Assembly: GCA_027487485.1 (NCBI GenBank)
Contig: JAIYDN010000067.1
Span: 124,001-188,000, forward strand
Source: Planctomycetaceae bacterium
Lineage (GTDB): Bacteria; Planctomycetota; Planctomycetia; Pirellulales; Pirellulaceae
Length of the DNA stretch: 64,000 nucleotides
Direction of reading: 5' to 3'
Both the position numbers and the translations under genes were made by a program. A model generated the notes under the pieces. The model was not told the DNA's origin. It saw only the letters and a program-made list of their open reading frames with translations, and made no database searches. Below, piece after piece: positions 1 to 64,000 of the stretch. Position 1 is the first letter of the stretch. Every line of letters starts with the position of its first letter.

Positions 1-457
1 GATCCCCATAAGCTTCATCCCAAGGGATCCAAACACTGTAGGATGCCCCTAACTCGCTCTCGGAAAAGTGAGTTGTGAATTGCTCGGAAGTAAACCGGAA
101 CCGCTTTTCTGCCTGCCCCAAGTCCTCGCCATTGTGCTTTCGAAAAGTGTCATCGAAACCGTACACAATCAGATCCCCATCAACGGGAATTGCTTGAGTC
201 TTTTCATTGTAGAAGAAGAATCGCCCCCCGAATCCGCGTGTCGGTGGCTTGCCTGCCAAGGTCAGGATATCGTTGGACCAAGTGACGGTCATGGATTGTG
301 GAACTTGGTACTCCTTCTTTTTAAAGGTAAACCACGATCCGGAATCCTTTTTCTTCTTCTTGCTTGCAGAACTACCTGTCGTAAAGGACTCGCACCCTAA
401 CGCACAGCATGCAGTCGTCGCTACCAAGGCCAAAAGTATTCGCTTCTGAAACATCAT
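1..457 (-). CDS. Small secreted lipoprotein (C-terminus cut by window edge)
   Basis: This minus-strand frame is open from an ATG at 457 to the window edge, giving 152 codons with no stop. The N-terminus is a lipoprotein signal peptide: MMFQKR, a hydrophobic stretch, then the lipobox ALGC at about residues 19-22. A lysine-rich linker and a beta-rich region follow. It begins 33 bases after the stop of the long secretin gene in the same orientation, so the two are probably co-transcribed, and the protein may be a secretin-associated lipoprotein (inference). A GGATGG motif lies about ten bases before the ATG. I do not recognise a named domain, and the function is unknown. The reading frame and the signal peptide are what support the gene. 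Confidence 0.72.
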   Translation of the reverse strand, partial: MMFQKRILLALVATTACCALGCESFTTGSSASKKKKKDSGSWFTFKKKEYQVPQSMTVTWSNDILTLAGKPPTRGFGGRFFFYNEKTQAIPVDGDLIVYGFDDTFRKHNGEDLGQAEKRFRFTSEQFTTHFSESELGASYSVWIPWDEAYGD

Positions 458-489
458 CTTAGAACCATCCCTGTTGTAAGCTGTTAAAT

Positions 490-3400
490 CTAGCGACCGT
501 TTGCAACGCGAGCGTTGGGGGCAGCAACCGGCTGATAGGACGCAGGTGCGACGCCACTGTTGTTCATCGAATTCGGCTGTTGGTACGACGAATTCTGGAT
601 GGGCGAGGCTGTGTTGACCGTTGGCTGGGACAAACCGGAGCCAGTGGTGTTCAACAGCGTGCGATTTCCATTGGGCGCCGATTGAACTGGTGCATTCATC
701 GGAAAGCCTTCGGGCATCTCTGCTCCCTGCGTTCCATTCATGTATTCTGGCTCACCCAACATCATGCCCTCGGGTTCAACGCGTTGTCCGTACTCAACCG
801 TGGGCTGCAAATCGGGGTAAATCACTGGCGACGTTGCCGGTCCCCACAAACCATTTCCTGCGGATAAGCCAACATCCCCGTGGATATTGAGCACGTCCGC
901 CAAGCACCAGCTCATGCGAGACGATTCGACTTGCTTGATCATGTCCAGCTTTTCAGAATCGTTGAAGTTCACGACGCGTGGGGTCATGACCACCAGCAAC
1001 TCGGTCCGTCGTTCGTTTTCTGTATCGAATCGGAACAAAGCACCAGCCAAAGGAATGTCCGCCAACCACGGAATCCGTCGCGATCGGGTCGCTCGCTCTT
1101 TGGTGATCAGGCCACCGAGCACAACGGTTTGCCCGTCGTATGCTGTAACACGCGTTTGAGCGACCGTTTTCTCGATCACAGGCGATCGAACAACTTCACC
1201 GTTCGCGCCGAAGCCTACCACCACTCCGGTTGCTTCCGGCCCTAGTCTCGATCGAGTCACTGCGACGATCATGTTAATCAAACCATCTTGGTTGGTTCGA
1301 GGTTGAATCTGCATGATCAAACCAACAGGCACGTCGATAAACGTATTCTGCAAACCACCGAACTGGTTCTGCGTCGAACCAGTGATTCGCGGAACGTCCT
1401 GACCAACTTGAACGTACGAGATGTTGTTGTCGATCGTCATCAACTGAGGACGCGACAGGATTTGAATTCGGTTTGCGTCTTGCAGTGCTCGGAACAGCAT
1501 GCTTACCGATTCACTACCTGCTGCAAGAACCAAACCACCATACCCAAGGCCTGTGTTAGTTCTTCCGAGCCCGAAGCCCGAGGAACCTTGACCGGCCACG
1601 TTCTGAGGCCGACGCTGCGGCGATGCCGTGGAGAACGCATTCCCCAAGTTGAATCCAGGACTGGTCAGAGTTCCACCACTGGCACTGTTGCGATCGAACA
1701 GCAAGGAATCTTGAAGTCCAAACTCGGTACCGAAATCAAGAGTGTCTTCCAAAGTAACTTCCGCAATCAGAATCTCCACCGCAATCATGGGCTGCTGGCG
1801 ATCCAGTTTCTCGATCACTTGACGTGCTTGTTGCATGTACCTAGGCGTTGCACTGATCACGAGACTGTTGGTTGCTGGCTCAGCAAACACAAATACTTCT
1901 CGGTCGATTCGCTCGAACACACTGATCTGAGTGCCGTTGGCACCCTGTTGCTGAGCGAGCGTGTTGGTGATGTTCGTCCGTTGTGCATTGAACAGATTCG
2001 TCAATGCATTGGCAACGTCCACCGAGGAGCTGTTGCGAAGCCAAACGACTTCGGTCGATCGTAGCTTTGCACTTTCTTCGTCCAGTCGAAGCAGTAGCAC
2101 TTCGATCACTTCAAGATCCGATTGCGAACCGGATACAATGACAGAGTTGGTGCGAGTGTCGGTGGTAATTCGAAGTGGAACAAGCGAGCTATCGCCGCCA
2201 CCTGACAATGATGCCAGATTTTGCAAGCCGAACAGCGTTCCTAATCCATTTCCTCCTTGAGCGTTGTTGTTGGCTGCTTGCACACCAAAGGCTTGTTGCA
2301 ACGTAGTTGCCAACGCGGTTGCGTCTCCGTTCTTGACTTCGAAGACCTTGATGCGAGCCTCGACGCTCGGCATCTGATCGAGCTGTTCAATCAACGCACC
2401 GATCAAAGCCATGCTGGAGGCTGGTGCTGTTACCACCAGTGTATTCGTGCTGGGGTTGCTGTTCACGCTGACGCCTGCAAGAGCACCCGCAGCCACCGAT
2501 TCGCCCTTCCGAGGAATAATCGAGATTCGACTACTTGGCCCCGAGGCCGATCGAGAATCGGAACCGCCTGTATTCGAGCGTTGCTGATTGTTGCTGTTGT
2601 TTCCAGTGCTGGTGCTGGACGATTCGCCGTTGATGGCGGATTGCAAGATGGTTTGCAATTCCGAGGCGACAGCATACTTGACTGGAAAGACGCGAATTTC
2701 GCTTTCGGCCGAAGAGGACTCAACGTCGATCTCTTTCACCAGCTTCGCAACTTCCGCCTGATCTCGCGGCGATGCCTGCACGATCAAAGAATTTGTTCGA
2801 TAGTCTGCGACCGCCTTGATCCGTGGTGTTAACCCGGCAGTGTTTTGTGCCGCATTGGTTGTTGCTGCTGGCGGCTCGCCAAAGAAGTTTCGCACCAAGG
2901 TCTCAGCGTCTACCGCCGAGGAGTGTACAAATCGGAAAACTCGTAATTGGCTATTTGGATCCAACGGTTGATCAAGCTTGTCAATTAGCTCTTTGATGCT
3001 AGTCAACGCTTCAGGCCGACCGATTAGCAAGAGAGCATTAGGCTGCCCAAGAGCTGTGATGCTAATTTGTCCCTGACGCAGTGCGAATACATTGTCGTTC
3101 AAGTCCTTGATGATGGTTCCCAAGGCTTGGCTATTCACGTGCTTTAGCATCAACAGCTGGATGTCAGGCTGAGTCTCGATGCTTTGCTTTTTGATTTGAT
3201 CGATGACTTCAAGGACGCGTTGAACATCCTTCTTGCTACCTTTGACAATGACCAGTCCCATTTCTGGGACGAACGAGATATCAACGTCGCCGATAAGTCC
3301 ACTTCCGGCTGTGAGCGCATCTGGCGAACCAATTGCAGCGGCTTTGTCGTTGTCTCCGCCGGCAACAGGCATCCTCACCGCACCCGTGGCCTCATCCCCC

Positions 3401-4203
3401 TCGGCCGGCTTTTGATACGTGGCCATTTTTACAAGCTTTAACGCTCGCTCGATTCGTTCCGGGCTAGCGGGAGTGATTGGAACAATCTGGGTGGGTCGGT
3501 TGGTATCCGCTTGCCCCACGTCGATGGCCGTGACCACTTGAGTCCAAGCCATGACGTTGGTGGGAGTGCCTTGCAGGCGCACTTCGTCATTGCGACGATC
3601 CACCAACATTACTTCTTGCACTGTGTCTTTGCCTACCAGCTTCAACTGAGCAAGCTCGCCATTATTGAGAGTTGTAATGGTAAGTCGTGGGCCGGCTAAT
3701 CGCCCAACGGCGTCTTCTAATTCACGCCAAGTTGCTCGCTGCAATTTGTACTGGTTCTGCATGATTCTGGATGGAACAACGTTTCCATTCTGATCCATCG
3801 CAAGACTGCCAAATTGTTTGCGAACCTCTTCCACAGCTAGGGCGATCTGTCGCTGAGTTGGCTCAGGGGCCAAGACCATCAACCGACCGGAATTAGGTTC
3901 GTTGGTTATGCGAACTCGCTTATCGGCCCCGAAAAGCACCTGGAGCCGAGCACCCACTTCGCCGACTCGTTCGAGCGGGACGTCGTAAACTTGCAAGCGT
4001 GCTTCCACGTTCCCATTTGGGGCCGGTATCGCTTGGCTGGACTGATTCACAGCTCCGCTGGCTGCTGGCAATTGAAAGGACTGATTGGTGTTCGGGGCGG
4101 ATGCCTGCCCAAGCACATGGCTAGAGAACCATGTCGTACTAGTCACGCCACAGGCGATAGCTAGCAAGAGACGTTTTTGGCTTCGTGTTCTTCGTAGTTT
4201 CAC
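490..4203 (-). CDS. Long planctomycete secretin (GspD/PilQ-like outer membrane channel)
   Basis: This 1237-residue protein has an N-terminal signal peptide ending near VLGQ. A long series of ring-forming secretin N-type modules follows, with repeated segments such as IVQASPRDQAEVAKLV and LVVTAPASSMALIGALI. The C-terminal secretin homology domain lies at about residues 800-1075, with VAVEILIAEV, VPRITGS, VVLGGLI, PWLADIPLAG and ELLVVMTPRVV. Secretins form the outer-membrane gate of type II secretion and type IV pilus systems. The protein is about twice the usual GspD length because of extra N-modules and a Q/N/S-rich tail after residue 1100. The downstream neighbour is a small lipoprotein. No GspE or GspF genes are visible, so it is unclear which machine it serves. 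Confidence 0.93.
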   Translation of the reverse strand: MKLRRTRSQKRLLLAIACGVTSTTWFSSHVLGQASAPNTNQSFQLPAASGAVNQSSQAIPAPNGNVEARLQVYDVPLERVGEVGARLQVLFGADKRVRITNEPNSGRLMVLAPEPTQRQIALAVEEVRKQFGSLAMDQNGNVVPSRIMQNQYKLQRATWRELEDAVGRLAGPRLTITTLNNGELAQLKLVGKDTVQEVMLVDRRNDEVRLQGTPTNVMAWTQVVTAIDVGQADTNRPTQIVPITPASPERIERALKLVKMATYQKPAEGDEATGAVRMPVAGGDNDKAAAIGSPDALTAGSGLIGDVDISFVPEMGLVIVKGSKKDVQRVLEVIDQIKKQSIETQPDIQLLMLKHVNSQALGTIIKDLNDNVFALRQGQISITALGQPNALLLIGRPEALTSIKELIDKLDQPLDPNSQLRVFRFVHSSAVDAETLVRNFFGEPPAATTNAAQNTAGLTPRIKAVADYRTNSLIVQASPRDQAEVAKLVKEIDVESSSAESEIRVFPVKYAVASELQTILQSAINGESSSTSTGNNSNNQQRSNTGGSDSRSASGPSSRISIIPRKGESVAAGALAGVSVNSNPSTNTLVVTAPASSMALIGALIEQLDQMPSVEARIKVFEVKNGDATALATTLQQAFGVQAANNNAQGGNGLGTLFGLQNLASLSGGGDSSLVPLRITTDTRTNSVIVSGSQSDLEVIEVLLLRLDEESAKLRSTEVVWLRNSSSVDVANALTNLFNAQRTNITNTLAQQQGANGTQISVFERIDREVFVFAEPATNSLVISATPRYMQQARQVIEKLDRQQPMIAVEILIAEVTLEDTLDFGTEFGLQDSLLFDRNSASGGTLTSPGFNLGNAFSTASPQRRPQNVAGQGSSGFGLGRTNTGLGYGGLVLAAGSESVSMLFRALQDANRIQILSRPQLMTIDNNISYVQVGQDVPRITGSTQNQFGGLQNTFIDVPVGLIMQIQPRTNQDGLINMIVAVTRSRLGPEATGVVVGFGANGEVVRSPVIEKTVAQTRVTAYDGQTVVLGGLITKERATRSRRIPWLADIPLAGALFRFDTENERRTELLVVMTPRVVNFNDSEKLDMIKQVESSRMSWCLADVLNIHGDVGLSAGNGLWGPATSPVIYPDLQPTVEYGQRVEPEGMMLGEPEYMNGTQGAEMPEGFPMNAPVQSAPNGNRTLLNTTGSGLSQPTVNTASPIQNSSYQQPNSMNNSGVAPASYQPVAAPNARVANGR

Positions 4204-4518
4204 AGTCCGATTCCCTTTGGCAGAATTCAGGCTTGATGGAGTTTATAGCCCGCAGTTTTGGTGTAATCGGATTAATCGTCAGACACACTTCAGTCAAAAG
4301 AACCCTCGCGACCGGTAAACTTTAACATTTTGGAGATCCTTCCAAGGATCTGAAAAATCCCAAGGATCGCATATGAAGTGCACTCGGTGAGGCCTTCCAA
4401 ACGATGCAAAGTCGTTGCATTTCAAAGGAAAAACCGACATTCGGTTCGGCATTAAGAACGAGAGATGGCAAAAGCAGGCTTGATAGACCGGGGTTGTCTG
4501 GTGTAGATTACGTGCTCT
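4204..4518. other. Intergenic region upstream of the secretin
   Basis: No coding region is supported in these 315 bases, which lie between the secretin start (minus strand) and the tRNA gene (plus strand). The only obvious structure is a perfect 8-bp inverted repeat, AGATCCTT and AAGGATCT with a 2-base loop, at 4334-4351. The promoter of the secretin operon must lie here, but I cannot place it. Confidence 0.5.
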
Positions 4519-4600
4519 GGAGGATAGCCGAATGGTTAGGAACCTGATTCGAAATCAGGCGCCGGGAAACCGGTTGAGGGTTCGAATCCCTTGTCCTCCG
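4519..4600 (+). tRNA. tRNA-Ser (anticodon CGA)
   Basis: The acceptor arms GGAGGAT and GTCCTCC pair with one T-G wobble. The anticodon stem CCTGA/TCAGG carries the loop TTCGAAA, giving anticodon CGA. A long variable arm (GCCGG, GAAA, CCGGT) is typical of class II serine tRNAs, and the T arm contains TTCGAAT. CCA is not encoded. The gene is the attachment site of the integrative element: its last 61 bases plus two more are repeated at 15988-16050, so the tRNA stays intact after integration. Confidence 0.95.
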
Positions 4601-6017
4601 CTACGGAACAGAGTTGCAAGCCATCGCAAAAAGCCGCATTTTCGCTCAGAAAGTCGCGGCTTTTTTCGTTTTCAATCTCGACTTCGTTTTCGCCCGATTC
4701 GCAATAGCTCGCAATCCCAAGAACGGAGCACGCACCCTGTTTGGTAGCAGAAATGGTAGCAGGAATGGTAGCAAGTTTTGGGACCGAGTCTGTCGTCCCC
4801 GTCGCCCGGAGCAATTGCGGAATAGAGGTAAGTTCGCCGGCTGAGTCGATCGCTGCGGACTGAGCCCCCTCCAGAAGGTGACCGTAGGTGTCGAGTGTGA
4901 GCGTAATGGTAGAGTGTCGCATTACGGCTTGAATGATCTTGGGTTGAACCCCCCGAATAGCTAGCCATGCCCCGCAAGTGTGGCGGAGCGAGTGGAAATC
5001 GAGCGCGTAGCCTGATTCATTTGTCGGCTTGAGGAAATCGCTCAGTTCTCGTTTCGCCCTCTCGGTTGGGTCTTTCTTGCATTCTGCTAGCCAAAGCGTT
5101 CTGGCGTCGCTTAGATCGGCTTGCAGCATTTTGGCGGCTTCTTTTTTGGGCAGATTGAAAACCAGGGTCGTCGGTAGTTTCGTCGCAAGGAATGGCCGTA
5201 GATCATTCGCCAATTCGCGTTCTATGTACTGGTATGCTGTTTGGCGATTCTTGGTAGTACCACTATCAGCCCTGACGTGTGGTTGCTTGTCATCCAGATT
5301 GAATGAGCCACGTTTGAGACTTCGCAGTTCCCCAGCTCTCAAGCCGGTTTGGATCGCGACACGATAGGCCAAACATCGTTCTTGGGCAGTCATTCCGAAA
5401 CGCTCGCCGGCTTTCATCGCTCCTTGTATAAGCCACTGCCACTCGGTAGGAAGTAACATTCTGCGATTCAAACGACGGTCACTATCCGGGTCCGGTCTTT
5501 CAATTGTTTCCAAAGGGTCTAGCCGGATTTTCCTGTGAATGCGCAGCCAAGAGGTGAAATGCTTGCACGCTCCAATCATGGCACCGATCGTCCTCGAGCT
5601 TTTTCCCGCATCTGCCAGATGAACAATATATCTAGTCATCATGTCCGCGTTGATTTCTCCGACGGTCTGAATCTTTGCGTATGCTGCAAACGCTCGGATG
5701 TAGTTCAGTTGTCCGACTACGTTGATTTTGGCTTTCGCGCCCGTGTATCGAGACTCAAGCCTAGGCGTGAAGTCCTTCAAATGATCTTCAATCGTTCGTT
5801 TGGCTTCCGTTTGGTATCGCTCTTGATCAGGATCGATAACACCATGTTGCCTTAGCGCAGCATCGGAAACGATCTTTGCTGCTATCTGCTTTGCAACAGA
5901 CTTTTCAGAGGAACCGGTTGAGGTCCATCTTTGCTTAGATTGACCGTTCCTAAGTTTTTCCCAGTATCGAACGTAGTAGGGTGAGCCCTCTTTCGACGAT
6001 CGCTTGAAAAGCTTCAT
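4536..6017 (-). CDS. Tyrosine recombinase (integrase) of the island
   Basis: This is a phage-type site-specific recombinase of 493 residues. An SAM-like core-binding region lies at about 110-200. The catalytic domain shows the first Arg in TGLRAGELRSL, the HSLRHT box (HxxR), a later His in MRHSTITLTLDTYGH and the nucleophile Tyr at about residue 378. The ATG at 6017 is chosen because AGGAGG lies about nine bases upstream; a longer reading to 6071 lacks such a site. The last ~21 residues are encoded by the att core inside the tRNA gene, and the TAA stop is in host tRNA sequence. In the excised circle the frame would stay open and gain 74 residues (see 15762-15989). Confidence 0.93.
   Translation of the reverse strand: MKLFKRSSKEGSPYYVRYWEKLRNGQSKQRWTSTGSSEKSVAKQIAAKIVSDAALRQHGVIDPDQERYQTEAKRTIEDHLKDFTPRLESRYTGAKAKINVVGQLNYIRAFAAYAKIQTVGEINADMMTRYIVHLADAGKSSRTIGAMIGACKHFTSWLRIHRKIRLDPLETIERPDPDSDRRLNRRMLLPTEWQWLIQGAMKAGERFGMTAQERCLAYRVAIQTGLRAGELRSLKRGSFNLDDKQPHVRADSGTTKNRQTAYQYIERELANDLRPFLATKLPTTLVFNLPKKEAAKMLQADLSDARTLWLAECKKDPTERAKRELSDFLKPTNESGYALDFHSLRHTCGAWLAIRGVQPKIIQAVMRHSTITLTLDTYGHLLEGAQSAAIDSAGELTSIPQLLRATGTTDSVPKLATIPATISATKQGACSVLGIASYCESGENEVEIENEKSRDFLSENAAFCDGLQLCSVAEDKGFEPSTGFPAPDFESGS
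4540..4602 (+). repeat. attL: 63-bp core of the integrative element
   Basis: This segment is identical over 63 bases to 15988-16050. It runs from the 5' side of the anticodon stem of tRNA-Ser to two bases past its 3' end. The identity stops sharply on both sides (g versus t on the left, a versus c on the right), as expected for a crossover core made by a tyrosine recombinase. Confidence 0.93.
4628..4666 (+). terminator. Terminator after tRNA-Ser, supplied by the element
   Basis: A 10-bp stem, AAAAAGCCGC and GCGGCTTTTT, is followed by a T run and lies 28 bases past the tRNA. The sequence is inside the element, so it replaces the original host terminator (16052-16080), which was displaced to the far end. 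It also lies within the integrase coding sequence on the opposite strand. Confidence 0.6.
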
Positions 6018-6282
6018 GTTGAACAACCTCCTATCCTGGTTGTGACCCATCAGAAAGAAAACATGCGGCAACCGTGATAGGTTTCGGCTTTCGGGTGCCC
6101 CCTAGCCGCATGTTTGAATCATTGTCGATCTATCGGAAGTACGTCAAGCGTCCATGATGCAAGCCGGCTCGGCGTTTGGGTGCCTAGCTTTTAAGCAGCT
6201 GTTTTTTTGTGCAGTAAAAATAGTTGTAAGAATGTCGCACAAACTCCCGCCCAAGGGGTTCGGCTTGTATGTCATCAGCGAA

Positions 6283-6501
6283 CTAGGTTGCTAGCGTAAC
6301 TTTGTTTTGATCGACATAGGCGTCTAGGTCCGCCGGGTCAAATCGAATACTCTTACCCATCAAAACGAATGGGATTTTCCCGGAGTTCCTGAGCGTCCAA
6401 AGATGCCTCTCGGATACTCTCAAACGGTTTGCGGCCTCTCTGGTCGTGCAGAGTGGTCGGTCTGGTCGTGTGGCGGTGTTTTCGGTTTGCGGCTTGTTCA
6501 T
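6283..6501 (-). CDS. Small HTH protein, excisionase-like
   Basis: This 72-residue protein has a MerR/excisionase-type winged helix: LCTTREAANRLRVSERHLW, then GKIPFVLMGKSIRFDPADLDAYV. Such proteins bind DNA near att sites and steer recombination toward excision, or act as small activators of integrase genes. The ATG at 6501 is preceded by AGGG at a suitable distance; a longer frame to 6663 has no good start. The gene sits about 265 bases upstream of the integrase in the same orientation, the usual position for a recombination directionality factor. A role in excision is inferred from family and position. Confidence 0.75.
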   Translation of the reverse strand: MNKPQTENTATRPDRPLCTTREAANRLRVSERHLWTLRNSGKIPFVLMGKSIRFDPADLDAYVDQNKVTLAT

Positions 6502-6560
6502 GTCTGAATCCCTAGTTGGGGGTGAAATTCGGATCTCGCTCCAAATGCGTTGATCGATGG

Positions 6561-6743
6561 GCAAGTTATGAACGACGCAACCGTAACGTAAGAAAGGTTG
6601 CGCGACTGGAAACGATTTTTTTCCTTGACCCCTTCTAAGATGAACGAATGCACAGTCCGGCAACCGCCAGTTTTTTTGAGAATGCCGGCCATACCAACGC
6701 GCAATCTAAGCTTACGTTGCGCGTTTCTTGGTTCGCTTGAGCC
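6561..6743. repeat. ~183-bp direct repeat, left copy
   Basis: This block is nearly identical to 14590-14773; I see about a dozen differences by eye. It contains a 9-bp inverted repeat (AACGCGCAA at 6696-6704, TTGCGCGTT at 6717-6725) around AAGCTTACG, and a second short palindromic pair, CGCAACC and GGTTGCG, near its start. Each copy is directly followed on the right by an array of degenerate long repeats. The two copies bracket the whole replication and tail gene block. Confidence 0.85.
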
Positions 6744-7210
6744 CTGCCCATGCGGATCTTGCCTCGGAGTGAATCGTCCCTAGCTTCGTTTGATGCGACT
6801 GGTCAAGGTTTGGCCGGAGCGGATTGTCCGGGAACGTCCTGACGCATGCAAACCGAGTCGCTCGAGGGTTGTCTGTGCGGATCGTCCCCGGAGAGGATCG
6901 CCCCAGAGTGAATCGTCCCCAGCTTCGTTTGACACGACTGGTCAAGGTTTACCCGGAGAGGATAGTCCAGGTCCGTTTGGGAACGTCCTGACGCCTGCTA
7001 TCCGAGTCGCTCGAGGGGCGCCTGTGCGGATCCCAGCCCGGAGACGATCGCCGGCGGAGCGGATTGTCCCTTGCTTCGTTTGACACGACTGGTCAAGGTT
7101 GTGCATGAGCGGATTGTCTGGGAACCTAGTGACGCATGCTAACGGAGTTCCTCGAGCCTTATCCTGTGCGGATCCCAACTCGGAGACGATCGCCGGCGGA
7201 AGTGAAATCT
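6744..7210. repeat. Degenerate long tandem repeat array, left
   Basis: About three units of 138-152 bases are recognised by the anchor CGACTGGTCAAGG near 6796, 6934 and 7086. Shared blocks around it include GTCCGGGAACGTCCTGACGC, CGAGTCGCTCGAGG and CCGGAGACGATCGCC. The units vary by substitutions and by insertion of half-unit blocks. Several short frames cross the array, but they encode only the repeat itself and I do not consider them genes. The function is unknown. Confidence 0.85.
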
Positions 7211-7214
7211 AAGC

Positions 7215-7979
7215 TTACGATTCGCGTTTCGTCTGATCGTTGTTTTTTCTGAGGGCTCGCTCTCTGGTCTTTAATGCTGCGGTGTGCCCCTGATACCAAT
7301 CGATTACCTCATGCCGAAAGTAGCATTTAGCGCCCTTCCTGATCATGCTCTCATCCACAATAGCCGGCTTTTTCGTGCTGTTCAACGCGTCCAATTCGTC
7401 CTGTGTCCGGTATGTTGGTCGGTTTCGCTGTCGTTTGCTTTCGGTCTTGTCTCGCCCGAGGTTGGGCAAAGAGTTCACGCCTGCGATTTCATAACGCAAA
7501 ACCAACGATCTAGCGCGTTCCAATTCTTCGACAATCGCGGGGATGTATTGCCATGAACGGGGACCAAATTCGACTGGATACCCTTCGTTTGAAAACTCGA
7601 CGTCATCAGGCGGCGGCGGTACCGCGGATAAGGCTTTCACCTCGGTTTCATGCCATTGCTTGCATCGCCAAAGTAACTCCATTGCATAGTCAATAACGTC
7701 CCGTCGTTCCTCCACGATTCCAGGCAATTTGATTTTCGGAATGTCAAACCGTGCAAGCTGCAAAGCCGGCTTGAAGGTTTTCAAAAGATCATTCAAAGCA
7801 GCAAAATTTGAAGCACGTACTTTCATTCCTAGCGTCGTTGCTGCCAACCTTGATTTCGCCCACGAGAAAAGCGAGTGAAACCTTGGATCTAATGGTGACG
7901 AGTCCTCGCAGTCGAGCAACTCAGTAATCAAGCCATCGAAGAATTGATTGACGTTATTTGAATTCGAGTCGTCGGACAT
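7215..7979 (-). CDS. Hypothetical protein of the island
   Basis: This is a 254-residue soluble protein without a signal peptide or membrane segment. The N-terminal half is helical (residues 10-110). The centre has a proline patch, VPPPPDDVEF, and the C-terminal ~80 residues are basic, with RKGAKCYFRHEVIDWYQGH, which could be a small winged-helix or DNA-binding region. The start is an ATG at 7979, eleven bases after the stop of the preceding gene, with AAGG upstream. The stop lies just before the left repeat array and shares a short motif with the 183-bp block. I do not recognise the family. Confidence 0.6.
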   Translation of the reverse strand: MSDDSNSNNVNQFFDGLITELLDCEDSSPLDPRFHSLFSWAKSRLAATTLGMKVRASNFAALNDLLKTFKPALQLARFDIPKIKLPGIVEERRDVIDYAMELLWRCKQWHETEVKALSAVPPPPDDVEFSNEGYPVEFGPRSWQYIPAIVEELERARSLVLRYEIAGVNSLPNLGRDKTESKRQRNRPTYRTQDELDALNSTKKPAIVDESMIRKGAKCYFRHEVIDWYQGHTAALKTRERALRKNNDQTKRES

Positions 7980-7989
7980 TCGCAGGGGA

Positions 7990-8508
7990 CTACCTTACAA
8001 ATACGTCGCTCGAGAGTGTGAACATCCGAAAGAGCAGATGGGATTTCTTGCGTTGTATCTTGATCGGAATGCACCTAGGATCCTCCGCAAATGTTCGGTC
8101 GTCGCGTGCCTCGTCAGCCTCCCAGCTTTCGAGATTGATCCCATACGTTGAGAGGGTTTTGGTCGTCGTGTCGAGCAAGTAAACGTCCCAGATTGGTTCC
8201 TCGGTGTCGCGAGTCTGATTCCCGGTGTCGTATATGTCGGCCTCCAATTGCCGGCGGCTCGGTGGCGTTGGGGATGCCACGCGATAGAGAAGATACGATT
8301 GATCGTGAAGAATCTTGACAGGGATGCATCTTGGGAATTGCCATTCCAACGCATCCCAGATTTCATCGGCGTTGTAATCTTCTTCATTGATCGCCATAGG
8401 TACAACTGTTTTTCGGATCGGATCGAGCAAGAAAACATCCCAAATTGGTTGTCGCCAATCTCGGTTTTCAATAGTCGATACGGTTAGCGCTGCATTTTCG
8501 TTTGCCAT
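7990..8508 (-). CDS. Hypothetical protein with an internal duplication
   Basis: The protein has 172 residues and is built from two copies of a ~60-residue unit. The first starts at PIWDVFLLDPIRKTVVPMAI and ends at SYLLYRV. The second starts at PIWDVYLLDTTTKTLSTYGI and ends at SHLLFRM. Conserved positions include IWDV, LLD, RCIP and IKI. The start is set at the ATG at 8508, which has AAAAGG upstream; a longer frame from a TTG at 8583 is possible. It precedes the 7215-7979 gene by 11 bases, suggesting an operon. I do not recognise the domain. The duplication is visible directly in the sequence. Confidence 0.6.
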   Translation of the reverse strand: MANENAALTVSTIENRDWRQPIWDVFLLDPIRKTVVPMAINEEDYNADEIWDALEWQFPRCIPVKILHDQSYLLYRVASPTPPSRRQLEADIYDTGNQTRDTEEPIWDVYLLDTTTKTLSTYGINLESWEADEARDDRTFAEDPRCIPIKIQRKKSHLLFRMFTLSSDVFVR

Positions 8509-8944
8509 GAGAAAAACCTTTTCCCGTTTAGAATCATCCATCAGAACCGCCAACGGGTTCATAACGATACCGATGGTAGCCAATCAGGCGGGGGGAATGT
8601 TCTGGCCGAAACTCAAGAGAGCGAAAAAACGCTGTTTAAGATTCTGCAAATGCAGAAGTGCAAGTAGAATTGCCATTGTTCGGACTTTCGCTCGTAAATT
8701 GGAAGTCTGGGCCAAGTCCTCAGCGATGCTAGTAACATCGTGTGAGGACACTTTTCGAACCACCAAATCTAGCAAGTGCCGGAACAACTCGCAATACGTT
8801 GTCTTTGGCCTGTAGGAGATTTGCCCGCGATTTAGCCGGCAATACTTGAGAGGTTAGGGGCTGCCCGACGGACTTGGGCGGGACGCAGATAATCCCAAAT
8901 CCGTCGAGCTTCGTTGGGCGCTGATCAGGCGAGCCCCCTAACTA

Positions 8945-8986
8945 CTATGGCGAATTGCCATAGGAATGAAATCGGGTAATACCCGA
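8945..8986 (-). terminator. Paired hairpins after the possible tail-chaperone gene
   Basis: Two adjacent hairpins follow the stop of the 9002-9481 gene: TCGGGT/ACCCGA with a 3-base loop (8972-8986), and CTATGGC/GCCATAG with a 5-base loop (8945-8963). On the minus strand the first is followed by TTTCATT, so it may be a weak intrinsic terminator. An 8-bp inverted pair, GTTAGGGG and CCCCTAAC, encloses the wider region 8853-8941. Confidence 0.4.
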
Positions 8987-9001
8987 CGATGAGAATTCAG
9001 C

Positions 9002-9481
9002 TTAGCGTATCGCTTCCGAATTCGGCCAATTTTCGGTTATGAATCGGTCTAGCTTCGCCATTCCTTCACTGACAGTCCGGTCAAGTAGTCCGTCGTCGAA
9101 CTTTTGTTGGATCGATAACTCAGCGAGTGTTTCCGCTTTCTTCTGAGTGTCCAATACTTGGCGCATGAGTTCGCGTTTCTTAGCCGGCAAGAACGAAAGA
9201 GCGCTCTCGTTAAATGCCTCTCTTGCGGCTTGTAATGAGTCCCCGCCCAATGCGGCCCCGAATGCCTCAAGTGTGATCCCCTTGGCGTTGGCTTGTTCGC
9301 TACAAATCGCAAACAATACGTCGGCCAATTGGCAAACGTCATCGTGTAGCCCTGCGAAAGAGTCCTTGTCTCCTAGGATCTTGCTTAAATCGATCGAGAA
9401 TTGATCTCGTACCCGTCTTATTGCGTGAACCGTTATTGATACGTCCCACGTTGTCCCGGTCGAATCGATGAATGATGCCAT
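9002..9481 (-). CDS. Possible phage tail assembly chaperone-like protein
   Basis: This 159-residue soluble protein starts at an ATG at 9481 with AGGG upstream. The N-terminal part (WDVSITVHAIRRVRDQFSID) and the helical remainder, rich in Ala, Glu and Lys, look like the small proteins encoded beside tape-measure genes in tailed phages. It lies 86 bases downstream of the tape-measure-like gene in the same orientation. The assignment rests mainly on size and position, because sequence similarity in this group is weak. It could equally be an unrelated island protein. Confidence 0.45.
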   Translation of the reverse strand: MASFIDSTGTTWDVSITVHAIRRVRDQFSIDLSKILGDKDSFAGLHDDVCQLADVLFAICSEQANAKGITLEAFGAALGGDSLQAAREAFNESALSFLPAKKRELMRQVLDTQKKAETLAELSIQQKFDDGLLDRTVSEGMAKLDRFITENWPNSEAIR

Positions 9482-9567
9482 TGGTTTTAGTGTCCCTGAG
9501 TGTAAAGGTTAAAAAGCTTGGTTGATTGGTTGGTTGTGTGCCTGGTTTGTTTTGCCGGCTTGAATGA

Positions 9568-11229
9568 TCAAGGTCCCAGCGGAAGGTTGTAGGTGTTTTG
9601 CTGGGCTTTTTGCATCATCTGGTTTTGGCGCTCGAGCAATTCATTAGACTTTTTGAGCTGTTGCACCACGGCAGGGAGTCCAGTTTGTTCGCGGCCTGAT
9701 CCAAACTTGTCGGCAGCAAACCCGCTGCCCGTTCCTACTGCGGCGGTCCCTGCGAATAGTTGGTTAATGTCTTTGACCTGGGGTAAACGGAGCATTTCCC
9801 GATCTTGATTTAGCCGGGCCCTGTTTGCTTCTTTGGTGATCCCCAACATCGCCTCTCGCAGGTCGGTACTTGCTTTTTCGAGAGCATTTGAAAACCCTGA
9901 CTTGCCTTGCTTCGCGTCGTCGAGTCGCTTTTGCTTCGTTGCTTCGTTCTCGGCGTTGCGTTGTTGTATGGTCGCCTCACGTGCAGCCCTTGCCCCTTCT
10001 AAGTCACTCACGCGGTCTTTGTTGCGTTTGGCTAGGTCGTCGTCTAGTTGCTTCGCCCCGTCATCGTAGTTGATCGAAAAATCGGCAAGGCTTTTGAGAT
10101 AAAGCATCCCCTTCGCGATTTCCGTAACCGTTGTATCCCAAGCGCTTAGCAAGCTGTTTGAAACGACGGTGACGACATCGCTGATAACACCCCAAACACC
10201 AGTCCAAATGTTCTTTAACGTCGTGCCCGCATCGCTCCAAGCATTTAGCATTCGCGTTGTCGTGTCGAGCCAAATCCCATAGATGGTTTGCGTCCCAGTG
10301 CGGAAAGCCACCTCAAGCGAGAGCATTAGGACTTTGCCGGCGGCTGCAAACTGCCCCGTCATCAGAGCTTTCTTGATCGAATCTAGGACCGGCAAAACAA
10401 AATCGAGAAGATCGCCAAACCCGTCAGATAGGTATTTGAGCATTGCGGACCCCGCCCCACTGTAATAGAGGATCGCCCCGCCCAATGCAGCCACGCCGGC
10501 AATCACTAAACCGATCGGAGACAATAGAAACCCGATCGCGCCTGCCATTACACCAAACACACTCGCAGCAAAACCCGCCACACCGATAACGGCCCCAATT
10601 GCGGCGGAGACGATAGCGGCGCCGGCCCCCAGTGCAATCAACGCCCCGCCCACAACGGCGAGCCCGGCGGCGACTTGTGCGGCGATAACGATTAAGTTTC
10701 GGTTTTGGTCGATCCACAATCGGAACGCGTTCACATTACGTGTGACCCATTGGGCAAGAGCGGTAAGACCTGGGGCAAGTGCCCCACCGATAACATTCTG
10801 GACCGCTTCCATAGCGTCCCCCATCACGCCAAGTGCAGCATTGAGTTTATAGGCTGATACAACGTCCTTGGTCGAGATAAACCCTCCAAACCCGATCTTG
10901 TTTAATGCCTCGGCGCTCATCCCGGTTTTCACCATGGCTTCCCGCATGAGCTTCCCTGCATCGAGGAATTGACTCACGGCAGATTTGAGCCCGACGACAA
11001 CGATAGATCCGGCGATAGCTGTCTTGAGGTTTAAGACCGATCCCGAAAACGTATTGAGAACCCCTTGAGCCTGCCCCAGTCCTGAGGCGGTTTGTTTACC
11101 GATCTGGTTTGCGATGCCTGAAACGGCCTTGAGGGACTTTTGCACCTTGGCTAGCCCTTGTTCGAATACGCCCTGCTTCGTTGAGATTTCGACATAGGCT
11201 TGCCCTGCGCGTACTGCATTTGCTGACAT
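9568..11229 (-). CDS. Phage tail tape-measure-like protein
   Basis: The 553-residue protein starts at an ATG at 11229 with GGAGA six bases upstream. It opens with YVEISTKQGVFEQGLAKVQKSL, typical of tape-measure N-termini. A long Gly/Ala-rich hydrophobic region lies at about residues 180-260 (VAAGLAVVGGALIALGAGAA and GFLLSPIGLVIAGVAALGG). A charged coiled-coil at about 400-470 is followed by a Gln-rich C-terminal helix. Tape-measure proteins set tail length and occupy the tail lumen. This one is short for the family, which would predict a short tail if functional. No other virion gene except a possible chaperone is present, which is unusual. Confidence 0.7.
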   Translation of the reverse strand: MSANAVRAGQAYVEISTKQGVFEQGLAKVQKSLKAVSGIANQIGKQTASGLGQAQGVLNTFSGSVLNLKTAIAGSIVVVGLKSAVSQFLDAGKLMREAMVKTGMSAEALNKIGFGGFISTKDVVSAYKLNAALGVMGDAMEAVQNVIGGALAPGLTALAQWVTRNVNAFRLWIDQNRNLIVIAAQVAAGLAVVGGALIALGAGAAIVSAAIGAVIGVAGFAASVFGVMAGAIGFLLSPIGLVIAGVAALGGAILYYSGAGSAMLKYLSDGFGDLLDFVLPVLDSIKKALMTGQFAAAGKVLMLSLEVAFRTGTQTIYGIWLDTTTRMLNAWSDAGTTLKNIWTGVWGVISDVVTVVSNSLLSAWDTTVTEIAKGMLYLKSLADFSINYDDGAKQLDDDLAKRNKDRVSDLEGARAAREATIQQRNAENEATKQKRLDDAKQGKSGFSNALEKASTDLREAMLGITKEANRARLNQDREMLRLPQVKDINQLFAGTAAVGTGSGFAADKFGSGREQTGLPAVVQQLKKSNELLERQNQMMQKAQQNTYNLPLGP

Positions 11230-11320
11230 TTAGAGTCTCCATTCTGGGCAGGTTTCCGCCCGTTCATTTCGTCTTTTGTGGGGTAGTAACGGGACCACGA
11301 ACGGGACCACGCGTGAAGAA

Positions 11321-11363
11321 CACCAATGTTTTCATTGGTGGTGCGAGTCTATGTAAGACTCGC
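11321..11363. promoter_or_regulatory. Two adjacent perfect 8-bp hairpins
   Basis: CACCAATG-TTTT-CATTGGTG (11321-11340) is followed two bases later by GCGAGTCT-ATGTA-AGACTCGC (11343-11363). They lie about 90-130 bases upstream of the tape-measure gene on its strand. No long T run follows on either strand, so an RNA regulatory element or a protein site is as likely as a terminator. Confidence 0.5.
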
Positions 11364-11567
11364 AATCGTTGGTTTTTGCCGATAGTACGGCGTTGCTTTT
11401 CGTCGTTTGCCTTGGCTGCGCAGTTGTCGCAAGGTTGGTTTCGTGCGAGCGGAATAGGCTTTAGGTTGTCGGTCTGGTTGTGTCTCCATGCAATCTTTTA
11501 GCGTTGGGTCCACCCAATTCCCGGAGAGTCCATCGACAACAATCATCCTTATGAGAATCGCTTTCAT
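11349..11567 (-). CDS. Small basic hypothetical protein (weak)
   Basis: This frame of 72 codons starts with MKAILIRMIVVDGLSGNW after a purine-rich GAGAAAAG. The C-terminal half is very basic (RTKPTLRQLRSQGKRRKATP). The stop falls inside the second hairpin. The hydrophobic N-terminus and basic tail are compatible with a small island protein, but nothing confirms expression and I do not recognise it. Confidence 0.3.
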   Translation of the reverse strand: MKAILIRMIVVDGLSGNWVDPTLKDCMETQPDRQPKAYSARTKPTLRQLRSQGKRRKATPYYRQKPTIASLT

Positions 11568-11780
11568 TTTGCTTTTCTCGGATTCCGAATAGCAGAGGCG
11601 CGGCGCTAGCATGGTTTTGTTGTACGTCCTTGTTTTCTAAGTTGGTTTGGATTCGAATTTGCAAAGGAAAAACTTTTTGTATTGCCAATGGAAAATGTTC
11701 ATGGGTCCTTCCTGGGGGTTTTTTCAAAACCAACCCCAAAGGGAACAGTCGCAGTCCAATACAGACTTTCTTTTTTGAGC

Positions 11781-13127
11781 CTACGTTTTTGAAAAATCAT
11801 CGAAGTAGCCGCCCTGGTAGCTTGGGGTTTCCGGCTTGTCTCCGAATGAACAACGGTTGGAATCAAACGCCAAATCGATTGTCCCAACTTCACCTTGGCG
11901 AGCTTTGGCGATGATCAATTCAGTCTCCGGCTTTCCGCGTTCACGATGTAGAAACCATACGTTGTCGGCGTCTTGTTCAATCGCCCCCGAGTCTCGCAGG
12001 TGATCAAGTCGCGGCCTGTCCGTTTCGGCCCCGCGGCTTAATTGACACAAGCAAACCACCGGCTTGCCAAGCTGTTTTGTGAGCGTCGCTAGATCGTTTG
12101 AAATCTGGCTGATTCGCTCATATGGTTTTGCGTGTTGGTTCGTTCCCCTGATCAATCCGAGATAGTCAATTACGAGAAGGTCCAAACCATACTTTGAAGC
12201 GTGCATGCGGGCTTTGGCTTGGATCTGCCCCACGGTAACTGCACCTTGCGCCCAAAAACGCCACGGCCAAGACTTCATTGCGCTACGTGCTACGTCTAGC
12301 CGGTTTCGCTGCGTTGGGGAAAGCTTGCCGGCCCGTATATCGGAAATCGGTATTCCTGTCTCACGCGAGAGTAGCCTATGCCCGATTTGTTCACTGGTCA
12401 TTTCCAACGAACAGAACAATACCCGCTTCCCAACGCGTGCGGCGCGTGTTGCCAGTTCCAGCCCCATCGCGGTCTTGCCCACGCTTGGGCGAGCGGCAAG
12501 TATTGTCAGCTCTGAAAATAGACCGCCGGTAATGTTGTCAATTGATTGAATGCCGGTCGGCAATCCTATCGTTTGACCGTTCCGCATAGCCGCATCGATG
12601 CTTGCTATGGTTTCGTTGCAGACGGTTTCAACTGTTTGAAGATCGCTTTCCCGTGCTTCAATCGATTGAAGAATTCTGTTTGTGGCACTGTCGGCAATGA
12701 GTCGCGGGTCAGGATCTAGCCTGTCGGTTTCGCCAAGAATGTTAGCGGCGGCATTTCGAATCCTTCGGACGCTTGCCCACTTAGCAATCTCCATGCTGTA
12801 GTAGGTGGCGTGTTGCGGCAATCCTTCATCGGCAAGCCTTGCGACTGTGGCTACTCCTCCAATCAGGTCTAGCAATCCTGCTTTTCGCATCGCCACGAAC
12901 AAAAACGTATCGTCTTGGATCGGTTCGCCGGCAAGACCCAACTTGACGACAAAATCAAATAGCCGGCCATACCGCTCGTCTGAAAAATCATCGCCACAAA
13001 CCGTATCGACGACATCCAGTACGCAAACAGGACTTTTGAACATTGCCCCAATCAAGCCTTGTTCAGCCTGTATCGTGTTGGCTTGGTGTTCATTGCGGTG
13101 TTGATAAAACTCCGGACGATCAATCAT
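11781..13127 (-). CDS. DnaB-family replicative helicase
   Basis: This is a 448-residue hexameric helicase homologue. The N-terminal DnaB domain is at about residues 15-110, and the RecA-like domain at about 165-430 has Walker A ARPSVGKTA, FCSLEM, Walker B LLVIDYLGLI and the sensor region VVCLCQLSRGAE. It would unwind DNA for replication of the excised element. The start ATG overlaps the stop of the upstream replication protein gene (ATGA), implying translational coupling. Length is close to cellular DnaB. Possession of its own helicase and loader-like gene suggests autonomous replication after excision, as in satellites and small temperate phages. Confidence 0.92.
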   Translation of the reverse strand: MIDRPEFYQHRNEHQANTIQAEQGLIGAMFKSPVCVLDVVDTVCGDDFSDERYGRLFDFVVKLGLAGEPIQDDTFLFVAMRKAGLLDLIGGVATVARLADEGLPQHATYYSMEIAKWASVRRIRNAAANILGETDRLDPDPRLIADSATNRILQSIEARESDLQTVETVCNETIASIDAAMRNGQTIGLPTGIQSIDNITGGLFSELTILAARPSVGKTAMGLELATRAARVGKRVLFCSLEMTSEQIGHRLLSRETGIPISDIRAGKLSPTQRNRLDVARSAMKSWPWRFWAQGAVTVGQIQAKARMHASKYGLDLLVIDYLGLIRGTNQHAKPYERISQISNDLATLTKQLGKPVVCLCQLSRGAETDRPRLDHLRDSGAIEQDADNVWFLHRERGKPETELIIAKARQGEVGTIDLAFDSNRCSFGDKPETPSYQGGYFDDFSKT

Positions 13128-13894
13128 TGAGCTAACTTCCTGTACATTGGGTGGTCGTCATCCTGTCTAGTCTTTTGGTTGTCCGCTTCACGGATGCCAA
13201 CCCAGCCTTGTTCAACGGTGTGATCGATAGCGGCGATAGATCGCTTCACTCCCCACTTTGCAAATTTCGTAAGTTGCTTTTCAACCTGGGTCTCAGTGAG
13301 TGGTTTTTTGATTTCGGCACGATGACTACACCATTGCGACCAAACTGCCCTAAACTCATTCGTCTCGAGCGTCCTTGGTAACTCCACTTTGGAAGGTTCA
13401 AACCTGTCTTTAGGTTTAGGAACAGGTATAGGTATAGAAGCAATGCCCTTGCATTCCGTTTGCATTCCGTTTGCGTTCTGCTTCTGTTCCATTTTTTGGA
13501 CTGGATCTATTGATTGAGTTCCAAAAATTGGAACGGAAATGGGCTCGGACTCGTCGCATTGCCTGTCGTCTAGGTGTAAAAACTGCTCAGGTATCGAGAC
13601 AGAAAACCGCCCTGGTCGTCCTTTTCCGCCGGCCTCGTAGAGCAACCACCCTTCTGACTGCGCTTTAGAAATCGCGGTGACAAGCGTTTGTTTGCTCGAG
13701 AACCCGCATAGCGGTGCCAACTGATCGAGATACCACTTGGCCGGCTCGGTATATCGCTTCGAGTCCTCTTGCATTGCGACAACAGCAAGCAACCAACAAA
13801 CCGACGGCCCCAGCTCCTGCGCTGCAGCTGTTTTGGTTAATAGCCGGATGTACTTGTGTGCGTAGTACTTTTCACGTTGTTGGTATTGAGCCAT
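13124..13894 (-). CDS. Phage-type replication protein (DnaD/helicase-loader-like)
   Basis: This 256-residue protein has an N-terminal winged-helix segment at about residues 15-105 (ELGPSVCWLLAVVAMQED, LAPLCGFSSKQTLVTAI, GWLLYEAGGKGRPGRFSV). A low-complexity linker follows, and a C-terminal helical region at about 175-245 (EFRAVWSQWCSHRAEIKK) resembles the DNA-binding region of phage replication organisers. The gene ends in an ATGA overlap with the helicase, the usual arrangement for initiator or loader plus helicase pairs. The ATG at 13894 was chosen; a GTG at 13912 is also in frame. The specific role, origin binding or helicase loading, is inferred. Confidence 0.68.
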   Translation of the reverse strand: MAQYQQREKYYAHKYIRLLTKTAAAQELGPSVCWLLAVVAMQEDSKRYTEPAKWYLDQLAPLCGFSSKQTLVTAISKAQSEGWLLYEAGGKGRPGRFSVSIPEQFLHLDDRQCDESEPISVPIFGTQSIDPVQKMEQKQNANGMQTECKGIASIPIPVPKPKDRFEPSKVELPRTLETNEFRAVWSQWCSHRAEIKKPLTETQVEKQLTKFAKWGVKRSIAAIDHTVEQGWVGIREADNQKTRQDDDHPMYRKLAQ

Positions 13895-13899
13895 GAGAG

Positions 13900-14139
13900 C
13901 TAATCCACGCACCCAGACAACTCTAGTTCTTTGGCGATTTCTAAACGGCGTTTATCTGCATCGCGCGTCGCTTGCTTGCATGTCTTGCAGAAGCATGGCG
14001 GAACGTGACTATGTTGTGACCGCAAAGCAACAGGCGGCTGGGCATGATGTATGTTGCGATTCCCAGAAACCCCGGCGACATCCGGACGTTTATACTTCTT
14101 GTCGATTGTCTTTTGCGGCGATACTGCTAAACTTGTCAT
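13900..14139 (-). CDS. Small Cys-containing hypothetical protein
   Basis: The predicted product has 79 residues, with ATG at 14139 preceded by AGGA at six bases. Near the C-terminus it carries a CFCKTCKQ motif and charged helices (RDADKRRLEIAKELELSG). The cysteines could bind zinc, as in small phage regulators, but only one pair is present. It ends five bases before the ATG of the replication protein, consistent with the same operon. I do not recognise the family. Confidence 0.45.
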   Translation of the reverse strand: MTSLAVSPQKTIDKKYKRPDVAGVSGNRNIHHAQPPVALRSQHSHVPPCFCKTCKQATRDADKRRLEIAKELELSGCVD

Positions 14140-14226
14140 GGTAGTCCTGTGGCGGTGGTAGTTATCGGGACAAATGCGAGATAGCTGAGCAATGACTGTG
14201 GCGGTTGGGCTCAGCTTTTTTCGTTT

Positions 14227-14433
14227 CTATACGGTTTGCGTTTGGGCTTGATTTTGAATTACGGAATTGTCGACATAGTCGAGCAACCATTGCCCCCGAA
14301 AAAATCGCTGACGTCCTTGTTGTGCAAACTTTAGCTTGCCTGATTTGCATGCGTATCCTAGGGTCATTCGGCCAATCTTCAGGATCGCTTTAACGTCCTC
14401 AGGTCTATAAATTGCGTTTGGATCTATTTGCAT
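14227..14433 (-). CDS. AlpA/excisionase-type HTH protein
   Basis: This 68-residue protein has a helix-turn-helix core: YRPEDVKAILKIGRMTLGYA followed by GKLKFAQQGRQRFFRGQWLLDYV. AlpA-like proteins are small regulators of integrase expression or excision in satellites such as P4-type elements. The start at 14433 has the strong site AAAGGAG. It is the first gene of the leftward cluster, just inside the right repeat block, so it may control early transcription. It is a second small HTH protein beside the one at 6283-6501. Confidence 0.72.
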   Translation of the reverse strand: MQIDPNAIYRPEDVKAILKIGRMTLGYACKSGKLKFAQQGRQRFFRGQWLLDYVDNSVIQNQAQTQTV

Positions 14434-14589
14434 TTCGTGCTCCTTTTACGGTTTGAATCATGCTCCACTTTTCCCACCATAGCCGACCGATGCCAACGGA
14501 CGCCCTCCGGTGGTTACAAATACGATTGCAACAAATCGCAGCGTGTCCCGATTCCTTAGTGCTCTACGCAAATAACGTCGAGCGATTAA

Positions 14590-14773
14590 GCAAGTTATGA
14601 ACGACGCAACAGTAGCGTAAGAATTGTTGCGCGACTGGAAACGATTTTTTTCCCTTGACCCCTTCTAAGACCAACGAATGCACAGTCCGGCAACCGCCAG
14701 TTTTTTTGAGAATGCCGGCCATACCAACGCGCAACCTAAGCTTACGTTGCGCGTTTCTCGATTCCCTCGAGCC
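14590..14773. repeat. ~184-bp direct repeat, right copy
   Basis: This is the counterpart of 6561-6743 in the same orientation, and it again contains a palindromic pair around AAGCTTACG and is followed on the right by the long repeat array. The duplicated block plus array forms a paired boundary around the island's core genes. Confidence 0.85.
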
Positions 14774-15820
14774 ATATCCGCTCGGATCTTGCCTCGGAGA
14801 GGAACGTCCCCGGAGAGGATTGTTTCCAGCTTGGTTTGACGGTCCCGTTCAAGATTGTCCAGGTCCGTTTGGGAACATCGTGACGCCTGCAAACCGAGTC
14901 CCTTGAGGGTTGTCTGTTCGGATCCCAGCCCGGAGACTATCGCCGGCGGAGTGAATCGTCCCCAGTTTGGTTTGACTCGACTGGTCAAGGTTGTGCATGA
15001 GTGGATTGTCCGGGTCCGTTTGGGAAAGTCCTAACGCATGCCCCCCGGTCCCTCGAGCCTAGTCTGTGCGGATCGTCCCCGGAGAGGATCGTCCGGGAAC
15101 ATCGTGACGCCTGCAAACCAAGTCGCTTGAGTTTCGTCTGTGCGGATCCCAGCTCGGAGACGATCGCCGGCGGAGTGAATCGTCCCCAGTTCCGTTTGAT
15201 GCGACTGGTCAAGGTTTGCCCGGAGCGGATAGTCCAGGTCCGTTTGGGAACGTCCTGACGCCTGCTATCCGAGTCGCTCGAGGGTCGCCTGAGCGGATCC
15301 CAGCCCGGAGACGATCGCCGGCGGAGCGGATCGTCCCTAGCTTCGTTTGACACGACTGGTCAAGGTTGCGCATGAGTGGATTGTCTGGGAACCTAGTGAC
15401 GCATGCTAACTGAGTCGCTCGAGGGTTGTCTGTGCGGATCCCAGCCCGGAGACGATCGCCGGCGGAGTGAATCGTCCCCAGTTCCGTTTGATGCGACTGG
15501 TCAAGGGTTTGGCCGGAGCGGATTGTCCGGGAACATCCTGACGCATGCAAACCGAGTCGCTCGAGGGTTGTCTGTGCGGATCGTCCCCGGAGAGGATCGT
15601 CCGGGAACATCGTGACGCCTACAAACCGAGTCGCTTGAGTTTCGCCTGTGTGGATCCCAACTCGGAGACGATCGCCCCAGAGCGGATCGTCCCCAGCTTC
15701 GTTTGATGCGACTGGTCAAGGTTTAGCCGGAGCGGATTGTCTGGGAACCTAGTGACGCATGCTAACGGAGTTCCTCGAGCCTTGCCTGTGCGGATCGCAG
15801 CTCGGAGACGATCGTCCCTA
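14774..15820. repeat. Degenerate long tandem repeat array, right
   Basis: About six units are recognised by the anchor CGACTGGTCAAGG (clear near 14978, 15202, 15353, 15494 and 15708, degenerate near 14840). Spacing is 141-224 bases, consistent with a ~145-base unit plus ~72-base partial insertions. The same sub-blocks occur as in the left array. The last unit contains the 3' end and stop codon of the orphan coding segment at 15762-15989, so the units look like repeated copies of that gene end and its downstream flank. It is not CRISPR: units are long, degenerate and without unique spacers. Confidence 0.85.
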
Positions 15821-15989
15821 ATACCCCCAATGTACATTCATCGTTGGCGGCGGTCTGGTCAATCAGTCTTTCGAGTTCTAGCCGGCTTTCTATGATCGCC
15901 CTGATTGCAACTGAAAATTTGCCCTCAAGTAGCACATTTAAAGCAGGTTTTCTGGTACCCTTGTTTTTGTTGCCTTTTTGAGCGTTTGA
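15762..15989 (-). other. Orphan 3' coding segment completing the integrase in the circle
   Basis: Reading leftward out of the right att core, the frame that encodes PAPDFESGS in the integrase stays open for 74 more codons, to a TAG at 15762-15764. The product looks like protein: KPALNVLLEGKFSVAIRAI, then ESRLELERLIDQ, ending SAQARLEELR, which is mostly helical. There is no start codon of its own: on the right side of the core the same frame meets TGA immediately upstream. When the element circularises, attP joins the integrase frame to this segment without a frameshift, giving a protein of about 567 residues. In the integrated state it is silent as part of the integrase. Confidence 0.8.
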
Positions 15990-16050
15990 ACCTGATTCGA
16001 AATCAGGCGCCGGGAAACCGGTTGAGGGTTCGAATCCCTTGTCCTCCGCT
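15988..16050 (+). repeat. attR: 63-bp core (partial tRNA-Ser copy)
   Basis: This is a perfect copy of 4540-4602. It lacks the acceptor 5' strand and the D arm, so it is not a functional tRNA. The host terminator follows at once. Confidence 0.93.
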
Positions 16051-16051
16051 C

Positions 16052-16080
16052 AAATAGCCAGCTGTTTTGCTGGCTATTTT
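16052..16080 (+). terminator. Original host terminator of tRNA-Ser, displaced by the island
   Basis: The 11-bp stem AAATAGCCAGC/GCTGGCTATTT with loop TGTTTT ends in T residues directly after attR. Before integration it would have stood two bases beyond the tRNA gene. Confidence 0.8.
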
Positions 16081-16201
16081 CGTTTTGTGGTGTGTTTCAC
16101 CCATACGAGGTTTGGCATTCGCCCGGAAGTCAAATCGCGGTTCGCCCCATGGATCCATTGGAGTCATTTGGGCCCAAGCCCCCAACGTTCTCGAGTTCCA
16201 T

Positions 16202-16876
16202 GTGGCACCACGCAAAGCTAGTTTTAATGGCGTCGAATTCATCGACTGCAAAGCACTTCCCACCGAACAGGATCTCGACCACTGGATAACGCAGTGTCAA
16301 TTGACGCTTCCGGAAGATTACCGAAGGTTCTTGCTGCGAGTGAACGGCGGGCGAACTCGACCAAGCTCGTACCGCTATCCAAGATGGACAAACGATTCCA
16401 CTTGGGGAGAACCAGAACCTGTTGAAACGGAATGGATGTTCCCCAAACCCAGCAAAGACCAGCTGCAGCTTCTGCACGCACTCGCGGAACTCAAAGCCTA
16501 TAGGAAAAGCCCTCCCAAGGTTCGAGCGTTCTGCTACTTCTCACGAGGCGATTTCTCTTTGATGGCATTGCTGGCAGCACGTAAGGTAACACGCTTACCC
16601 GACAGTTCCTCGTTGTTGCCGATTGCATTCAATCAAGCAAACCAACCGATCTGGTTGTCGCTTTCCGAAACGCACTTCGGCTGGGTCTTTCAATTCGACG
16701 ACGCTTTAGACCCGGTGAAGAACGCACAGAATCTTGCACATCTGGACGATTCGATCGATCTCAAAATTGCGGATTCGTTCAGCGAGTTCGTTCGTGGCTT
16801 TTTCAAAGGGGAAGCCATCATGAAACCAGGCTTCACCCTAGGCCCTCACCACCGCCGAGTCATGAGCCACCGCTGA
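16202..16876 (+). CDS. SMI1/KNR4 (SUKH) family protein
   Basis: The frame contains the SUKH signature: an acidic N-terminal helix with TEQDLDHWI, then TLPEDYRRFLLRVNGGR. A WSLS..HFGWVFQFDD-like strand region and a final helix SFSEFVRGFF follow. SUKH proteins are common immunity proteins for secreted nuclease toxins. The frame is open back to 16067, but that part lies in the terminator and attR region. I chose the GTG at 16202, which begins VAPRKASFNG; no clear ribosome site is seen and the start remains uncertain. It lies near a toxin-like gene (17326-17844) and the T6SS island, consistent with an immunity role. Confidence 0.7.
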   Translation: MAPRKASFNGVEFIDCKALPTEQDLDHWITQCQLTLPEDYRRFLLRVNGGRTRPSSYRYPRWTNDSTWGEPEPVETEWMFPKPSKDQLQLLHALAELKAYRKSPPKVRAFCYFSRGDFSLMALLAARKVTRLPDSSSLLPIAFNQANQPIWLSLSETHFGWVFQFDDALDPVKNAQNLAHLDDSIDLKIADSFSEFVRGFFKGEAIMKPGFTLGPHHRRVMSHR

Positions 16877-17140
16877 TCGATCGCTTCTCGTAGGCCGTAA
16901 CAAGCGGTAGCGCAGTTACGGCAGCGCAAAACGCGAGTGAGGGCCCTGGGAACCTTCCCTTGCTTTAGCTTCGGGGCGGTGTAATGCAGGCCGCCACTCG
17001 CCCTAGAAGACTGATAATGCGCCATTCGGTCCCGAGGATTTAAGTTCGAAGGCCCGCACTTCAACCAAAAGTGACACAGCATTTTTTCGGGTGAACGAAC
17101 TAGTTGAACTTCATTCCGTTGCCCCTTCCCAAATATTTGG

Positions 17141-17224
17141 AAACGCAGAGACGAGGAGGACGCAGAGAAGAAATGCCCATAGACTCGGCCTTTTCCTCTG
17201 CGATCTCTTTGCCTCTCTGCGTTT
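17141..17224. repeat. Imperfect inverted repeat with ACGCAGAG arms
   Basis: Arms at 17141-17167 (starting AAACGCAGAGAC) and 17196-17224 (ending CTCTCTGCGTTT) are imperfect reverse complements around a 28-base centre. The element lies in a ~450-base gap (16877-17325) that otherwise holds nothing I can support. It resembles small non-autonomous palindromic elements. Confidence 0.65.
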
Positions 17225-17325
17225 TAAAAAATCACTTCATCGGAGTCGAACTAGGATTGCCCTACCCACTCGAATAAATGCTGTATCCCTTTGAGGTCCT
17301 TTCTCAACAACAACGTCATTTCGAC

Positions 17326-17844
17326 CTAGACCGCGATCTCAAGCCAACGGTGTGCATCAGGAATCAAAAGTTGTGCGCCGCCCCCCATGGCCATGTATCC
17401 GTAGCTTTTTTTTCGCGGTGCAATTGTCATGTTCGATGGATAGCTCCATGTGTCGATAACGCCGGTTGAATAGGACTCGAGCGCCGGACAATTCAGACGC
17501 ACTCGAAATCGGACCACCGAACGTCCCTCCGGGTTGATCCCGCTTTCGTACTTCGACGAACCAGATCGGCAATAGAACAATTTAAACTCGGCTTCACCCG
17601 CGCGGCGGAAAGCAATCACACGGTCGTGCGAAGTGAGCATAACGCTACGAACCGGGCGACTCAGGTCCATTGCTCGCAAGAAGTCCGAGGCCTGTTCCAC
17701 ACCCAATCGAGGCATGTGACGGTCAAAGAACGACAGCGACTTGGCTACGCCATCGCGAGGCAATGCCGCATTTACAATCCCCAATTCGTCGATCCACTTA
17801 CGTATGTCCGTATCGCTTTTATAATCTTGCAAACTCAAACCCAT
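17326..17844 (-). CDS. Orphan polymorphic-toxin-like protein (tentative)
   Basis: This is a 172-residue protein without a signal peptide. The C-terminal half, from RDGVAKSLSFFDRHMPRLGV through INPEGRSVVRFRV, ALESYSTGVIDTWSYP and YMAMGGGAQLL, resembles from memory the polymorphic toxin type 46 group, where similar GI..., DTWS and GGGxQ patterns occur. That similarity needs a profile search. No delivery domain is present, so it could be an orphan toxin module or a cytoplasmic effector that binds VgrG or Hcp. It lies on the opposite strand to the SUKH gene and beside a T6SS effector island, which supports the reading. Confidence 0.5.
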   Translation of the reverse strand: MGLSLQDYKSDTDIRKWIDELGIVNAALPRDGVAKSLSFFDRHMPRLGVEQASDFLRAMDLSRPVRSVMLTSHDRVIAFRRAGEAEFKLFYCRSGSSKYESGINPEGRSVVRFRVRLNCPALESYSTGVIDTWSYPSNMTIAPRKKSYGYMAMGGGAQLLIPDAHRWLEIAV

Positions 17845-18118
17845 CGGTCATTCCCGCCATTGAAAGAAAAAGTTCCGTTCGGTCTGTTATCGAGCACCCG
17901 CGTTGAAAGTTGCTAATAAAATAGAATTTTCGCCCTTTCTCTTGCTCTTCGCGAAGGCCTCACAATCAATATGCCAAGTGCCTGTCTTTGGCGCGTTAAC
18001 GGAAGCCCGTCCCGCATGTCTCACGTTCCAATGCTCCACCGCCTGCGAATCCTTGGCCCACACCGTTCGAACAACATGTTCATAAAAGTGATCAAACGAA
18101 AAACATTGCAATGAGATG

Positions 18119-18553
18119 CTAAGGCTTCTCTTTCTTGAGCTCGGAAATCGTGGCCTGGGCTGCTGCCAACTGCTCTTGTACTAGTCTTAGCTCAACATTG
18201 GCTTTCTGAAGCATGATATTTGCTTTTTGAGCCTCGTCACTTGATTGCTTTGCTTTTGCCTGTTCTTCTTCCGCCAATTGTCGAGCTTTGATCGCTTCCA
18301 TCTGCGCAATTTCGGCACGCTCACGTTCCACCAATGCTACGTCTCTTGCCTTATCGGCCTCCTTACTAGATTGCAATGCTTGTTGCAAACGGGCCTCTGA
18401 TTCCTGGCGGGACGACTCAGCCTCGGCGGCCTTTTGTTCGGCAAACTTCAATTGTTGTTCAAGCTTTTTAACAGCCTCCAGTTCTCCTGAAGAGCAGCCG
18501 ACCAACAGAATCAACAGTCCAAGTACCTTTAGGGAACCTATTCTCAATTGCAT
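18119..18553 (-). CDS. Coiled-coil lipoprotein
   Basis: The protein has 144 residues. A short signal peptide (MQLRIGSLKVLGLLILLVGC) has a lipobox ending at Cys20. The rest is one long Ala/Glu/Lys/Gln-rich coiled coil with heptad character (QQLKFAEQKAAEAESSRQ to LVQEQLAAAQATISELKK). It resembles Lpp-type or Pal-associated stalk proteins only in general design. The ATG at 18553 is preferred over a GTG two codons upstream. Function is unknown; a structural envelope role is inferred. It is not clearly part of an operon. Confidence 0.72.
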   Translation of the reverse strand: MQLRIGSLKVLGLLILLVGCSSGELEAVKKLEQQLKFAEQKAAEAESSRQESEARLQQALQSSKEADKARDVALVERERAEIAQMEAIKARQLAEEEQAKAKQSSDEAQKANIMLQKANVELRLVQEQLAAAQATISELKKEKP

Positions 18554-18925
18554 TTCCACTCTACCGGTCCGAAAACAAATTTTGTCAATAAAACGTCCAC
18601 GTTGATAAAGTACAGTGGCCGGACCAGCGCGTCCAGCAATTGGGGAACACGGCCCTACTTCGGCCGACAGACATGAATTGATTTATCGCGCAGAGTTTGA
18701 CGGCGAAAAAATTTTGGAGGGGTTGTCGTCCAGGTGTTCAGACCTGCTAAGCAGTTGCATTTGATAGCCACGGATGAAACCCGCGGTAAACAGTGCTCTC
18801 CTTGCACAAGGGGCTCGGAGAGACCGCATTCCCGAATTGGCAGATAAGCAAATCAAACCGGTGCACCAACGCGAACGAGGGCCTTGGCCCCAAGTTCGCA
18901 ATAGGTTTAGCCTGCTAACCGGCCC

Positions 18926-19192
18926 CATCAGTAAATGCCTGGCACCTATTGTAGGCGTTTGGGCACCCCGGTTTTTTACTTGCAGCAACCGGCGACTTTT
19001 GTCGGTCGCGACTTTCAGCCAGCATCAGTAAATGCCTGGCACCTATTGCAGGCGTTTGGGCGGCCCCATCAGTAAATGCCTGGCACCTATGCCCCATCAG
19101 TAAATGCCTGGCACCTATTGTAGGCGTTTGGGCGCCCCGGTTTTTTACTTGCAGCAACCGGCGACTTTTGTCGGTCGCGACTTTCAGCCAGT
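18926..19192. repeat. Cluster of TGCCTGGCACC repeats
   Basis: CATCAGTAAATGCCTGGCAC occurs four times, starting at 18926, 19023, 19067 and 19095. The first and last copies are part of a ~97-base unit that also contains CCGGTT...AACCGG and CGACTTTTGTCG hairpins and the palindrome GTCGCGAC. The motif shares TGCCTGGCACCTA with the palindromes beside the transposase gene at 20274-21434. The rest of the 18554-19280 gap holds no gene I can support. Confidence 0.85.
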
Positions 19193-19280
19193 GTTCGCAA
19201 CATTACGTCGCAAAGTTCGATAATATATTGTGCAGTTCGTGTGTATGATTCATCGTCTTGGAGTCTAGCGGGAGAGAGTT

Positions 19281-20102
19281 ATGTCCTCAATTACAGGTTC
19301 GGTTGGAAGGGGCGGTGTCAATCGCCTGCAGGATGTCAAGACCGTCCAAACCCTCTTAAACAATCATCGCAAGCTTCCACTAACTAACTTATACGTTAAC
19401 GGTCAAGCGGATCCCAGCACAATCCAGGCGATTGAAGAGTTTCAGCGACGCGTTGTGAAGATGTCCGTCGTTGACGGACGTGTTGATCCTGCTGGCGCAA
19501 CCTTGCGCGCTTTGAATTCGACCTCGTTTCCCAATTCGCCTAATGGGCAGGCAACAGTTGTTTACAAAGATAGTTTGTCTTCCAGCGAGAGAATTGTCGA
19601 TCAATACTCTTTCGGCGTGATCAAAATGGTTATGCAGAATGCAGGTTGTTCAAAAGGGGTGATCTCCAGCACGATCCGAACTCCTGAAGAGCAGGTCGAC
19701 ATTATGTACAAAAATGCGAAAGCAAGTCTCGCAGGGCAGTATGACTTGTATGGTAGCAATGGAGATTTGGTGCTCAAGATATATGAGAACCACAAGCAAA
19801 AGCCGGAAACAGAAGTCAAGAATCTGATGGTAGCTAAAGTGAAAGAACTTTTGCAGAATGACCAACGAGTTTCGCTTCATGTCACTACACCCGAAAAGTA
19901 CAAGCTCAAGAACATTATCGATGTCGGCGTCAATTCAACTCAGTCCGCTGCTGGCGCCAGTTTCAACAAAGCCGCTATAACGGAGGCGTTCAAAAAGGCG
20001 GAAAAAGACGGGTTCATCAGCAAATTCATTGACGAGACAAACAAATCGAACAACTGTTGGCATGTGGAAATTGTTCCGAATGCAAAGCCGCTGCCCCATT
20101 AG
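19281..20102 (+). CDS. Peptidoglycan-binding protein with M15-like C-terminal domain
   Basis: The 273-residue protein has an N-terminal peptidoglycan-binding domain (about residues 5-80; RLQDVKTVQTLLN, AIEEFQRRVV, DGRVDPAGATLRALN). The C-terminal region (about 105-270) has YSFGVIKMVMQNAG, ISSTIRTPEEQVDIMYKN, VSLHVTTPEKYKLKNIIDVG and CWHVEIVP. The His, Asp and final WHxE pattern recalls zinc D,D- or L,D-peptidases of the M15 fold. There is no signal peptide, as expected for a T6SS-delivered cell-wall hydrolase; a VgrG/Hcp cluster lies 1.5 kb away. GGGAGAGAG precedes the ATG. Catalytic residue assignment is tentative. It could also be a non-secreted structural protein. Confidence 0.65.
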   Translation: MSSITGSVGRGGVNRLQDVKTVQTLLNNHRKLPLTNLYVNGQADPSTIQAIEEFQRRVVKMSVVDGRVDPAGATLRALNSTSFPNSPNGQATVVYKDSLSSSERIVDQYSFGVIKMVMQNAGCSKGVISSTIRTPEEQVDIMYKNAKASLAGQYDLYGSNGDLVLKIYENHKQKPETEVKNLMVAKVKELLQNDQRVSLHVTTPEKYKLKNIIDVGVNSTQSAAGASFNKAAITEAFKKAEKDGFISKFIDETNKSNNCWHVEIVPNAKPLPH

Positions 20103-20273
20103 GCAGGCGGACAATCAAAATGTATGAGTGGACGAACGTCAATTCGTGCTTAGCACATGCCGAGGGGACCTTGATTGAAAAGAGCTGGGAAAACCATACT
20201 CAATTCACCCCGCAAACCCTCGGAAAGTAGCGAAAAATACGAATGCTTGTGTAGATCGCGACCTGAAAGGGAT

Positions 20274-21434
20274 TTAGCCACTAACGAAACACGCGGCAGC
20301 GGAACGTTGTCCTCTTGTGAATTTACGCTGGTTATTCGCAGCCGTTTCCCTAAGGCTATTTGGCGAACCAGCCGCACCGCTTTTACCGAAGTACTTTTTA
20401 AATCTCCAGACCAAGTCGACCCACATGCGCCCGTCGATTCCGATTCGTTGCAAGATCGGATCAAGCTCCTTGGGTATGTCAGCTTTTTCAACACCTAGTC
20501 GTTGTCGACCGGTCCAGTCGAGCAATGTCAAGTAGTCTCCTAGATCGAGCGACAAGAATCCTTTGTCGCTGGCGCGAACGCCAGTCTTGCTGACTTGCGG
20601 CCCGACGTTAGCTCGCTCGTTGATGGTGAGTGGCGACAACCAGGCATCTCGCAGGATCGACGGCCCTCGGCGCTTCTTAGCCCGAGCGTTTATCTTTTTT
20701 AATTGGTCCGGAGTCGAGGTTCGAAGAATTCGACCAGCTTCGGACGTTTCTATCGCGACCAACTCGACAGCGGCGGACGGTATCGTCGCACCCTGGAGCG
20801 ACTTGATGCGATCGTAGGCCGAAGTATGCAGAGATTCCTCGGGGGTTTGCGCCATTGCAGCACGTATTGGATTCAGATCGACGTACATACTGCAAGCTAG
20901 CAACCCAGCTTCGTCGGTGATCGCCTGGGCTTTGAATCGCCCTTCCCAGAAGTGGCCGGTAGCTTCATCTTGTTTGTTGGCAAGCCGGGCGATCGGTTCA
21001 CACAGCGCCTTCATAAACCAAGAGGGATTCGACAATCGCGTACGAATCTCCCGGATGCGTTCCGTGTTATTTGCAAGGGTATCGACATCGTTAGTCGTTG
21101 GTTCGGCCAGGTGCTCATCGATTCTACGACCGGGAAAAACTCGCAACCAGCGCAACGCCACATCGGCATCAGACCAATCATCGACAACATCTGGTCGAGT
21201 TCGAATGACAATATGCATGTGATTCGAGAGGATAGCGTAAGTTAAAATGTCCGCGCCGAACACCAACGCGAGGCGTTCCATACGGCAGCGGATCCATTCG
21301 CGACGATGCTCGAAATTCTTACCGGTGACAACATCCGCACCGGCCAAATAAGCACGTCGAACGCACCGCTGCACCAAATGAACGATACAAACGGACCTGG
21401 GATCAAACTGTTCAGCACGCGGCGCACGAGGCAT
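20274..21434 (-). CDS. REP-associated tyrosine transposase (RAYT, Y1_Tnp family)
   Basis: This 386-residue protein has the IS200-like HUH nuclease fold. SNHMHIVIRTRP carries the two metal-binding histidines, and CSMYVDLNPIRAAMAQ carries the conserved Y...NP motif that probably includes the catalytic tyrosine. The start at 21434 has AAGGAG seven bases upstream. RAYT proteins move or maintain short palindromic REP sequences. Two such palindromes, TAGGTGCCTGGCACCTA and a variant, lie just upstream, and related copies lie at 18926-19192. The extended C-terminus (about 230-386) is longer than in E. coli RAYT. The gene appears intact. Confidence 0.88.
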   Translation of the reverse strand: MPRAPRAEQFDPRSVCIVHLVQRCVRRAYLAGADVVTGKNFEHRREWIRCRMERLALVFGADILTYAILSNHMHIVIRTRPDVVDDWSDADVALRWLRVFPGRRIDEHLAEPTTNDVDTLANNTERIREIRTRLSNPSWFMKALCEPIARLANKQDEATGHFWEGRFKAQAITDEAGLLACSMYVDLNPIRAAMAQTPEESLHTSAYDRIKSLQGATIPSAAVELVAIETSEAGRILRTSTPDQLKKINARAKKRRGPSILRDAWLSPLTINERANVGPQVSKTGVRASDKGFLSLDLGDYLTLLDWTGRQRLGVEKADIPKELDPILQRIGIDGRMWVDLVWRFKKYFGKSGAAGSPNSLRETAANNQRKFTRGQRSAAACFVSG

Positions 21435-21484
21435 ATCAATTCTCCTTCTCAAAAAAGCCTACCACCCCCCCAACTCCCCGTCAA

Positions 21485-21543
21485 TAGGTGCCTGGCACCT
21501 ACCAAAGAGCTCCAACTCACCGTCAATAGGTGCCTGGCGCCTA
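21485..21543. repeat. Two REP-like palindromes upstream of the RAYT gene
   Basis: TAGGTGCCTGGCACCTA (21485-21501) is a perfect palindrome around one central base. TAGGTGCCTGGCGCCTA (21527-21543) is the second copy, with one changed base. Both are preceded by CGTCAA. Their position next to the transposase gene is the expected one for its substrate. Confidence 0.85.
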
Positions 21544-21633
21544 CCGAAGGGCAGGACGCAGCATTTTTCTAAAAAATGTATTCACGGTTACTTTATCTTG
21601 GTTCTTCTGTTGCAAAAAAGGTTTCCAAAGCCT

Positions 21634-21861
21634 CTAACTTCTTGGGAGCAGTAACTGAAGCAAACTTTCACAGGCATCATCTTCACTGAGAAAGACTTTA
21701 ATACCGCTTTTCCCTCCTCGTTCACTGTAATATGTACTCCATGTTCCATCTTCAAGCTTTTCCAGACAGTAAGATTCATTGGGTAGCCCACCTTTCAAGC
21801 TGTATTGGTCAGAGGGAACTTTATTCTCTTCGAGCAAAATCTTTAGCGATTCACGGTTCAT
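21634..21861 (-). CDS. Immunity protein for the TNT-domain toxin
   Basis: This 75-residue acidic protein includes LKGGLPNESYCLEKLEDGTW, STYYSERGGKSGI and SEDDACESLLQLL. Small proteins with GGLPNExYCL and YYSERG patterns are typical partners of TNT (NAD+ glycohydrolase) toxins. It begins two bases after the stop of the toxin gene on the same strand, which is the standard toxin-immunity order. It is expected to bind and block the toxin in the cytoplasm of the producing cell. The family call is from recognition and neighbourhood together. Confidence 0.8.
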   Translation of the reverse strand: MNRESLKILLEENKVPSDQYSLKGGLPNESYCLEKLEDGTWSTYYSERGGKSGIKVFLSEDDACESLLQLLLPRS

Positions 21862-21863
21862 AA

Positions 21864-23336
21864 TCAGTTCACTTTCTTGATGTAGCCGCCCTCAAGCAAT
21901 TCCTTAATGGACTTTCCGAGTTCGTATTGTATGCCTCCACCCGATTCGCCAAACCATGGAGCCACCTTCCCCTCCATGCCATCGAATTCCTTAACAACTT
22001 CGTAAACATTATATGGTTTAGAATCTGTTCCAGGTGCGAGAGATCGTTGTGAGTATGGTACGCCTTCGGGAGAAACGAATGTACCTCCTTCATATCCGTA
22101 ACGGTCGAAACGCGATCCTGGTTTCAGCTTAATCGGTGTTGGTGTGCCAGCAAAGCCCCGGTTTGGTGGCCAAACGATAGATCCGTCGCTGTTCTTCCAA
22201 CGACTGGGGGCATTTACATCTGGTGCGTCGGCTTGCAGTTGATTCCTAGAGTTAGTAACTGGGTTTGATTTGGTTCCAGTTGCACCAATGTGCTCGGACT
22301 TGTGTGCACCACCGGTAATCGCGCCGATTTGTTCCTTAAACCATTGCTTTACTTTTGATGACATTTCGTCCACTTTGGACTTTGCCTTGTTGATGGCCTT
22401 TTTGTATTCCTCAACACGCTTTGCGACTAGAGCGGCTTTCTCGGTACTGAAGAACTTAACGCCCTTCACTGCGGTGTCCGCACTTTCCATAATCGAATCG
22501 AGACCTCGCTTGATTATGCCCGACGCTTCTTTCATCCAACCGTCAATCTTGCTCGGGAATTCAGTCTTGAGCCACTGATGCGCATTGCCAACTCCAAACT
22601 TGTTCAATATGGCCACCAAGTACTCCCAACCAACTCGCAATTGGTGCGGACTTAGTTTCGTGGCTACTTTACCTGCTTTCTTCAAGTAGTGCAGCACACC
22701 TTTGAGTACCCCCTTAACTGCTGAGCCCACAATCGGTATACAACCAATAGCGATAATAAAAACGTTGATCCAAATCCAAAGCTCGTAATCGAGGCCAAGC
22801 TCATCGGGATGACTTTTTTGAGACGCTTCGTCTTCCATGTAGTATTCGACGATGTCTTTCAATCCCGAGACAATATCTCGTGCATCAAGTACTTGGTCCA
22901 CTATTGGAACCAAGCCCAGGAGGGTATTAGCGACCAGCTGTCCCGTCGTTTGCTCCTTGTTGAAATCCCCCTGAGCAGCACCGACTAACCAATCACCAAT
23001 TGAGTCAAGCACCGATTGTGCTTTTGCAAGCTCCGGCTTTTTCGATGGCTTTTCTTCAGGCTCATATGTCTTTGGATCCTTTTCGAAATAGTAAACGAAG
23101 CCAACCAATTCGGGGACATCGCTGATGTGGGCGAGTCCATTGCTGTCAAGCGTTCCGCTCTTTTCGTAAAAACCATCTTTTGCTCGTTTGACGTCGACTG
23201 AGTAGAGTTGGTACTTGGCGCCAGCGATTCCATTGCCCTTGCAATCTAAGTACTGCAGGTCAATAGTAGGCTTTGGACATGGCTGAACGACTTGCTTAAC
23301 AGGAGCGTTCACTTGTTTCTTACTTGGGTCGCTCAT
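21864..23336 (-). CDS. T6SS effector with C-terminal TNT (NAD+ glycohydrolase) domain
   Basis: The 490-residue effector has three parts. The N-terminus (about 1-110) is a small Ig-like or prealbumin-like domain (IDLQYLDCKGNGIAGAKYQL). The middle (about 130-340) has a hydrophobic pair of helices (WIWINVFIIAIGCIPIVGSA) and a long charged helical region. The C-terminus (about 385-490) is a TNT domain, with SIVWPPNRGFAG, LKPGSRFDRYGYEGGTF, SPEGVPYSQRSL and VAPWFGESGGGIQYEL. TNT domains hydrolyse NAD+ and kill the target cell. The ATG overlaps the DUF4123 adaptor stop (ATGA), and an immunity gene follows. The hydrophobic segment may aid translocation, by analogy with other PAAR- or VgrG-loaded toxins. 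Confidence 0.92.
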   Translation of the reverse strand: MSDPSKKQVNAPVKQVVQPCPKPTIDLQYLDCKGNGIAGAKYQLYSVDVKRAKDGFYEKSGTLDSNGLAHISDVPELVGFVYYFEKDPKTYEPEEKPSKKPELAKAQSVLDSIGDWLVGAAQGDFNKEQTTGQLVANTLLGLVPIVDQVLDARDIVSGLKDIVEYYMEDEASQKSHPDELGLDYELWIWINVFIIAIGCIPIVGSAVKGVLKGVLHYLKKAGKVATKLSPHQLRVGWEYLVAILNKFGVGNAHQWLKTEFPSKIDGWMKEASGIIKRGLDSIMESADTAVKGVKFFSTEKAALVAKRVEEYKKAINKAKSKVDEMSSKVKQWFKEQIGAITGGAHKSEHIGATGTKSNPVTNSRNQLQADAPDVNAPSRWKNSDGSIVWPPNRGFAGTPTPIKLKPGSRFDRYGYEGGTFVSPEGVPYSQRSLAPGTDSKPYNVYEVVKEFDGMEGKVAPWFGESGGGIQYELGKSIKELLEGGYIKKVN

Positions 23337-24265
23337 CCATCCAACTCTTTAGGCTGCATCAAACTGAGTCGTTCGTTAATCAATTCTATTTTTCGTGTTC
23401 CATCAAGGTCAGTTCTAGTAAGAATAGCCAAGACCCAATCGAACCGTGATTCCTTGATAAAATTAGGAGACAGTTCAAAAACCAAATCTAAGTAGAACGC
23501 AACATCCTGTTCTCCGACAATCCCATAGCAAAATGCATCCTCAACAACCTTTTCTATTGTCCGTAACTGCATTTCTGGCGTTTCGCCCAGGATCGCAAGA
23601 TCAGAATGCTGTTCTTGTAGGCGCACATGCTGACGTTCCACATAATGCTCCAGTTGAGTCTGCTCAAAGGAAGCCATATGTTTCGGAGTCATCTGAAAGA
23701 CGGCAGCGTTTTTTGGTGCCTCTGAATCTACTCTCTCGATTCCAATGACCGTAAGTTGCTGATCCTTGGCGGGAAGATAAAACTCCTCGATTTGACCAAA
23801 AAAAAAGCTTCGCTCCACCGATGTGCAACCGCGAAGGAAAGGTAGCAAAACTCTGGGATCGTAAAAGCGGAAGTAGAGTTTTACTCCGGATGGATCCTTG
23901 ACTTCTAAAAAACGACGAAAATGCGTTCTTATGCCGGAAAGCGTTGCGTCGTTTGGAACCGTAAAGTAATAGCCCCATGGGGTTCCAGCAATGTTCTTAT
24001 CGATCCAATCAATTAAGCTCTCGTTCACTCGCGCCAGATAGGGTGCTACGCAACACAAATCGTATTCTGCTGCTCCCTTGTATAGCGATACTGAGTCTTC
24101 CCGACTGAGGCTGACTAACTTGGCAGGAATGAGGGGCTCATCGCATGCGTCCAACAACGCGAATACTTGCCTACCGATCAAAATTGCTTCTCGAAGGCAT
24201 TCCGCAGGAGCGTTTTCAATACGGCAATCAAGCTGGAGCAATTGGTTCGACACGCTACTTGCCAC
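23333..24265 (-). CDS. DUF4123 T6SS effector adaptor (Tap/TEC)
   Basis: The protein has 310 residues. DUF4123 is recognised from FALLDACDEPLIPAKL, LCCVAPYLARV, a GYYFTVPNDATLSGIRTHFR region and FRFYDPRVLLPFL. These adaptors hold a specific effector on the VgrG or PAAR tip before secretion. The start is a GTG at 24265 that overlaps the end of the PAAR gene by 11 bases, and the stop overlaps the toxin start by 4, so PAAR, adaptor and toxin are translationally linked. That arrangement points to the TNT protein as its cargo. A C-terminal helical extension (about 180-310) probably contacts the effector. Confidence 0.88.
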   Translation of the reverse strand: MASSVSNQLLQLDCRIENAPAECLREAILIGRQVFALLDACDEPLIPAKLVSLSREDSVSLYKGAAEYDLCCVAPYLARVNESLIDWIDKNIAGTPWGYYFTVPNDATLSGIRTHFRRFLEVKDPSGVKLYFRFYDPRVLLPFLRGCTSVERSFFFGQIEEFYLPAKDQQLTVIGIERVDSEAPKNAAVFQMTPKHMASFEQTQLEHYVERQHVRLQEQHSDLAILGETPEMQLRTIEKVVEDAFCYGIVGEQDVAFYLDLVFELSPNFIKESRFDWVLAILTRTDLDGTRKIELINERLSLMQPKELDG

Positions 24266-24641
24266 ACTTTTCGCAGAATGGTTTCGCTGATTTTTTGGCG
24301 GCGGTCAAGGCTTGCCCTTGTGTTGTCGCCGCACCGCCCATGCCCATTTCGCCTATCATCACTGTTGGGAAGCCTAAGGTGATGGTGCCGCCGTGCATGG
24401 TTAGGTCTCCCATGCGGGCGGCCATCATGCCTTCGATTTTTACTGTGGGGGAGCCCTTGGCGATCGTGTCTGGAGGGCCTACGCAAACTGCCATGTCACC
24501 TACTCGGGCGGCTGGCATAAAGCCGATCATGACGGTTGCGGCTCCTTTCGAAATCGGGCCGCCTACGTGAGGGATCGGTGGCGTTCCAGGGGTCGCCATC
24601 GGGCAAACATGTATGTCACCTATTCTTGCGGCGGGAGGCAT
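24255..24641 (-). CDS. PAAR-domain T6SS spike protein
   Basis: This 128-residue protein carries repeated PAAR-type motifs: MPPAARIGDIHVCP, MPAARVGDMAVCVG and AARMGDLTMHGG, each followed by a short beta strand such as GAATVMIGF. PAAR proteins form the sharp tip on VgrG and carry effectors. The C-terminus ends with a CEKC motif after a short linker. AAGGA lies nine bases upstream of the ATG. It is the first gene of the PAAR-adaptor-toxin-immunity set. Confidence 0.9.
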   Translation of the reverse strand: MPPAARIGDIHVCPMATPGTPPIPHVGGPISKGAATVMIGFMPAARVGDMAVCVGPPDTIAKGSPTVKIEGMMAARMGDLTMHGGTITLGFPTVMIGEMGMGGAATTQGQALTAAKKSAKPFCEKCGK

Positions 24642-24763
24642 TTTGAGTTTTCCTTGATCCTGTACTTTGTAACGGTTTTTTAAATTGCAGGTACTGGCAG
24701 TATTTTGGACTGACCGGTTGATTGATTAGGATAAAAAACATTTTCGCGGCAAGCGCCTGCGGC

Positions 24764-26371
24764 TCAATTGGACTTGTCCGCAATTGCGGCCGGTTCTTTA
24801 GATTTTTCCTTGATGATGCGTATACCTAGCTTTGTTGCCTTGTCGACTTCCGATTCTTTTCCAAGCAGTTGCCAATACTCTGGCTTGCCTTGCTTTTCTA
24901 TCAACACCAATCGAACATCTGCAAAAAACGATTCGGTGAAACCGTTCGAGTTGTTTTCAATCAATGCTTCTAACACCGATGGCCAACAGAAACCTAGAAT
25001 ACCCTTGGATGACTGAGGCCCCGAGGATGAGCCCATCAACAGTTCTTGAAATTTAACAAGTAGTTCCGTTCGCGGCAACTCGCTCCGCAATCCGATAATC
25101 GCGTCGCTGCCCCATGCTTCTTCCAAAAGCATCTTCCAAACCGGTAACTCATCCAACGCAAATAACATCGGGGACTTTTCAATCGCACCCCCTGGCAGCC
25201 AATCAAACAAGCTATGAGCCTGCGCATCAATCTCCTTCGGTAATGGCAAACTGATTCTCGAAAAATCTACGAGAACTTGCATAGGTGCAAATGCGTGTAC
25301 CGTTTCAAAAAGCTCGACAATCCCAAGTTCCTCTTGCTCCTCTTCCTCGACCAGCTTGCCTCGCAGACGTAGGATTCCGCTAACGCATTGCGAGCTCGAA
25401 GCATCGTAAATCTTTCTTGTCGGCTTGCGTGGTTTTGATCCCGCGGCGACTCCAGGACTGGCCTTTTCAGTCCCGTCCATCGAAACCGCTCCGGCGATCC
25501 CTTGAATCTCGATCGAGAACTCGGTTTCACCTGCCCTAACATGATCACCATCACGCAGCATTGCTTTCGAGATCTTTTTGCCGTTCAGCCAAACTCCAGA
25601 ACGCGATTGCATATCCTCGATCGTGCATTGATCCGCACCGCAAGTGACCTTGAAGTGCTCGGACGAAAGACCGGAATCGGAAGGGATCGGACAATCCGAT
25701 CTTTCCGTACGTCCAAAGGTCGAACATTGACCTAAGTTCAACCAAAAGAGTTTTCCGTTCTCCGCTTCCGAAGTAATTCTCAAACGGACCTGAACCACCC
25801 CATGTGCACCGGAAGCATGCGCACCGGATGCATTTGCACCGGACGCATGCGACAGCTCCGCACTTTCCAAGTCGCTGTTTCCCGCTGATAATTCCCAAGT
25901 CTTCTTGACGGATGATCGCTCTTGATTTCTGTGGCGTTCAAGATCCGGATGATCGATGGAATCGCGACGAGAAGTCCCTCCTGATTCAACCGCACTTTGG
26001 CCCCGATCTATCGGAAAAACCGTGCTGTCGAATGGATTGTGATAGCTCTTGAATTCTGAAGAGCCTTTGGTTGCCAATTCCCCTTTCACGGACAACAGTG
26101 TTTTGCCCAGAGTGATCTCGTCACCGATCTCCAGTACTTGGGATTTAACAAGTTTTCCATTTACAAAAGAGCCATTCGTACTGCCCAAATCGTGGAGCAC
26201 GTAGCTATTTTGGTCTTTCTGTATTTTGCAATGGCGAGAAGAGACAAGAAGGTCCCAGTCAAGCACAATGTCCGCTCCGAGGGTGCGGCCAAAGACAAGC
26301 GTTCGGTTGGCAAGCGGAATTGCCTGCCCAGCGTTAGGGCCGGATGCAAATTCGATTTGGAAGTTGGCCAA
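24764..26371 (-). CDS. Double-FHA protein with a novel C-terminal domain (T6SS island)
   Basis: The 535-residue protein has two FHA phosphothreonine-binding domains: residues ~22-95 (LVFGRTLGADIVL, SSRHCKI, LHDLGSTNGSFVNG) and ~190-275 (STFGRTERSDCPI, LSSEHFKV, RSGVWLNGKK). The C-terminal region (about 315-520) is unrecognised, with VLVDFSRISLPLP and GILGFCWPSVLEALI. The same domain ends the FHA protein at 37186-38523. The start is TTG at 26371, supported by AAAGGG upstream. FHA proteins in T6SS loci usually take part in threonine-phosphorylation control; the position between VgrG and PAAR suggests that. The stop overlaps a half-copy of the GCTAGC-type repeat. Confidence 0.8.
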   Translation of the reverse strand: MANFQIEFASGPNAGQAIPLANRTLVFGRTLGADIVLDWDLLVSSRHCKIQKDQNSYVLHDLGSTNGSFVNGKLVKSQVLEIGDEITLGKTLLSVKGELATKGSSEFKSYHNPFDSTVFPIDRGQSAVESGGTSRRDSIDHPDLERHRNQERSSVKKTWELSAGNSDLESAELSHASGANASGAHASGAHGVVQVRLRITSEAENGKLFWLNLGQCSTFGRTERSDCPIPSDSGLSSEHFKVTCGADQCTIEDMQSRSGVWLNGKKISKAMLRDGDHVRAGETEFSIEIQGIAGAVSMDGTEKASPGVAAGSKPRKPTRKIYDASSSQCVSGILRLRGKLVEEEEQEELGIVELFETVHAFAPMQVLVDFSRISLPLPKEIDAQAHSLFDWLPGGAIEKSPMLFALDELPVWKMLLEEAWGSDAIIGLRSELPRTELLVKFQELLMGSSSGPQSSKGILGFCWPSVLEALIENNSNGFTESFFADVRLVLIEKQGKPEYWQLLGKESEVDKATKLGIRIIKEKSKEPAAIADKSN

Positions 26372-26431
26372 CCCGATACCCTTTCTTGTCTAGTTTCGAC
26401 GCTTGCAATCCCTCGCTTACGCTTCGGGTTA

Positions 26432-26502
26432 TGAATAATCCGCGCTAGCCGCGTTACGATCTGCCTGGCAATACGTGTGTCGCGGCTAGCGCCTGCGGCT
26501 CA
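26432..26502. repeat. GCTAGC hairpin repeat, copy 1
   Basis: Outer arms of about 22 bases (left arm core CGCGCTAGCCGCG, right arm CGCGGCTAGCGCCTGCGGCT) enclose a 27-base loop. The left arm is the most diverged of the copies in this window. It lies just downstream of the VgrG gene's stop. Confidence 0.8.
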
Positions 26503-26511
26503 TGTTTTGGG

Positions 26512-28719
26512 TTAGCTTGGGCTCGATTTGGATCCTGAGGTAGAATTATGCGCGATTTCTGGCTTCGCGGGGGCAGCCTTCTTGGCTTCTTTGGCCTTTT
26601 CCGGTTTGCAGCCCTTACCGCTACCTTTGGAACCACCACTGTTGATGTTGACCATGATCCCTTGAATCGTGACCCCGGATGGTCCAATATCAATAAATCC
26701 GCCTGGGCCCACCAAGGACAATTGCATCCCCGCTTCAATGATGATCTTCATGCCCGCCTTCAGATGGATTTCTCCCGCCGCTCCAGCTTCCTGTGCGATG
26801 TTGCCACCCACTTTGGCTTGAAGGTCGCCGCCGATCGTCGCGGACAGGCCGCCGTCGATTTTTTGGTTGTACTTTCCATTCACGACCAGGTGGCTATCAC
26901 CCTTAACGTGTTCTGATTTTTGCTTTTCTATGATCAGATCGAGATTACCACCCTCTTTCGCTTCCCCTTCGCCGACTAACATCTGCAAGTTGCCTTCGAT
27001 ATGATCGAATTGGTGGCGTTTCACGTTCAGATGCTTATCTTCGTAAATCAATTCACGTTGGTCGCCACCTTTCTTCCCATCCTTTTCCCAGCCGATGATT
27101 TGATGTCGGTTTCCAAAGATCCGTTCTTTCGAATCGTTTAACACGCGAACGTCCATATCCTTTTGTGCGTGGATATAGACTCGTTCTTCCTTTGCCTTGT
27201 CTTCAAACATCAATTCATTGTGACCTTCGCCCCCTTTGGTGCTGTTGGTTTTGATGTAGGTTTTGGATTTTTCGTCTGGCAGCTTGTAGTGCGGCATTTG
27301 TTCGCCGTTGTAAACACAACCGGTGATTAGCGGACGGTCGGGGTCCCCTTCAATGAAGTCAACAACCACTTCTTGACCGACTCGCGGCAATGCCATGAAA
27401 CCCCATGATTTGCCGGCGACAGTTTGTTGGCAACGAATCCAGCACGAGGTGTTTTGGTCTCGTTTGCCCTCACGGTCCCAGTGGAATTGAACCTTCACGC
27501 GTCCATATTCATCGGTGTAAATTTCTTCGCCTTCAGGCCCCACCACCACCGCCGTTTGGATGCTTGCAAGAAACGGGTTGGAAGTTTGTCGAGCAGGACG
27601 GAACTGCACTTCGCGAGGTATGCACGTAAATTGATTGGTGTAACTTGCGATCGAGGTGGCTCCCGCGTACGGGCCGGGTTGCGATGCAGAATGAGAGACG
27701 CTGGTTATCAAAAACGATTTGCCTTGTTCGCTGTTAAGGTTATGGTGTTTCGTTAGCTTGAAGGCAAAGCCTGCGGACATGGTTTTGCAGCTACCGGCCC
27801 CGACAACGGTGTTGAACCGAACTTCTTCAGCCTCCATTCGCCGTGTCGCTTCCGTTCGACCATCCTCTTTCTCAACGTAATCATTTGGGCTGTCGTAGAG
27901 TTCGTATTTCGCGTTGTTGGTGAGAGAGATCTGAGAATGCTTTTTGGCATTGACCTTCAGATCATTGGATGGCTTTTGGAAGTCGTAATCATCTTGCTCC
28001 CACTCGCCTGACACAAATTCGTACGATCGTTCCCAAGAGGTGATTCGGTCATAGTTCATTTGACCGCCCGCCGACGGGGCGTATTCAATTTCCGCCTCAG
28101 GGCAGTTGGCGTAATTGCTCTTGTCCGACAGAACGAGCGTGTGCTGGTTCTGGTCGTGCTTGAAGTAGTAGTAAACGCCGTAGCGCTCCAAGGTCCGTGA
28201 AAGAAAGTTAAAATCGGTTTCGCGATACTGGACGCAGTGCTCTACTTTTCGCGATTTGAGAATCGATGCATTAGTAGAATCGAGCCAGGATCCCACGTGT
28301 TCGTAGGATCTCACACGACTCATCACCTCATTTAGGACTTCGAGGATTGTCTTTTCCTTCTTCTCAGGCAGATAGACAAAGCATCGAGCCGCCCGGCTCA
28401 TGAACCAAATCCAGGGCACCATGCGCACGCGATAGTTTCGAGAGAGATTGCCCTTATCCCCTTCGGAAGCGGTAAAGTCGCCGGCCCAGAGATGGCTAAT
28501 GTAGCCATGAAAGTACCGCGGCTCTTGCTTATCGCGATCGATTCGAACTGCGATTGGCTTTCCAATCACCTCTTCGGGCTTGATATTCTCTTTCGGCGAA
28601 GATATCGCGAGCGAGAACTCAAAGGGCTTGGAAATTTCCTCGCGACCGCTAAAGGATGTCAAAATTGCCTTGTCACCAAACAAGCCTGTGGGTTCTAGTT
28701 CTAGAAGTCGCTTTGGCAT
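26512..28719 (-). CDS. VgrG (TssI) spike protein
   Basis: This 735-residue trimeric spike protein has the gp27-like base at about residues 5-370 (LTSFSGREEISKPFEFSLAI, VQYRETDFNFLSRTLERYGV). The gp5-like OB region is at about 380-480 (YTDEYGRVKVQFHWDREGK, PRVGQEVVVDFIEGDPDRPL). A beta-helical needle is at about 490-700, rich in G-x-x-x repeats (INQKIDGG-like, VGGNIAQEAG). The C-terminus is a short Lys/Ala/Pro-rich tail rather than an enzyme. VgrG with PAAR forms the puncturing tip of the T6SS. It is the second gene of the cluster after Hcp, and a 349-base gap with a terminator separates them. Confidence 0.97.
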   Translation of the reverse strand: MPKRLLELEPTGLFGDKAILTSFSGREEISKPFEFSLAISSPKENIKPEEVIGKPIAVRIDRDKQEPRYFHGYISHLWAGDFTASEGDKGNLSRNYRVRMVPWIWFMSRAARCFVYLPEKKEKTILEVLNEVMSRVRSYEHVGSWLDSTNASILKSRKVEHCVQYRETDFNFLSRTLERYGVYYYFKHDQNQHTLVLSDKSNYANCPEAEIEYAPSAGGQMNYDRITSWERSYEFVSGEWEQDDYDFQKPSNDLKVNAKKHSQISLTNNAKYELYDSPNDYVEKEDGRTEATRRMEAEEVRFNTVVGAGSCKTMSAGFAFKLTKHHNLNSEQGKSFLITSVSHSASQPGPYAGATSIASYTNQFTCIPREVQFRPARQTSNPFLASIQTAVVVGPEGEEIYTDEYGRVKVQFHWDREGKRDQNTSCWIRCQQTVAGKSWGFMALPRVGQEVVVDFIEGDPDRPLITGCVYNGEQMPHYKLPDEKSKTYIKTNSTKGGEGHNELMFEDKAKEERVYIHAQKDMDVRVLNDSKERIFGNRHQIIGWEKDGKKGGDQRELIYEDKHLNVKRHQFDHIEGNLQMLVGEGEAKEGGNLDLIIEKQKSEHVKGDSHLVVNGKYNQKIDGGLSATIGGDLQAKVGGNIAQEAGAAGEIHLKAGMKIIIEAGMQLSLVGPGGFIDIGPSGVTIQGIMVNINSGGSKGSGKGCKPEKAKEAKKAAPAKPEIAHNSTSGSKSSPS

Positions 28720-28999
28720 AACGGTCGCTTTTATGGCAAGGAAGCTGCCAATCGGGGTAGAGTCAAATTAGAGATACACGAAAGAAAAACATCCTATCAC
28801 GATCCCATCGTTGCTGCATGTCGGAAGCCACAAGAAAGTGAACCAGAGCAGATTCGCCCTTCTAGCCGTGAGCACGACCGCGACAGGCTATACACAAAGA
28901 GGGGCACACAAGACAGTGAATGACGGAACCTACGGGGCCATTCCAGCCCCCAGGCACTCAGTTGACTGCCGCGACATTTTCTGGAGAGCCGCCGCGTTC

Positions 29000-29044
29000 A
29001 AAAAAACAAGGGGACCGCTTTGCGATGAACGCATTGCGATCCCC
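29000..29044 (-). terminator. Intrinsic terminator downstream of hcp
   Basis: On the minus strand GGGGATCGC pairs with GCGGTCCCC around a 17-base loop and is followed by TTGTTTTTTT. It lies 25 bases beyond the Hcp stop. The rest of the Hcp-VgrG gap (28720-29068) holds no gene I can support. This suggests Hcp is expressed more highly than, and separately from, VgrG. Confidence 0.75.
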
Positions 29045-29068
29045 CTGCCCCATTGTCCGTGCCGACTA

Positions 29069-29545
29069 CTACTTGGTGCCTTCTTCGACCTTCCAAGTGT
29101 AGGAAACATCACCCTTCTTGGATCCCTTTTCGTCCATTTCGGTGTAGACAACTTTGATTTTCTCAAAATTGAGGCTGAACGACTCTGTCGGCTTGTCTTG
29201 GCTTCCGCCCGAAACTTGGTAGGAAGTGACCATTACGCTCTCTAGTTCGTAGATGTAGTAGGGCTCGCGGCCCGAAGCCGTTGTTGAAGTCTTCAGTGCA
29301 ATCTGAACCTTTGAAAAAATCTTTCCTAGACAAACGGCTTCCGCGATTTTGGGCGAAGACTTGTCCATCAGCTTCGTGCACTGAATGTCGTCAAGGAGCA
29401 CGGTACCACGTCGACGAGCGGCACCTGTTGCGCCCGAGCCTGCCTTGTGGATAGCTTGGCTGACGCTTTCCAAGTCGCTCCACTTTTCGTTTCCAGCTGC
29501 CTTGGATTCGCCATCGACGCCGTCAAATTTGATGTAAGCTGCCAT
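29069..29545 (-). CDS. Hcp (TssD) tube protein
   Basis: The protein has 158 residues with the Hcp fold: MAAYIKFDGVDGESK at the N-terminus, TVLLDDIQCTKLMDKSSP, PYYIYELESVMVTSYQVSGG and the closing strand GDVSYTWKVEE. Hcp hexamers stack to form the inner tube of the T6SS and also carry small effectors. The gene is alone in its transcript, to judge from the terminator, and precedes VgrG. Core T6SS genes (TssB, TssC, TssM and so on) are not in the window, so this is an outlying Hcp/VgrG island. Confidence 0.95.
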   Translation of the reverse strand: MAAYIKFDGVDGESKAAGNEKWSDLESVSQAIHKAGSGATGAARRRGTVLLDDIQCTKLMDKSSPKIAEAVCLGKIFSKVQIALKTSTTASGREPYYIYELESVMVTSYQVSGGSQDKPTESFSLNFEKIKVVYTEMDEKGSKKGDVSYTWKVEEGTK

Positions 29546-29760
29546 TTTCTTCTCCCTAAATGATTCGAGTTATTTGTGCAAACCGTTGAATTGACTGTCT
29601 TGCACTACCGTTCTCGATCGATCTGCACCAAGGTTGCGTAGATTCTTGAAAATTATTTTTGGACCGAAAATTCGTGGCAAACTCGGTAAATCAGAGGAGA
29701 GAATCGGCTTCGCGGCAATCGGTCAGCCGCCCGCATGCATTCATGAAGCCAAACGCACCT

Positions 29761-31953
29761 TTATTCCTGATGTCGAAAGGTCGCACGCAGGTAATCCATC
29801 ATTCGTTCAGCAAGTGTTTTGGACTCCAGCTGGAAATGGACCGATCCTATGGAACCTTTTGCTTTACCGGCGACGATACTTTGAGATTGAAGCGTGATGA
29901 TGTAATGGGGAGTTTCCGGCTGGAAAACTCCTTTTTGATTTCGAACTGCCACCAGCATGGGGTCCCCCAGTAGTTCAGTTGGGATCTCTTCAATCGGTTC
30001 GGGGGAAATTTTCTGCACGATGCAGTCGATTGCGCGAGCCGGCTCGGAATCGAGCAAGCACCGTGCTTCCATACCAATACGAAGCGATTTGATATCGGCT
30101 TCTGGCACCAGAGTCTGGAACACAACCTTCTTTTTGGAGGTAAACCAGCCTAGCAAGGTTCCGCGTTCCACGGTGCTACCTAAGTGACTGGCATGCGTGG
30201 GGGATGTTGATAGCCCCACAAACTTCGGTGGAGTAAGCGGAGCTGCAATTCGAGTTGGGGCCGTCACAAAATATCCATCGCCAGGTGCCTTCTGAACAAG
30301 AGCTTCCAGCTCCGGCTCGATCAAGTTTCTCCGCGATTCCAGCTCCTTCGAAAGCTCCAGCAGCGAGGGCAATTCAAAAGAAGCCGTTGCATCGTTGACA
30401 GCAGATTTTTTGAGCAGCGCATACTTGGTCTTTACCGACGAAATTTCATCTTGAAGATTCTGCAATTCCAAAACTTTCTCGGGGCAATCCAGTTCCAGAA
30501 TGATCTGATCCTTTTTGAGTTCGGCACCCTCCGCGATTACGAATCGGATCGCTGCTGTTTGCGAAGCGTAGATCGGTTGCTTGTCTGCGTAATCCAAGAA
30601 GCAGCGCGCCTGGAACGAGTTTGGAATGGGGATCAGCACGGCAGCGCAAACCGCCACTACCAAGGAAACCAAGAGGATGATCGATCGCATAAGGTGAATA
30701 GGTTGAGCAGAAAAAAACTCGGTGACGAAGCTAACGGAGAATCGATAACCTTGAATGCACAGCCCAATCGACATGGTCGCGAAAACAAAGATGGATAAGA
30801 ATCCGAGCCCCTTCGGCACCAGCATAAACCAAACAAGCCAGATCAAAAAGAATAGCACTGTCAGACGGTACACGGTGGAGACAACTGCGAAACATGCCAA
30901 GATTCGATAGTCTTTATCAAATTCAGTTGGGTCCGGCTTGCGTCCCCCAAGACAGTACACCATCCAGCGCCAAAGGGCTGAACTGCTTTGCTGCGATAAG
31001 TTGGGTACGCGCCAAAGATCCGACAGGATGTAGTAACCGTCGTATTTGAAGTAGGGGTTGCCATTGATCAGAATGGTGCCGGCGGAACACATTAGCATGG
31101 TACTGGCCGCAATGGTGTGTTCGAGCCCGTTGGGTGTGAATCGCCAAATCAGGCAAGCGATACATGCAATCCAAAGTTCTACATAGATCCCGGCCCCTGC
31201 AATGGCAGCACGTTGCCAACGCGAGGTTAGTTTCCAACTGTCGGTGGTGTCGCAATAGAGGCAAGGCGTGAAGAACAAAAACAGAAAACCGATCTCTTTG
31301 CATTCAGCCCCCCATTTCGCGCAAGCCAGCACATGCCCCAGTTCATGCAACGACTTGACAAGCACATAGGCTAGGATCATCCAAATCCAGCGATCGCCTT
31401 GTATCCTTTGCAAATCATAAATCGACTGATCTGGATTGGTGAGTACCACGCTCAAAAAGAGAAAAAAGCAAAGCGGAATCGCGATCAATAACGCGCCAAC
31501 AAGCCATGGATGGAACATGATCTTGGCGAGGAGACGAAAGCCAAAAGTGAACTGCTTTGGCCTCCAGACAGGCACACGAAAAGAAAGTGGACTCAGGATC
31601 GTTTGCAGAATCCAATTAGACGGTTTTCGCTGCTGTGCTGCATTTTGAGTTTGTTCGCTTGGGATCAGCAGGCAAGCTCGCATTAGTTTTGCAAGAAAGC
31701 CGTTAAGCCATTGATCCGAGACCAATTGCGATGGAAATGACATCCGTAACTCCTTTGCAATCTCCGCAAAGGTCCGATGTCCATCCATCAAAATGGTTGC
31801 CTCTCGTTCAACGGGCCCAAAGTAGAAAAATGTTCCCGCAAGTGGATCTCGCGCAACCCACCTGGCACCTTGTTCGTAAGCAACCCATTCGATATCCTGC
31901 CGAAATCTCACTCGAGTATCGACAGGCTGATTTTGAGTAAGATTGCCGTTCAT
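29761..31953 (-). CDS. M50 zinc peptidase-like membrane protein fused to HlyD-like region
   Basis: The 730-residue protein has an N-terminal PqqD-like winged helix (about 25-100; WVARDPLAGTFFYFGPVERE). Six or more membrane segments enclose HELGH (at about residue 204) and NGNPYFKYDGYY (about 300), the zinc motifs of M50 site-2-type peptidases. From about 445 to 730 it is periplasmic: a biotinyl-lipoyl hairpin (IYASQTAAIRFVIAEGAELK), a coiled coil, and a beta-barrel like HlyD adaptors. The start overlaps the upstream adaptor stop by four bases. It is the last of three genes for an envelope-spanning export system. Whether it cleaves a substrate is unknown; the metal ligands are intact. Confidence 0.85.
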   Translation of the reverse strand: MNGNLTQNQPVDTRVRFRQDIEWVAYEQGARWVARDPLAGTFFYFGPVEREATILMDGHRTFAEIAKELRMSFPSQLVSDQWLNGFLAKLMRACLLIPSEQTQNAAQQRKPSNWILQTILSPLSFRVPVWRPKQFTFGFRLLAKIMFHPWLVGALLIAIPLCFFLFLSVVLTNPDQSIYDLQRIQGDRWIWMILAYVLVKSLHELGHVLACAKWGAECKEIGFLFLFFTPCLYCDTTDSWKLTSRWQRAAIAGAGIYVELWIACIACLIWRFTPNGLEHTIAASTMLMCSAGTILINGNPYFKYDGYYILSDLWRVPNLSQQSSSALWRWMVYCLGGRKPDPTEFDKDYRILACFAVVSTVYRLTVLFFLIWLVWFMLVPKGLGFLSIFVFATMSIGLCIQGYRFSVSFVTEFFSAQPIHLMRSIILLVSLVVAVCAAVLIPIPNSFQARCFLDYADKQPIYASQTAAIRFVIAEGAELKKDQIILELDCPEKVLELQNLQDEISSVKTKYALLKKSAVNDATASFELPSLLELSKELESRRNLIEPELEALVQKAPGDGYFVTAPTRIAAPLTPPKFVGLSTSPTHASHLGSTVERGTLLGWFTSKKKVVFQTLVPEADIKSLRIGMEARCLLDSEPARAIDCIVQKISPEPIEEIPTELLGDPMLVAVRNQKGVFQPETPHYIITLQSQSIVAGKAKGSIGSVHFQLESKTLAERMMDYLRATFRHQE

Positions 31954-32876
31954 GGCACACGTTGAATCACGGTTTTTGGTCGAAGGCCGGGGCGAAGCAA
32001 TCCTTGGGAGTTGTCCACTTCCAGGAAGACTCTCACTTGCGAATTGAGCGGGTTTGCATCGGGACTGATGAAAACAAGTTCTGCCTTGGTTTCGATCGGT
32101 GGTTCGATCCCTTCCAAGGTGACATGGGCGATGCTGCCAATCAATTCAGGAGCAGCGTCGATCGCTTGAAGGAACCCTTCGATACGAAGCCTGTCGGTTC
32201 GAACAATCTTAAGAAGAACCGTGCCAGGTTCGAGCCATTCTCCGACTCGACGTTCGACTGAAACCACCACTCCGTCACATGGGGCAAGAATGCGATGACG
32301 CTGGAGAAGCTCGAGACTTTGTTTGTATTCAATCTCTGCAAGCGAAACTTCCAGCGCAGCCATTTCTTGCTGGTGCAGAGCCCGGTCCGATTCCAACACA
32401 GCTCTGTCGAAAATCAGCTTCAATCGATCTAGTTCGTTGAGAGGATAGACGTCCTTGACTTGCTTGTTAGCATCAACGGCGCGTTGGTACTCGTTTTCCG
32501 CGACGGCTCGGTTTTTCGATGCAAGCTCCTTATCGATCTCACTTTTCTGCTTCTTCTTGGCGACGTCATACGAAACCCGAGCCTTTTCCATTTGCAGTCG
32601 GACCAGTCCATCTAAGACACGACCAATTTCCTGGTCCGACTTCACTTTGGTTCCTTCTTTGACCGACAATGTGCCCAAAAGGCCTGTAACTTGAGCAGAC
32701 ACCGAAGTCGATTCTATCGTTTTTAGGATCGCACTGTCCAGCAATAGCTCTCGCGATGGGGGAGCGTTATCGGTTCCAATTGTTTGTTCAGATTGTGCGA
32801 GCAACGGACTTCCAGTGCAACCCACCAGCATGGCAAGAACTATTTTAGAACGAAAGACGTTTAAAGCATTTCTCAT
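31950..32876 (-). CDS. HlyD/AcrA-type periplasmic adaptor lipoprotein
   Basis: This 308-residue membrane-fusion protein begins with a signal peptide (MRNALNVFRSKIVLAMLVGC) ending in a lipobox Cys. A lipoyl half (VSAQVTGLLGTLSVKEGTKV), a helical hairpin of about 110 residues, a second lipoyl half (ILAPCDGVVVSVERRVGEWL) and a barrel with LRPGLRPKTVIQ follow. Such proteins bridge inner-membrane exporters to TolC-type channels. It starts 20 bases after the GAF-HlyD gene and overlaps the M50 gene. The ATG at 32876 gives the best signal peptide; an in-frame ATG at 32909 also exists. Confidence 0.85.
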   Translation of the reverse strand: MRNALNVFRSKIVLAMLVGCTGSPLLAQSEQTIGTDNAPPSRELLLDSAILKTIESTSVSAQVTGLLGTLSVKEGTKVKSDQEIGRVLDGLVRLQMEKARVSYDVAKKKQKSEIDKELASKNRAVAENEYQRAVDANKQVKDVYPLNELDRLKLIFDRAVLESDRALHQQEMAALEVSLAEIEYKQSLELLQRHRILAPCDGVVVSVERRVGEWLEPGTVLLKIVRTDRLRIEGFLQAIDAAPELIGSIAHVTLEGIEPPIETKAELVFISPDANPLNSQVRVFLEVDNSQGLLRPGLRPKTVIQRVP

Positions 32877-32895
32877 CGCAGCACCTAAAATAGTG

Positions 32896-34857
32896 TTATT
32901 GGATCGCATTAGCTTGGTCTTCAATTGTGGGGGTAATGGACGGTAGCCAAGCACGTTTCTGCAAAGCTTCTACGATGGGGCGGCACCAAAGGAACCAAAG
33001 CGGTTGCTCACCGCACGCTAATCGAACTCGAGCGTTGGCGCCCATGTATGCTCGCTTGGCAACGTCGCTTTCAATGTCAGCAATCGCTAACAAAAAAGGC
33101 TTGGTTCCCGTCGGATTTTCGATCGAGCCCGATACCTGCTTGATCACGGTACTAAACTGCTCGCTTGGTAGGCTATCAAAAGTGAATGAAGCTTCGTCGG
33201 GATGCTGCGTCACATGCTGCTTCAGGTAGTTCGCATCGCGATCGGCGACGTGGACATTCAGTTGCCATTCCCCTTCCAGGTCTGCTACATGAAACAAGAT
33301 ATCACCCCGACGTAGCGGCCGTGTCTCTAATTCCCTTCGCAGATCCCTTGAAACGATGACACCTTGAATTGGAGCAATAATATCTAGCTTCGCTTGTTCT
33401 TTGCTAAGAAATTCTAGTTTGTCGCGTGTTTGTTTTTCTTGTGCTTCGAGCAACAGAATCTCTGCGGATATTCTTGTTTGGGCGACCAAGGCTTCAGGGG
33501 TTGAATTGGAGACTTGATTGACGGCAACTCTCAAACCGTTTCTCTTCTCCGAAATCGACTTGATCTGTCCGATCGCCTCTTCAATCTGAAGATTCAGTGC
33601 GGGTGATCTTAGTTTGGCAAGGAGCTGGCCTTGTTCAACAGTCTGACCGTCCTCCACCAAAAGCTTGTCGACAAACCCGTCGACGTTCGAAAAAATCGCT
33701 CGCCTTTGTTTTGGATCCAGAACCGCGTTCGCTTCGATGGTCATCGGATACGGAATACAAAGCATCCAAACAGCGGAAGCCACGAGACCGGCTAGAACGA
33801 GCAATTGGATGGTTCGAAGCAACAAAGTACTTCGCAAAACCCTAGGGCTAAAACGGCTCCAGGCTTTCGCGAAACCAGGGACATGAAGCCATCGTTGTTG
33901 TTGCCGCCATGCCAAACATAGCGTTGGAATGAAATGAGTGATGGCAGGCATCGCTTCCATCATCGACTCCCGGTCGCCCCATTCCAAAATGATCACCGAT
34001 TCCTTTTTGGTGAGTTTAGCAGATTCGTCTCTTGTACTGATCGCCAACAGATTTCTAAAGATTCCGGCCTCGTCAACCGACCCGCCATCGGTAGAGCTTA
34101 CGGGCTGCGCTGGCCCTGACGAAGTGGCCTCTTGTCGAAAAACAGGCTTTCCGTTCTGCATCACCTCCGTCGCGAGCCGCTCAAGATTTTTTACGACAGT
34201 TGCACGCCGATCCAAATTCGCAACGCCGCTGGACGCTAGCATCCTCGCTTGAGTTCCAAGAGGAGTTGGGCCATCGAACATGGATACACGGGATGCAGTA
34301 AACTCCGAAACCAATCGATTTACGACCAGTTCACTCGCTTGATCGATAGAACGCATTTGGCCTAATTTGTCAGCCAATGATTGGATCGACGTCCAACGAT
34401 TCTGAACTAAGTTCTCCCAACGGCAAAGTTGCCGGACCGCAAGGACTTCTGCAAACGCTTTGGAAATTTCTGATAAGGAAGCCAAACCGCTTGTGGGGAC
34501 TCGGTTACCAAAACAGGCTATGAGAAATCCATCTTCGGTTTTGCCCGGCCGGACAGGAACCGCCAACCAAGACTTATCGGATGATTCGCCGGTTAGGAAT
34601 GCCTCCGATGCGCTCGAGCCAGCCTTTTGTAGAACTTCATCGAGCACCAGTTGCAACCCATCGCCAGACTGAGCAAGCAAAACCCAGCCTCTCAGCTTCA
34701 GTTGGAGCACGATTGCAGTGGAATCAGCGAGAAGAAGAACTCTTAAACTGGAAAGGAGTTGGTCGTAAAAAATTGAATTTGAGACATTGGATCGGGCTGC
34801 CAATTCAAGTTCATCGAGCAAGCGGTCGGCATCATCAAGTTGGTAATCGATCGCCAT
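32896..34857 (-). CDS. GAF-like sensor fused to HlyD-type adaptor
   Basis: In this 653-residue protein the N-terminal ~310 residues are cytoplasmic and look like two GAF-type modules (LRVLLLADSTAIVLQLKLRG, then ASELVVNRLVSEFTASRVSM). One transmembrane helix follows at about 345-375 (LLVLAGLVASAVWMLCIPYP). The periplasmic part is an HlyD-like lipoyl domain, hairpin and barrel (VDGFVDKLLVEDGQTVEQGQ, IIAPIQGVIVSRDL). It is the first gene of the three-gene export operon and faces the TolC-type gene across a 333-base divergent region. Fusing a sensor-type domain to an adaptor suggests activity controlled by a cytoplasmic ligand, which is inference. Confidence 0.85.
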   Translation of the reverse strand: MAIDYQLDDADRLLDELELAARSNVSNSIFYDQLLSSLRVLLLADSTAIVLQLKLRGWVLLAQSGDGLQLVLDEVLQKAGSSASEAFLTGESSDKSWLAVPVRPGKTEDGFLIACFGNRVPTSGLASLSEISKAFAEVLAVRQLCRWENLVQNRWTSIQSLADKLGQMRSIDQASELVVNRLVSEFTASRVSMFDGPTPLGTQARMLASSGVANLDRRATVVKNLERLATEVMQNGKPVFRQEATSSGPAQPVSSTDGGSVDEAGIFRNLLAISTRDESAKLTKKESVIILEWGDRESMMEAMPAITHFIPTLCLAWRQQQRWLHVPGFAKAWSRFSPRVLRSTLLLRTIQLLVLAGLVASAVWMLCIPYPMTIEANAVLDPKQRRAIFSNVDGFVDKLLVEDGQTVEQGQLLAKLRSPALNLQIEEAIGQIKSISEKRNGLRVAVNQVSNSTPEALVAQTRISAEILLLEAQEKQTRDKLEFLSKEQAKLDIIAPIQGVIVSRDLRRELETRPLRRGDILFHVADLEGEWQLNVHVADRDANYLKQHVTQHPDEASFTFDSLPSEQFSTVIKQVSGSIENPTGTKPFLLAIADIESDVAKRAYMGANARVRLACGEQPLWFLWCRPIVEALQKRAWLPSITPTIEDQANAIQ

Positions 34858-35190
34858 GGATGTCTTGGGAAATGTAGATTGGAGCGCCGAAAGGGCGTAG
34901 CTTAGGCGGAAGGAGCCAGCCGCAAAACACTAAAATGCAGGCGGGATTTTAACAAAAAACGAATGAGGCCGGGAATCATGATGGTTGGCAGTCTTCGTTT
35001 TTAACGTTTCGGAATAATATACAGCATTACAATCCTATTTTTCAGATTGGCCCGGCAAATCTCTAAACTCGGCACAATCAAATTCCGAAACCAGAGTGGA
35101 ACTACGGCTGTCAACGTTCCAGAATATTGAATCAAGGTTTGATAGCTTTGACTGTCCGGCTTGCTCTGGTGAATGGGGTCTTTGATTATC
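34858..35190. promoter_or_regulatory. Divergent promoter region of the export locus
   Basis: This 333-base gap lies between the GAF-HlyD gene (minus) and the TolC-type gene (plus). It is comparatively AT-rich near 34990-35030, and no gene is supported in it. Promoters for both directions should lie here, but I cannot assign -35 and -10 boxes with confidence. Confidence 0.5.
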
Positions 35191-37074
35191 ATGTCTCGTA
35201 TATATCTAGGGCTAAGTGTGGCAGCCACCGTTGCTTTGAGCGGTTGCTTGCTGAATGAATCAAAAACAAGTCGCTTCAACCCTGGTACAACTTCGGGCGG
35301 GGCAGGCTTGAGCCAATTGAAGTCATCGGACGCAGTTCCATCGGCAAATATGCCCTTCTATTTGGAAGCGAATTCGCCATTGGAATTTGATGAGAACAAT
35401 CTTTCCGCAGACAAAATCAGGCCGATGACTCTAAATGACTGCATCGCGCAGGCGTTGAGTTCGTCTCGAGTCATGAAGGATCTTGGGGTTACAGTTGTAA
35501 GGTCACCGCAATCGGTAATTACCAATCTCGACCCAGCATTGGTTTACACTGATCCTCGTTTAGGCGAGGAAGCAGCCCTCAGTGCATTTGACGCAAATCT
35601 GTTCGCATCCTCCATGTACGAGGATAATGATCGAGGGCTGAACAACCGGTTCTTTGGCGTTGATGGTAATCTACGGCAAGATTTAAGTACTTCGCAGTTG
35701 GGAATCAATAAGCGGTCTGCGACGGGTGGATTATTTGGGGTTCGCAACGTCACAATCTACGACCGAAACAATCAGCAAACGAACCGGTTCGTTCCCTTTT
35801 CATGGGAAAATTATCTGGAAGCTCAAGTTCGCCAACCTTTGTTGCAAGGTGCTGGAACGGAATTCAATCGGATCGCTGGTCCAGGGGCTGCTCCGGGACA
35901 GTTCAACGGAGTTCTCTTGGCGCGAATTCGAACCGACACGAACCTCGTAGAGTTTGAGAAGTCAGTTCGGGACTACTTAGCGGATGTCGAAAATGCTTAT
36001 TGGGATCTGTACTATGCGTACCGAGATCTCGATGCCCGCATTCAAGCCAGGGACATAGCCAAGCTGACACTTGAGGATTTGAAGGTAAAGCTGGCATCAA
36101 CCGGTCGACAAGCCCAAGCTGAAGAACAGGTGTTTCGTTTCCAATCCGAGATTGTGGATTCCTTGAATGGTCGAGTCATCGATGGAACTCGGAACAACAA
36201 CGGAAGCACTGGTGGCACCTTTCGCGGCATAGGCGGAATTCGAGTGAGCGAGCGGAAGCTCCGATTCATCTGCGGGATGCCGATCAATGATGGTACGTTG
36301 ATCAGCACAGCGGATACAGCCAACCAAGCAAGGGTGCTGTACGATTGGGACGAGGCCATTCAAGAAGCTTTATCGCAGCGCGAAGAACTTCGACGTCAAC
36401 GCTGGGTGATCAAGCAGCGAGAATTGGAATTGATCGCAAGTCGCAATTTCCTGAAGCCTCAACTGGACATGGTTAGTCAGTACCGAATGCGAGGCTTCGG
36501 TGAAGATCTTTATGGAACTCAATCGGCAACCTCTACCTTTGGGCAGTATCAAGAATGGCAGTTGGGGTTGGAATATCAGATTCCCGTCGGGTTCCGGCGC
36601 GCCAATGCTGGTGTCAAGAATGCGCAATTAGCGTTGGTGCGCGAATCCGAGGTGCTTCGAGAACAAGAGCGCGCGGTTCACTTCGGACTCAGCAATGCAA
36701 TCAACGAATCGAAGCGTGCTCATGACAACTTGGTACTTCAAGAAAAGCGTCTTTACTCGATCGTCGCGCAACTCAATGCGATTGATCTTCGGAATGAAAG
36801 CGGTGAAGCGGCGGAGCTCGACGTCCGCTTGGAGACCCACCGACGGTTGCTGGACGCAAGATTGCGCTTTCACCAAGCCGAGGTTGAGCACATGCTTGCC
36901 CTTCGGAATGTGAACGTTGAGAAAGGAACTTTGCTTCGGTACTGCAATGTGTTCCTAAACGAATCGGCAACGTCCGCGGAGGCGGCATCGGATGCAATTC
37001 AACGCATCGCGTCCCAAGATTACAGCAAGGTTCCTGCAAGCCGCGACGTGATCGTGGGTTCGCAAGCTCGCTAG
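35191..37074 (+). CDS. TolC-family outer membrane efflux lipoprotein
   Basis: The 627-residue protein has the lipoprotein signal MSRIYLGLSVAATVALSGC. The outer-membrane efflux domain follows in two repeats: helical stretches FEKSVRDYLADVENAYWDLYYA and, later, QEWQLGLEYQIPVGFRRANA, NESKRAHDNLVLQEKRLYSI and LDVRLETHRRLLDARLRFHQ. It would form the outer channel for the adaptor/M50 system encoded divergently. It is longer than E. coli TolC (~490 residues) because of an N-terminal planctomycete extension. The ATG at 35191 gives the signal peptide; an ATG six codons upstream is in frame. Confidence 0.88.
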   Translation: MSRIYLGLSVAATVALSGCLLNESKTSRFNPGTTSGGAGLSQLKSSDAVPSANMPFYLEANSPLEFDENNLSADKIRPMTLNDCIAQALSSSRVMKDLGVTVVRSPQSVITNLDPALVYTDPRLGEEAALSAFDANLFASSMYEDNDRGLNNRFFGVDGNLRQDLSTSQLGINKRSATGGLFGVRNVTIYDRNNQQTNRFVPFSWENYLEAQVRQPLLQGAGTEFNRIAGPGAAPGQFNGVLLARIRTDTNLVEFEKSVRDYLADVENAYWDLYYAYRDLDARIQARDIAKLTLEDLKVKLASTGRQAQAEEQVFRFQSEIVDSLNGRVIDGTRNNNGSTGGTFRGIGGIRVSERKLRFICGMPINDGTLISTADTANQARVLYDWDEAIQEALSQREELRRQRWVIKQRELELIASRNFLKPQLDMVSQYRMRGFGEDLYGTQSATSTFGQYQEWQLGLEYQIPVGFRRANAGVKNAQLALVRESEVLREQERAVHFGLSNAINESKRAHDNLVLQEKRLYSIVAQLNAIDLRNESGEAAELDVRLETHRRLLDARLRFHQAEVEHMLALRNVNVEKGTLLRYCNVFLNESATSAEAASDAIQRIASQDYSKVPASRDVIVGSQAR

Positions 37075-37101
37075 TCCGATTCTTCTGGAGAGCATTGGTC
37101 T

Positions 37102-37173
37102 TGAGCTGCGGGCGCTAGCCGAGATTTGCTGTGATGCCCATGAAACCTTAACGCGGCTAGCGCCTGCGGCTCA
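37102..37173. repeat. GCTAGC hairpin repeat, copy 2
   Basis: Arms of 22 bases (left TGAGCTGCGGGCGCTAGCCG, right CGCGGCTAGCGCCTGCGGCT) enclose a 28-base loop, 72 bases in total. It lies between the convergent TolC and FHA genes and could act as a bidirectional terminator. Confidence 0.85.
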
Positions 37174-37185
37174 GTCTAGGGGAGC

Positions 37186-38523
37186 TTATTCGAACCCCAG
37201 CTTCGAAAAATCTTCAGTCAGATCTGGATTCGCATAGGCGGTCCAGCCGGTGTTGGACGGAAAAACGATCGCCTGAACCACATCACCAAAAAACTCCGAT
37301 AAGCTTGAATCGGAAAGAGTGTTGGAAATCAATTGGAATTGTGATGGCCAGCACCACCCCAGAAAGCCATTGCTTTCCGACAAACCGTGGACTTTGAAGC
37401 TGCACAAACGTTGCAGTGCGGATTCGATACCGCCTACAGCGGTCCTATCTGCGACAACTAGCATGAGTCCGTCAGATTTTACGAGAGAATCGGAGACCCG
37501 CCTCAGTTCTTCGCGTCCCCATTCTTTGGAATGCACGATCACTGGTAAATGCCGCCAGCTTTCCGCGAGGAACGGAAAGACCGACTCCATGCTTAAGTTA
37601 TCTGGAGTTGGCTGGCCAATTTTTCGAAAATGCACAATCACGCGAAGATCGTAGCGTTTGGAAAGCGAATCAATCATCGAGCAGGTGTCAAAATCGGAAG
37701 CGATGTCTAAATTCTGCGTTAGCCGAGATGGAATAAATCTCGCAGGGGCATGTTGGGAATGAGATTCCGACGGGTTGGAATTGATTGGCCCTTGAAATGG
37801 AAAATGGCTAATCGAACTTTCATCGAAGGGTGACCGGAAGTCATTTCGTTCCCTACCCCGGTCAACAGAAATACCTTCCGGAGCTTCGTACTCCTCCTGC
37901 ATCCTGACCAAATAGGATGGATCGAGAGACTCGAAGGGAGATGAGTTTCGTGAAAACTCGTTGGCGCGATCGGGTTCTGGAAATCCGTTTTCCTGCTCTT
38001 TGGATCTGTCGACGGGGGGCGGTTCAGGTGGAGTCGAGAGACTTGATCCGATGGGAGAGCCTGAGTGAAAGCTTTCTTCGACTTGGCTATCGTATGTTTT
38101 CTCTACTTCGACAGAATCAGGTGAGTTTTCCCCGGTCTTAGGAAGCATCTCCCATTGCAATGAAAAGAGAGTTTTCCCGGCTCGGATGACATCGCCTGGA
38201 GTCACGTTGCATCGCATTTGGGCCGAGTGGTTGACAAACGTCTTGTTCGTACTGTTCTTGTCTCGAAGTTCAATGTAGCTACCGAAGTTGTGTAGTTCAA
38301 AGTGAACGCCGGACATGAAGTTGTCTTCTACAGCCACATCCGACGCAATGGTACGTCCGATGGTACGCACTTCGCCTGGCGGAACGATCATACGTTCACC
38401 CGCACGGGGGCCGGAAGTGATGGAGAGAATGAGATTGGCTTGAGTCGATCCCAATGAAAGCTTCAACAAGGTAGGGTGGAATGGGGCCCATTGCATGCTT
38501 GGGCTAGTCGGACCCATCATCAT
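37186..38523 (-). CDS. FHA-domain protein with the shared C-terminal domain
   Basis: This 445-residue protein has one FHA domain at about residues 30-125 (RTIGRTIASDVAVEDNFMSG, LRDKNSTNKTFVN). A Ser/Pro-rich linker to about 265 follows. The C-terminal domain contains VIVHFRKIGQPTPDN and NGFLGWCWPSQFQLIS, matching the end of the FHA protein at 24764-26371. The start is one of three consecutive ATGs at 38517-38523. Sitting beside the export locus rather than in the T6SS cluster, it suggests the C-terminal domain is a common partner of FHA domains in this organism. The function of that domain is unknown to me. Confidence 0.78.
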   Translation of the reverse strand: MMMGPTSPSMQWAPFHPTLLKLSLGSTQANLILSITSGPRAGERMIVPPGEVRTIGRTIASDVAVEDNFMSGVHFELHNFGSYIELRDKNSTNKTFVNHSAQMRCNVTPGDVIRAGKTLFSLQWEMLPKTGENSPDSVEVEKTYDSQVEESFHSGSPIGSSLSTPPEPPPVDRSKEQENGFPEPDRANEFSRNSSPFESLDPSYLVRMQEEYEAPEGISVDRGRERNDFRSPFDESSISHFPFQGPINSNPSESHSQHAPARFIPSRLTQNLDIASDFDTCSMIDSLSKRYDLRVIVHFRKIGQPTPDNLSMESVFPFLAESWRHLPVIVHSKEWGREELRRVSDSLVKSDGLMLVVADRTAVGGIESALQRLCSFKVHGLSESNGFLGWCWPSQFQLISNTLSDSSLSEFFGDVVQAIVFPSNTGWTAYANPDLTEDFSKLGFE

Positions 38524-38763
38524 ACCCTGCAACTGAGACCGATACCAACCGGGGCCAACAAGTTCTCAAAAGATGTGGGGTTCTTAGGGGCAAATTAGGC
38601 AATATACTCAGGCTATTCCGAAGATTCTTTCTGCGTAACCACGCATCTTTCAGAATAGATGATGTCCAGGTCCATTTCTCCCGAATTACAATTTCGTACG
38701 GAAATGGGGATCGCTTAAAGAAGAGGCGATTTTCGGACTAAAAACTATTCCACGGATGGAATC

Positions 38764-39672
38764 ATGATGGGAAAGAATATAAGCAAGGCCCTCTATGCGG
38801 GTTTGCCGATGTTGGTTCTGGCAACGTCGAATGTGGAAGTTTTGGGGCAGGCCCCCATCGAATTGCAACAACTTCAGCCAATGCCTGCCTCTCAAGACGG
38901 AGCGAATCGTCCCATGCTCCCACCAGCCCGCTCTCCCGACGTGGGTGGATTGATCAAGCTTGAACGCTTTCCACAGCCTGCACCCGTTGCCGCCCCGCGC
39001 ATGGCGGCTGCACCTATGAACGTCTTGCCGCTTCCACAGGAACCGAACAAGGCGCTGAGGGAACGAAGCCGAGGGGGCAAGCTCAATGTCAAAGATATGG
39101 TTAGCAACCAAGTTGATTTCACCCGTATCCTATCCACGACCGAGATCGAGTCCGTTGCCCACGAGCCTGCGGCATTGGCTCCTATGGTTCGAATTCAAAA
39201 TTCCCCAAGCATGGGCGAGTATCAATGGACCCCCAGCGGCTATTGTTGGCAAAGTCCGGCCTTCTGTTACTCGCCGCTGTATTTTGAACAGCCAAACCTG
39301 GAACGATATGGCAATTCAACTTTGCCGTTGCTTGCACCCGCTGTTTCAGCCACGTATTTTTTTGGTCAGGTTACGTTCTTGCCTATCAAAAGCTTGATCC
39401 AGCCACCATGGTCGAAGAGCTGCACTCTCGGTCACCATAGGCCTGGCGATTGTGCCCCATTTCAACGTCGAAATCCTCACCACGTGCAATCTACACCTGC
39501 AGTATCGCAGCCATACGCTTTTCAGAGTGAGCAAGTTGTATCGACGGCAACCGCAGTCGGATCTGATATCGCCTCACCTGCGGACCAAGTTCAAGTTTTG
39601 CAATACGAAGCCAGCCCAGCAAATTCAGTTGTTCCAGGTGCGGAGCCTGTTGTGGTGAAACTGGCGGACTGA
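38764..39672 (+). CDS. Secreted planctomycete protein with NLERYG motif
   Basis: The 302-residue protein has a signal peptide ending near VEVLGQA and a Pro/Ala-rich N-terminal half. A Cys- and Tyr-rich segment (YCWQSPAFCYSPLYFEQPN, LERYG) precedes a hydrophobic region (SATYFFGQVTFLPIKSL) and GHHRPGDCAP. The YFE..NLERYG and PGDCAP pattern recurs in secreted planctomycete proteins of unknown role. GGATGG lies upstream of the start. The C-terminus (about 250-302) is low complexity. It is convergent with the methyltransferase-like gene, 10 bases apart. Confidence 0.7.
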   Translation: MMGKNISKALYAGLPMLVLATSNVEVLGQAPIELQQLQPMPASQDGANRPMLPPARSPDVGGLIKLERFPQPAPVAAPRMAAAPMNVLPLPQEPNKALRERSRGGKLNVKDMVSNQVDFTRILSTTEIESVAHEPAALAPMVRIQNSPSMGEYQWTPSGYCWQSPAFCYSPLYFEQPNLERYGNSTLPLLAPAVSATYFFGQVTFLPIKSLIQPPWSKSCTLGHHRPGDCAPFQRRNPHHVQSTPAVSQPYAFQSEQVVSTATAVGSDIASPADQVQVLQYEASPANSVVPGAEPVVVKLAD

Positions 39673-39682
39673 CCTAGGACGT

Positions 39683-40231
39683 TTAAGGGTGTTTCTTGCC
39701 CTTGATAGGTAACCTGCAATTCAAAATGTCTTGACCGTAGCAAATCAAAAGCATGGATCGTTCGCTGGCGATATCCGCAAAGTGAGCTTCCGTAGCGGGT
39801 ATTTGTCCGGGCCAACTATAAACGTAGTAGTAGTCGTGAACCTCGCGGCTGTCCAAGTAGCTTCCTGCGGTAATCGAGGCTTGCAGGCCGTGATCCCTGA
39901 GGAGCGCGCGCGACTTATCTACAAGCTCCTCTTCCAGTTCGATCCCCGATGCCTGGAAGCCAAGCAATTCCGCCAATCCGACCACGATTCCGAACCCGCT
40001 TCCCCATTCGCAGAATGATCCTCTGGGAAGCCCATTCAGAATAGCCCAAGCCTGTTCGTAATTGCTAGGAACAAAGCCAAAGCATTTTACGCCCCGAAAA
40101 CGACTGCGACCATCCCTCAGGAAATCCATCGCGCGCGTGGTTAACTCAAGTGGAACAGGCAGAAGTTCATGTTCTGCAACACATGGCATATCTTCTTCTG
40201 CCTGTTCTTCGTTGGTTTCATGAGGGTTCAT
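39683..40231 (-). CDS. Small SAM-dependent methyltransferase-like protein
   Basis: This 182-residue protein has a Rossmann motif I, FCEWGSGFGIVVGLAELLG, followed by the acidic loop SGIELEEELV, as in class I methyltransferases. The rest of the fold is short: the region after motif I has DYYYVYSWPGQIPATEAHF in place of a clear catalytic motif. The substrate is unknown. The short N-terminal acidic tail (about 1-25) is variable. It starts 57 bases after the end of the NIPSNAP gene and could be co-transcribed with it. Confidence 0.65.
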   Translation of the reverse strand: MNPHETNEEQAEEDMPCVAEHELLPVPLELTTRAMDFLRDGRSRFRGVKCFGFVPSNYEQAWAILNGLPRGSFCEWGSGFGIVVGLAELLGFQASGIELEEELVDKSRALLRDHGLQASITAGSYLDSREVHDYYYVYSWPGQIPATEAHFADIASERSMLLICYGQDILNCRLPIKGKKHP

Positions 40232-40288
40232 AGAATTCTCTTTTTCTCTTTGCTAATTCGAAAGAATCGAGGCTGAATTAGGCCAGCG

Positions 40289-41134
40289 CTACTTGAGCGG
40301 CGAGAAGCTGGTTGCTTTCAGAAACAGGCTCTTTACGCCGCCATCCGCCGTCAGCGACATTCCGCCTGCGTCGGCTTCGGACTCGGTACGAACCTTTTCC
40401 CAAACCGGATCGACTCGGAATTTTCCAAAGGACTCTTTGGCGGCTGCTTCGGATGCGTGAGCGATGAAGTAGATGAGGCTGTTGCCGGCAGCGGGCGCAT
40501 TCACATCTATCTTTGCATCGGCTTTTCCAATCGGCGAAACCGCTTCCAGCAGTTTTCCGCAAGTAAGCGATTCGCCTTCTAAAGCAGACCAATACATGAG
40601 GTTGGTCATTCCGTGCTTCTCAAATAGTCTCAATGTATGGTTCCGAAAACGCGCGTTGAGGTTAGCAAGATTGCCGTTGCTCGCGATATAGGTTCTTAGC
40701 TCGAATACCCGTTCACCAGCAGGCTTTACTTCCAAGCTAGGACTGTAATCATTCACAGACATGAAGACACGTTCAATCGACTTGACCGGCTTCTTTCCAT
40801 CGACCACCGACTTTTGAACCACTTCCTTCCAAGCTGGATCGTTTTGGAACGCTGTCCAAGATGCATCGCAGGATTCCTTGCTCTTGTGTCTCACCAACGT
40901 GAAAACTCGTTCGTCTTTGACGTCTGCAGGAACCCAAACAGCAGCCAAATTCAGTTGGTGCTTTTTCATGAAGGTCATTCCGCCCCCTTCAATCAACTTT
41001 AACACATCCGCTTGCCTACCTGGTTCCGAAACGTACGAACGAAGCTCGTAGATCGTGCTGGAGGTGTCTTGCGAGATAGCATTCATGGCAATAGATGCGA
41101 TGGCGAAAAGCATAGTGAATATACGGGTGAGCAT
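40289..41134 (-). CDS. Secreted NIPSNAP-family protein
   Basis: This 281-residue protein with an N-terminal signal peptide (MLTRIFTMLFAIASIAMNAI) carries two ferredoxin-like NIPSNAP repeats. The first starts at TIYELRSYVSEPGRQADVL and the second at VFELRTYIASNGNLANLNAR, with KHGMTNLMYWSALEG in the second. NIPSNAP proteins are dimeric alpha-beta barrels of unclear function, common as secreted proteins in planctomycetes. The start at 41134 is preferred because it gives the signal peptide. Confidence 0.85.
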   Translation of the reverse strand: MLTRIFTMLFAIASIAMNAISQDTSSTIYELRSYVSEPGRQADVLKLIEGGGMTFMKKHQLNLAAVWVPADVKDERVFTLVRHKSKESCDASWTAFQNDPAWKEVVQKSVVDGKKPVKSIERVFMSVNDYSPSLEVKPAGERVFELRTYIASNGNLANLNARFRNHTLRLFEKHGMTNLMYWSALEGESLTCGKLLEAVSPIGKADAKIDVNAPAAGNSLIYFIAHASEAAAKESFGKFRVDPVWEKVRTESEADAGGMSLTADGGVKSLFLKATSFSPLK

Positions 41135-41212
41135 GGCAAGGGGTCCATAATGAAGGGAGGGGCAATGCGTACGATACAAATGAGTAGAAACAGTTCTACC
41201 AACGGACTGAGT

Positions 41213-41530
41213 TTAGCTCTTTGGCATCGGGACAGAAATGGCCCTTTGAAAATCACTCAATTTTCGATCGAACCAAAAAGTGCCTGCCGGAATCAACGAT
41301 GCTAAAAGCGCCTGGACCAGACGCCACCATGGCAACTTGCAAACGACAGTGACCGCTAATGCCAGGACGGCGTACAACACAAAAAGAAATCCGTGTAGCG
41401 CACCCACGACTTCAACAGCTCGAGGTGAATCGGCCATGTATTTCAGCGGCATGGCTATCCCGAGCAGCACGAGAAAGGACAAGCCTTCCAGCAAACCAAC
41501 AATGCGAAGTGCAACAACTAGACCTACCAT
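41213..41530 (-). CDS. DUF3817 integral membrane protein
   Basis: This 105-residue protein has three predicted membrane helices, with the DUF3817 pattern: MVGLVVALRIVGLLEGLSFL, then VEVVGALHGFLFVLYAVLAL and WRLVQALLASLIPAGTFWFD. The role is unknown. A longer frame upstream exists, but the ATG at 41530 fits the family N-terminus. It lies 78 bases upstream of the NIPSNAP gene, on the same strand. Confidence 0.85.
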   Translation of the reverse strand: MVGLVVALRIVGLLEGLSFLVLLGIAMPLKYMADSPRAVEVVGALHGFLFVLYAVLALAVTVVCKLPWWRLVQALLASLIPAGTFWFDRKLSDFQRAISVPMPKS

Positions 41531-41871
41531 AATTTTCCAGATGCAGAACAAGTTTAGACGTAAATGTGAATCGAAAGCCAAGCGATTCGCATTGTAGCAC
41601 GATCGCCGGATAAGGCGCTGGACGCGGATCTATCTGAACCGCCGCAGCTTGCGAACGGAGGTGTTGAAAAATGCACAAGCTTGAAAAACGCTCGTTGCGA
41701 GCCTGCTATTGGCTTCTGTAAGAGCCAAATGGAGCGTATACTCAGGGCTCCAGAGACGGATGCTGGAAGTCTTCCTTTAGTAAGTTGGTCGGCGAGTGGA
41801 TCTAGAGTACCCGTTCTAGCAATAAAGCGGACAGCAGAACGTTGGTGGTTTTTCTACGACAGAGGCGACAA
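41531..41871. other. Intergenic region upstream of the DUF1559 gene
   Basis: No gene is supported in these 341 bases between divergent genes. It should hold both promoters. AGAGG before the ATG at 41872 is the ribosome site of the DUF1559 gene. Confidence 0.5.
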
Positions 41872-42825
41872 ATGAAAATCAATGCACAGTCGTCGATCGC
41901 ATCTCACACATCTCGAAGAAATGATCGGCATGCGTTCACTTTAGTGGAACTGCTTGTCGTGATTGCGATTATCGGCACATTGATTGGCCTCCTTTTGCCT
42001 GCGGTTCAGGCGGCTCGGGAAGCTGCACGCCGGCTTCAGTGCGCGAACAATCTTAAGCAGATGGGGCTAGCCTGCATGATGAATGCGGATGCCGCCAGAA
42101 GTTATCCAGCAGGTGCTCTCCAATCGAGCAAACTAGAAGAAATTCACAAGCTATTCTGGAGCGGTCAGATCCTGCCTTATCTGGAGCAAGGCAACCTTGC
42201 ATTGACTCTGGATCCAGATCAGCGCTGGGATCAATTCGAACCCAATATTGCGGCAATCAAAACCAGCCACTCGGTTTACAGTTGCCCTTCCTCCGCTGGA
42301 CCTCAATACTACAACCAAATGGTCGACGGTCGAGCCACAAGCACGTACCTTGCCTGTGCTTCAGGCACTATCCGCAACGAAACTGGCTCGGGCACGTTGA
42401 TCGGTGAGCCTCGTCAGAATGGTATCATGTACGTCAACAGCCGAACGAAACATCGAGACATCTTCGACGGACTTTCTCAGACCCTATTGATTTCAGAGGC
42501 TTTGTTTTTGCCAGACGTTTCTGGTCCAGATCATACTGGAGTTTTTCAGCTCATTGACCATTGGCACACTGGCTCACCAGGCATGGCAAGCAACGAAATG
42601 TCAGAGTGCCTTGGTTCGTCCGCAATTCCAATCAATTCTTTTAAGAAGGTGCCTCAGGTGTTTGTTGAGGACATTGAGCTTGGGTTTGCGTCCCGGCATG
42701 CAGGTCTCGTCCAGGCGGTATTCGCAGATGGACATGTTCAAACCATAGGCGAATCAATCTCTGCAAATGTTTGGAGTGCTATGGGAACGAAAGGGAATTC
42801 CGACATCGTTTCCTTCGAGGACTAG
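41872..42825 (+). CDS. DUF1559 prepilin-like protein
   Basis: The 317-residue protein has a type IV prepilin-like N-terminus ([20 protein letters not shown]) with cleavage expected before the Phe of FTLVEL. Directly after comes [20 protein letters not shown], the DUF1559 signature found in hundreds of planctomycete paralogues. Near the end is [14 protein letters not shown], another family mark. These proteins are thought to be pseudopilins or surface fibres. The ATG at 41872 has AGAGG upstream. It stands alone in the locus, with no pilus assembly gene nearby. Confidence 0.93.
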
Positions 42826-42857
42826 TACATCGCGAAGGTGGGCCTTGTGCCCTCCTT

Positions 42858-42977
42858 CGCAACAGGTTTGGCGTGCTAACATGCGATTCCCCCCGTATAA
42901 AAACGCGTTCGTGGGCCTCCGGCCCACGAACGCAATAGGGTTCGGTTGGATTGGCAATTAACACACCAAACCTGTTG
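42858..42977. repeat. Nested inverted repeat element
   Basis: Outer arms CGCAACAGGTTTGG (42858-42871) and CCAAACCTGTTGCG (42964-42977) are perfect reverse complements. Inside is a perfect 13-bp hairpin, GCGTTCGTGGGCC/GGCCCACGAACGC with loop TCC (42905-42933). The element lies in a 311-base gap (42826-43136) that has no gene. It could be a small mobile palindromic element or a strong terminator for the DUF1559 gene. Confidence 0.75.
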
Positions 42978-43136
42978 CGACGAGTCGGGGCAAGCCCAAC
43001 CGTCGCGATTGCGTATTCTGGAAACACAGAGGCGTCTGCCAGCGGAGCTTAGCAATCGACAGAAATCGGTGTGGCAACTATGATGGTCAGTTTGCTGCGG
43101 TGTTGCTTAATTCACTCCCCTTTTTTATTTCTTTCC

Positions 43137-43478
43137 ATGCCGAACGACGTTCTAGATCGACTCATGCTGGAACTGCATCAACGGGTCGCAACGCTTCCCG
43201 AGGGGTCGTACACTACTAAACTACTTCAGGGCGGAATCCCAAAAATGGGCGCCAAGCTCCTCGAAGAATCCAACGAAGTGATTGAAGCGGCTGCCGAAGC
43301 CGGGGAACCTGGTCGCGAGCATACCATTCGGGAAGCGGCCGATGTTGTATTCCACTTGTGGGTGCTGCTTGCCAGTCGAGGTATTGTTGTCGATGATGTC
43401 CGGCGCGAACTAGAACGTCGCGAGGGTGTCTCGGGACTAGAAGAAAAACGTCGTCGAGGACAGGAAACGGTTTCGTGA
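43137..43478 (+). CDS. hisE: Phosphoribosyl-ATP pyrophosphatase
   Basis: HisE carries out the second step of histidine synthesis, hydrolysing phosphoribosyl-ATP to phosphoribosyl-AMP. The 113-residue protein has the MazG-like all-helical fold, with GSYTTKLLQGG, KLLEESNEVIEAA (metal-binding acidic motif EExxE) and REAADVVFHLWVLLA. The ATG at 43137 fits the family length. The stop overlaps the hisG start (GTGA), so the two are coupled. HisE and hisG are adjacent here, while no other his gene is in the window. Confidence 0.92.
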   Translation: MPNDVLDRLMLELHQRVATLPEGSYTTKLLQGGIPKMGAKLLEESNEVIEAAAEAGEPGREHTIREAADVVFHLWVLLASRGIVVDDVRRELERREGVSGLEEKRRRGQETVS

Positions 43479-44338
43479 GTGCAGAATTGAATCATCTACG
43501 TATCGGAATCCCCAGCAAAGGGCGATTAAGTGAACTGGCTACCGACTTGCTAATGCAGGCCGGGCTAAACTTTCGTCGCCAAGATAGATCCCTGTTTGCC
43601 CGAGTCAGCAGCATTCCTGCCGAAATCACCTTCTTGCGGACCGATGACATCCCAACGTTATGCGCCGAAGGTGCAATCGACCTTGGAATCACAGGAAGTG
43701 ATTTGATCGAAGAGGCCGGGGCGGACGTGGTGGTGCGAATGAAGTTGGGAGTCGGTCGATGCCGACTAGCTATTTGTGTCCCCACTACCGGCAACATTCA
43801 AGACCCAAGTGAGCTTAAGGGGAAACGGGTAGCTACCAGTTTTCCGAACACCACCGAACGTTACCTAAAGCAACACGATGCCACGGTTCATTTAGTGAAG
43901 TTGAATGGTTCGGTCGAGGTCATGATCTCGTTGGGAGTTGCTGATGCCATTGTCGATTTGGTCGAAACGGGTAGCACGCTTGCCGCGAATCAACTTCGAA
44001 TTTTAACGGAGATCGGACAGTACGAGACGGTACTGATCCAAAGCCCTAATTGCCGTGACAGTGCAACCGCAGACCGCATTGTTCGTAGGCTGGAAGGGGT
44101 CGTGATTGCACGCGATTATTCCTTGCTAGAATACAACATTCCACGCGACAAACTTGCTGCGGCAGAAGCCATCACGCCAGGTTTTACATCCCCAACGGTG
44201 ACGAGCCTGGAAAATAACTCCTGGTGCGCCGTGCGTGCGATGGTAAAGCGAAGTGACATTATCCCGATTATGGAAAAGCTAGAGCTGCTTGGGGCTCTGG
44301 CCATTCTTGAAACTTCCATCAACAACTGCCGACTGTAA
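43475..44338 (+). CDS. hisG: ATP phosphoribosyltransferase (long form)
   Basis: This is the first enzyme of histidine biosynthesis, joining ATP and PRPP. The 287-residue protein includes LRIGIPSKGRLSELATDLL, the AIDLGITGSDLIEEAGADVV region, and the PRPP loop DLVETGSTLAANQL. The C-terminal ~75 residues (PGFTSPTVTSLENNSWCAVR) are the ACT-like regulatory domain of the long HisG, which allows histidine feedback without HisZ. The GTG start overlaps hisE. ArgS begins two bases after its stop. Confidence 0.94.
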   Translation: MSAELNHLRIGIPSKGRLSELATDLLMQAGLNFRRQDRSLFARVSSIPAEITFLRTDDIPTLCAEGAIDLGITGSDLIEEAGADVVVRMKLGVGRCRLAICVPTTGNIQDPSELKGKRVATSFPNTTERYLKQHDATVHLVKLNGSVEVMISLGVADAIVDLVETGSTLAANQLRILTEIGQYETVLIQSPNCRDSATADRIVRRLEGVVIARDYSLLEYNIPRDKLAAAEAITPGFTSPTVTSLENNSWCAVRAMVKRSDIIPIMEKLELLGALAILETSINNCRL

Positions 44339-44340
44339 GC

Positions 44341-46323
44341 ATGCAAGTTCTTTCTCTGATCCGTTCCAGATTTGCAGATGTTCTCGCAACTTGGATCGAC
44401 GATCCCGCTTTGCTTTCCGCGACGCTCGAACGGATTGTGCCGTCGCGTGAAACTCATTTGGCGGATTATCAGGCCAACGTAGCGATGCCCCTTCAAAAGA
44501 AGTTGGGTAAGCCACCACTAGCTATCGCCGAAGAGCTGGTTGCGGGAGTGAAGCTTAGCGATATTTGCTCGTCGGTGACGATCGCGGGTCAAGGGTATGT
44601 CAATCTAAGGCTCTCGCCGGAATGGCTCAGCGATCGTCTCTCCGAAGCACTCTCCGATCCTGATCGCCTTGCGGTTAGCTTGGCTGCAACCCCCAAGACA
44701 TACGTTGTGGACTTTTCTTCGCCGAACGTCGCCAAGCCGATGCACGTCGGGCATGTGCGTTCTACCGTCATTGGCGACGCGATCAACAAGATTCTTCGCT
44801 TCCTGGGGCATCGTGTTCATTCCGACAACCATTTGGGTGATTGGGGCACTCAGTTTGGGATGATCATTTATGGGTACAAGCACTTTCGGAACCAAGAAGC
44901 ATTCGATCAAGCCCCGGTCGCTGAACTTGGCCGACTGTATCGGCTGATTCAACAAACCATCAGCTATCAAGACACGGTTGCTAATGTTCCCAAGCTGGAA
45001 GCGAACATTATCAAAGCAGAACAAAAGGCGAATGATTCGAAGCAAAAGGCAGCTGATGCACCCAAAGATAAAAAGCTTGCGAAAGAAGCAACTAGCGCTC
45101 ATCAGCAATGGCTTGATCTGCAACAGCAGCGGCTTCAAGCCTTAGCCGCGATCGAATCGGCCAGCCACGATGCTGATTTGCTCGAGCGTTCCAAAACACA
45201 CCCTGAGCTCGGACAGCGAGTTCTTCGAGAAACGTCGAAGCTGCATGAAGGAGATTCCGAGAATATCAAATTGTGGGAAGCATTCTTGCCAAGCTGCAAG
45301 GCAGAGATTCATAACGTCTACCGTCGATTGAATGTGCAGTTCGACTTCGAGTACGGCGAGAGCTACTACCATGATCTGCTTCCCATGGTGGTCGAGGACT
45401 TGCTCGCTCGTTCGATGGCCGTTCAAAGTGATGGAGCCATCTGCGTGTTTTTAGACGGATACGAAGCGCCGATGATTGTTCGGAAGCAAGACGGAGCGTT
45501 TCTCTACGCGACCACCGATATCGCAACGGCTGTTTTTCGAGAACGCGAATTCGCTCCTGATGTTTCTCTCTATGTGGTTGATCACCGTCAAAGCGAACAC
45601 TTTCAAAAACTATTCGATGTCCTACGCAAGATTGGCCTAACACACACAGATTTAAAGCACGTCAGTTTTGGAACCGTGTTAGGTGATGATGGCAAACCCT
45701 TCAAAACCAGATCTGGAACCATCGTTGGGTTGGAATCACTGCTAGATGAAGCGGTGGAACGAGCCATGCAAGTGGTTTGCGATCCTGAACGGCTAAACCG
45801 ATCCGGAACGGACTTCTCCGAGGAAGATCGAAAGAATATCGCCGAAACGGTTGGTATCGGAGCTATCAAGTACGCCGATCTGAGCCATAACCGGACCAGC
45901 AACTACGTGTTCGATATGAACAAGATGGTTCTTATGGAAGGGAACACGGCAGCTTACATCCAGTATTCTTACGCGAGAACGCGAAGCATCATCCGCAAAG
46001 CTCTGGCCGAAGGGATCGCCCAAGCTGATTTGGGGGCTAGGAAATTGGCCTTGGTAGAGGGGCCGGAATTGGCTTTGGGGCTTCAGCTTTTGCGTTTCGA
46101 GGACATGCTGAGTCAATCGATGAGTGACTATTTGCCGAACATGGTGACGGAATATCTGTTCGAGACGGCAAAACTGTTCTCTAGCTTCTATGAACAATGC
46201 CCTGTTCTTAAGGCGGATTCGCCCGATGTCGTGCTTGCTCGACTAAGATTAACGGAACTTACCGGATTGACGCTCAAGAAGGGTCTTGAGTTGCTAGGTA
46301 TTGGGACTGTTGAACGAATGTAG
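44341..46323 (+). CDS. argS: Arginyl-tRNA synthetase with an inserted coiled coil
   Basis: This class I synthetase of 660 residues charges tRNA-Arg. The N-terminal additional domain is at about 1-105. The HIGH-type motif is FSSPNVAKPMHVGHVRST and the catalytic core continues to about 470 (KTRSGTIVGLESLLDEAVER). The DALR anticodon domain ends the protein (SQSMSDYLPNMVTEYLFETA). An insertion of about 75 residues at about 215-290 (IIKAEQKANDSKQKAADAPK, then a Gln-rich helix) is absent from typical ~570-residue ArgS and looks like a helical hairpin. Whether it affects tRNA recognition is unknown. Confidence 0.95.
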   Translation: MQVLSLIRSRFADVLATWIDDPALLSATLERIVPSRETHLADYQANVAMPLQKKLGKPPLAIAEELVAGVKLSDICSSVTIAGQGYVNLRLSPEWLSDRLSEALSDPDRLAVSLAATPKTYVVDFSSPNVAKPMHVGHVRSTVIGDAINKILRFLGHRVHSDNHLGDWGTQFGMIIYGYKHFRNQEAFDQAPVAELGRLYRLIQQTISYQDTVANVPKLEANIIKAEQKANDSKQKAADAPKDKKLAKEATSAHQQWLDLQQQRLQALAAIESASHDADLLERSKTHPELGQRVLRETSKLHEGDSENIKLWEAFLPSCKAEIHNVYRRLNVQFDFEYGESYYHDLLPMVVEDLLARSMAVQSDGAICVFLDGYEAPMIVRKQDGAFLYATTDIATAVFREREFAPDVSLYVVDHRQSEHFQKLFDVLRKIGLTHTDLKHVSFGTVLGDDGKPFKTRSGTIVGLESLLDEAVERAMQVVCDPERLNRSGTDFSEEDRKNIAETVGIGAIKYADLSHNRTSNYVFDMNKMVLMEGNTAAYIQYSYARTRSIIRKALAEGIAQADLGARKLALVEGPELALGLQLLRFEDMLSQSMSDYLPNMVTEYLFETAKLFSSFYEQCPVLKADSPDVVLARLRLTELTGLTLKKGLELLGIGTVERM

Positions 46324-46332
46324 TTTTTCGGA

Positions 46333-47193
46333 ATGTCTAGCGACTCAAAATCCGTTCCCCCCATGCAGTATTTTGGGCCGACCGATGTTTTCGGCTTTGG
46401 CCAGTTGCGAGACGTTTGGCGGTCGCGAGAGTTGCTGTACAGCTTTTTCCTTCGCGATCTCTTAATTCGGTATCGCCAAGTGTTGATCGGGGTACTGTGG
46501 GTTCTTCTGCAGCCTCTGATCGGGGTTGGAATCTTCATGGGCCTGTTCTTTGTCCTGGAGACCAATGCGACCAGTCCGAACGTCGCCTATGCTCCAGTCG
46601 TATTGACGGGCATGCTGTGCTGGCAGCTAGTGTCCAATAGCTTTCGAGATGCGACCGGGTCCCTTGTCAATTATCGGCACGTGGTCACCAAAATATACTT
46701 CCCGAGATTGCTGTTGCCGTTGGCGAGTTTGCTTTGTGCGAGCTTCGATTTTGCCATGGGATCGTTGCTGATTCCCATCGTGTGTTGGTTCTCCCAAACG
46801 CCTATCGTTTGGAGCACTGCTTGGCTTGCAATACCGATTGTCTTGTGGTTGATTCTGTTTTGTGCGGGCTGCATCGCCTGGCTGTCTTCGCTAAACGCTC
46901 ATTATCGTGATGTTGGATATGCCTTGCCGTTTGCTTTGCAATTGGGCATGTTTGTTTCTCCCGTCGTTTACGACATCCATCGTTTGCAGCATGTGTTGAC
47001 CTCGCGATGGGTATGGTTGTATGAAGCCAATCCCATCGCAACCTGCATCGGATTGCTGCGTTGGGCGTTGATCGGGACCGCGATGCCTACGGCAGCAGGG
47101 ATGGGATGCGCCTTGGTAATTACCGTGGTCGTATGTATTAGCGGATTGGCTTGGTTCCAACGCGCCGACCAGCAACTGGCAGACAGGATTTGA
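46333..47193 (+). CDS. Polysaccharide ABC exporter permease (Wzm-like)
   Basis: This 286-residue ABC-2 type permease has six membrane helices. The N-terminal amphipathic motif is RELLYSFFLRDLLIRYRQ, and LIGVLWVLLQPLIGVGIFMG is characteristic of Wzm/TagG permeases. It exports O-antigen, capsule or another lipid-linked glycan together with the following ATPase gene. The stop is two bases before the ATG of the ATPase gene. It follows argS by nine bases, so the whole series 43137-48584 may be one transcript. Confidence 0.9.
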   Translation: MSSDSKSVPPMQYFGPTDVFGFGQLRDVWRSRELLYSFFLRDLLIRYRQVLIGVLWVLLQPLIGVGIFMGLFFVLETNATSPNVAYAPVVLTGMLCWQLVSNSFRDATGSLVNYRHVVTKIYFPRLLLPLASLLCASFDFAMGSLLIPIVCWFSQTPIVWSTAWLAIPIVLWLILFCAGCIAWLSSLNAHYRDVGYALPFALQLGMFVSPVVYDIHRLQHVLTSRWVWLYEANPIATCIGLLRWALIGTAMPTAAGMGCALVITVVVCISGLAWFQRADQQLADRI

Positions 47194-47195
47194 TC

Positions 47196-48584
47196 ATGAA
47201 TCTTGACGCTATTCATCTCGAACACGTTAGCAAACGATTTCGTCTGGGTGCTGCTCATGACTATGGCCGACTGACTGAAGCCGTCGCGGCAAAAGTACGG
47301 GGGCTCTTTGCCAGAAAGCGAACCAACAAGCAAGCAGAAGCCATCGGATCGACAACTCCGGGGCACAATCTTGTTCACATGGTCGCGGGCCAACCCAGTA
47401 CCGTCGCAGGACAAATGGAGGACGATTGGTTTTGGGCTTTGCGGGATGTCAACTTGACGGTCAAAACCGGAGAGATTGTTGGCTTAGTGGGGCGCAACGG
47501 AGCGGGCAAAAGCACTCTACTGAAAATCCTGTCCCGAATCGTTTCGCCCACGGAGGGACGTGTGGGAGTACGAGGCCGAGTGGGTAGTCTGTTGGAAGTG
47601 GGGACTGGGTTTCATCCCGAGCTTACTGGTCGTGAAAATGTGTTTCTGAATGGGGCAATACTTGGCATGTCCCGAGCCGACATTCGTCGAAGATTTGACG
47701 AGATCGTTGCTTTCGCCGAAATCGATTCCTTTTTGGATACACCGGTGAAACGCTATTCGAGCGGAATGGCCGTTCGCTTGGCCTTTGCCGTGGCGGCTCA
47801 TTTGGAACCGGACGTATTGATTATCGACGAAGTACTGAGTGTGGGGGATCAAGCTTTTCAACGCAAGTGTTTGGGAAAGGCAAGTCAGCTGGGGGATCAA
47901 GGACGAACGATCCTTTTGGTTTCGCATAACCTTTCCGCAGTGGCCAATTTCTGCCGCAGGGCGATCCTGATGCAGAATGGATGTGTGATTGCAGATGGTC
48001 AGCCAGACTTCATTATCGATCGCTATTTGATGGACTCCAACGCAGGTGCTGGCGAAGTCATCTGGGCCGACGACGCAACAGCACCTCGCACTTCGGGAAT
48101 TCGATTGCGATCGGTGGCAGCTCGAGGTAACGGGACATCTCAGCCGTGTGGCGAGCTGGATATCGATCAACCGATTGAGATCACGGTGGACTACGAAGTG
48201 CTTCAGCCGCAAGAGAAGGTGAGCATTCAGATTCAGCTCAAGGATGAAACAGGAACGTTTGTGCTTTGGTCAGCGAACGCACCGTCCATGAACTCAGGCC
48301 ATGATCCCTGGTTTGGTCAAACGCACCAGCCTGGTATGTATCGTTCGCGATGTCGCTTGCCGGCGAATTTCTTAAACGACACGCGATACTTTGTTAGTGT
48401 TTTGATCGGCGAAAGTATCGGTGCTCCGGCTCTGCGTCAAGACTCGGCCTTGTCCTTCTTGGTGCACGACACCGGCGCGATGCGACGCGAGTTCACTGGT
48501 TCTTGGGTTGGGCCCGTGATTCGACCAAGGTTAGATTGGTGCACGACCCAAATCCCTTCGAGACTTGATTCAAGTGGACTGTAA
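47196..48584 (+). CDS. Polysaccharide ABC exporter ATPase (Wzt-like)
   Basis: The 462-residue protein has a nucleotide-binding domain at about 5-280: Walker A LVGRNGAGKSTLLKIL, signature YSSGMAVRLAFAVA, Walker B VLIIDEVLSVGD and SHN for the switch His. An insertion after KRFRLG lengthens the first strand. The C-terminal ~160 residues (ITVDYEVLQPQEKVSIQIQL, LPANFLNDTRYFVSV) are a Wzt-type carbohydrate-binding beta-sandwich that selects the glycan terminus. The pair suggests export of a surface polysaccharide whose synthesis genes lie elsewhere. Confidence 0.92.
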   Translation: MNLDAIHLEHVSKRFRLGAAHDYGRLTEAVAAKVRGLFARKRTNKQAEAIGSTTPGHNLVHMVAGQPSTVAGQMEDDWFWALRDVNLTVKTGEIVGLVGRNGAGKSTLLKILSRIVSPTEGRVGVRGRVGSLLEVGTGFHPELTGRENVFLNGAILGMSRADIRRRFDEIVAFAEIDSFLDTPVKRYSSGMAVRLAFAVAAHLEPDVLIIDEVLSVGDQAFQRKCLGKASQLGDQGRTILLVSHNLSAVANFCRRAILMQNGCVIADGQPDFIIDRYLMDSNAGAGEVIWADDATAPRTSGIRLRSVAARGNGTSQPCGELDIDQPIEITVDYEVLQPQEKVSIQIQLKDETGTFVLWSANAPSMNSGHDPWFGQTHQPGMYRSRCRLPANFLNDTRYFVSVLIGESIGAPALRQDSALSFLVHDTGAMRREFTGSWVGPVIRPRLDWCTTQIPSRLDSSGL

Positions 48585-48607
48585 GTCTTGGGGGTGGAGT
48601 TACTTTC

Positions 48608-48725
48608 AAACCCAAACTTCAACCTAAACCTTAACTTTAACCTAAACCTTAACACAGTACTCGAATCAAAACACAGTGCGAAACCCCTCACCCCCAGCCC
48701 CTCTCCCTAAGAGGGGCGAGGGGAG
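48608..48725. repeat. AACCTAAACCTTAAC repeats and a GC-rich hairpin
   Basis: Near-tandem copies of AACCTAAACCTTAAC lie at 48620-48655, followed by CCCCTC/GAGGGG pairing in 48695-48722. The second part, GGGGCGAGGGGAGCAAAG, recurs at 53475-53500. They fill the gap between the ABC ATPase gene and the convergent kinase-like gene. The hairpin could terminate transcription. Confidence 0.5.
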
Positions 48726-48744
48726 CAAAGTCATAAGATGAAGC

Positions 48745-50367
48745 TCAGGAGCCGACTTGAAGTTCGTCGATTTTCTTCTGAGCTTCTTCAACGATGGGCT
48801 GTACTTCTTTGTTCAGTCGATAAAGGTTGACGATCCCTTCCCAAATTTGTTTGGCGCCTACCGTGTTTCCATCGCGATACAGTTTCTCCGCTTGCTCCAG
48901 CTTGCGTTTCAACAACAAGCGAAGTTCTTCCGCGTTGGGTGGCTTGGCTTCGATCTCTTCAATTCTTTTCCTCGCAAGATTGACGAACGCTCGTTCGTTT
49001 TCTTCGTCCTTGAGCAAATTCACAATTCCCTTGTAAAGTTCTAAGGCGGTGATTCGATCTTCAAACGACTCGAACTTGCGAGCTTCTGCGTACTTTCGTT
49101 CCCCTTCACTGGTTGGTTCCAATCCGAAGCGCTTATGTTTTTGAATGCGAGCCTCGGCCAGTTCCATCTCGGCTTCCATTTCGATGTCCTCTAGTTGTGA
49201 CAATGCCCACTTCCCGTTCTTTCCCTCTGGAAATCGATCGGCAAGTTCTTGGAGGTATTTGTTGGGAGCACCTTTGATACCGTCTGCTTCATGACGAGCC
49301 ATCAGCGTTTCGGCTTTCGTTCGAAGTGCCGATTCGCTTAGAGGCCATGCCAAATAGGAAATGAGTGCGATTGCTGCAACAAGGATTGCGAGCAAGAACC
49401 AAGGTCTTTCTAAAAGTCCCGTGGGATCGCCCCCATCTTCATTCTGATGCTTTTTCTTTTTTGTCTTTTTGTGCCCGAGGGCCTTTTCGGCTTCTGCTCG
49501 ATTGGTATTCAATTGCAAAGGACTGAACCCAGAGGTTGCATGCTGAGCGACCCCGATCCCTTCGCTAGCGCGGCGCTGAGCTTCATGCAGGGCCATCACC
49601 GTTGCATTTGCGGAGAATGGTCGTTTGATGCTTTCCTTGCTGAGCAATTGTTCTACGATCGAACTGAGCCAAACAGGGCAATCAAAGACGATGGTCGCAA
49701 CGGGAGGAGCGACCGTTTCCGCGACCGCTTTACGCATCGCCAGTGCATTTGCGGCTTGGAAAGGCGCTTGACCGGTGATCGCGTGATACATGACTGCCCC
49801 CACGGAATACAAATCGGAGGCGGCGTCGATCATCGGTTTTTCCGAGATCGTCTCGGGAGCACAGTAAGCCAGTTGCTCTGCCGTCAGCGGTGCGGACGCC
49901 CCGGTACCTCGTCGAAAATCAGATAGCTTTACCTTGGTGCCATCGGTTGAAACAATGACTTTGTCAGGACGAATCCGACCGTGGATCCAACCCGCTTGAT
50001 GGGCTACGTTGAGTGCTTCGCATAGCTGAAGACCAAGATCCAGAACCAGTTCCCAAGGGAGGCGTTCCTTACGTTTCAAAGTCCCCAAGAGCGAGTCGCC
50101 ATCTGCCAGTTCGTAAACGAGGTAAGCATCCTTGGCGTCAAATCCACCTCCGTAGCAACGTACGATGTTGGGGTGCCTAAGCGTCTTCAGGCTTTCCATC
50201 TGCTGAGCGAACTCTTCTTTGGCCTCGGGCGTCATCCCCATGGGTTGCGAAAAAACCCTGACTGCAACTTGAGCCTTTTGTTGAATGTGGACAGCGCGAA
50301 ACAAGTTCGAGCCACGATCTCCTAGTGGAGATTCCAATGCCAGAGGGCCGATGCGAGAGCGCGTCAC
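48745..50367 (-). CDS. Membrane-anchored kinase-like protein (probable pseudokinase)
   Basis: This 540-residue protein has a Hanks-type kinase fold at about 5-275. Key residues are replaced: the VAIK lysine reads VAVRVF, the HRD loop reads HGRIRPDKVIV (no catalytic Asp) and DFG reads DFRRG. Surrounding motifs such as YLVYELADGDSL, APETISEKPMIDAASDLYSV and RPFSANATVM remain. One membrane helix at about 322-342 (WFLLAILVAAIALISYLAWP) is followed by a TPR-like helical periplasmic domain. The GTG at 50367 lies one base after the TGA of the nucleoside hydrolase gene, with AAGGGG upstream. It is likely a non-catalytic scaffold. Confidence 0.8.
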   Translation of the reverse strand: MTRSRIGPLALESPLGDRGSNLFRAVHIQQKAQVAVRVFSQPMGMTPEAKEEFAQQMESLKTLRHPNIVRCYGGGFDAKDAYLVYELADGDSLLGTLKRKERLPWELVLDLGLQLCEALNVAHQAGWIHGRIRPDKVIVSTDGTKVKLSDFRRGTGASAPLTAEQLAYCAPETISEKPMIDAASDLYSVGAVMYHAITGQAPFQAANALAMRKAVAETVAPPVATIVFDCPVWLSSIVEQLLSKESIKRPFSANATVMALHEAQRRASEGIGVAQHATSGFSPLQLNTNRAEAEKALGHKKTKKKKHQNEDGGDPTGLLERPWFLLAILVAAIALISYLAWPLSESALRTKAETLMARHEADGIKGAPNKYLQELADRFPEGKNGKWALSQLEDIEMEAEMELAEARIQKHKRFGLEPTSEGERKYAEARKFESFEDRITALELYKGIVNLLKDEENERAFVNLARKRIEEIEAKPPNAEELRLLLKRKLEQAEKLYRDGNTVGAKQIWEGIVNLYRLNKEVQPIVEEAQKKIDELQVGS

Positions 50368-50368
50368 T

Positions 50369-51322
50369 TCATGATACCCCTTCCGTACTTTGCCCTGCGA
50401 ACTTGAGTCCGTTGTAAACACAATGACGGACTGCCTCCACATCAACTCCTGTTACGATTTCGATATCTCGTCGAGTGGACGAGAAGGGGCGACGGTCAAC
50501 GATCGTTGCTCCGCGGGTAAGTTCACCAAGTTCTTCTACCTCCACGGAGAATTGGTCGGTTGTGAACAAGGAAGGCTCAAGCAAGTATACGACTCCGATG
50601 GCTGCTTGAAGGGTAATGGATTCTTGGGCCAAACTTTGGCGGTGCGTTCGGAAAAAATGAGGCAACATGCCATGCAGCAAGGCGCCTGCCCGCGTAAACT
50701 TGGGAGGCAACAGACTCATCAGATTCAAGTCGAAGGTAACTTGTCGGGTTACTTCTAATGGCAGCATCGATTTGGTGGTTGCAGATCGAAGAACGGTCGA
50801 AGCGCTCGAAGGGTCAAAATGCATGTTGAATTCTGCTGCGGCGGTCACGTCCCCGACGCAATCGGTCGCTCCGCCCACGATCACAATTTTGTCCACCGAT
50901 TCAATGATGCTGGGATCTCGAAGAAACGCGCGAGCGATCCCGGTCAATGGTCCTAAGCACAACACGGTCGTCCGTTCGGGCGCGGATCGCAACCGGTCTG
51001 CGATCAGTTTGTCGCTAGACATGATGTGAGTTCGATTGACTGGAGTCAGGCCGAGATTCCCGAGTCCGTCTTCCCCGTGCAGAAAGCGGCTGTCCGACAC
51101 GGGCGCATCCTCTGGATCGGCCCCTGCGCCCAGCCGAGGATGCCTGGGTGGATCTAGTTTCTCCAAAAGGCCAAGAATATTTTGAGTCGTCCGTTCGGAC
51201 TCGACACTACCAGAGCACGAGGTAACAGCAACAACTTCCAGCCGCGGATCAAAGAGAGCCATGATTAACGCGACGGCATCGTCAATTCCTGGATCACAAT
51301 CAATAATGACTTTTCGTGGCAT
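50369..51322 (-). CDS. IU-type nucleoside hydrolase
   Basis: This 317-residue protein of the ribonucleoside hydrolase family cleaves the N-glycosidic bond of nucleosides. The N-terminal calcium-binding motif DCDPGIDDAVALIMAL is intact. Further marks are HGEDGLGNLGL, KIVIVGGATDCVGDVTAAAEFN (active-site Asn/Glu region) and LPLEVTRQVTF. It salvages nucleosides to ribose and base. The ATG at 51322 begins MPRKVIIDCDPG. It is translationally adjacent to the kinase-like gene, an odd pairing. Confidence 0.92.
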   Translation of the reverse strand: MPRKVIIDCDPGIDDAVALIMALFDPRLEVVAVTSCSGSVESERTTQNILGLLEKLDPPRHPRLGAGADPEDAPVSDSRFLHGEDGLGNLGLTPVNRTHIMSSDKLIADRLRSAPERTTVLCLGPLTGIARAFLRDPSIIESVDKIVIVGGATDCVGDVTAAAEFNMHFDPSSASTVLRSATTKSMLPLEVTRQVTFDLNLMSLLPPKFTRAGALLHGMLPHFFRTHRQSLAQESITLQAAIGVVYLLEPSLFTTDQFSVEVEELGELTRGATIVDRRPFSSTRRDIEIVTGVDVEAVRHCVYNGLKFAGQSTEGVS

Positions 51323-51603
51323 GCTAGACAAACAACTTGGAAAGGAGTCAACTCAAGGTAATGATTAGTCAACAGTATTGATCCCGCGAATCAATCGATG
51401 TCGTATCTAAGAAGAAAAAACGCCAGCGGTTTTAGGAAGGATAGGAACTTGCCGATTGCCGCATGCAGCATACGGTTCACGCCAGGTCTGCATACGGGGT
51501 GCAGGCACTGCTTTACCTCATAAAATCGTCATCTCAATAGATCTATGTTTTAAATGACAAACTCCTCGTTTGCTAGCCGCGTACCCTACAACCCACGTTA
51601 AAC

Positions 51604-52629
51604 ATGCTCGAAGAACACCTGAAAACCGCCCAAAACGGTATAGATCTTACCGTCGACCAGATGCAGCAGGCCATTTTATGGATGTTGTCCGGTCAAGTTT
51701 CGGACCAGCAGATATCGGATTTGCTGGTCGCCTTGGCGGCCAAGGGAGAATCGGTTTCCGAGCTGGTCGGTGCAGCTCGAGCGTTAAGGTTGATGATGTC
51801 TCCCATTCGAACTGAGCGAGAGGGATTGCTGGACACCTGCGGAACCGGGGGGGACGGTGCCAAGACTTTTAACATTTCGACCGCCGTCGCGTTCGTGGCA
51901 GCGGCTGCGGGAGCGAATGTGGCCAAGCATGGAAACAAAAAAGTGACCAGTGCCACTGGGTCGGCAGACGTCTTGAGTGAATTGGGAGTCAAGATCGATG
52001 CAACGCGCGATGTGGTCGAAGCCTGCATGAACCAGCTTGGAATTTGTTTTTGCTTTGCACCCTTGCTTCATCCTGCCATGAAACATGTTGGAACAGTTCG
52101 GCGAAGTCTATCGATCCCGACGTTGTTTAATTACTTAGGGCCGCTTTGTAATCCTGCGGGTGCCAAGTACCAAATTATTGGGGTCGGCAAGAAAGACCTG
52201 CAAGCCAAGATCGCGGCCACTTTGCTGCAGTTACCCATCGAAGCGGCGATCGTCGTACGAGGTGAAGATGGGCTGGATGAAGTGACGTTGTCGGCAGATA
52301 CTTCCGTTTTGCATATTCAGCAAAAAATGTTGACTCAGACGACTTGGACACCAGAGTCGTTCGGATTGTCGAAAATCAACTCTGACGACCTGGTCGTTGA
52401 TGGACCTGCCCAGAGCGCCCAGGTCATCCTGAATATTCTCAAGGGGGAGTCAGGTCCACCGCGAGACATCGTTCTGGCCAACGCGGCAGCCGCACTTTGG
52501 GTGGCCGGGATCACTCATTCCTTGATGGACGGAGTCTCGCGTGCAGAGAAAGCAATTGAGTCCGGGGCAGCCATGCAAATCTTGCAAGAATTGAGAACGA
52601 AGTCCAACGCTTCTCTTCCGGCCGGTTAA
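51604..52629 (+). CDS. trpD: Anthranilate phosphoribosyltransferase
   Basis: TrpD transfers phosphoribose from PRPP to anthranilate in tryptophan synthesis. The 341-residue protein has a helical N-terminal domain and the PRPP and Mg sites DTCGTGGDGAKTFNIST and AKHGNKKVTSATGSADVLSE. The anthranilate-site region SLSIPTLFNYLGPLCNPAG is followed by EDGLDEVTLSADT. The ATG at 51604 gives a full-length protein. No other trp gene is near. The upstream 270-base gap holds no recognisable leader or attenuator. Confidence 0.95.
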   Translation: MLEEHLKTAQNGIDLTVDQMQQAILWMLSGQVSDQQISDLLVALAAKGESVSELVGAARALRLMMSPIRTEREGLLDTCGTGGDGAKTFNISTAVAFVAAAAGANVAKHGNKKVTSATGSADVLSELGVKIDATRDVVEACMNQLGICFCFAPLLHPAMKHVGTVRRSLSIPTLFNYLGPLCNPAGAKYQIIGVGKKDLQAKIAATLLQLPIEAAIVVRGEDGLDEVTLSADTSVLHIQQKMLTQTTWTPESFGLSKINSDDLVVDGPAQSAQVILNILKGESGPPRDIVLANAAAALWVAGITHSLMDGVSRAEKAIESGAAMQILQELRTKSNASLPAG

Positions 52630-52656
52630 GCGATTTCTAGACCGAAGCCAAGAGAG

Positions 52657-52721
52657 TCATCACAGTGTCAGCAACTTGGCAATCACTGTGTCAGCAATTT
52701 AATCATCACTGTGTCATTGCT
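52657..52721. repeat. Triplicated ATCACTGTGTCA motif
   Basis: Three near copies, ATCACAGTGTCAGCAA, ATCACTGTGTCAGCAA and ATCACTGTGTCATTGC, lie 26 and 24 bases apart between the convergent trpD and receiver genes. The last copy overlaps the stop of the receiver gene. Confidence 0.7.
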
Positions 52722-53151
52722 GGTAGGCTCGCGATGGAGAATACATACTGCTTGATCTTTCTTCCAACAGGAAGGTTAGATCGTGAATGCTAAATGGTTT
52801 GGAAATGATTTCAGCGATGTTCAGCTCCGATTTTAATTGGTCTTGGTCGAGCGTGTCTTCTTTTGCCACCATGAGGACGAGTTGGATCGCCATTTGCTTC
52901 AAGTCGGTTCGAATTCGCGTGCACAATTCAATTCCAGGAATGCCGGGCAAATCCAGCGTGGTGATGAGAAAATCGAATGGATTGGTGCCCAGTCTGCAGA
53001 AGGCTTCATCCCCTCGGTGGACGAGGATGGAAGTGAAACCCGCGCGGCTGAGATTGAATTGGATTAAGTTGCCGAGAACTAAATTCGGTTCGGCAATTAA
53101 TACATATTTTTTTCGGGGTATCACGGGGCTTTGACTCCGACCGAACATCAT
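52714..53151 (-). CDS. Receiver-only protein lacking the phosphoacceptor Asp
   Basis: This 145-residue CheY-like domain comprises KYVLIAEPNLVLGNLIQFNL, NPFDFLITTLDLPGIPGIEL, IQLVLMVAKED and ISKPFSIHDL. In normal receivers the phosphorylated Asp stands four residues before the Pro of the D-x-x-x-P loop. Here that position is Thr (ITTLDLPG, near residue 63), while the Lys of SKPF is kept. The acidic pair at the N-terminus is reduced to AEPN. The protein may work as a non-phosphorylated receiver. No output domain or neighbouring kinase is present. Confidence 0.85.
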   Translation of the reverse strand: MMFGRSQSPVIPRKKYVLIAEPNLVLGNLIQFNLSRAGFTSILVHRGDEAFCRLGTNPFDFLITTLDLPGIPGIELCTRIRTDLKQMAIQLVLMVAKEDTLDQDQLKSELNIAEIISKPFSIHDLTFLLEERSSSMYSPSRAYQQ

Positions 53152-53264
53152 CTCGGAATGGAACTTCGAGTGCCAAATTCATTGGGCCGCATCTGAAAGG
53201 TACGTTGTTTTGGGCCCAGATCAAATTGTTTTCGAAAACAATTCCAATTTGATTTTCGCTTTAT

Positions 53265-53336
53265 TGAGCCGCGGGCGCTAGCCGCGTTGAGAGTCGTGGA
53301 GCTGGAAACGTGGTCGCGGCTAGCGCCTGCGGTTCA
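53265..53336. repeat. GCTAGC hairpin repeat, copy 3
   Basis: This 72-base unit has 22-base arms (left arm core GCGGGCGCTAGCCGCG, right arm core CGCGGCTAGCGCCTGCGG) and a 28-base loop. It is one of two consecutive units in the 53152-53522 gap, which has no gene. Confidence 0.9.
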
Positions 53337-53352
53337 ACGAGGACGACTTTCA

Positions 53353-53424
53353 TGAGCAGCGGGCGCTAGCCGCGACCACTTTTCTAGCTCAATCAAACTT
53401 AACGCGGCTAGCGCCCGCGGCTCA
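53353..53424. repeat. GCTAGC hairpin repeat, copy 4
   Basis: This 72-base unit has the same architecture as copy 3 but an unrelated 28-base loop. The right arm core is CGCGGCTAGCGCCCGCGG. A 16-base spacer separates it from copy 3. Confidence 0.9.
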
Positions 53425-53522
53425 AGGAGAACCGGGGCTAATGGAAAGCGACTGAAGACTGACGACTCTTTTGGCTAATGGGGGCGAGGGGAGCAAAGAC
53501 AAATTCGTTGTGGCGATGTGCT

Positions 53523-54353
53523 TTAGCGCAGTTGAATGATAGGCAATATTTGGTTCAATGAACCCGATTGCCGCCCGCCTAAATCCATGGTTACAAATTT
53601 AAAGCCAAGTTCTTTCATGTGCGTAACGATGGCCAAGCGATGGGTGGCTTCTAGGGCCTTGAGAATGTCTTCCGCAGAAAACTCGAGCCTGGCCAAATCA
53701 TCGGCGTGCAAGCGAACTCGAACGTCGACAAATCCTAGGCGATGCAAGAAGGACTCGGCGCGTTCGATTCGCTCTAAACGTTCGGCGGTTACGGATTGTC
53801 CGTATGCAATCCGACTTGCTAAGCATGGGGAGGCGGGCTTGTCGGCGCTCGATAGCTCAAAGTAATTCGCCAAGTGACGGACCGATTTTTTGTCGATTTC
53901 CAGTTCCGCAAGTGGGCTGACAACTTGGTGTTCCGAGGCTGCTTTCAGGCCCGGCCGGTAGTCACCGAGATCATCGAAATTGGCGCCCGACAATATAATC
54001 CTAAAGCCATTTTCGGTAGTCCATCGAAGCAAGGTGGAATACAGATTCGTTTTGCAGTGATAGCATCTGGAAGCGTCATTGCGAACGTAGTTTTCATCTT
54101 GGATTTCGTGAGTGGCTAGTTCAACATGCCGAATTCCAATGGCCTTTGCCACTTCGCGTGCGTTGGAAAGTTCGGACTGAGCGACCGCGTTTCCGATTCC
54201 GGTAATAGCAACGGACCGACTGCCTAAAGCTCGGTAGGCTGCTGCCGCAACCACGCCACTGTCTACTCCGCCAGAAAAAGCGACCGCTACCGATTCGAAC
54301 GTCTGAATCCGATCGATCAACTTTCTTGCAAGCTGTTCCAGTTCGCCGTTCAT
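53523..54353 (-). CDS. larE: LarE-type sacrificial sulfur transferase
   Basis: This 276-residue PP-loop ATPase includes AVAFSGGVDSGVVAAAAY (ATP pyrophosphate loop), VRNDASRCYHCKTNLY with the conserved cysteines, GANFDDLGDYRPGLKAA and KPASPCLASRIAYG with the sulfur-donor-type Cys. LarE-family proteins supply sulfur for the nickel-pincer cofactor of lactate racemase and related enzymes. No larB or larC is nearby, so the final product is uncertain. The ATG overlaps the stop of the preceding membrane protein gene (ATGA). Confidence 0.9.
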   Translation of the reverse strand: MNGELEQLARKLIDRIQTFESVAVAFSGGVDSGVVAAAAYRALGSRSVAITGIGNAVAQSELSNAREVAKAIGIRHVELATHEIQDENYVRNDASRCYHCKTNLYSTLLRWTTENGFRIILSGANFDDLGDYRPGLKAASEHQVVSPLAELEIDKKSVRHLANYFELSSADKPASPCLASRIAYGQSVTAERLERIERAESFLHRLGFVDVRVRLHADDLARLEFSAEDILKALEATHRLAIVTHMKELGFKFVTMDLGGRQSGSLNQILPIIQLR

Positions 54354-54916
54354 TTCTTCTTTCGCCGCTCGTCCGCGGTTGGAAGGGGCATTGGACCAGC
54401 AAAGGCGTCGAAAATCGCGAGTAAATTCAATAGGCCAGCGACGGCCGTGAAAAGCGACCCGAGCTCAAAGCCGGCCGAAGCCACTTGATGCCATTGAGAC
54501 AATTCGGCTCGACTTACGGGAGGGGCCATAAATCGACTCCAGCTCCATTCCAGAGCGGGAGGTTCAAATCTGCGGCCGCGTTGATCGTCTGGAAAAACGT
54601 CTTTGCGATGAATCCAGCCTTGTACCGCAGCTGGCATTGCGGGAATGCCAATGCAAAGTTGGGCGGGGAACTGAATGCGATACTCGTCAGGGCTCCAGGC
54701 AGCGTAAACAACCCGTCCATGCCCCACAAAGAGCCCTAGAACAAAAAGGCCGACAATGCATACCGAAAACAAAAAAGCCTTGTTCCGTCGCCCTTGATAG
54801 AAATGCCCAGCACCGGGGAACAAAAAGGCAAGAACAGCAGCAAAATAGCGGTTCTTCAGATTGATTTCGCAATCATCAACCTTAACCACGTACCCCGTTT
54901 CGATCAATCCACTCAT
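54350..54916 (-). CDS. Planctomycete membrane protein with TM2-like motif
   Basis: The 188-residue protein has KNRYFAAVLAFLFPGAGHFY followed by QGRRNKAFLF, a TM2-like hairpin motif. A second helix (VGLFVLGLFVGHGRVVYAAW) and two more near the C-terminus (about 145-170; FELGSLFTAVAGLLNLLAIF) follow. The middle loop is Pro/Arg-rich. Similar short proteins occur widely in planctomycetes but have no known function. It is translationally coupled to larE. The short acidic start MSGLIETGYVVKVDDCE precedes the first helix. Confidence 0.7.
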   Translation of the reverse strand: MSGLIETGYVVKVDDCEINLKNRYFAAVLAFLFPGAGHFYQGRRNKAFLFSVCIVGLFVLGLFVGHGRVVYAAWSPDEYRIQFPAQLCIGIPAMPAAVQGWIHRKDVFPDDQRGRRFEPPALEWSWSRFMAPPVSRAELSQWHQVASAGFELGSLFTAVAGLLNLLAIFDAFAGPMPLPTADERRKKK

Positions 54917-55326
54917 TTACGAACCCGAATTGCCTTGCTTGTGTTTTTAGTCATGAATGACTTCCTTTTCGATTCCGTTCCCGAACATCGTGCCCGATTC
55001 GAAGGCTCAATCCAGTTTGGTGCGATTGCCTGGCAACGGCAATGTCCGCCCTCAAACAGCGATGTCTCGGACTGGCAATCCTAGCACAAATCGAATGAGG
55101 AGCGAATCGCAAGTTGCCGGAGGCTTTGGGCTGACGACTGACGACATGATTGGGGCTAATGCCTTGCGGCATCTACTTTGTCATTTACCAATCAAAATCA
55201 AAATCGAATTTTGAACAAGGAATTTCGAAATCCCAAGGAATACGAACACCACTTCGCTATTCGACATTCCCTGTTCGGTGTTCGACATTCAGAACTTCAG
55301 TTGTTGCCTCCGCCTAATGGGTTCTG
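54917..55326. other. 410-base gap without a supported gene
   Basis: The stretch between the membrane protein gene and the LuxR-type gene holds only short frames without ribosome sites. It contains near-repeats of GACTGACGAC and GGGGCTAATG that also occur around 53455-53475, suggesting decayed repetitive sequence. Confidence 0.5.
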
Positions 55327-55968
55327 TTAGCTGAAGCATTTAAATGTCGGGATCCCGTTTCGCAATGCCCAAACAGCGACTTCGGTGCGATCGTTGGCTT
55401 TCTGTTTTCGCAAGATGTTTTGAACGTGCTCTTTGACGGTTTCAAGGCTGATCGATAACGCTTGGCTGATTTCGCGGTTGCTTAACCCCAACGAAAGCTG
55501 AACGAGAACTTGGACTTCCCGTTTCGTGAGCCCTGACAATTGATTGATGGGCGGGTGCGTCTGGAGAAGGAATTGAGTTGCCTTGGTCAAAATGGAGTCT
55601 GACGGAGGCGATGACACCGATGCGCATGTTACAGAACTGAGCAATTTCTGGAGACTGGAGCTCTTGGTGATAAAGTCAAAAAGGTGGTAGGAGGCAGCTC
55701 GCGCGACGTACGTTGGATTTTGGTGAAAGGTAAAGACCAATATTTTGACATTTGGAGACACACTGCGGATTTTGTCTACGAAATCCAAAAGCTCTTCATC
55801 CCCAAATCGATACTCGGAAATGATCAAATCGTAATGTTTTTGGGAAAGCTCTGCGATTATTTCACTCGGCGTGTGAACTTGCCCCACTTCGAAAAAACCT
55901 TGCGAATGCAGGGCGTGCCGCAAACCTAAAAGGCTTACGTCGCTGTTGTCGGCACAGAGAATTTGCAT
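55327..55968 (-). CDS. NarL/LuxR-type response regulator with Asp-to-Glu change
   Basis: This 213-residue protein has a receiver domain at about 1-120 (MQILCADNSDVSLLGLRHAL, HYDLIISEYRFGDEELLDFV, VKILVFTFHQNPTYVARAAS) and a LuxR helix-turn-helix at about 145-205 (LTKREVQVLVQLSLGLSNRE, ISLETVKEHVQNILRKQKA). The expected phosphoacceptor Asp aligns with Glu in IISEYRFGD, which may mimic a phosphorylated state. The ATG at 55968 is chosen because it starts directly at the receiver strand; longer in-frame starts exist. No partner kinase is beside it. Divergent to the LysR gene. Confidence 0.85.
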   Translation of the reverse strand: MQILCADNSDVSLLGLRHALHSQGFFEVGQVHTPSEIIAELSQKHYDLIISEYRFGDEELLDFVDKIRSVSPNVKILVFTFHQNPTYVARAASYHLFDFITKSSSLQKLLSSVTCASVSSPPSDSILTKATQFLLQTHPPINQLSGLTKREVQVLVQLSLGLSNREISQALSISLETVKEHVQNILRKQKANDRTEVAVWALRNGIPTFKCFS

Positions 55969-56266
55969 GGTTTGCGGCCCCAACATCGGATCGAAGGGTA
56001 ATGCGATTGGTTCGCAACACCCCCCCAGTATATCTGCCGCATCACCAAAAATGTGGGACATTGCTCCCTGGCAATTCACCCTTGGCGGCAAAATACGCAA
56101 AAACAACCGCCGGTTCACCCTTCAAGGCAAAGTTTTCTTCACACTTCTTGACTCCCATTGCAACTCGCGATATGCTCCGAATCGGCAAATTTAATACAGG
56201 AGTTTTGAAATCAATAAAAGTAATAAGAGAGCTGCGAGCTCGCACGGCGCTGTCCACATTCGATCC

Positions 56267-57274
56267 TTGAAGGTTTTCTACGATGTCGTACGTCGTCGCA
56301 GTTTTTCGCTTGCGGCTAGCGACCACGGGATGACTCAGAGTGCGGCCAGTCAGAGCGTTCAGCATCTTGAAGATTTTTTGTCGGTCCAGCTCATCGATCG
56401 GTCCAAGCGTCCTTTTGTTTTGACGGTCGAAGGGCAAAAGTTCTACGACGGACTTTCGGGGGTATTGCGTCAGTTTGATGCTTTGGTGGACGAGGTGCGA
56501 CTCGGAAGCGATCCTACCGGAGACGAGTTGACTGGCCATGTCCTGGTTGGCTCGATCTACTCGATGGGATTGAGTTACATCCCGATTTTGCAAGAAAAGT
56601 TCCAGGCCCAAAACCCGGCTGCGACGTTTGCCTCGCAGCTTGCGCACCCTCACGAGGTCTATCGGATGGTGGAGCAGGGGTCTGTTGATTTTGGGATGGT
56701 CAGTTACCCAGACCAGAATCATCCGAGTCTTCTGACGACGCTTTGGCGGCATGAGTCGATGATTTTGGTTGCATCGCCTAGGCACCGACTGGCTGGTTTA
56801 GGAAAAATCAAACCAGAGGTGTTGAATCAGGTTGGCTTGGTTGCTTTCATGAGCAATCTCCGAATTCGGCAGGAAATCGACAAGGAGCTACGCAATGTCG
56901 GCGTCACCATGCGAGTTGTGGTTGAGCTCGATAATCTCGATTCGGTTAAGCATGCAGCGATCGTGAATAGCGGTGTTGCCTTCTTGCCGTCCTTGACGGT
57001 TCAAAACGAGTTAACCGCGGGTTCGCTGAAAGTGATCCAGTGCGAAGGATTGGAGCTGACGCGTCCTCTTGGAATCATTCAGCGTAGGGACGTTTCCATG
57101 AGCCGGGCGGCGCGAAGCTTTCTGGAGCTGATGATGAAGAACCGCGATTGGGAGCAAGAAAACCCAAATTCTCCGGATCATGATGCTCACGTCAAATCCG
57201 TTCCATCGTCGAGTGCGGAAACGCTCTCAACCAAACAAGAACCAGTCAAGCAGCCCAGCATGGCTGGCGGTTAA
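56267..57274 (+). CDS. LysR-family regulator upstream of gltBD (start uncertain)
   Basis: The N-terminal winged helix reads LKVFYDVVRRRSFSLAASDH, GMTQSAASQSVQHLEDFLSV. The substrate-binding domain (about 95-300) has VLVGSIYSMGLSYIPILQEK and VDFGMVSYPD, SGVAFLPSLTVQ. The homologous N-terminus would extend upstream to HIRSLKVF, but the codon before that His (56252-56254) is GTC and no ATG, GTG or TTG is in frame there; the only usual start is the TTG at 56267, without a ribosome site. The gene precedes gltB by 121 bases in the same direction, so control of glutamate synthase is likely. Confidence 0.85.
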   Translation: MKVFYDVVRRRSFSLAASDHGMTQSAASQSVQHLEDFLSVQLIDRSKRPFVLTVEGQKFYDGLSGVLRQFDALVDEVRLGSDPTGDELTGHVLVGSIYSMGLSYIPILQEKFQAQNPAATFASQLAHPHEVYRMVEQGSVDFGMVSYPDQNHPSLLTTLWRHESMILVASPRHRLAGLGKIKPEVLNQVGLVAFMSNLRIRQEIDKELRNVGVTMRVVVELDNLDSVKHAAIVNSGVAFLPSLTVQNELTAGSLKVIQCEGLELTRPLGIIQRRDVSMSRAARSFLELMMKNRDWEQENPNSPDHDAHVKSVPSSSAETLSTKQEPVKQPSMAGG

Positions 57275-57395
57275 AACGCCAAAATTTGCCTTCCCGAATC
57301 GCATTGCTTTAGGGCGTCCAGGATAAACCGCGAAGCCCACGATCCCAGAATGAATAGTGTCAATCGGATTTAGAGATAGACAGGATTTTTGAAAT

Positions 57396-60300
57396 ATGAA
57401 CTCACCCATCGGTTTTCCGGAAAAGCAAGGTCTTTACGATCCATCCCTTGAAAAGGATTCGTGCGGTGTTGGATTCGTTGCCAATATCAAAGGTAAGGCC
57501 AGCCATCAGATCGTTCTGGATGCTGCGACCATATTGGTGAACATGGACCATCGCGGAGGATGCGGATGCGAACCGAATACGGGCGACGGTGCCGGCATTT
57601 TGGTTGGCATGCCAGACCAATTCATGCGTGGGATCGCATTGTCCGAGTTTGGCGTTGACCTTCCCAAAGCAGGCCTTTATTCCGTAGGTAACGTCTTCTT
57701 GCCTCGTGACGCTGCCGAGCGAGATCACTGCAAAAAGACTTTGAACCGATTGATCCAAGCGGAGGGGCAAACGTTACTGGGTTGGCGTGCCGTTCCTCAG
57801 GCCCCTGATGAAGCAGACATCGGCCCAGCTGCTCGATCTGCAGAACCCGTCATTGAACAGGTTTTTATCGTTGCGAAAGAAGGGCTGGATTCCCAAGCGT
57901 TCGAGCGAAAGCTGTACTTGATTCGGAAGCAAGCGAGCCACCAGCTTCGGGGCGATAAGAACCTTAAGCAGGCGATCTTGTTTTACGTTTGCTCCCTATC
58001 GACCAGGACCTTGATCTACAAGGGCATGTTGCGCCCTGCTCAAGTGGTCACCTACTATTCCGATTTGCAAGATCCGAGTTTCCAAACTCATTTGGCGATG
58101 GTCCATTCGCGATTTTCAACCAACACCTTCCCGAGTTGGGACCGCGCACAACCGCTGCGATTTATGAGCCACAACGGCGAGATCAACACCTTGCGTGGCA
58201 ACATCAATTGGATGAAGGCACGTGAGGGAATGGCTCAGAGCGCGCTTTACGGCGATGAACTGAAAAAGCTGTTTCCGATTGTGGAACCGCTTTGTAGCGA
58301 TTCCGGTACCTTTGACAACGTCTTGGAGTTTCTGCTGCTCAATGGCCGGACGCTTCAAGAAGCCGTCATGATGATGGTGCCTGAAGCTTGGCAAAAGCAC
58401 GAGACCATGTCTTCTGGGAAGCGTGCGTTTTACGAATTCTTCAGCTGCATGATGGAACCGTGGGACGGGCCGGCTTCGATCGTATTTACCGACGGACATT
58501 ACATCGGTGCTACCTTGGATCGAAATGGGTTACGCCCAAGTCGCTATTATTTGACTACAGACGATCGCGTGATCATGGCGAGCGAGGTGGGTGTTCTTCC
58601 CGTGGATCCCGCAATCGTCAAGTCCAAGGGCCGCCTGCAACCTGGCCGCATGTTCTTGATCGACTTTGAAGAGGGGCGTTTGATTCCAGACGAAGAAATC
58701 AAGCAAACTTTCGCAGGGCTGCGTCCTTACCAAGAGTGGCTGAAGGCAGAGAGAATCACGCTGGACGAATTGTCCACCGAGAACGAATCGCACGGGTTTT
58801 ATCCTGAAACACTTTTGGCCCGTATGCAAGCCTTTGGCTATACGCTGGAGACCATGCAGTTCATGCTGCTTCCCATGATCACGACCCAAGTGGACCCGAT
58901 CGGTTCGATGGGGAACGATTCCGCATTGGCTTGCCTCAGTGACCAGCCTCGGTTGGTTTATGATTACTTCAAACAATTGTTCGCCCAGGTCACCAACCCT
59001 GCAATCGATTCGATTCGAGAAGATGTCATCATGTCGCTCGAGTGCTACGTCGGACCGGAGCAGAACCTATTGGATGCGACCCCAGCTCACTGCCATCGCT
59101 TGATGATACCGCACCCGATTCTTACCAACGAAGAGCTCGCTGCAATCAAGCACATGACGGCTCGAAATTGGAAAACGAAAACGATCGATATCACGTTCGA
59201 GCGAGCGTTGGGCAAATCGGGTTTGCAAGCCACTTTGGACCGCATTTGCCAAGAAGCTGAACAAGCCATCGATGACAAGTTCACCATGATTGTCCTGAGC
59301 GACCGCGAGGTCAATCAAGATCGAGTTGCTGTGAGCAGCTTGCTCGCCTGCGGAGCAGTTCATCATCATTTGGTGCGAGCCGCCAAGCGAACTCAAATTG
59401 GATTGGTTCTGGAAACGGGTGAAGCTCGCGAAGTCCATCATCATTGTTTGTTGATTGGTTATGGTGCGGATGCGATCAATCCTTATTTGGCATTCGAATC
59501 GCTTTGGCAAGCCAGCCGCGATGGAATGCTGGAGGGAATGGACGACGCCAAGATCGTCTTGGGATATCGTAAAGCGGTTGCCAAAGGCATGATGAAGGTC
59601 ATGGCGAAAATGGGCATCAGTACCTTGGCAAGCTACAAGGGGGCTCAGATTTTTGAAGCACTGGGGCTGCAAGACGAAGTTATCTCGCGATGCTTTGCGG
59701 GCACCAACAGCCGGATCCAAGGTTGCAGTTTCGACATTCTGGCCGAAGAGATGTTTCGAAGGCATTCGTTGGGCTTCCCGACGGACTCGGCGGATGCGTC
59801 CAGCATGCTTGCGAATGTGGGTGAGTTTCACTGGCGAGCCGAAGGGGAACGCCATGGTTGGGATCCTGCAGCGATTGCGGACATTCAAGTTGCAGCTCGT
59901 GCGGGGGACAAAAATGCCTACCGTCGTTTTGCAGACCATATCAACAAAGACGCTAAGATGCGGTATGCCTTGCGTGGTTTGATAGACCTGCAAGAGGGAG
60001 TCGCCGGCCCTGCGTTGTCGATCGACGAAGTCGAACCTGCTGCGAATATCGTCAAGCGATTTTGCACCGGTGCGATGAGTTTGGGATCGATCAGCGCAGA
60101 AGCTCACGAGACGGTTGCGATTGCTATGAATCGCTTGGGTGGAAAGAGCAATACGGGCGAAGGTGGTGAAGACCCCGTCCGATTCAAGCCAATGCCCAAC
60201 GGGGACAGCAAGCGGTCTGCTATCAAGCAAGTCGCCTCGGGACGTTTCGGTGTAACCATCGAGTACTTGGCGAACGCGGACGAGATTCAGATCAAGATTT

Positions 60301-61952
60301 CTCAAGGAGCAAAACCTGGCGAAGGTGGGGAGCTTCCAGGCAAGAAGGTGGACAAGTATATCGCTCGCATTCGATATAGCACGCCTGGCGTGGGACTGAT
60401 CAGCCCACCACCGCACCACGATATCTATTCGATTGAAGACTTGGCCCAGCTCATTCACGATTTAAAGAACAGTAACCCCAGCGCTCGCGTCAGTGTGAAG
60501 CTGGTAAGCGAAGTTGGGGTGGGGGTTGTCGCGTCCGGAGTTGCAAAAGCCCACGCGGATCACATCCTGATCAGCGGTGATACGGGCGGAACAGGTGCGT
60601 CTCCACTGACCAGCATCAAGCATGCTGGCTTGCCATGGGAGCTAGGTATTGCTGAAGCGCATCAAACGCTTGTTCTCAACGATTTGCGATCTCGCGTCAC
60701 CTTGCAAACCGATGGTGGTTTGAAGACGGGGCGGGATGTGGTGATGGCGGCTCTGTTGGGAGCGGAAGAGTTTGGATTCGCAACAGCGCCTTTGATCACT
60801 TTGGGCTGCATCATGATGCGAAAATGCCATTTGAATACTTGTCCCGTTGGAATTGCTACGCAAGACCCAGAGCTTCGAGCTAAGTTTGCTGGAAAACCGG
60901 AACATGTTGTCAACTATCTTTTCATGGTGGCCGAAGACGCCCGAGAAATCATGGCGAAGTTGGGCTTCCGCAAGATCGATGATATGATCGGTCGTACCGA
61001 TTGTTTGAAGGTCGATCAAGCAGTTAAGCACTGGAAAGCGGACGGCTTGGACTTAACCCCGATCTTGAGACCTGCCAAAAAATCACGGCCCGATGCTCCG
61101 GTCCGATGTGTCGACAAGCAAGACCACGAACTTGAAAAGTCGTTGGACATGACCACGCTGGTTCCTCGCTGCCAAGAAACGTTGGCTACGGGCAAGCCAA
61201 TCCGACTGGACGTGGACATTATCAATATCAATCGAACCGTGGGCACGATCCTGAGCCATGAGATCGCGAAGCGTTATGGCCAGGCGGGATTGCCGACCGA
61301 TACCATTCACATCAAATTCACTGGAGCGGCCGGGCAAAGCCTGGGTGCGTTCTTGGCTCATGGTGTGACGCTTGAACTGGAGGGGGATGCAAACGATTAT
61401 GTTGGCAAGGGCCTTTCTGGTGGGCGGATTATTGTCTACCCAGACCGTCGAGCAACCTTTAAACCTGAAGAGAATATTCTCGTAGGAAACGTTTGCCTTT
61501 ACGGTGCGACCACTGGCGAGGCGTTCTTCCGCGGAAGAGCTGCCGAGCGATTTGCGGTACGCAATTCAGGCTGCAATGCAGTCGTTGAAGGGGTTGGTGA
61601 TCACGGTTGTGAATACATGACCGGCGGTCGAGTCGTGATTCTAGGCTCCACCGGAAGGAATTTCGCGGCTGGTATGAGCGGTGGGGTTGCTTACGTGTTG
61701 GCTGATCAAGATGATTTCCGTATTCGCTGCAATCTGGGAACGGTCGAACTGGAAAGTGTCGAAGATGCCGATGACATCGCCGAACTGCATGCATTGATTT
61801 CCAAGCATGCGAAACTGACCAACTCATCGGTGGCTCAAAGTCTGTTGAGCGATTGGGAGGCGAGCATCGCCAAGTTCGTCAAGGTGATGCCAACAGACTA
61901 CAAGCGAGTCTTACAAGAAATGAAGAAAGAAAAAGCATTGCAGTTGGTCTAA
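57396..61952 (+). CDS. gltB: Glutamate synthase large subunit
   Basis: This 1518-residue enzyme makes glutamate from glutamine and 2-oxoglutarate. The class II glutaminase domain begins at Cys23 (KDSCGVGFVANIKG), so the first 22 residues form a cleaved propeptide. The central domain and the FMN domain (about 870-1240; SLGSISAEAHETVAIAMNRL, GDTGGTGASPLTSIKHAG) include the 3Fe-4S loop CIMMRKCHLNTCPVGIA. The C-terminal GXGXG beta-helix (about 1270-1480) contains GVGDHGCEYMTGGRVVILG. Length is normal for bacterial GltB. gltD follows after 55 bases, and a LysR gene lies upstream. Confidence 0.98.
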   Translation: MNSPIGFPEKQGLYDPSLEKDSCGVGFVANIKGKASHQIVLDAATILVNMDHRGGCGCEPNTGDGAGILVGMPDQFMRGIALSEFGVDLPKAGLYSVGNVFLPRDAAERDHCKKTLNRLIQAEGQTLLGWRAVPQAPDEADIGPAARSAEPVIEQVFIVAKEGLDSQAFERKLYLIRKQASHQLRGDKNLKQAILFYVCSLSTRTLIYKGMLRPAQVVTYYSDLQDPSFQTHLAMVHSRFSTNTFPSWDRAQPLRFMSHNGEINTLRGNINWMKAREGMAQSALYGDELKKLFPIVEPLCSDSGTFDNVLEFLLLNGRTLQEAVMMMVPEAWQKHETMSSGKRAFYEFFSCMMEPWDGPASIVFTDGHYIGATLDRNGLRPSRYYLTTDDRVIMASEVGVLPVDPAIVKSKGRLQPGRMFLIDFEEGRLIPDEEIKQTFAGLRPYQEWLKAERITLDELSTENESHGFYPETLLARMQAFGYTLETMQFMLLPMITTQVDPIGSMGNDSALACLSDQPRLVYDYFKQLFAQVTNPAIDSIREDVIMSLECYVGPEQNLLDATPAHCHRLMIPHPILTNEELAAIKHMTARNWKTKTIDITFERALGKSGLQATLDRICQEAEQAIDDKFTMIVLSDREVNQDRVAVSSLLACGAVHHHLVRAAKRTQIGLVLETGEAREVHHHCLLIGYGADAINPYLAFESLWQASRDGMLEGMDDAKIVLGYRKAVAKGMMKVMAKMGISTLASYKGAQIFEALGLQDEVISRCFAGTNSRIQGCSFDILAEEMFRRHSLGFPTDSADASSMLANVGEFHWRAEGERHGWDPAAIADIQVAARAGDKNAYRRFADHINKDAKMRYALRGLIDLQEGVAGPALSIDEVEPAANIVKRFCTGAMSLGSISAEAHETVAIAMNRLGGKSNTGEGGEDPVRFKPMPNGDSKRSAIKQVASGRFGVTIEYLANADEIQIKISQGAKPGEGGELPGKKVDKYIARIRYSTPGVGLISPPPHHDIYSIEDLAQLIHDLKNSNPSARVSVKLVSEVGVGVVASGVAKAHADHILISGDTGGTGASPLTSIKHAGLPWELGIAEAHQTLVLNDLRSRVTLQTDGGLKTGRDVVMAALLGAEEFGFATAPLITLGCIMMRKCHLNTCPVGIATQDPELRAKFAGKPEHVVNYLFMVAEDAREIMAKLGFRKIDDMIGRTDCLKVDQAVKHWKADGLDLTPILRPAKKSRPDAPVRCVDKQDHELEKSLDMTTLVPRCQETLATGKPIRLDVDIININRTVGTILSHEIAKRYGQAGLPTDTIHIKFTGAAGQSLGAFLAHGVTLELEGDANDYVGKGLSGGRIIVYPDRRATFKPEENILVGNVCLYGATTGEAFFRGRAAERFAVRNSGCNAVVEGVGDHGCEYMTGGRVVILGSTGRNFAAGMSGGVAYVLADQDDFRIRCNLGTVELESVEDADDIAELHALISKHAKLTNSSVAQSLLSDWEASIAKFVKVMPTDYKRVLQEMKKEKALQLV

Positions 61953-62007
61953 TGGCTTGTTAGCCATCTGTTGAATTTTAATCACTTATACGGTACCGAA
62001 TACGATT

Positions 62008-63516
62008 ATGGGAAAGCCAACCGGGTTCAAGGAATTTGAACGCAAGAAGATTGAGTGGAGATTGCCAATTGTTCGCCTGAACGATTACAACGAAATCTAC
62101 ACGGAGCCCAAAGAAGACTTGCTACGAACGCAAGGGGCTCGATGCATGGATTGCGGCGTGCCGTTTTGCCAATCGGCAACTGGTTGCCCCATCGACAACT
62201 TGATTCCTGAATGGAACGATTTGGTGTATCAAGGTCGGTGGCGCGAAGCGGTGGATCGACTCCATAAAACAAATAATTTCCCCGAGTTTACCGGACGGGT
62301 TTGTCCAGCACCTTGCGAAGGAGCCTGTGTGTTGGGGATCACCAATCCACCTGTAACGATTAAGAACATCGAAGTCTCCATCATCGATCGGGCTTTTCAC
62401 GAAGGTTGGGTTACTGCGAACCCACCCAAGGAACGTTCCGGCAAGAGCGTCGCAATCATCGGTGGTGGACCAGCAGGCTTGGCCGCTGCAGACCAACTGA
62501 ACAAAGTAGGTCATTCGGTCACCGTCTACGAAAGGTCGGACCGGATTGGTGGCCTTCTGACTTACGGTATCCCCAACATGAAACTCGATAAGGGGGTCGT
62601 GCAACGAAGACTCGATTTGATGGCCGCCGAAGGGGTCAAGTTTGTTACGGGAGCCGATGTTGGAAGGAACGTCGATCCAAAGCAGCTCATGGCAGAAAAC
62701 CATGCTGTACTTCTATCAACCGGGGCGACGAAACCTAGAGATTTGCCGATTCCGGGACGAGGTTTGAAGGGAGTCCATTTTGCGATGGAGTTTCTGACGG
62801 CGAACACGTCCAGTCTGCTCGATAGCCAACATGCGGACAACAAGTTTATTTCAGCCAAGGGCAAACGAGTTGTGGTGATCGGTGGGGGGGACACAGGCTG
62901 CGATTGCATCGGTACAAGCCTGCGACATGGCTGTACACAATTGGTCAACTTTGAATTGTTGGATAAGCCACCTCAAGATCGAGCTGCCGACAATCCATGG
63001 CCGCAGTGGCCTCGAATTTTCCGTGTCGATTACGGGCATGAAGAAGCCGAGCAGAAATTTGGACATGATCCACGCGAGTACTGCATTCTCAGCAAAGAAT
63101 TTATCGACGATGGCCATGGAAACGTCACCGGTATCAAAACGATTCGTGTGCAATGGGTCAAAAAAGATGGCCGCATGACCATGGAAGAAGTTCCTGGCAG
63201 CGAAGAGATCATCGGTGCCGATCTTGTTTTGCTGGCGATGGGGTTCCTGGGACCAGAGCACTATGTCTCGGAAATCTTGGGGATTGAGACCGATCCTCGA
63301 AGCAACTACAAGGCGGACCACGGCAAGTTTGAAACGAACGTTCCAGGCGTTTTCGCCGCCGGCGACTGCCGACGTGGTCAGTCGTTGGTGGTTTGGGCGA
63401 TCAACGAAGGTCGCGGAGCTGCTAGAACGATCGACATTTATTTACGAGGTCACAGCACGTTGCCTGCACCAGGGGTGACGATGGGGTCGGCGTTGCTATC
63501 TAGCTCGAGTTCTTAG
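62008..63516 (+). CDS. gltD: Glutamate synthase small subunit
   Basis: The 502-residue protein passes electrons from NAD(P)H to the large subunit. The N-terminal region has cysteine motifs for two 4Fe-4S clusters ([20 protein letters not shown] and [16 protein letters not shown]). The FAD site is [16 protein letters not shown]. The NAD(P)-binding site is [20 protein letters not shown]. The C-terminal [20 protein letters not shown] binds FAD again. The gene follows gltB directly and the pair forms the complete enzyme. Confidence 0.97.
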
Positions 63517-63570
63517 TTCAAATTAGCTAGACTGCGAAGCCGTTAGCGCTGCGGTGTTTTTTGCTTGATC

Positions 63571-63593
63571 GTTGGGGTAAATTTTACCCCAAC
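63571..63593. terminator. Palindrome between gltD and the convergent small gene
   Basis: GTTGGGGTAAA, a central T and TTTACCCCAAC form a perfect 11-bp palindrome 55 bases after the gltD stop. It overlaps the stop codon of the convergent gene at 63584. The lack of a T tract makes intrinsic termination uncertain. Confidence 0.45.
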
Positions 63594-63892
63594 AAGTCGA
63601 GAGCTGAGGGGGCGGCATCTTCTATCGCGGGTAACGATAGGAGATCGTTTGCTTGCTCTTCACCGCGTTCGGATCCGGGATCTGGTGATACATTGCTTTT
63701 CCCATCACCTTGCGGTCCATCGTAACGTTCGTTGGCGTCGCGGTCACCCGATTTCTCGGATCGATCGACTTGGATCGCATTCTCGACGGAGCTCGCTCGT
63801 TGGAGCGGCGAGGCGTTCTTCAGATCGTTGTGGCTCTGCTGTGCGGCTGCTGCTGCGTTGGTCCAACCACCACCACTTGGCATGATTTGCAT
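63584..63892 (-). CDS. Conserved small planctomycete protein ending in LDLLG
   Basis: This 102-residue hydrophilic protein is probably disordered, rich in Ala, Ser, Asp and Glu. The block ENAIQVDRSEKSGDRDANER and the ending LSLPAIEDAAPSALDLLG are recognisable from small planctomycete proteins of unknown function. The ATG at 63892 has GAGG nine bases upstream; a second ATG at 63904 is in frame. It follows the partial gene at the window edge by 32 bases in the same orientation, so both may be co-transcribed. Confidence 0.65.
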   Translation of the reverse strand: MQIMPSGGGWTNAAAAAQQSHNDLKNASPLQRASSVENAIQVDRSEKSGDRDANERYDGPQGDGKSNVSPDPGSERGEEQANDLLSLPAIEDAAPSALDLLG

Positions 63893-63924
63893 CGGTTGCC
63901 TCATCCAAATAAAGTTTCGATATC

Positions 63925-64000
63925 TTATCGAACTTGCCAGGCATCTTGAGCATTGTCGCGATTCTCCCAGCCCAAGCGCTCAAGCTCTGGAGTTTCGTGC
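63925..64000 (-). CDS. C-terminal end of a gene entering from the right
   Basis: A minus-strand frame enters from the window edge and runs 25 codons to a TAA at 63925-63927. The end reads HETPELERLGWENRDNAQDA followed by WQVR, which looks like real coding sequence. Too little is present to name the family. It is followed by the small LDLLG gene. Confidence 0.5.
   Translation of the reverse strand, partial: HETPELERLGWENRDNAQDAWQVR

What the first reader, a model, noticed from the sequence alone, without database searches (positions are those of the whole stretch)
4536..15989. Integrase frame crosses the att core; 74-codon C-terminal segment is orphaned by integration
At attL the integrase frame runs through the 63-bp core and stops at a TAA in host tRNA sequence. 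At attR the same frame leaves the core and stays open for 74 codons to a TAG at 15762, with no start of its own and a TGA just outside the core on the host side. In the excised circle the two parts join in frame, giving about 567 residues instead of 493. The segment reads like helical protein. Established parallels: SSV-type archaeal integrases are split at attP, and in mycobacteriophage BPs integration changes the C-terminus of the repressor. Here the catalytic Tyr (about residue 378) is kept in both forms, so a C-terminal switch, for example of stability or directionality, is an inference.
Basis: partly seen in the sequence, partly recalled or inferred. Interest (0 to 1): 0.87.

Follow-up and report, generated by a model that had tools for sequence, protein, structure and literature searches.

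The report
Integrase that trims itself on integration
A small mobile element in a planctomycete bacterium carries its insertion site inside its own integrase gene, so that inserting into the chromosome cuts a small helical domain off the enzyme; related elements in other planctomycetes are built the same way.

Summary
A 63-bp core (4540-4602, 15988-16050) lies inside the integrase frame. In the circle the 493-residue integrase gains 74 residues (567 in all); integration leaves those codons at attR. This is not one accident. A second island in the same genome (in tmRNA, with an integrase that BLASTP cannot align to this one) and one in a congener (tRNA-Cys) carry a homologous segment, also cut off in the integrase frame. 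In other planctomycetes a different helical mini-domain ('WP') sits at the same place. In 24 of 25 islands with both ends paired (this one included), domain and integrase share one frame through the core; about ten pairs rest on short cores, and the exception is out of frame. A phage contig with a 127-bp terminal repeat carries the uncut 573-residue gene with a tRNA-like stretch inside. Residues are conserved, but synonymous sites are near saturation, so selection is only moderately supported. A review says self-disrupting recombinases occur only in archaea (PMC8371274, passages). What the lost domain does is not shown; I favour an integration-state switch. An in-frame GTG lies at 15935.

The parts
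4519..4601 (+). host tRNA-Ser(cga), its 3' part supplied by the island (attL)
   Evidence: ARAGORN; Rfam tRNA; attB rebuilt in a script also gives it
4540..4602 (.). att core copy 1 (attL), inside the integrase frame
   Evidence: 63 identical bp
4536..6017 (-). tyrosine integrase, integrated (short) form, 493 aa; Tyr at residue 378
   Evidence: PF00589 E 1.5e-13; R227, H342, R345 and Y378 invariant in 12 aligned sequences, (catalytic roles recalled)
4604..4665 (.). stretch between catalytic domain and core: codes for integrase on minus and reads as a terminator-like inverted repeat after the tRNA on plus
   Evidence: my reading of the sequence; not listed by the consensus scan, which allows loops of 3-8 only
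15988..16050 (.). att core copy 2 (attR)
15762..15986 (-). orphaned C-terminal segment of the integrase, 74 codons plus TAG ('X' segment)
   Evidence: homologues; helical hairpin
15933..15935 (-). in-frame GTG that could start a separate 57-aa protein
6283..6663 (-). HTH_17 protein, excisionase/AlpA-like
   Evidence: PF12728 E 5.2e-12; phrog_66 (excisionase and transcriptional regulator) E 8.4e-10
6047..6112 (-). int-alpA RNA upstream of int
   Evidence: RF02996, 43.7 bits against a gathering score of 35.8
9568..11229 (-). tape-measure-like protein of the island
   Evidence: phrog_28 E 1.6e-13
11781..13127 (-). DnaB-like helicase of the island
   Evidence: PF03796 E 9.1e-66
13124..13912 (-). 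O-like replication initiator of the island
   Evidence: phrog_678 E 7.8e-14
14227..14433 (-). second small HTH_17 protein
   Evidence: PF12728 E 1e-6

Best explanation
The island's attP core lies inside its integrase gene. The circle encodes the full enzyme: DNA-binding and catalytic part, a long linker whose DNA carries a terminator-like repeat and the tRNA 3' part, then a small two-helix domain. Integration reconstitutes the tRNA and at the same time moves the domain's codons to attR; the chromosomal gene then ends at a stop supplied by the host tRNA and makes a shorter enzyme with the catalytic part intact. Excision would restore the long gene. I think it most likely that the enzyme thereby reports its own state: the long form is the one selected for integrating the circle, and the short form made in the integrated state is weaker at integration or biased to excision with the AlpA/Xis-like protein. 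Shown here: the anatomy, the shared frame in many islands, residue conservation, and an uncut gene in a phage contig with a terminal repeat. Inferred: that both proteins are made and that they differ in activity.
For: In-frame join and intact attB. Homologous segment cut off in the integrase frame at tmRNA in the same genome and at tRNA-Cys in a congener, with the Ser and tmRNA integrases not alignable by BLASTP (E 0.26). Int-side search: 10 of 13 loci followed up, 3 of 3 (one the same island as L063) and 3 of 12 have the frame open for 46-87 codons past the far core. Domain-side search: 8 of 8 pairs scored in phase. Antisense tRNA T-loops are read in all three phases by different islands. 36 of 55 domain regions have the antisense T-loop motif upstream, all 36 inside the domain's own open frame, against 3 in downstream controls. 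Uncut 573-residue gene in a contig with a 127-bp exact terminal repeat. No in-frame ATG/GTG between T-loop and domain in 19 of 36. Replacement change below synonymous change: WP pooled pS 0.67, pN 0.38; X pairs pS 0.71-0.74, pN 0.40-0.47.
Against: No activity, expression or read data. Not every relative has the arrangement: the viral integrase in L306 (58% identical to the L148 integrase, residues 1-404) stops 14 codons after the match, where its contig also ends, and 19 of 22 viral tails lack a T-loop motif. L066 has the domain in another frame; L142 is ambiguous. Of the 12 loci, 8 showed no second core and G105b only a 21-bp repeat with a 23-codon frame; one of two far copies at G044 closes after 8 codons. 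Six domain regions with a tRNA had no integrase frame of 250 codons there. Selection is only moderately supported: at codons not used to collect the WP stretches pS is 0.68 and pN 0.48, and in 237 pairs chosen for low pS the two are equal (0.42, 0.43). G024 has X as a separate ORF. G021's integrase is 78% identical to the window's, yet its lost segment is of the WP type.
Confidence: 0.58

Rival explanations
1. By-product of gene layout. The domain is needed for integrase to work in the free element, but its loss after integration has no regulatory role: the core simply sits inside the gene, and the short form is as good or is hardly made.
For: The stretch between catalytic part and domain is long and varies between relatives, so a core could be housed there without harm. 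Conservation alone only suggests that the long form matters in the circle.
Against: The arrangement recurs with an unalignable integrase, different tRNAs, different frames and at least two different lost domains, which looks like repeated retention rather than one frozen layout.
Confidence: 0.22
2. The segment is a separate small protein, translated from its own start downstream of int in the circle; integration changes its expression, not the integrase itself.
For: Stand-alone X ORF overlapping a tyrosine recombinase gene by 4 nt in G024; in-frame GTG at 15935; L066 with the domain in another frame; 17 of 36 WP segments have some in-frame ATG or GTG between T-loop and domain.
Against: 24 of 25 pairs in one frame, where a free start predicts about one third; no in-frame ATG/GTG in 19 of 36 (TTG not counted); only TTG in the G023 segment.
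Confidence: 0.12
3. A degradation tag, as in integration-dependent immunity: the long form is unstable and integration removes the tag.
For: Mycobacterial precedent for repressors (PMC8092301 and PMC9934374, passages).
Against: What recurs is a helical domain; the three X ends differ and none ends in AA (EELR, RMGD, IGGI), whereas the host tmRNA tag ends LALAA.
Confidence: 0.04
4. Chance open frame without function.
For: Other frames past the core are sometimes open for 40-73 codons; the codon evidence is moderate.
Against: Homologous domains and the shared frame.
Confidence: 0.03

Closest known systems
SSV-type ('suicidal') archaeal integrases: SSV1, pTN3, pT26-2
   Same: attP inside the integrase gene; integration interrupts the gene (PMC8371274, passages).
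   Different: There the cut separates an N-terminal part from the part with the catalytic domain (PMC8371274, passages). Here catalysis stays with the N-terminal part and a C-terminal piece of about 46-87 residues is lost. The Pfam match is PF00589, not the Phage_integr_3 domain that the review names for the suicidal families. The hosts are bacteria.
Integration-dependent immunity of mycobacteriophage BPs and M. abscessus prophages
   Same: attP inside a phage gene; the prophage product is shorter at the C-terminus because of a stop at attL, with the 3' remnant left at attR (passages).
   Different: The gene is the repressor and the lost part typically carries an ssrA-like tag; here it is the integrase and the lost part is a helical domain.
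Ordinary tRNA-targeting tyrosine integrases of islands and phages
   Same: Core in the tRNA 3' part, tRNA restored at attL, AlpA/Xis-like partner.
   Different: In the lambda paradigm the gene stays intact after integration (PMC8371274, passages).

Membership tests
Tyrosine recombinase (Phage_integrase) | PF00589 match with Arg, His-x-x-Arg and Tyr | tested here: met
   E 1.5e-13; invariant R227, H342, R345, Y378 in 12 sequences, (motif recalled)
tRNA-borne integrative element | direct-repeat core matching the tRNA 3' part, intact tRNA at attL | tested here: met
SSV-type suicidal integrase | attP within the integrase coding sequence | tested here: met
   in-frame join for the window; natural uncut gene in L148
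SSV-type suicidal integrase | integration separates the N-terminal part from the catalytic domain | tested here: not met
   catalytic residues precede the core
SSV-type suicidal integrase | Phage_integr_3 domain (named in PMC8371274) | tested here: not met
   not among the Pfam matches at E <= 0.1
Integration-dependent immunity (BPs type) | attP inside the repressor gene | tested here: not met
   the gene is the integrase
Integration-dependent immunity (BPs type) | lost C-terminus carries an ssrA-like tag (AA end) | tested here: not met
   ends EELR, RMGD and IGGI in the three X cases
State-dependent integrase switch | long and short forms differ in activity | not testable with these tools
   needs recombination assays

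The most novel reading that the evidence does not exclude
Planctomycetota mobile elements use a bacterial form of the suicidal integrase: the enzyme writes its own integration state into its sequence. The full-length form made by the free element integrates; integration amputates a conserved helical module, and the short form left in the chromosome can no longer integrate but can excise with its Xis partner. At least two different modules (X and WP) were recruited for the same job, with the tRNA core serving as a joint that is read in any of its three frames.
Probability: 0.4. Interest if true: 0.92.

Novelty: new variant of a known kind. Interest (0 to 1): 0.82.

Why it matters
[quoted passage not shown] If this stands, many elements of a bacterial phylum have a version that keeps catalysis and trades a C-terminal end, giving directionality a direct, testable link to integration state. 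It also explains many 70-140-codon frames around tRNA fragments in these genomes as lost integrase ends, gives a simple marker for attR sites, and suggests a two-form integrase as a tool.

Tried and rejected
Chance open frame: rejected because of homologues and the shared frame. ssrA-like tag: the X ends do not fit. Known domain: two X and three WP segments match no Pfam family at E <= 0.1; the window's X matches no PHROG at E <= 0.01; one X and two WP segments match no NCBIfam at E <= 0.1. Foldseek against PDB with the X model gave nothing at E <= 0.001; short helical hairpins match many folds, so no function was drawn. A single-sequence model of the L148 integrase is poor (mean pLDDT 40); its end, modelled as two helices, scores best. 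tblastn of the L148 integrase and of a WP query against annotated phages, and of the window integrase against plasmids, found nothing at the limits set. In one search, L142 (11-bp exact core, no WP in that frame) and L170 (repeat beyond the integrase stop) are not usable pairs. Five pairs looked out of phase: in L238 and L245 the repeat was elsewhere in the integrase tail, in L254, L270 and L272 the alignment was gapped; all five scored in phase when the far core was aligned to the tRNA.

The 24 of 25 count: window, G000 tmRNA, G023 (L094), G021 (L063), L073, L090, L109, L113, L123, L152, L121, L100, G125, G044, G364, the eight, and L271 in phase; L066 out. Left out: G062 and G078 (open frames, no recognised domain), L226/L142 (ambiguous), L227 (same island as L073). 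Weak pairs among the 24: the tmRNA core is 22 bp; L100 matches over 25 nt at 92% and L121 over 39 nt at 90%; L271 over 19 bp; L238, L245, L254 and L270 over 17-21 columns with mismatches in three of them, L272 gapped, and there the match may be to a general tRNA T-arm rather than the cognate core. G125's WP domain was recognised by eye. In one search the tmRNA row reads 'False' because my core coordinates were one base off; one search repeats it correctly.
Full report
OBSERVATION. The 63-bp repeat is exact (4540-4602, 15988-16050), and a search of the held 7.49-Mb genome found only these two copies. It covers the 3' part of tRNA-Ser(cga). The integrase (PF00589) runs from 6017 through the core and ends at a TAA in the tRNA, 493 residues. 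At attR the same frame leaves the core and runs 74 codons to TAG at 15762. Joined, it gives 567 residues; joining the host flanks gives an intact tRNA-Ser. One correction: the orphan frame holds a GTG at 15935.

SECOND AND THIRD CASES. Searching 147 genomes with the 74-residue segment found two relatives. One lies in the same genome on another contig. There a 22-bp core at contig position 130854 is followed in frame by 'WRRGELNNLQNRR...'; 15.7 kb away an integrase runs through the same core into tmRNA in the same frame. BLASTP does not align that integrase with the window's. A profile of three segments, run on 296 genomes, then found a strong match in congener G023 (E 1.8e-9), where an integrase runs into tRNA-Cys and the far core continues in frame for 87 codons. 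That search also gave two short matches in G023 and one weak match each in G306 and G328 (E about 0.002); I did not follow these. The other relative, in G024, is a separate 62-residue ORF overlapping the end of a tyrosine recombinase gene by 4 nt. These four segments define type X. In 199 genomes drawn from the phylum only this genome had it at E <= 0.001.

WIDER PATTERN, FROM THE INTEGRASE. I fetched 80 loci from public genomes and 52 from viral contigs and scanned 108 of these 132 (all 80, and the first 28 viral ones) for a second core upstream. Thirteen were followed up; other repeats were 12-15 nt or below 83% identity and were not. In ten of the thirteen the integrase frame stays open past the far core for 46-87 codons. 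Nine of these hold a shared mini-domain (around A-W-P-x-L-P; 'WP'); the tenth is G023 with X. L066 is open for 28 codons in the integrase frame, with the domain in another frame. L142 is ambiguous. L170 has an uncut gene. Three loci were read: G021 (the same island as L063), G062 and G125, all open. Of twelve integrases for which I held about 15-50 kb upstream, three showed a far core with the frame open (G044 and G364 with WP, G078 with another tail); G044 also has a second far copy that closes after 8 codons. G105b showed only a 21-bp repeat, and eight no second core.

FROM THE DOMAIN. An alignment of 16 WP segments matched 39 of 48 genomes or records behind integrase loci; several of these supplied rows of that alignment. 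I fetched 55 regions for hits of that list, mostly from its top plus some in long frames. In 36 an antisense tRNA T-loop motif lies within 260 nt upstream, in all 36 inside the domain's own open frame; a downstream control gave 3 (regions long enough only), and the motif density predicts 0.03 per region. In eight regions a tRNA with an integrase-length frame over it was also present, and all eight pairs are in phase, though about half rest on short alignments. In six regions a tRNA was present without such a frame. In all, 24 of 25 pairs with a recognised domain are in phase; without the window, 23 of 24. Different islands read the antisense T-loop in all three phases (0: window, L063, L109; 1: L066, L073, L090, L113, G125; 2: G023, L123), so the match is not forced by a single open frame in tRNA sequence. 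A sample of 199 genomes across the phylum had WP in 30 at E <= 1e-6, with at most 30 candidates scored per genome. WP was not found in the window's own genome.

THE UNCUT GENE. In viral contig IMGVR_UViG_3300025162_000083 (43,208 bp) the first and last 127 bases are identical, as expected of a circular genome assembled with an overlap. Its 573-residue integrase contains a tRNA 3'-half-like stretch and then, in frame, the WP domain; ARAGORN found no tRNA gene at that integrase end. This is the natural counterpart of the joined frame. L170 also has an uncut gene with WP, but no terminal repeat was found. L158 and L160 have uncut genes with a T-loop motif and other tails. Many other viral relatives end without such a site (19 of 22 tails without the motif), so the layout is common but not universal.

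SELECTION AND FOLD. Among 64 distinct 27-codon WP stretches the mean over all pairs is pS 0.67, pN 0.38; close pairs by residue identity show e.g. 0.50 and 0.07 (L113/L124), but that choice itself favours low pN. A fairer test used only the 17 codons not named in the collecting pattern: pooled pS 0.68, pN 0.48, pS above pN in 1733 of 2016 pairs; in 237 pairs chosen for low pS the two were equal (0.42, 0.43). The three X pairs give pS 0.71-0.74, pN 0.40-0.47 over 47 codons. Synonymous sites are near saturation, so this is moderate, not strong, support for purifying selection. The window's X segment is modelled as a two-helix hairpin (mean pLDDT 83, helices 14-44 and 50-73). The end of the L148 integrase also forms two helices in a model that is otherwise poor.

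MECHANISM. Shown: the gene is whole only in the free form; integration removes a recurrent helical domain, keeps catalysis and adds a stop from the host tRNA. Inferred: the long form is the selected form in the circle, and the short form in the chromosome behaves differently. The simplest rival is that the loss is a tolerated by-product. A separate small protein is less likely but not excluded: X stands alone in G024, and 17 of 36 WP segments have some in-frame ATG or GTG between T-loop and domain.

NOVELTY. [quoted passage not shown] Integration-dependent truncation is known for mycobacterial phage repressors (PMC8092301 and PMC9934374, passages). Ten answered paper searches, of which I saw the listings, and passages of four papers (those three and PMC10865867), showed no bacterial integrase of this kind. 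The library lacks most subscription papers, so this is not proof. I place it as a new variant of a known kind.

Noticed in passing
window 6047-6112 (-): int-alpA RNA (RF02996) in front of the integrase, next to an AlpA/Xis-like gene.
   Followed up: no
window 6561-7191 and 14590-15814: Repeat units of about 64, 135, 165 and 258 bp shared by both ends of the island; the right-hand set reaches into the end of the orphan segment (copy 15680-15814).
   Followed up: no
L038:8404-11155 (G024): Two different tyrosine recombinase genes with the X ORF between them, beside tRNA-Gly: X as a separate, probably coupled, protein.
   Followed up: partly
L039 around 10190-10370 (G008:C1): DNA after a tRNA-Ser(cga) encodes a stretch 62% identical to integrase residues 442-493, perhaps an island remnant or the source of the linker.
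   Followed up: partly
L288:429-578 and 4411-4460 (G044): Two far copies of the tRNA-Met core; one is followed by an orphan WP segment, the other closes after 8 codons and resembles an integrase tail, suggesting stacked islands.
   Followed up: partly
L275 (G356:C129), 524-codon frame: A frame in a 50-kb genome contig with a T-loop motif inside and a WP end; it may be an uncut gene or a hybrid at a tandem junction.
   Followed up: no
L121, L152: Integrases that run along the sense strand of tRNA-Leu and tRNA-Arg and still continue in frame into WP past the far core.
   Followed up: yes
L075, L084, L114 (record titles): Contigs titled Proteobacteria, Nealsonbacteria and Flavobacteriaceae carry this integrase type; they are metagenome bins, so misbinning is likely.
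   Followed up: no
window 9568-11229: Tape-measure-like gene in an 11.4-kb island with helicase and O-like initiator: perhaps a phage satellite or remnant.
   Followed up: no
G306:C300:17606-17731, G328:C13:1104-1241: Weak matches (E about 0.002) to the X profile outside the genus.
   Followed up: no
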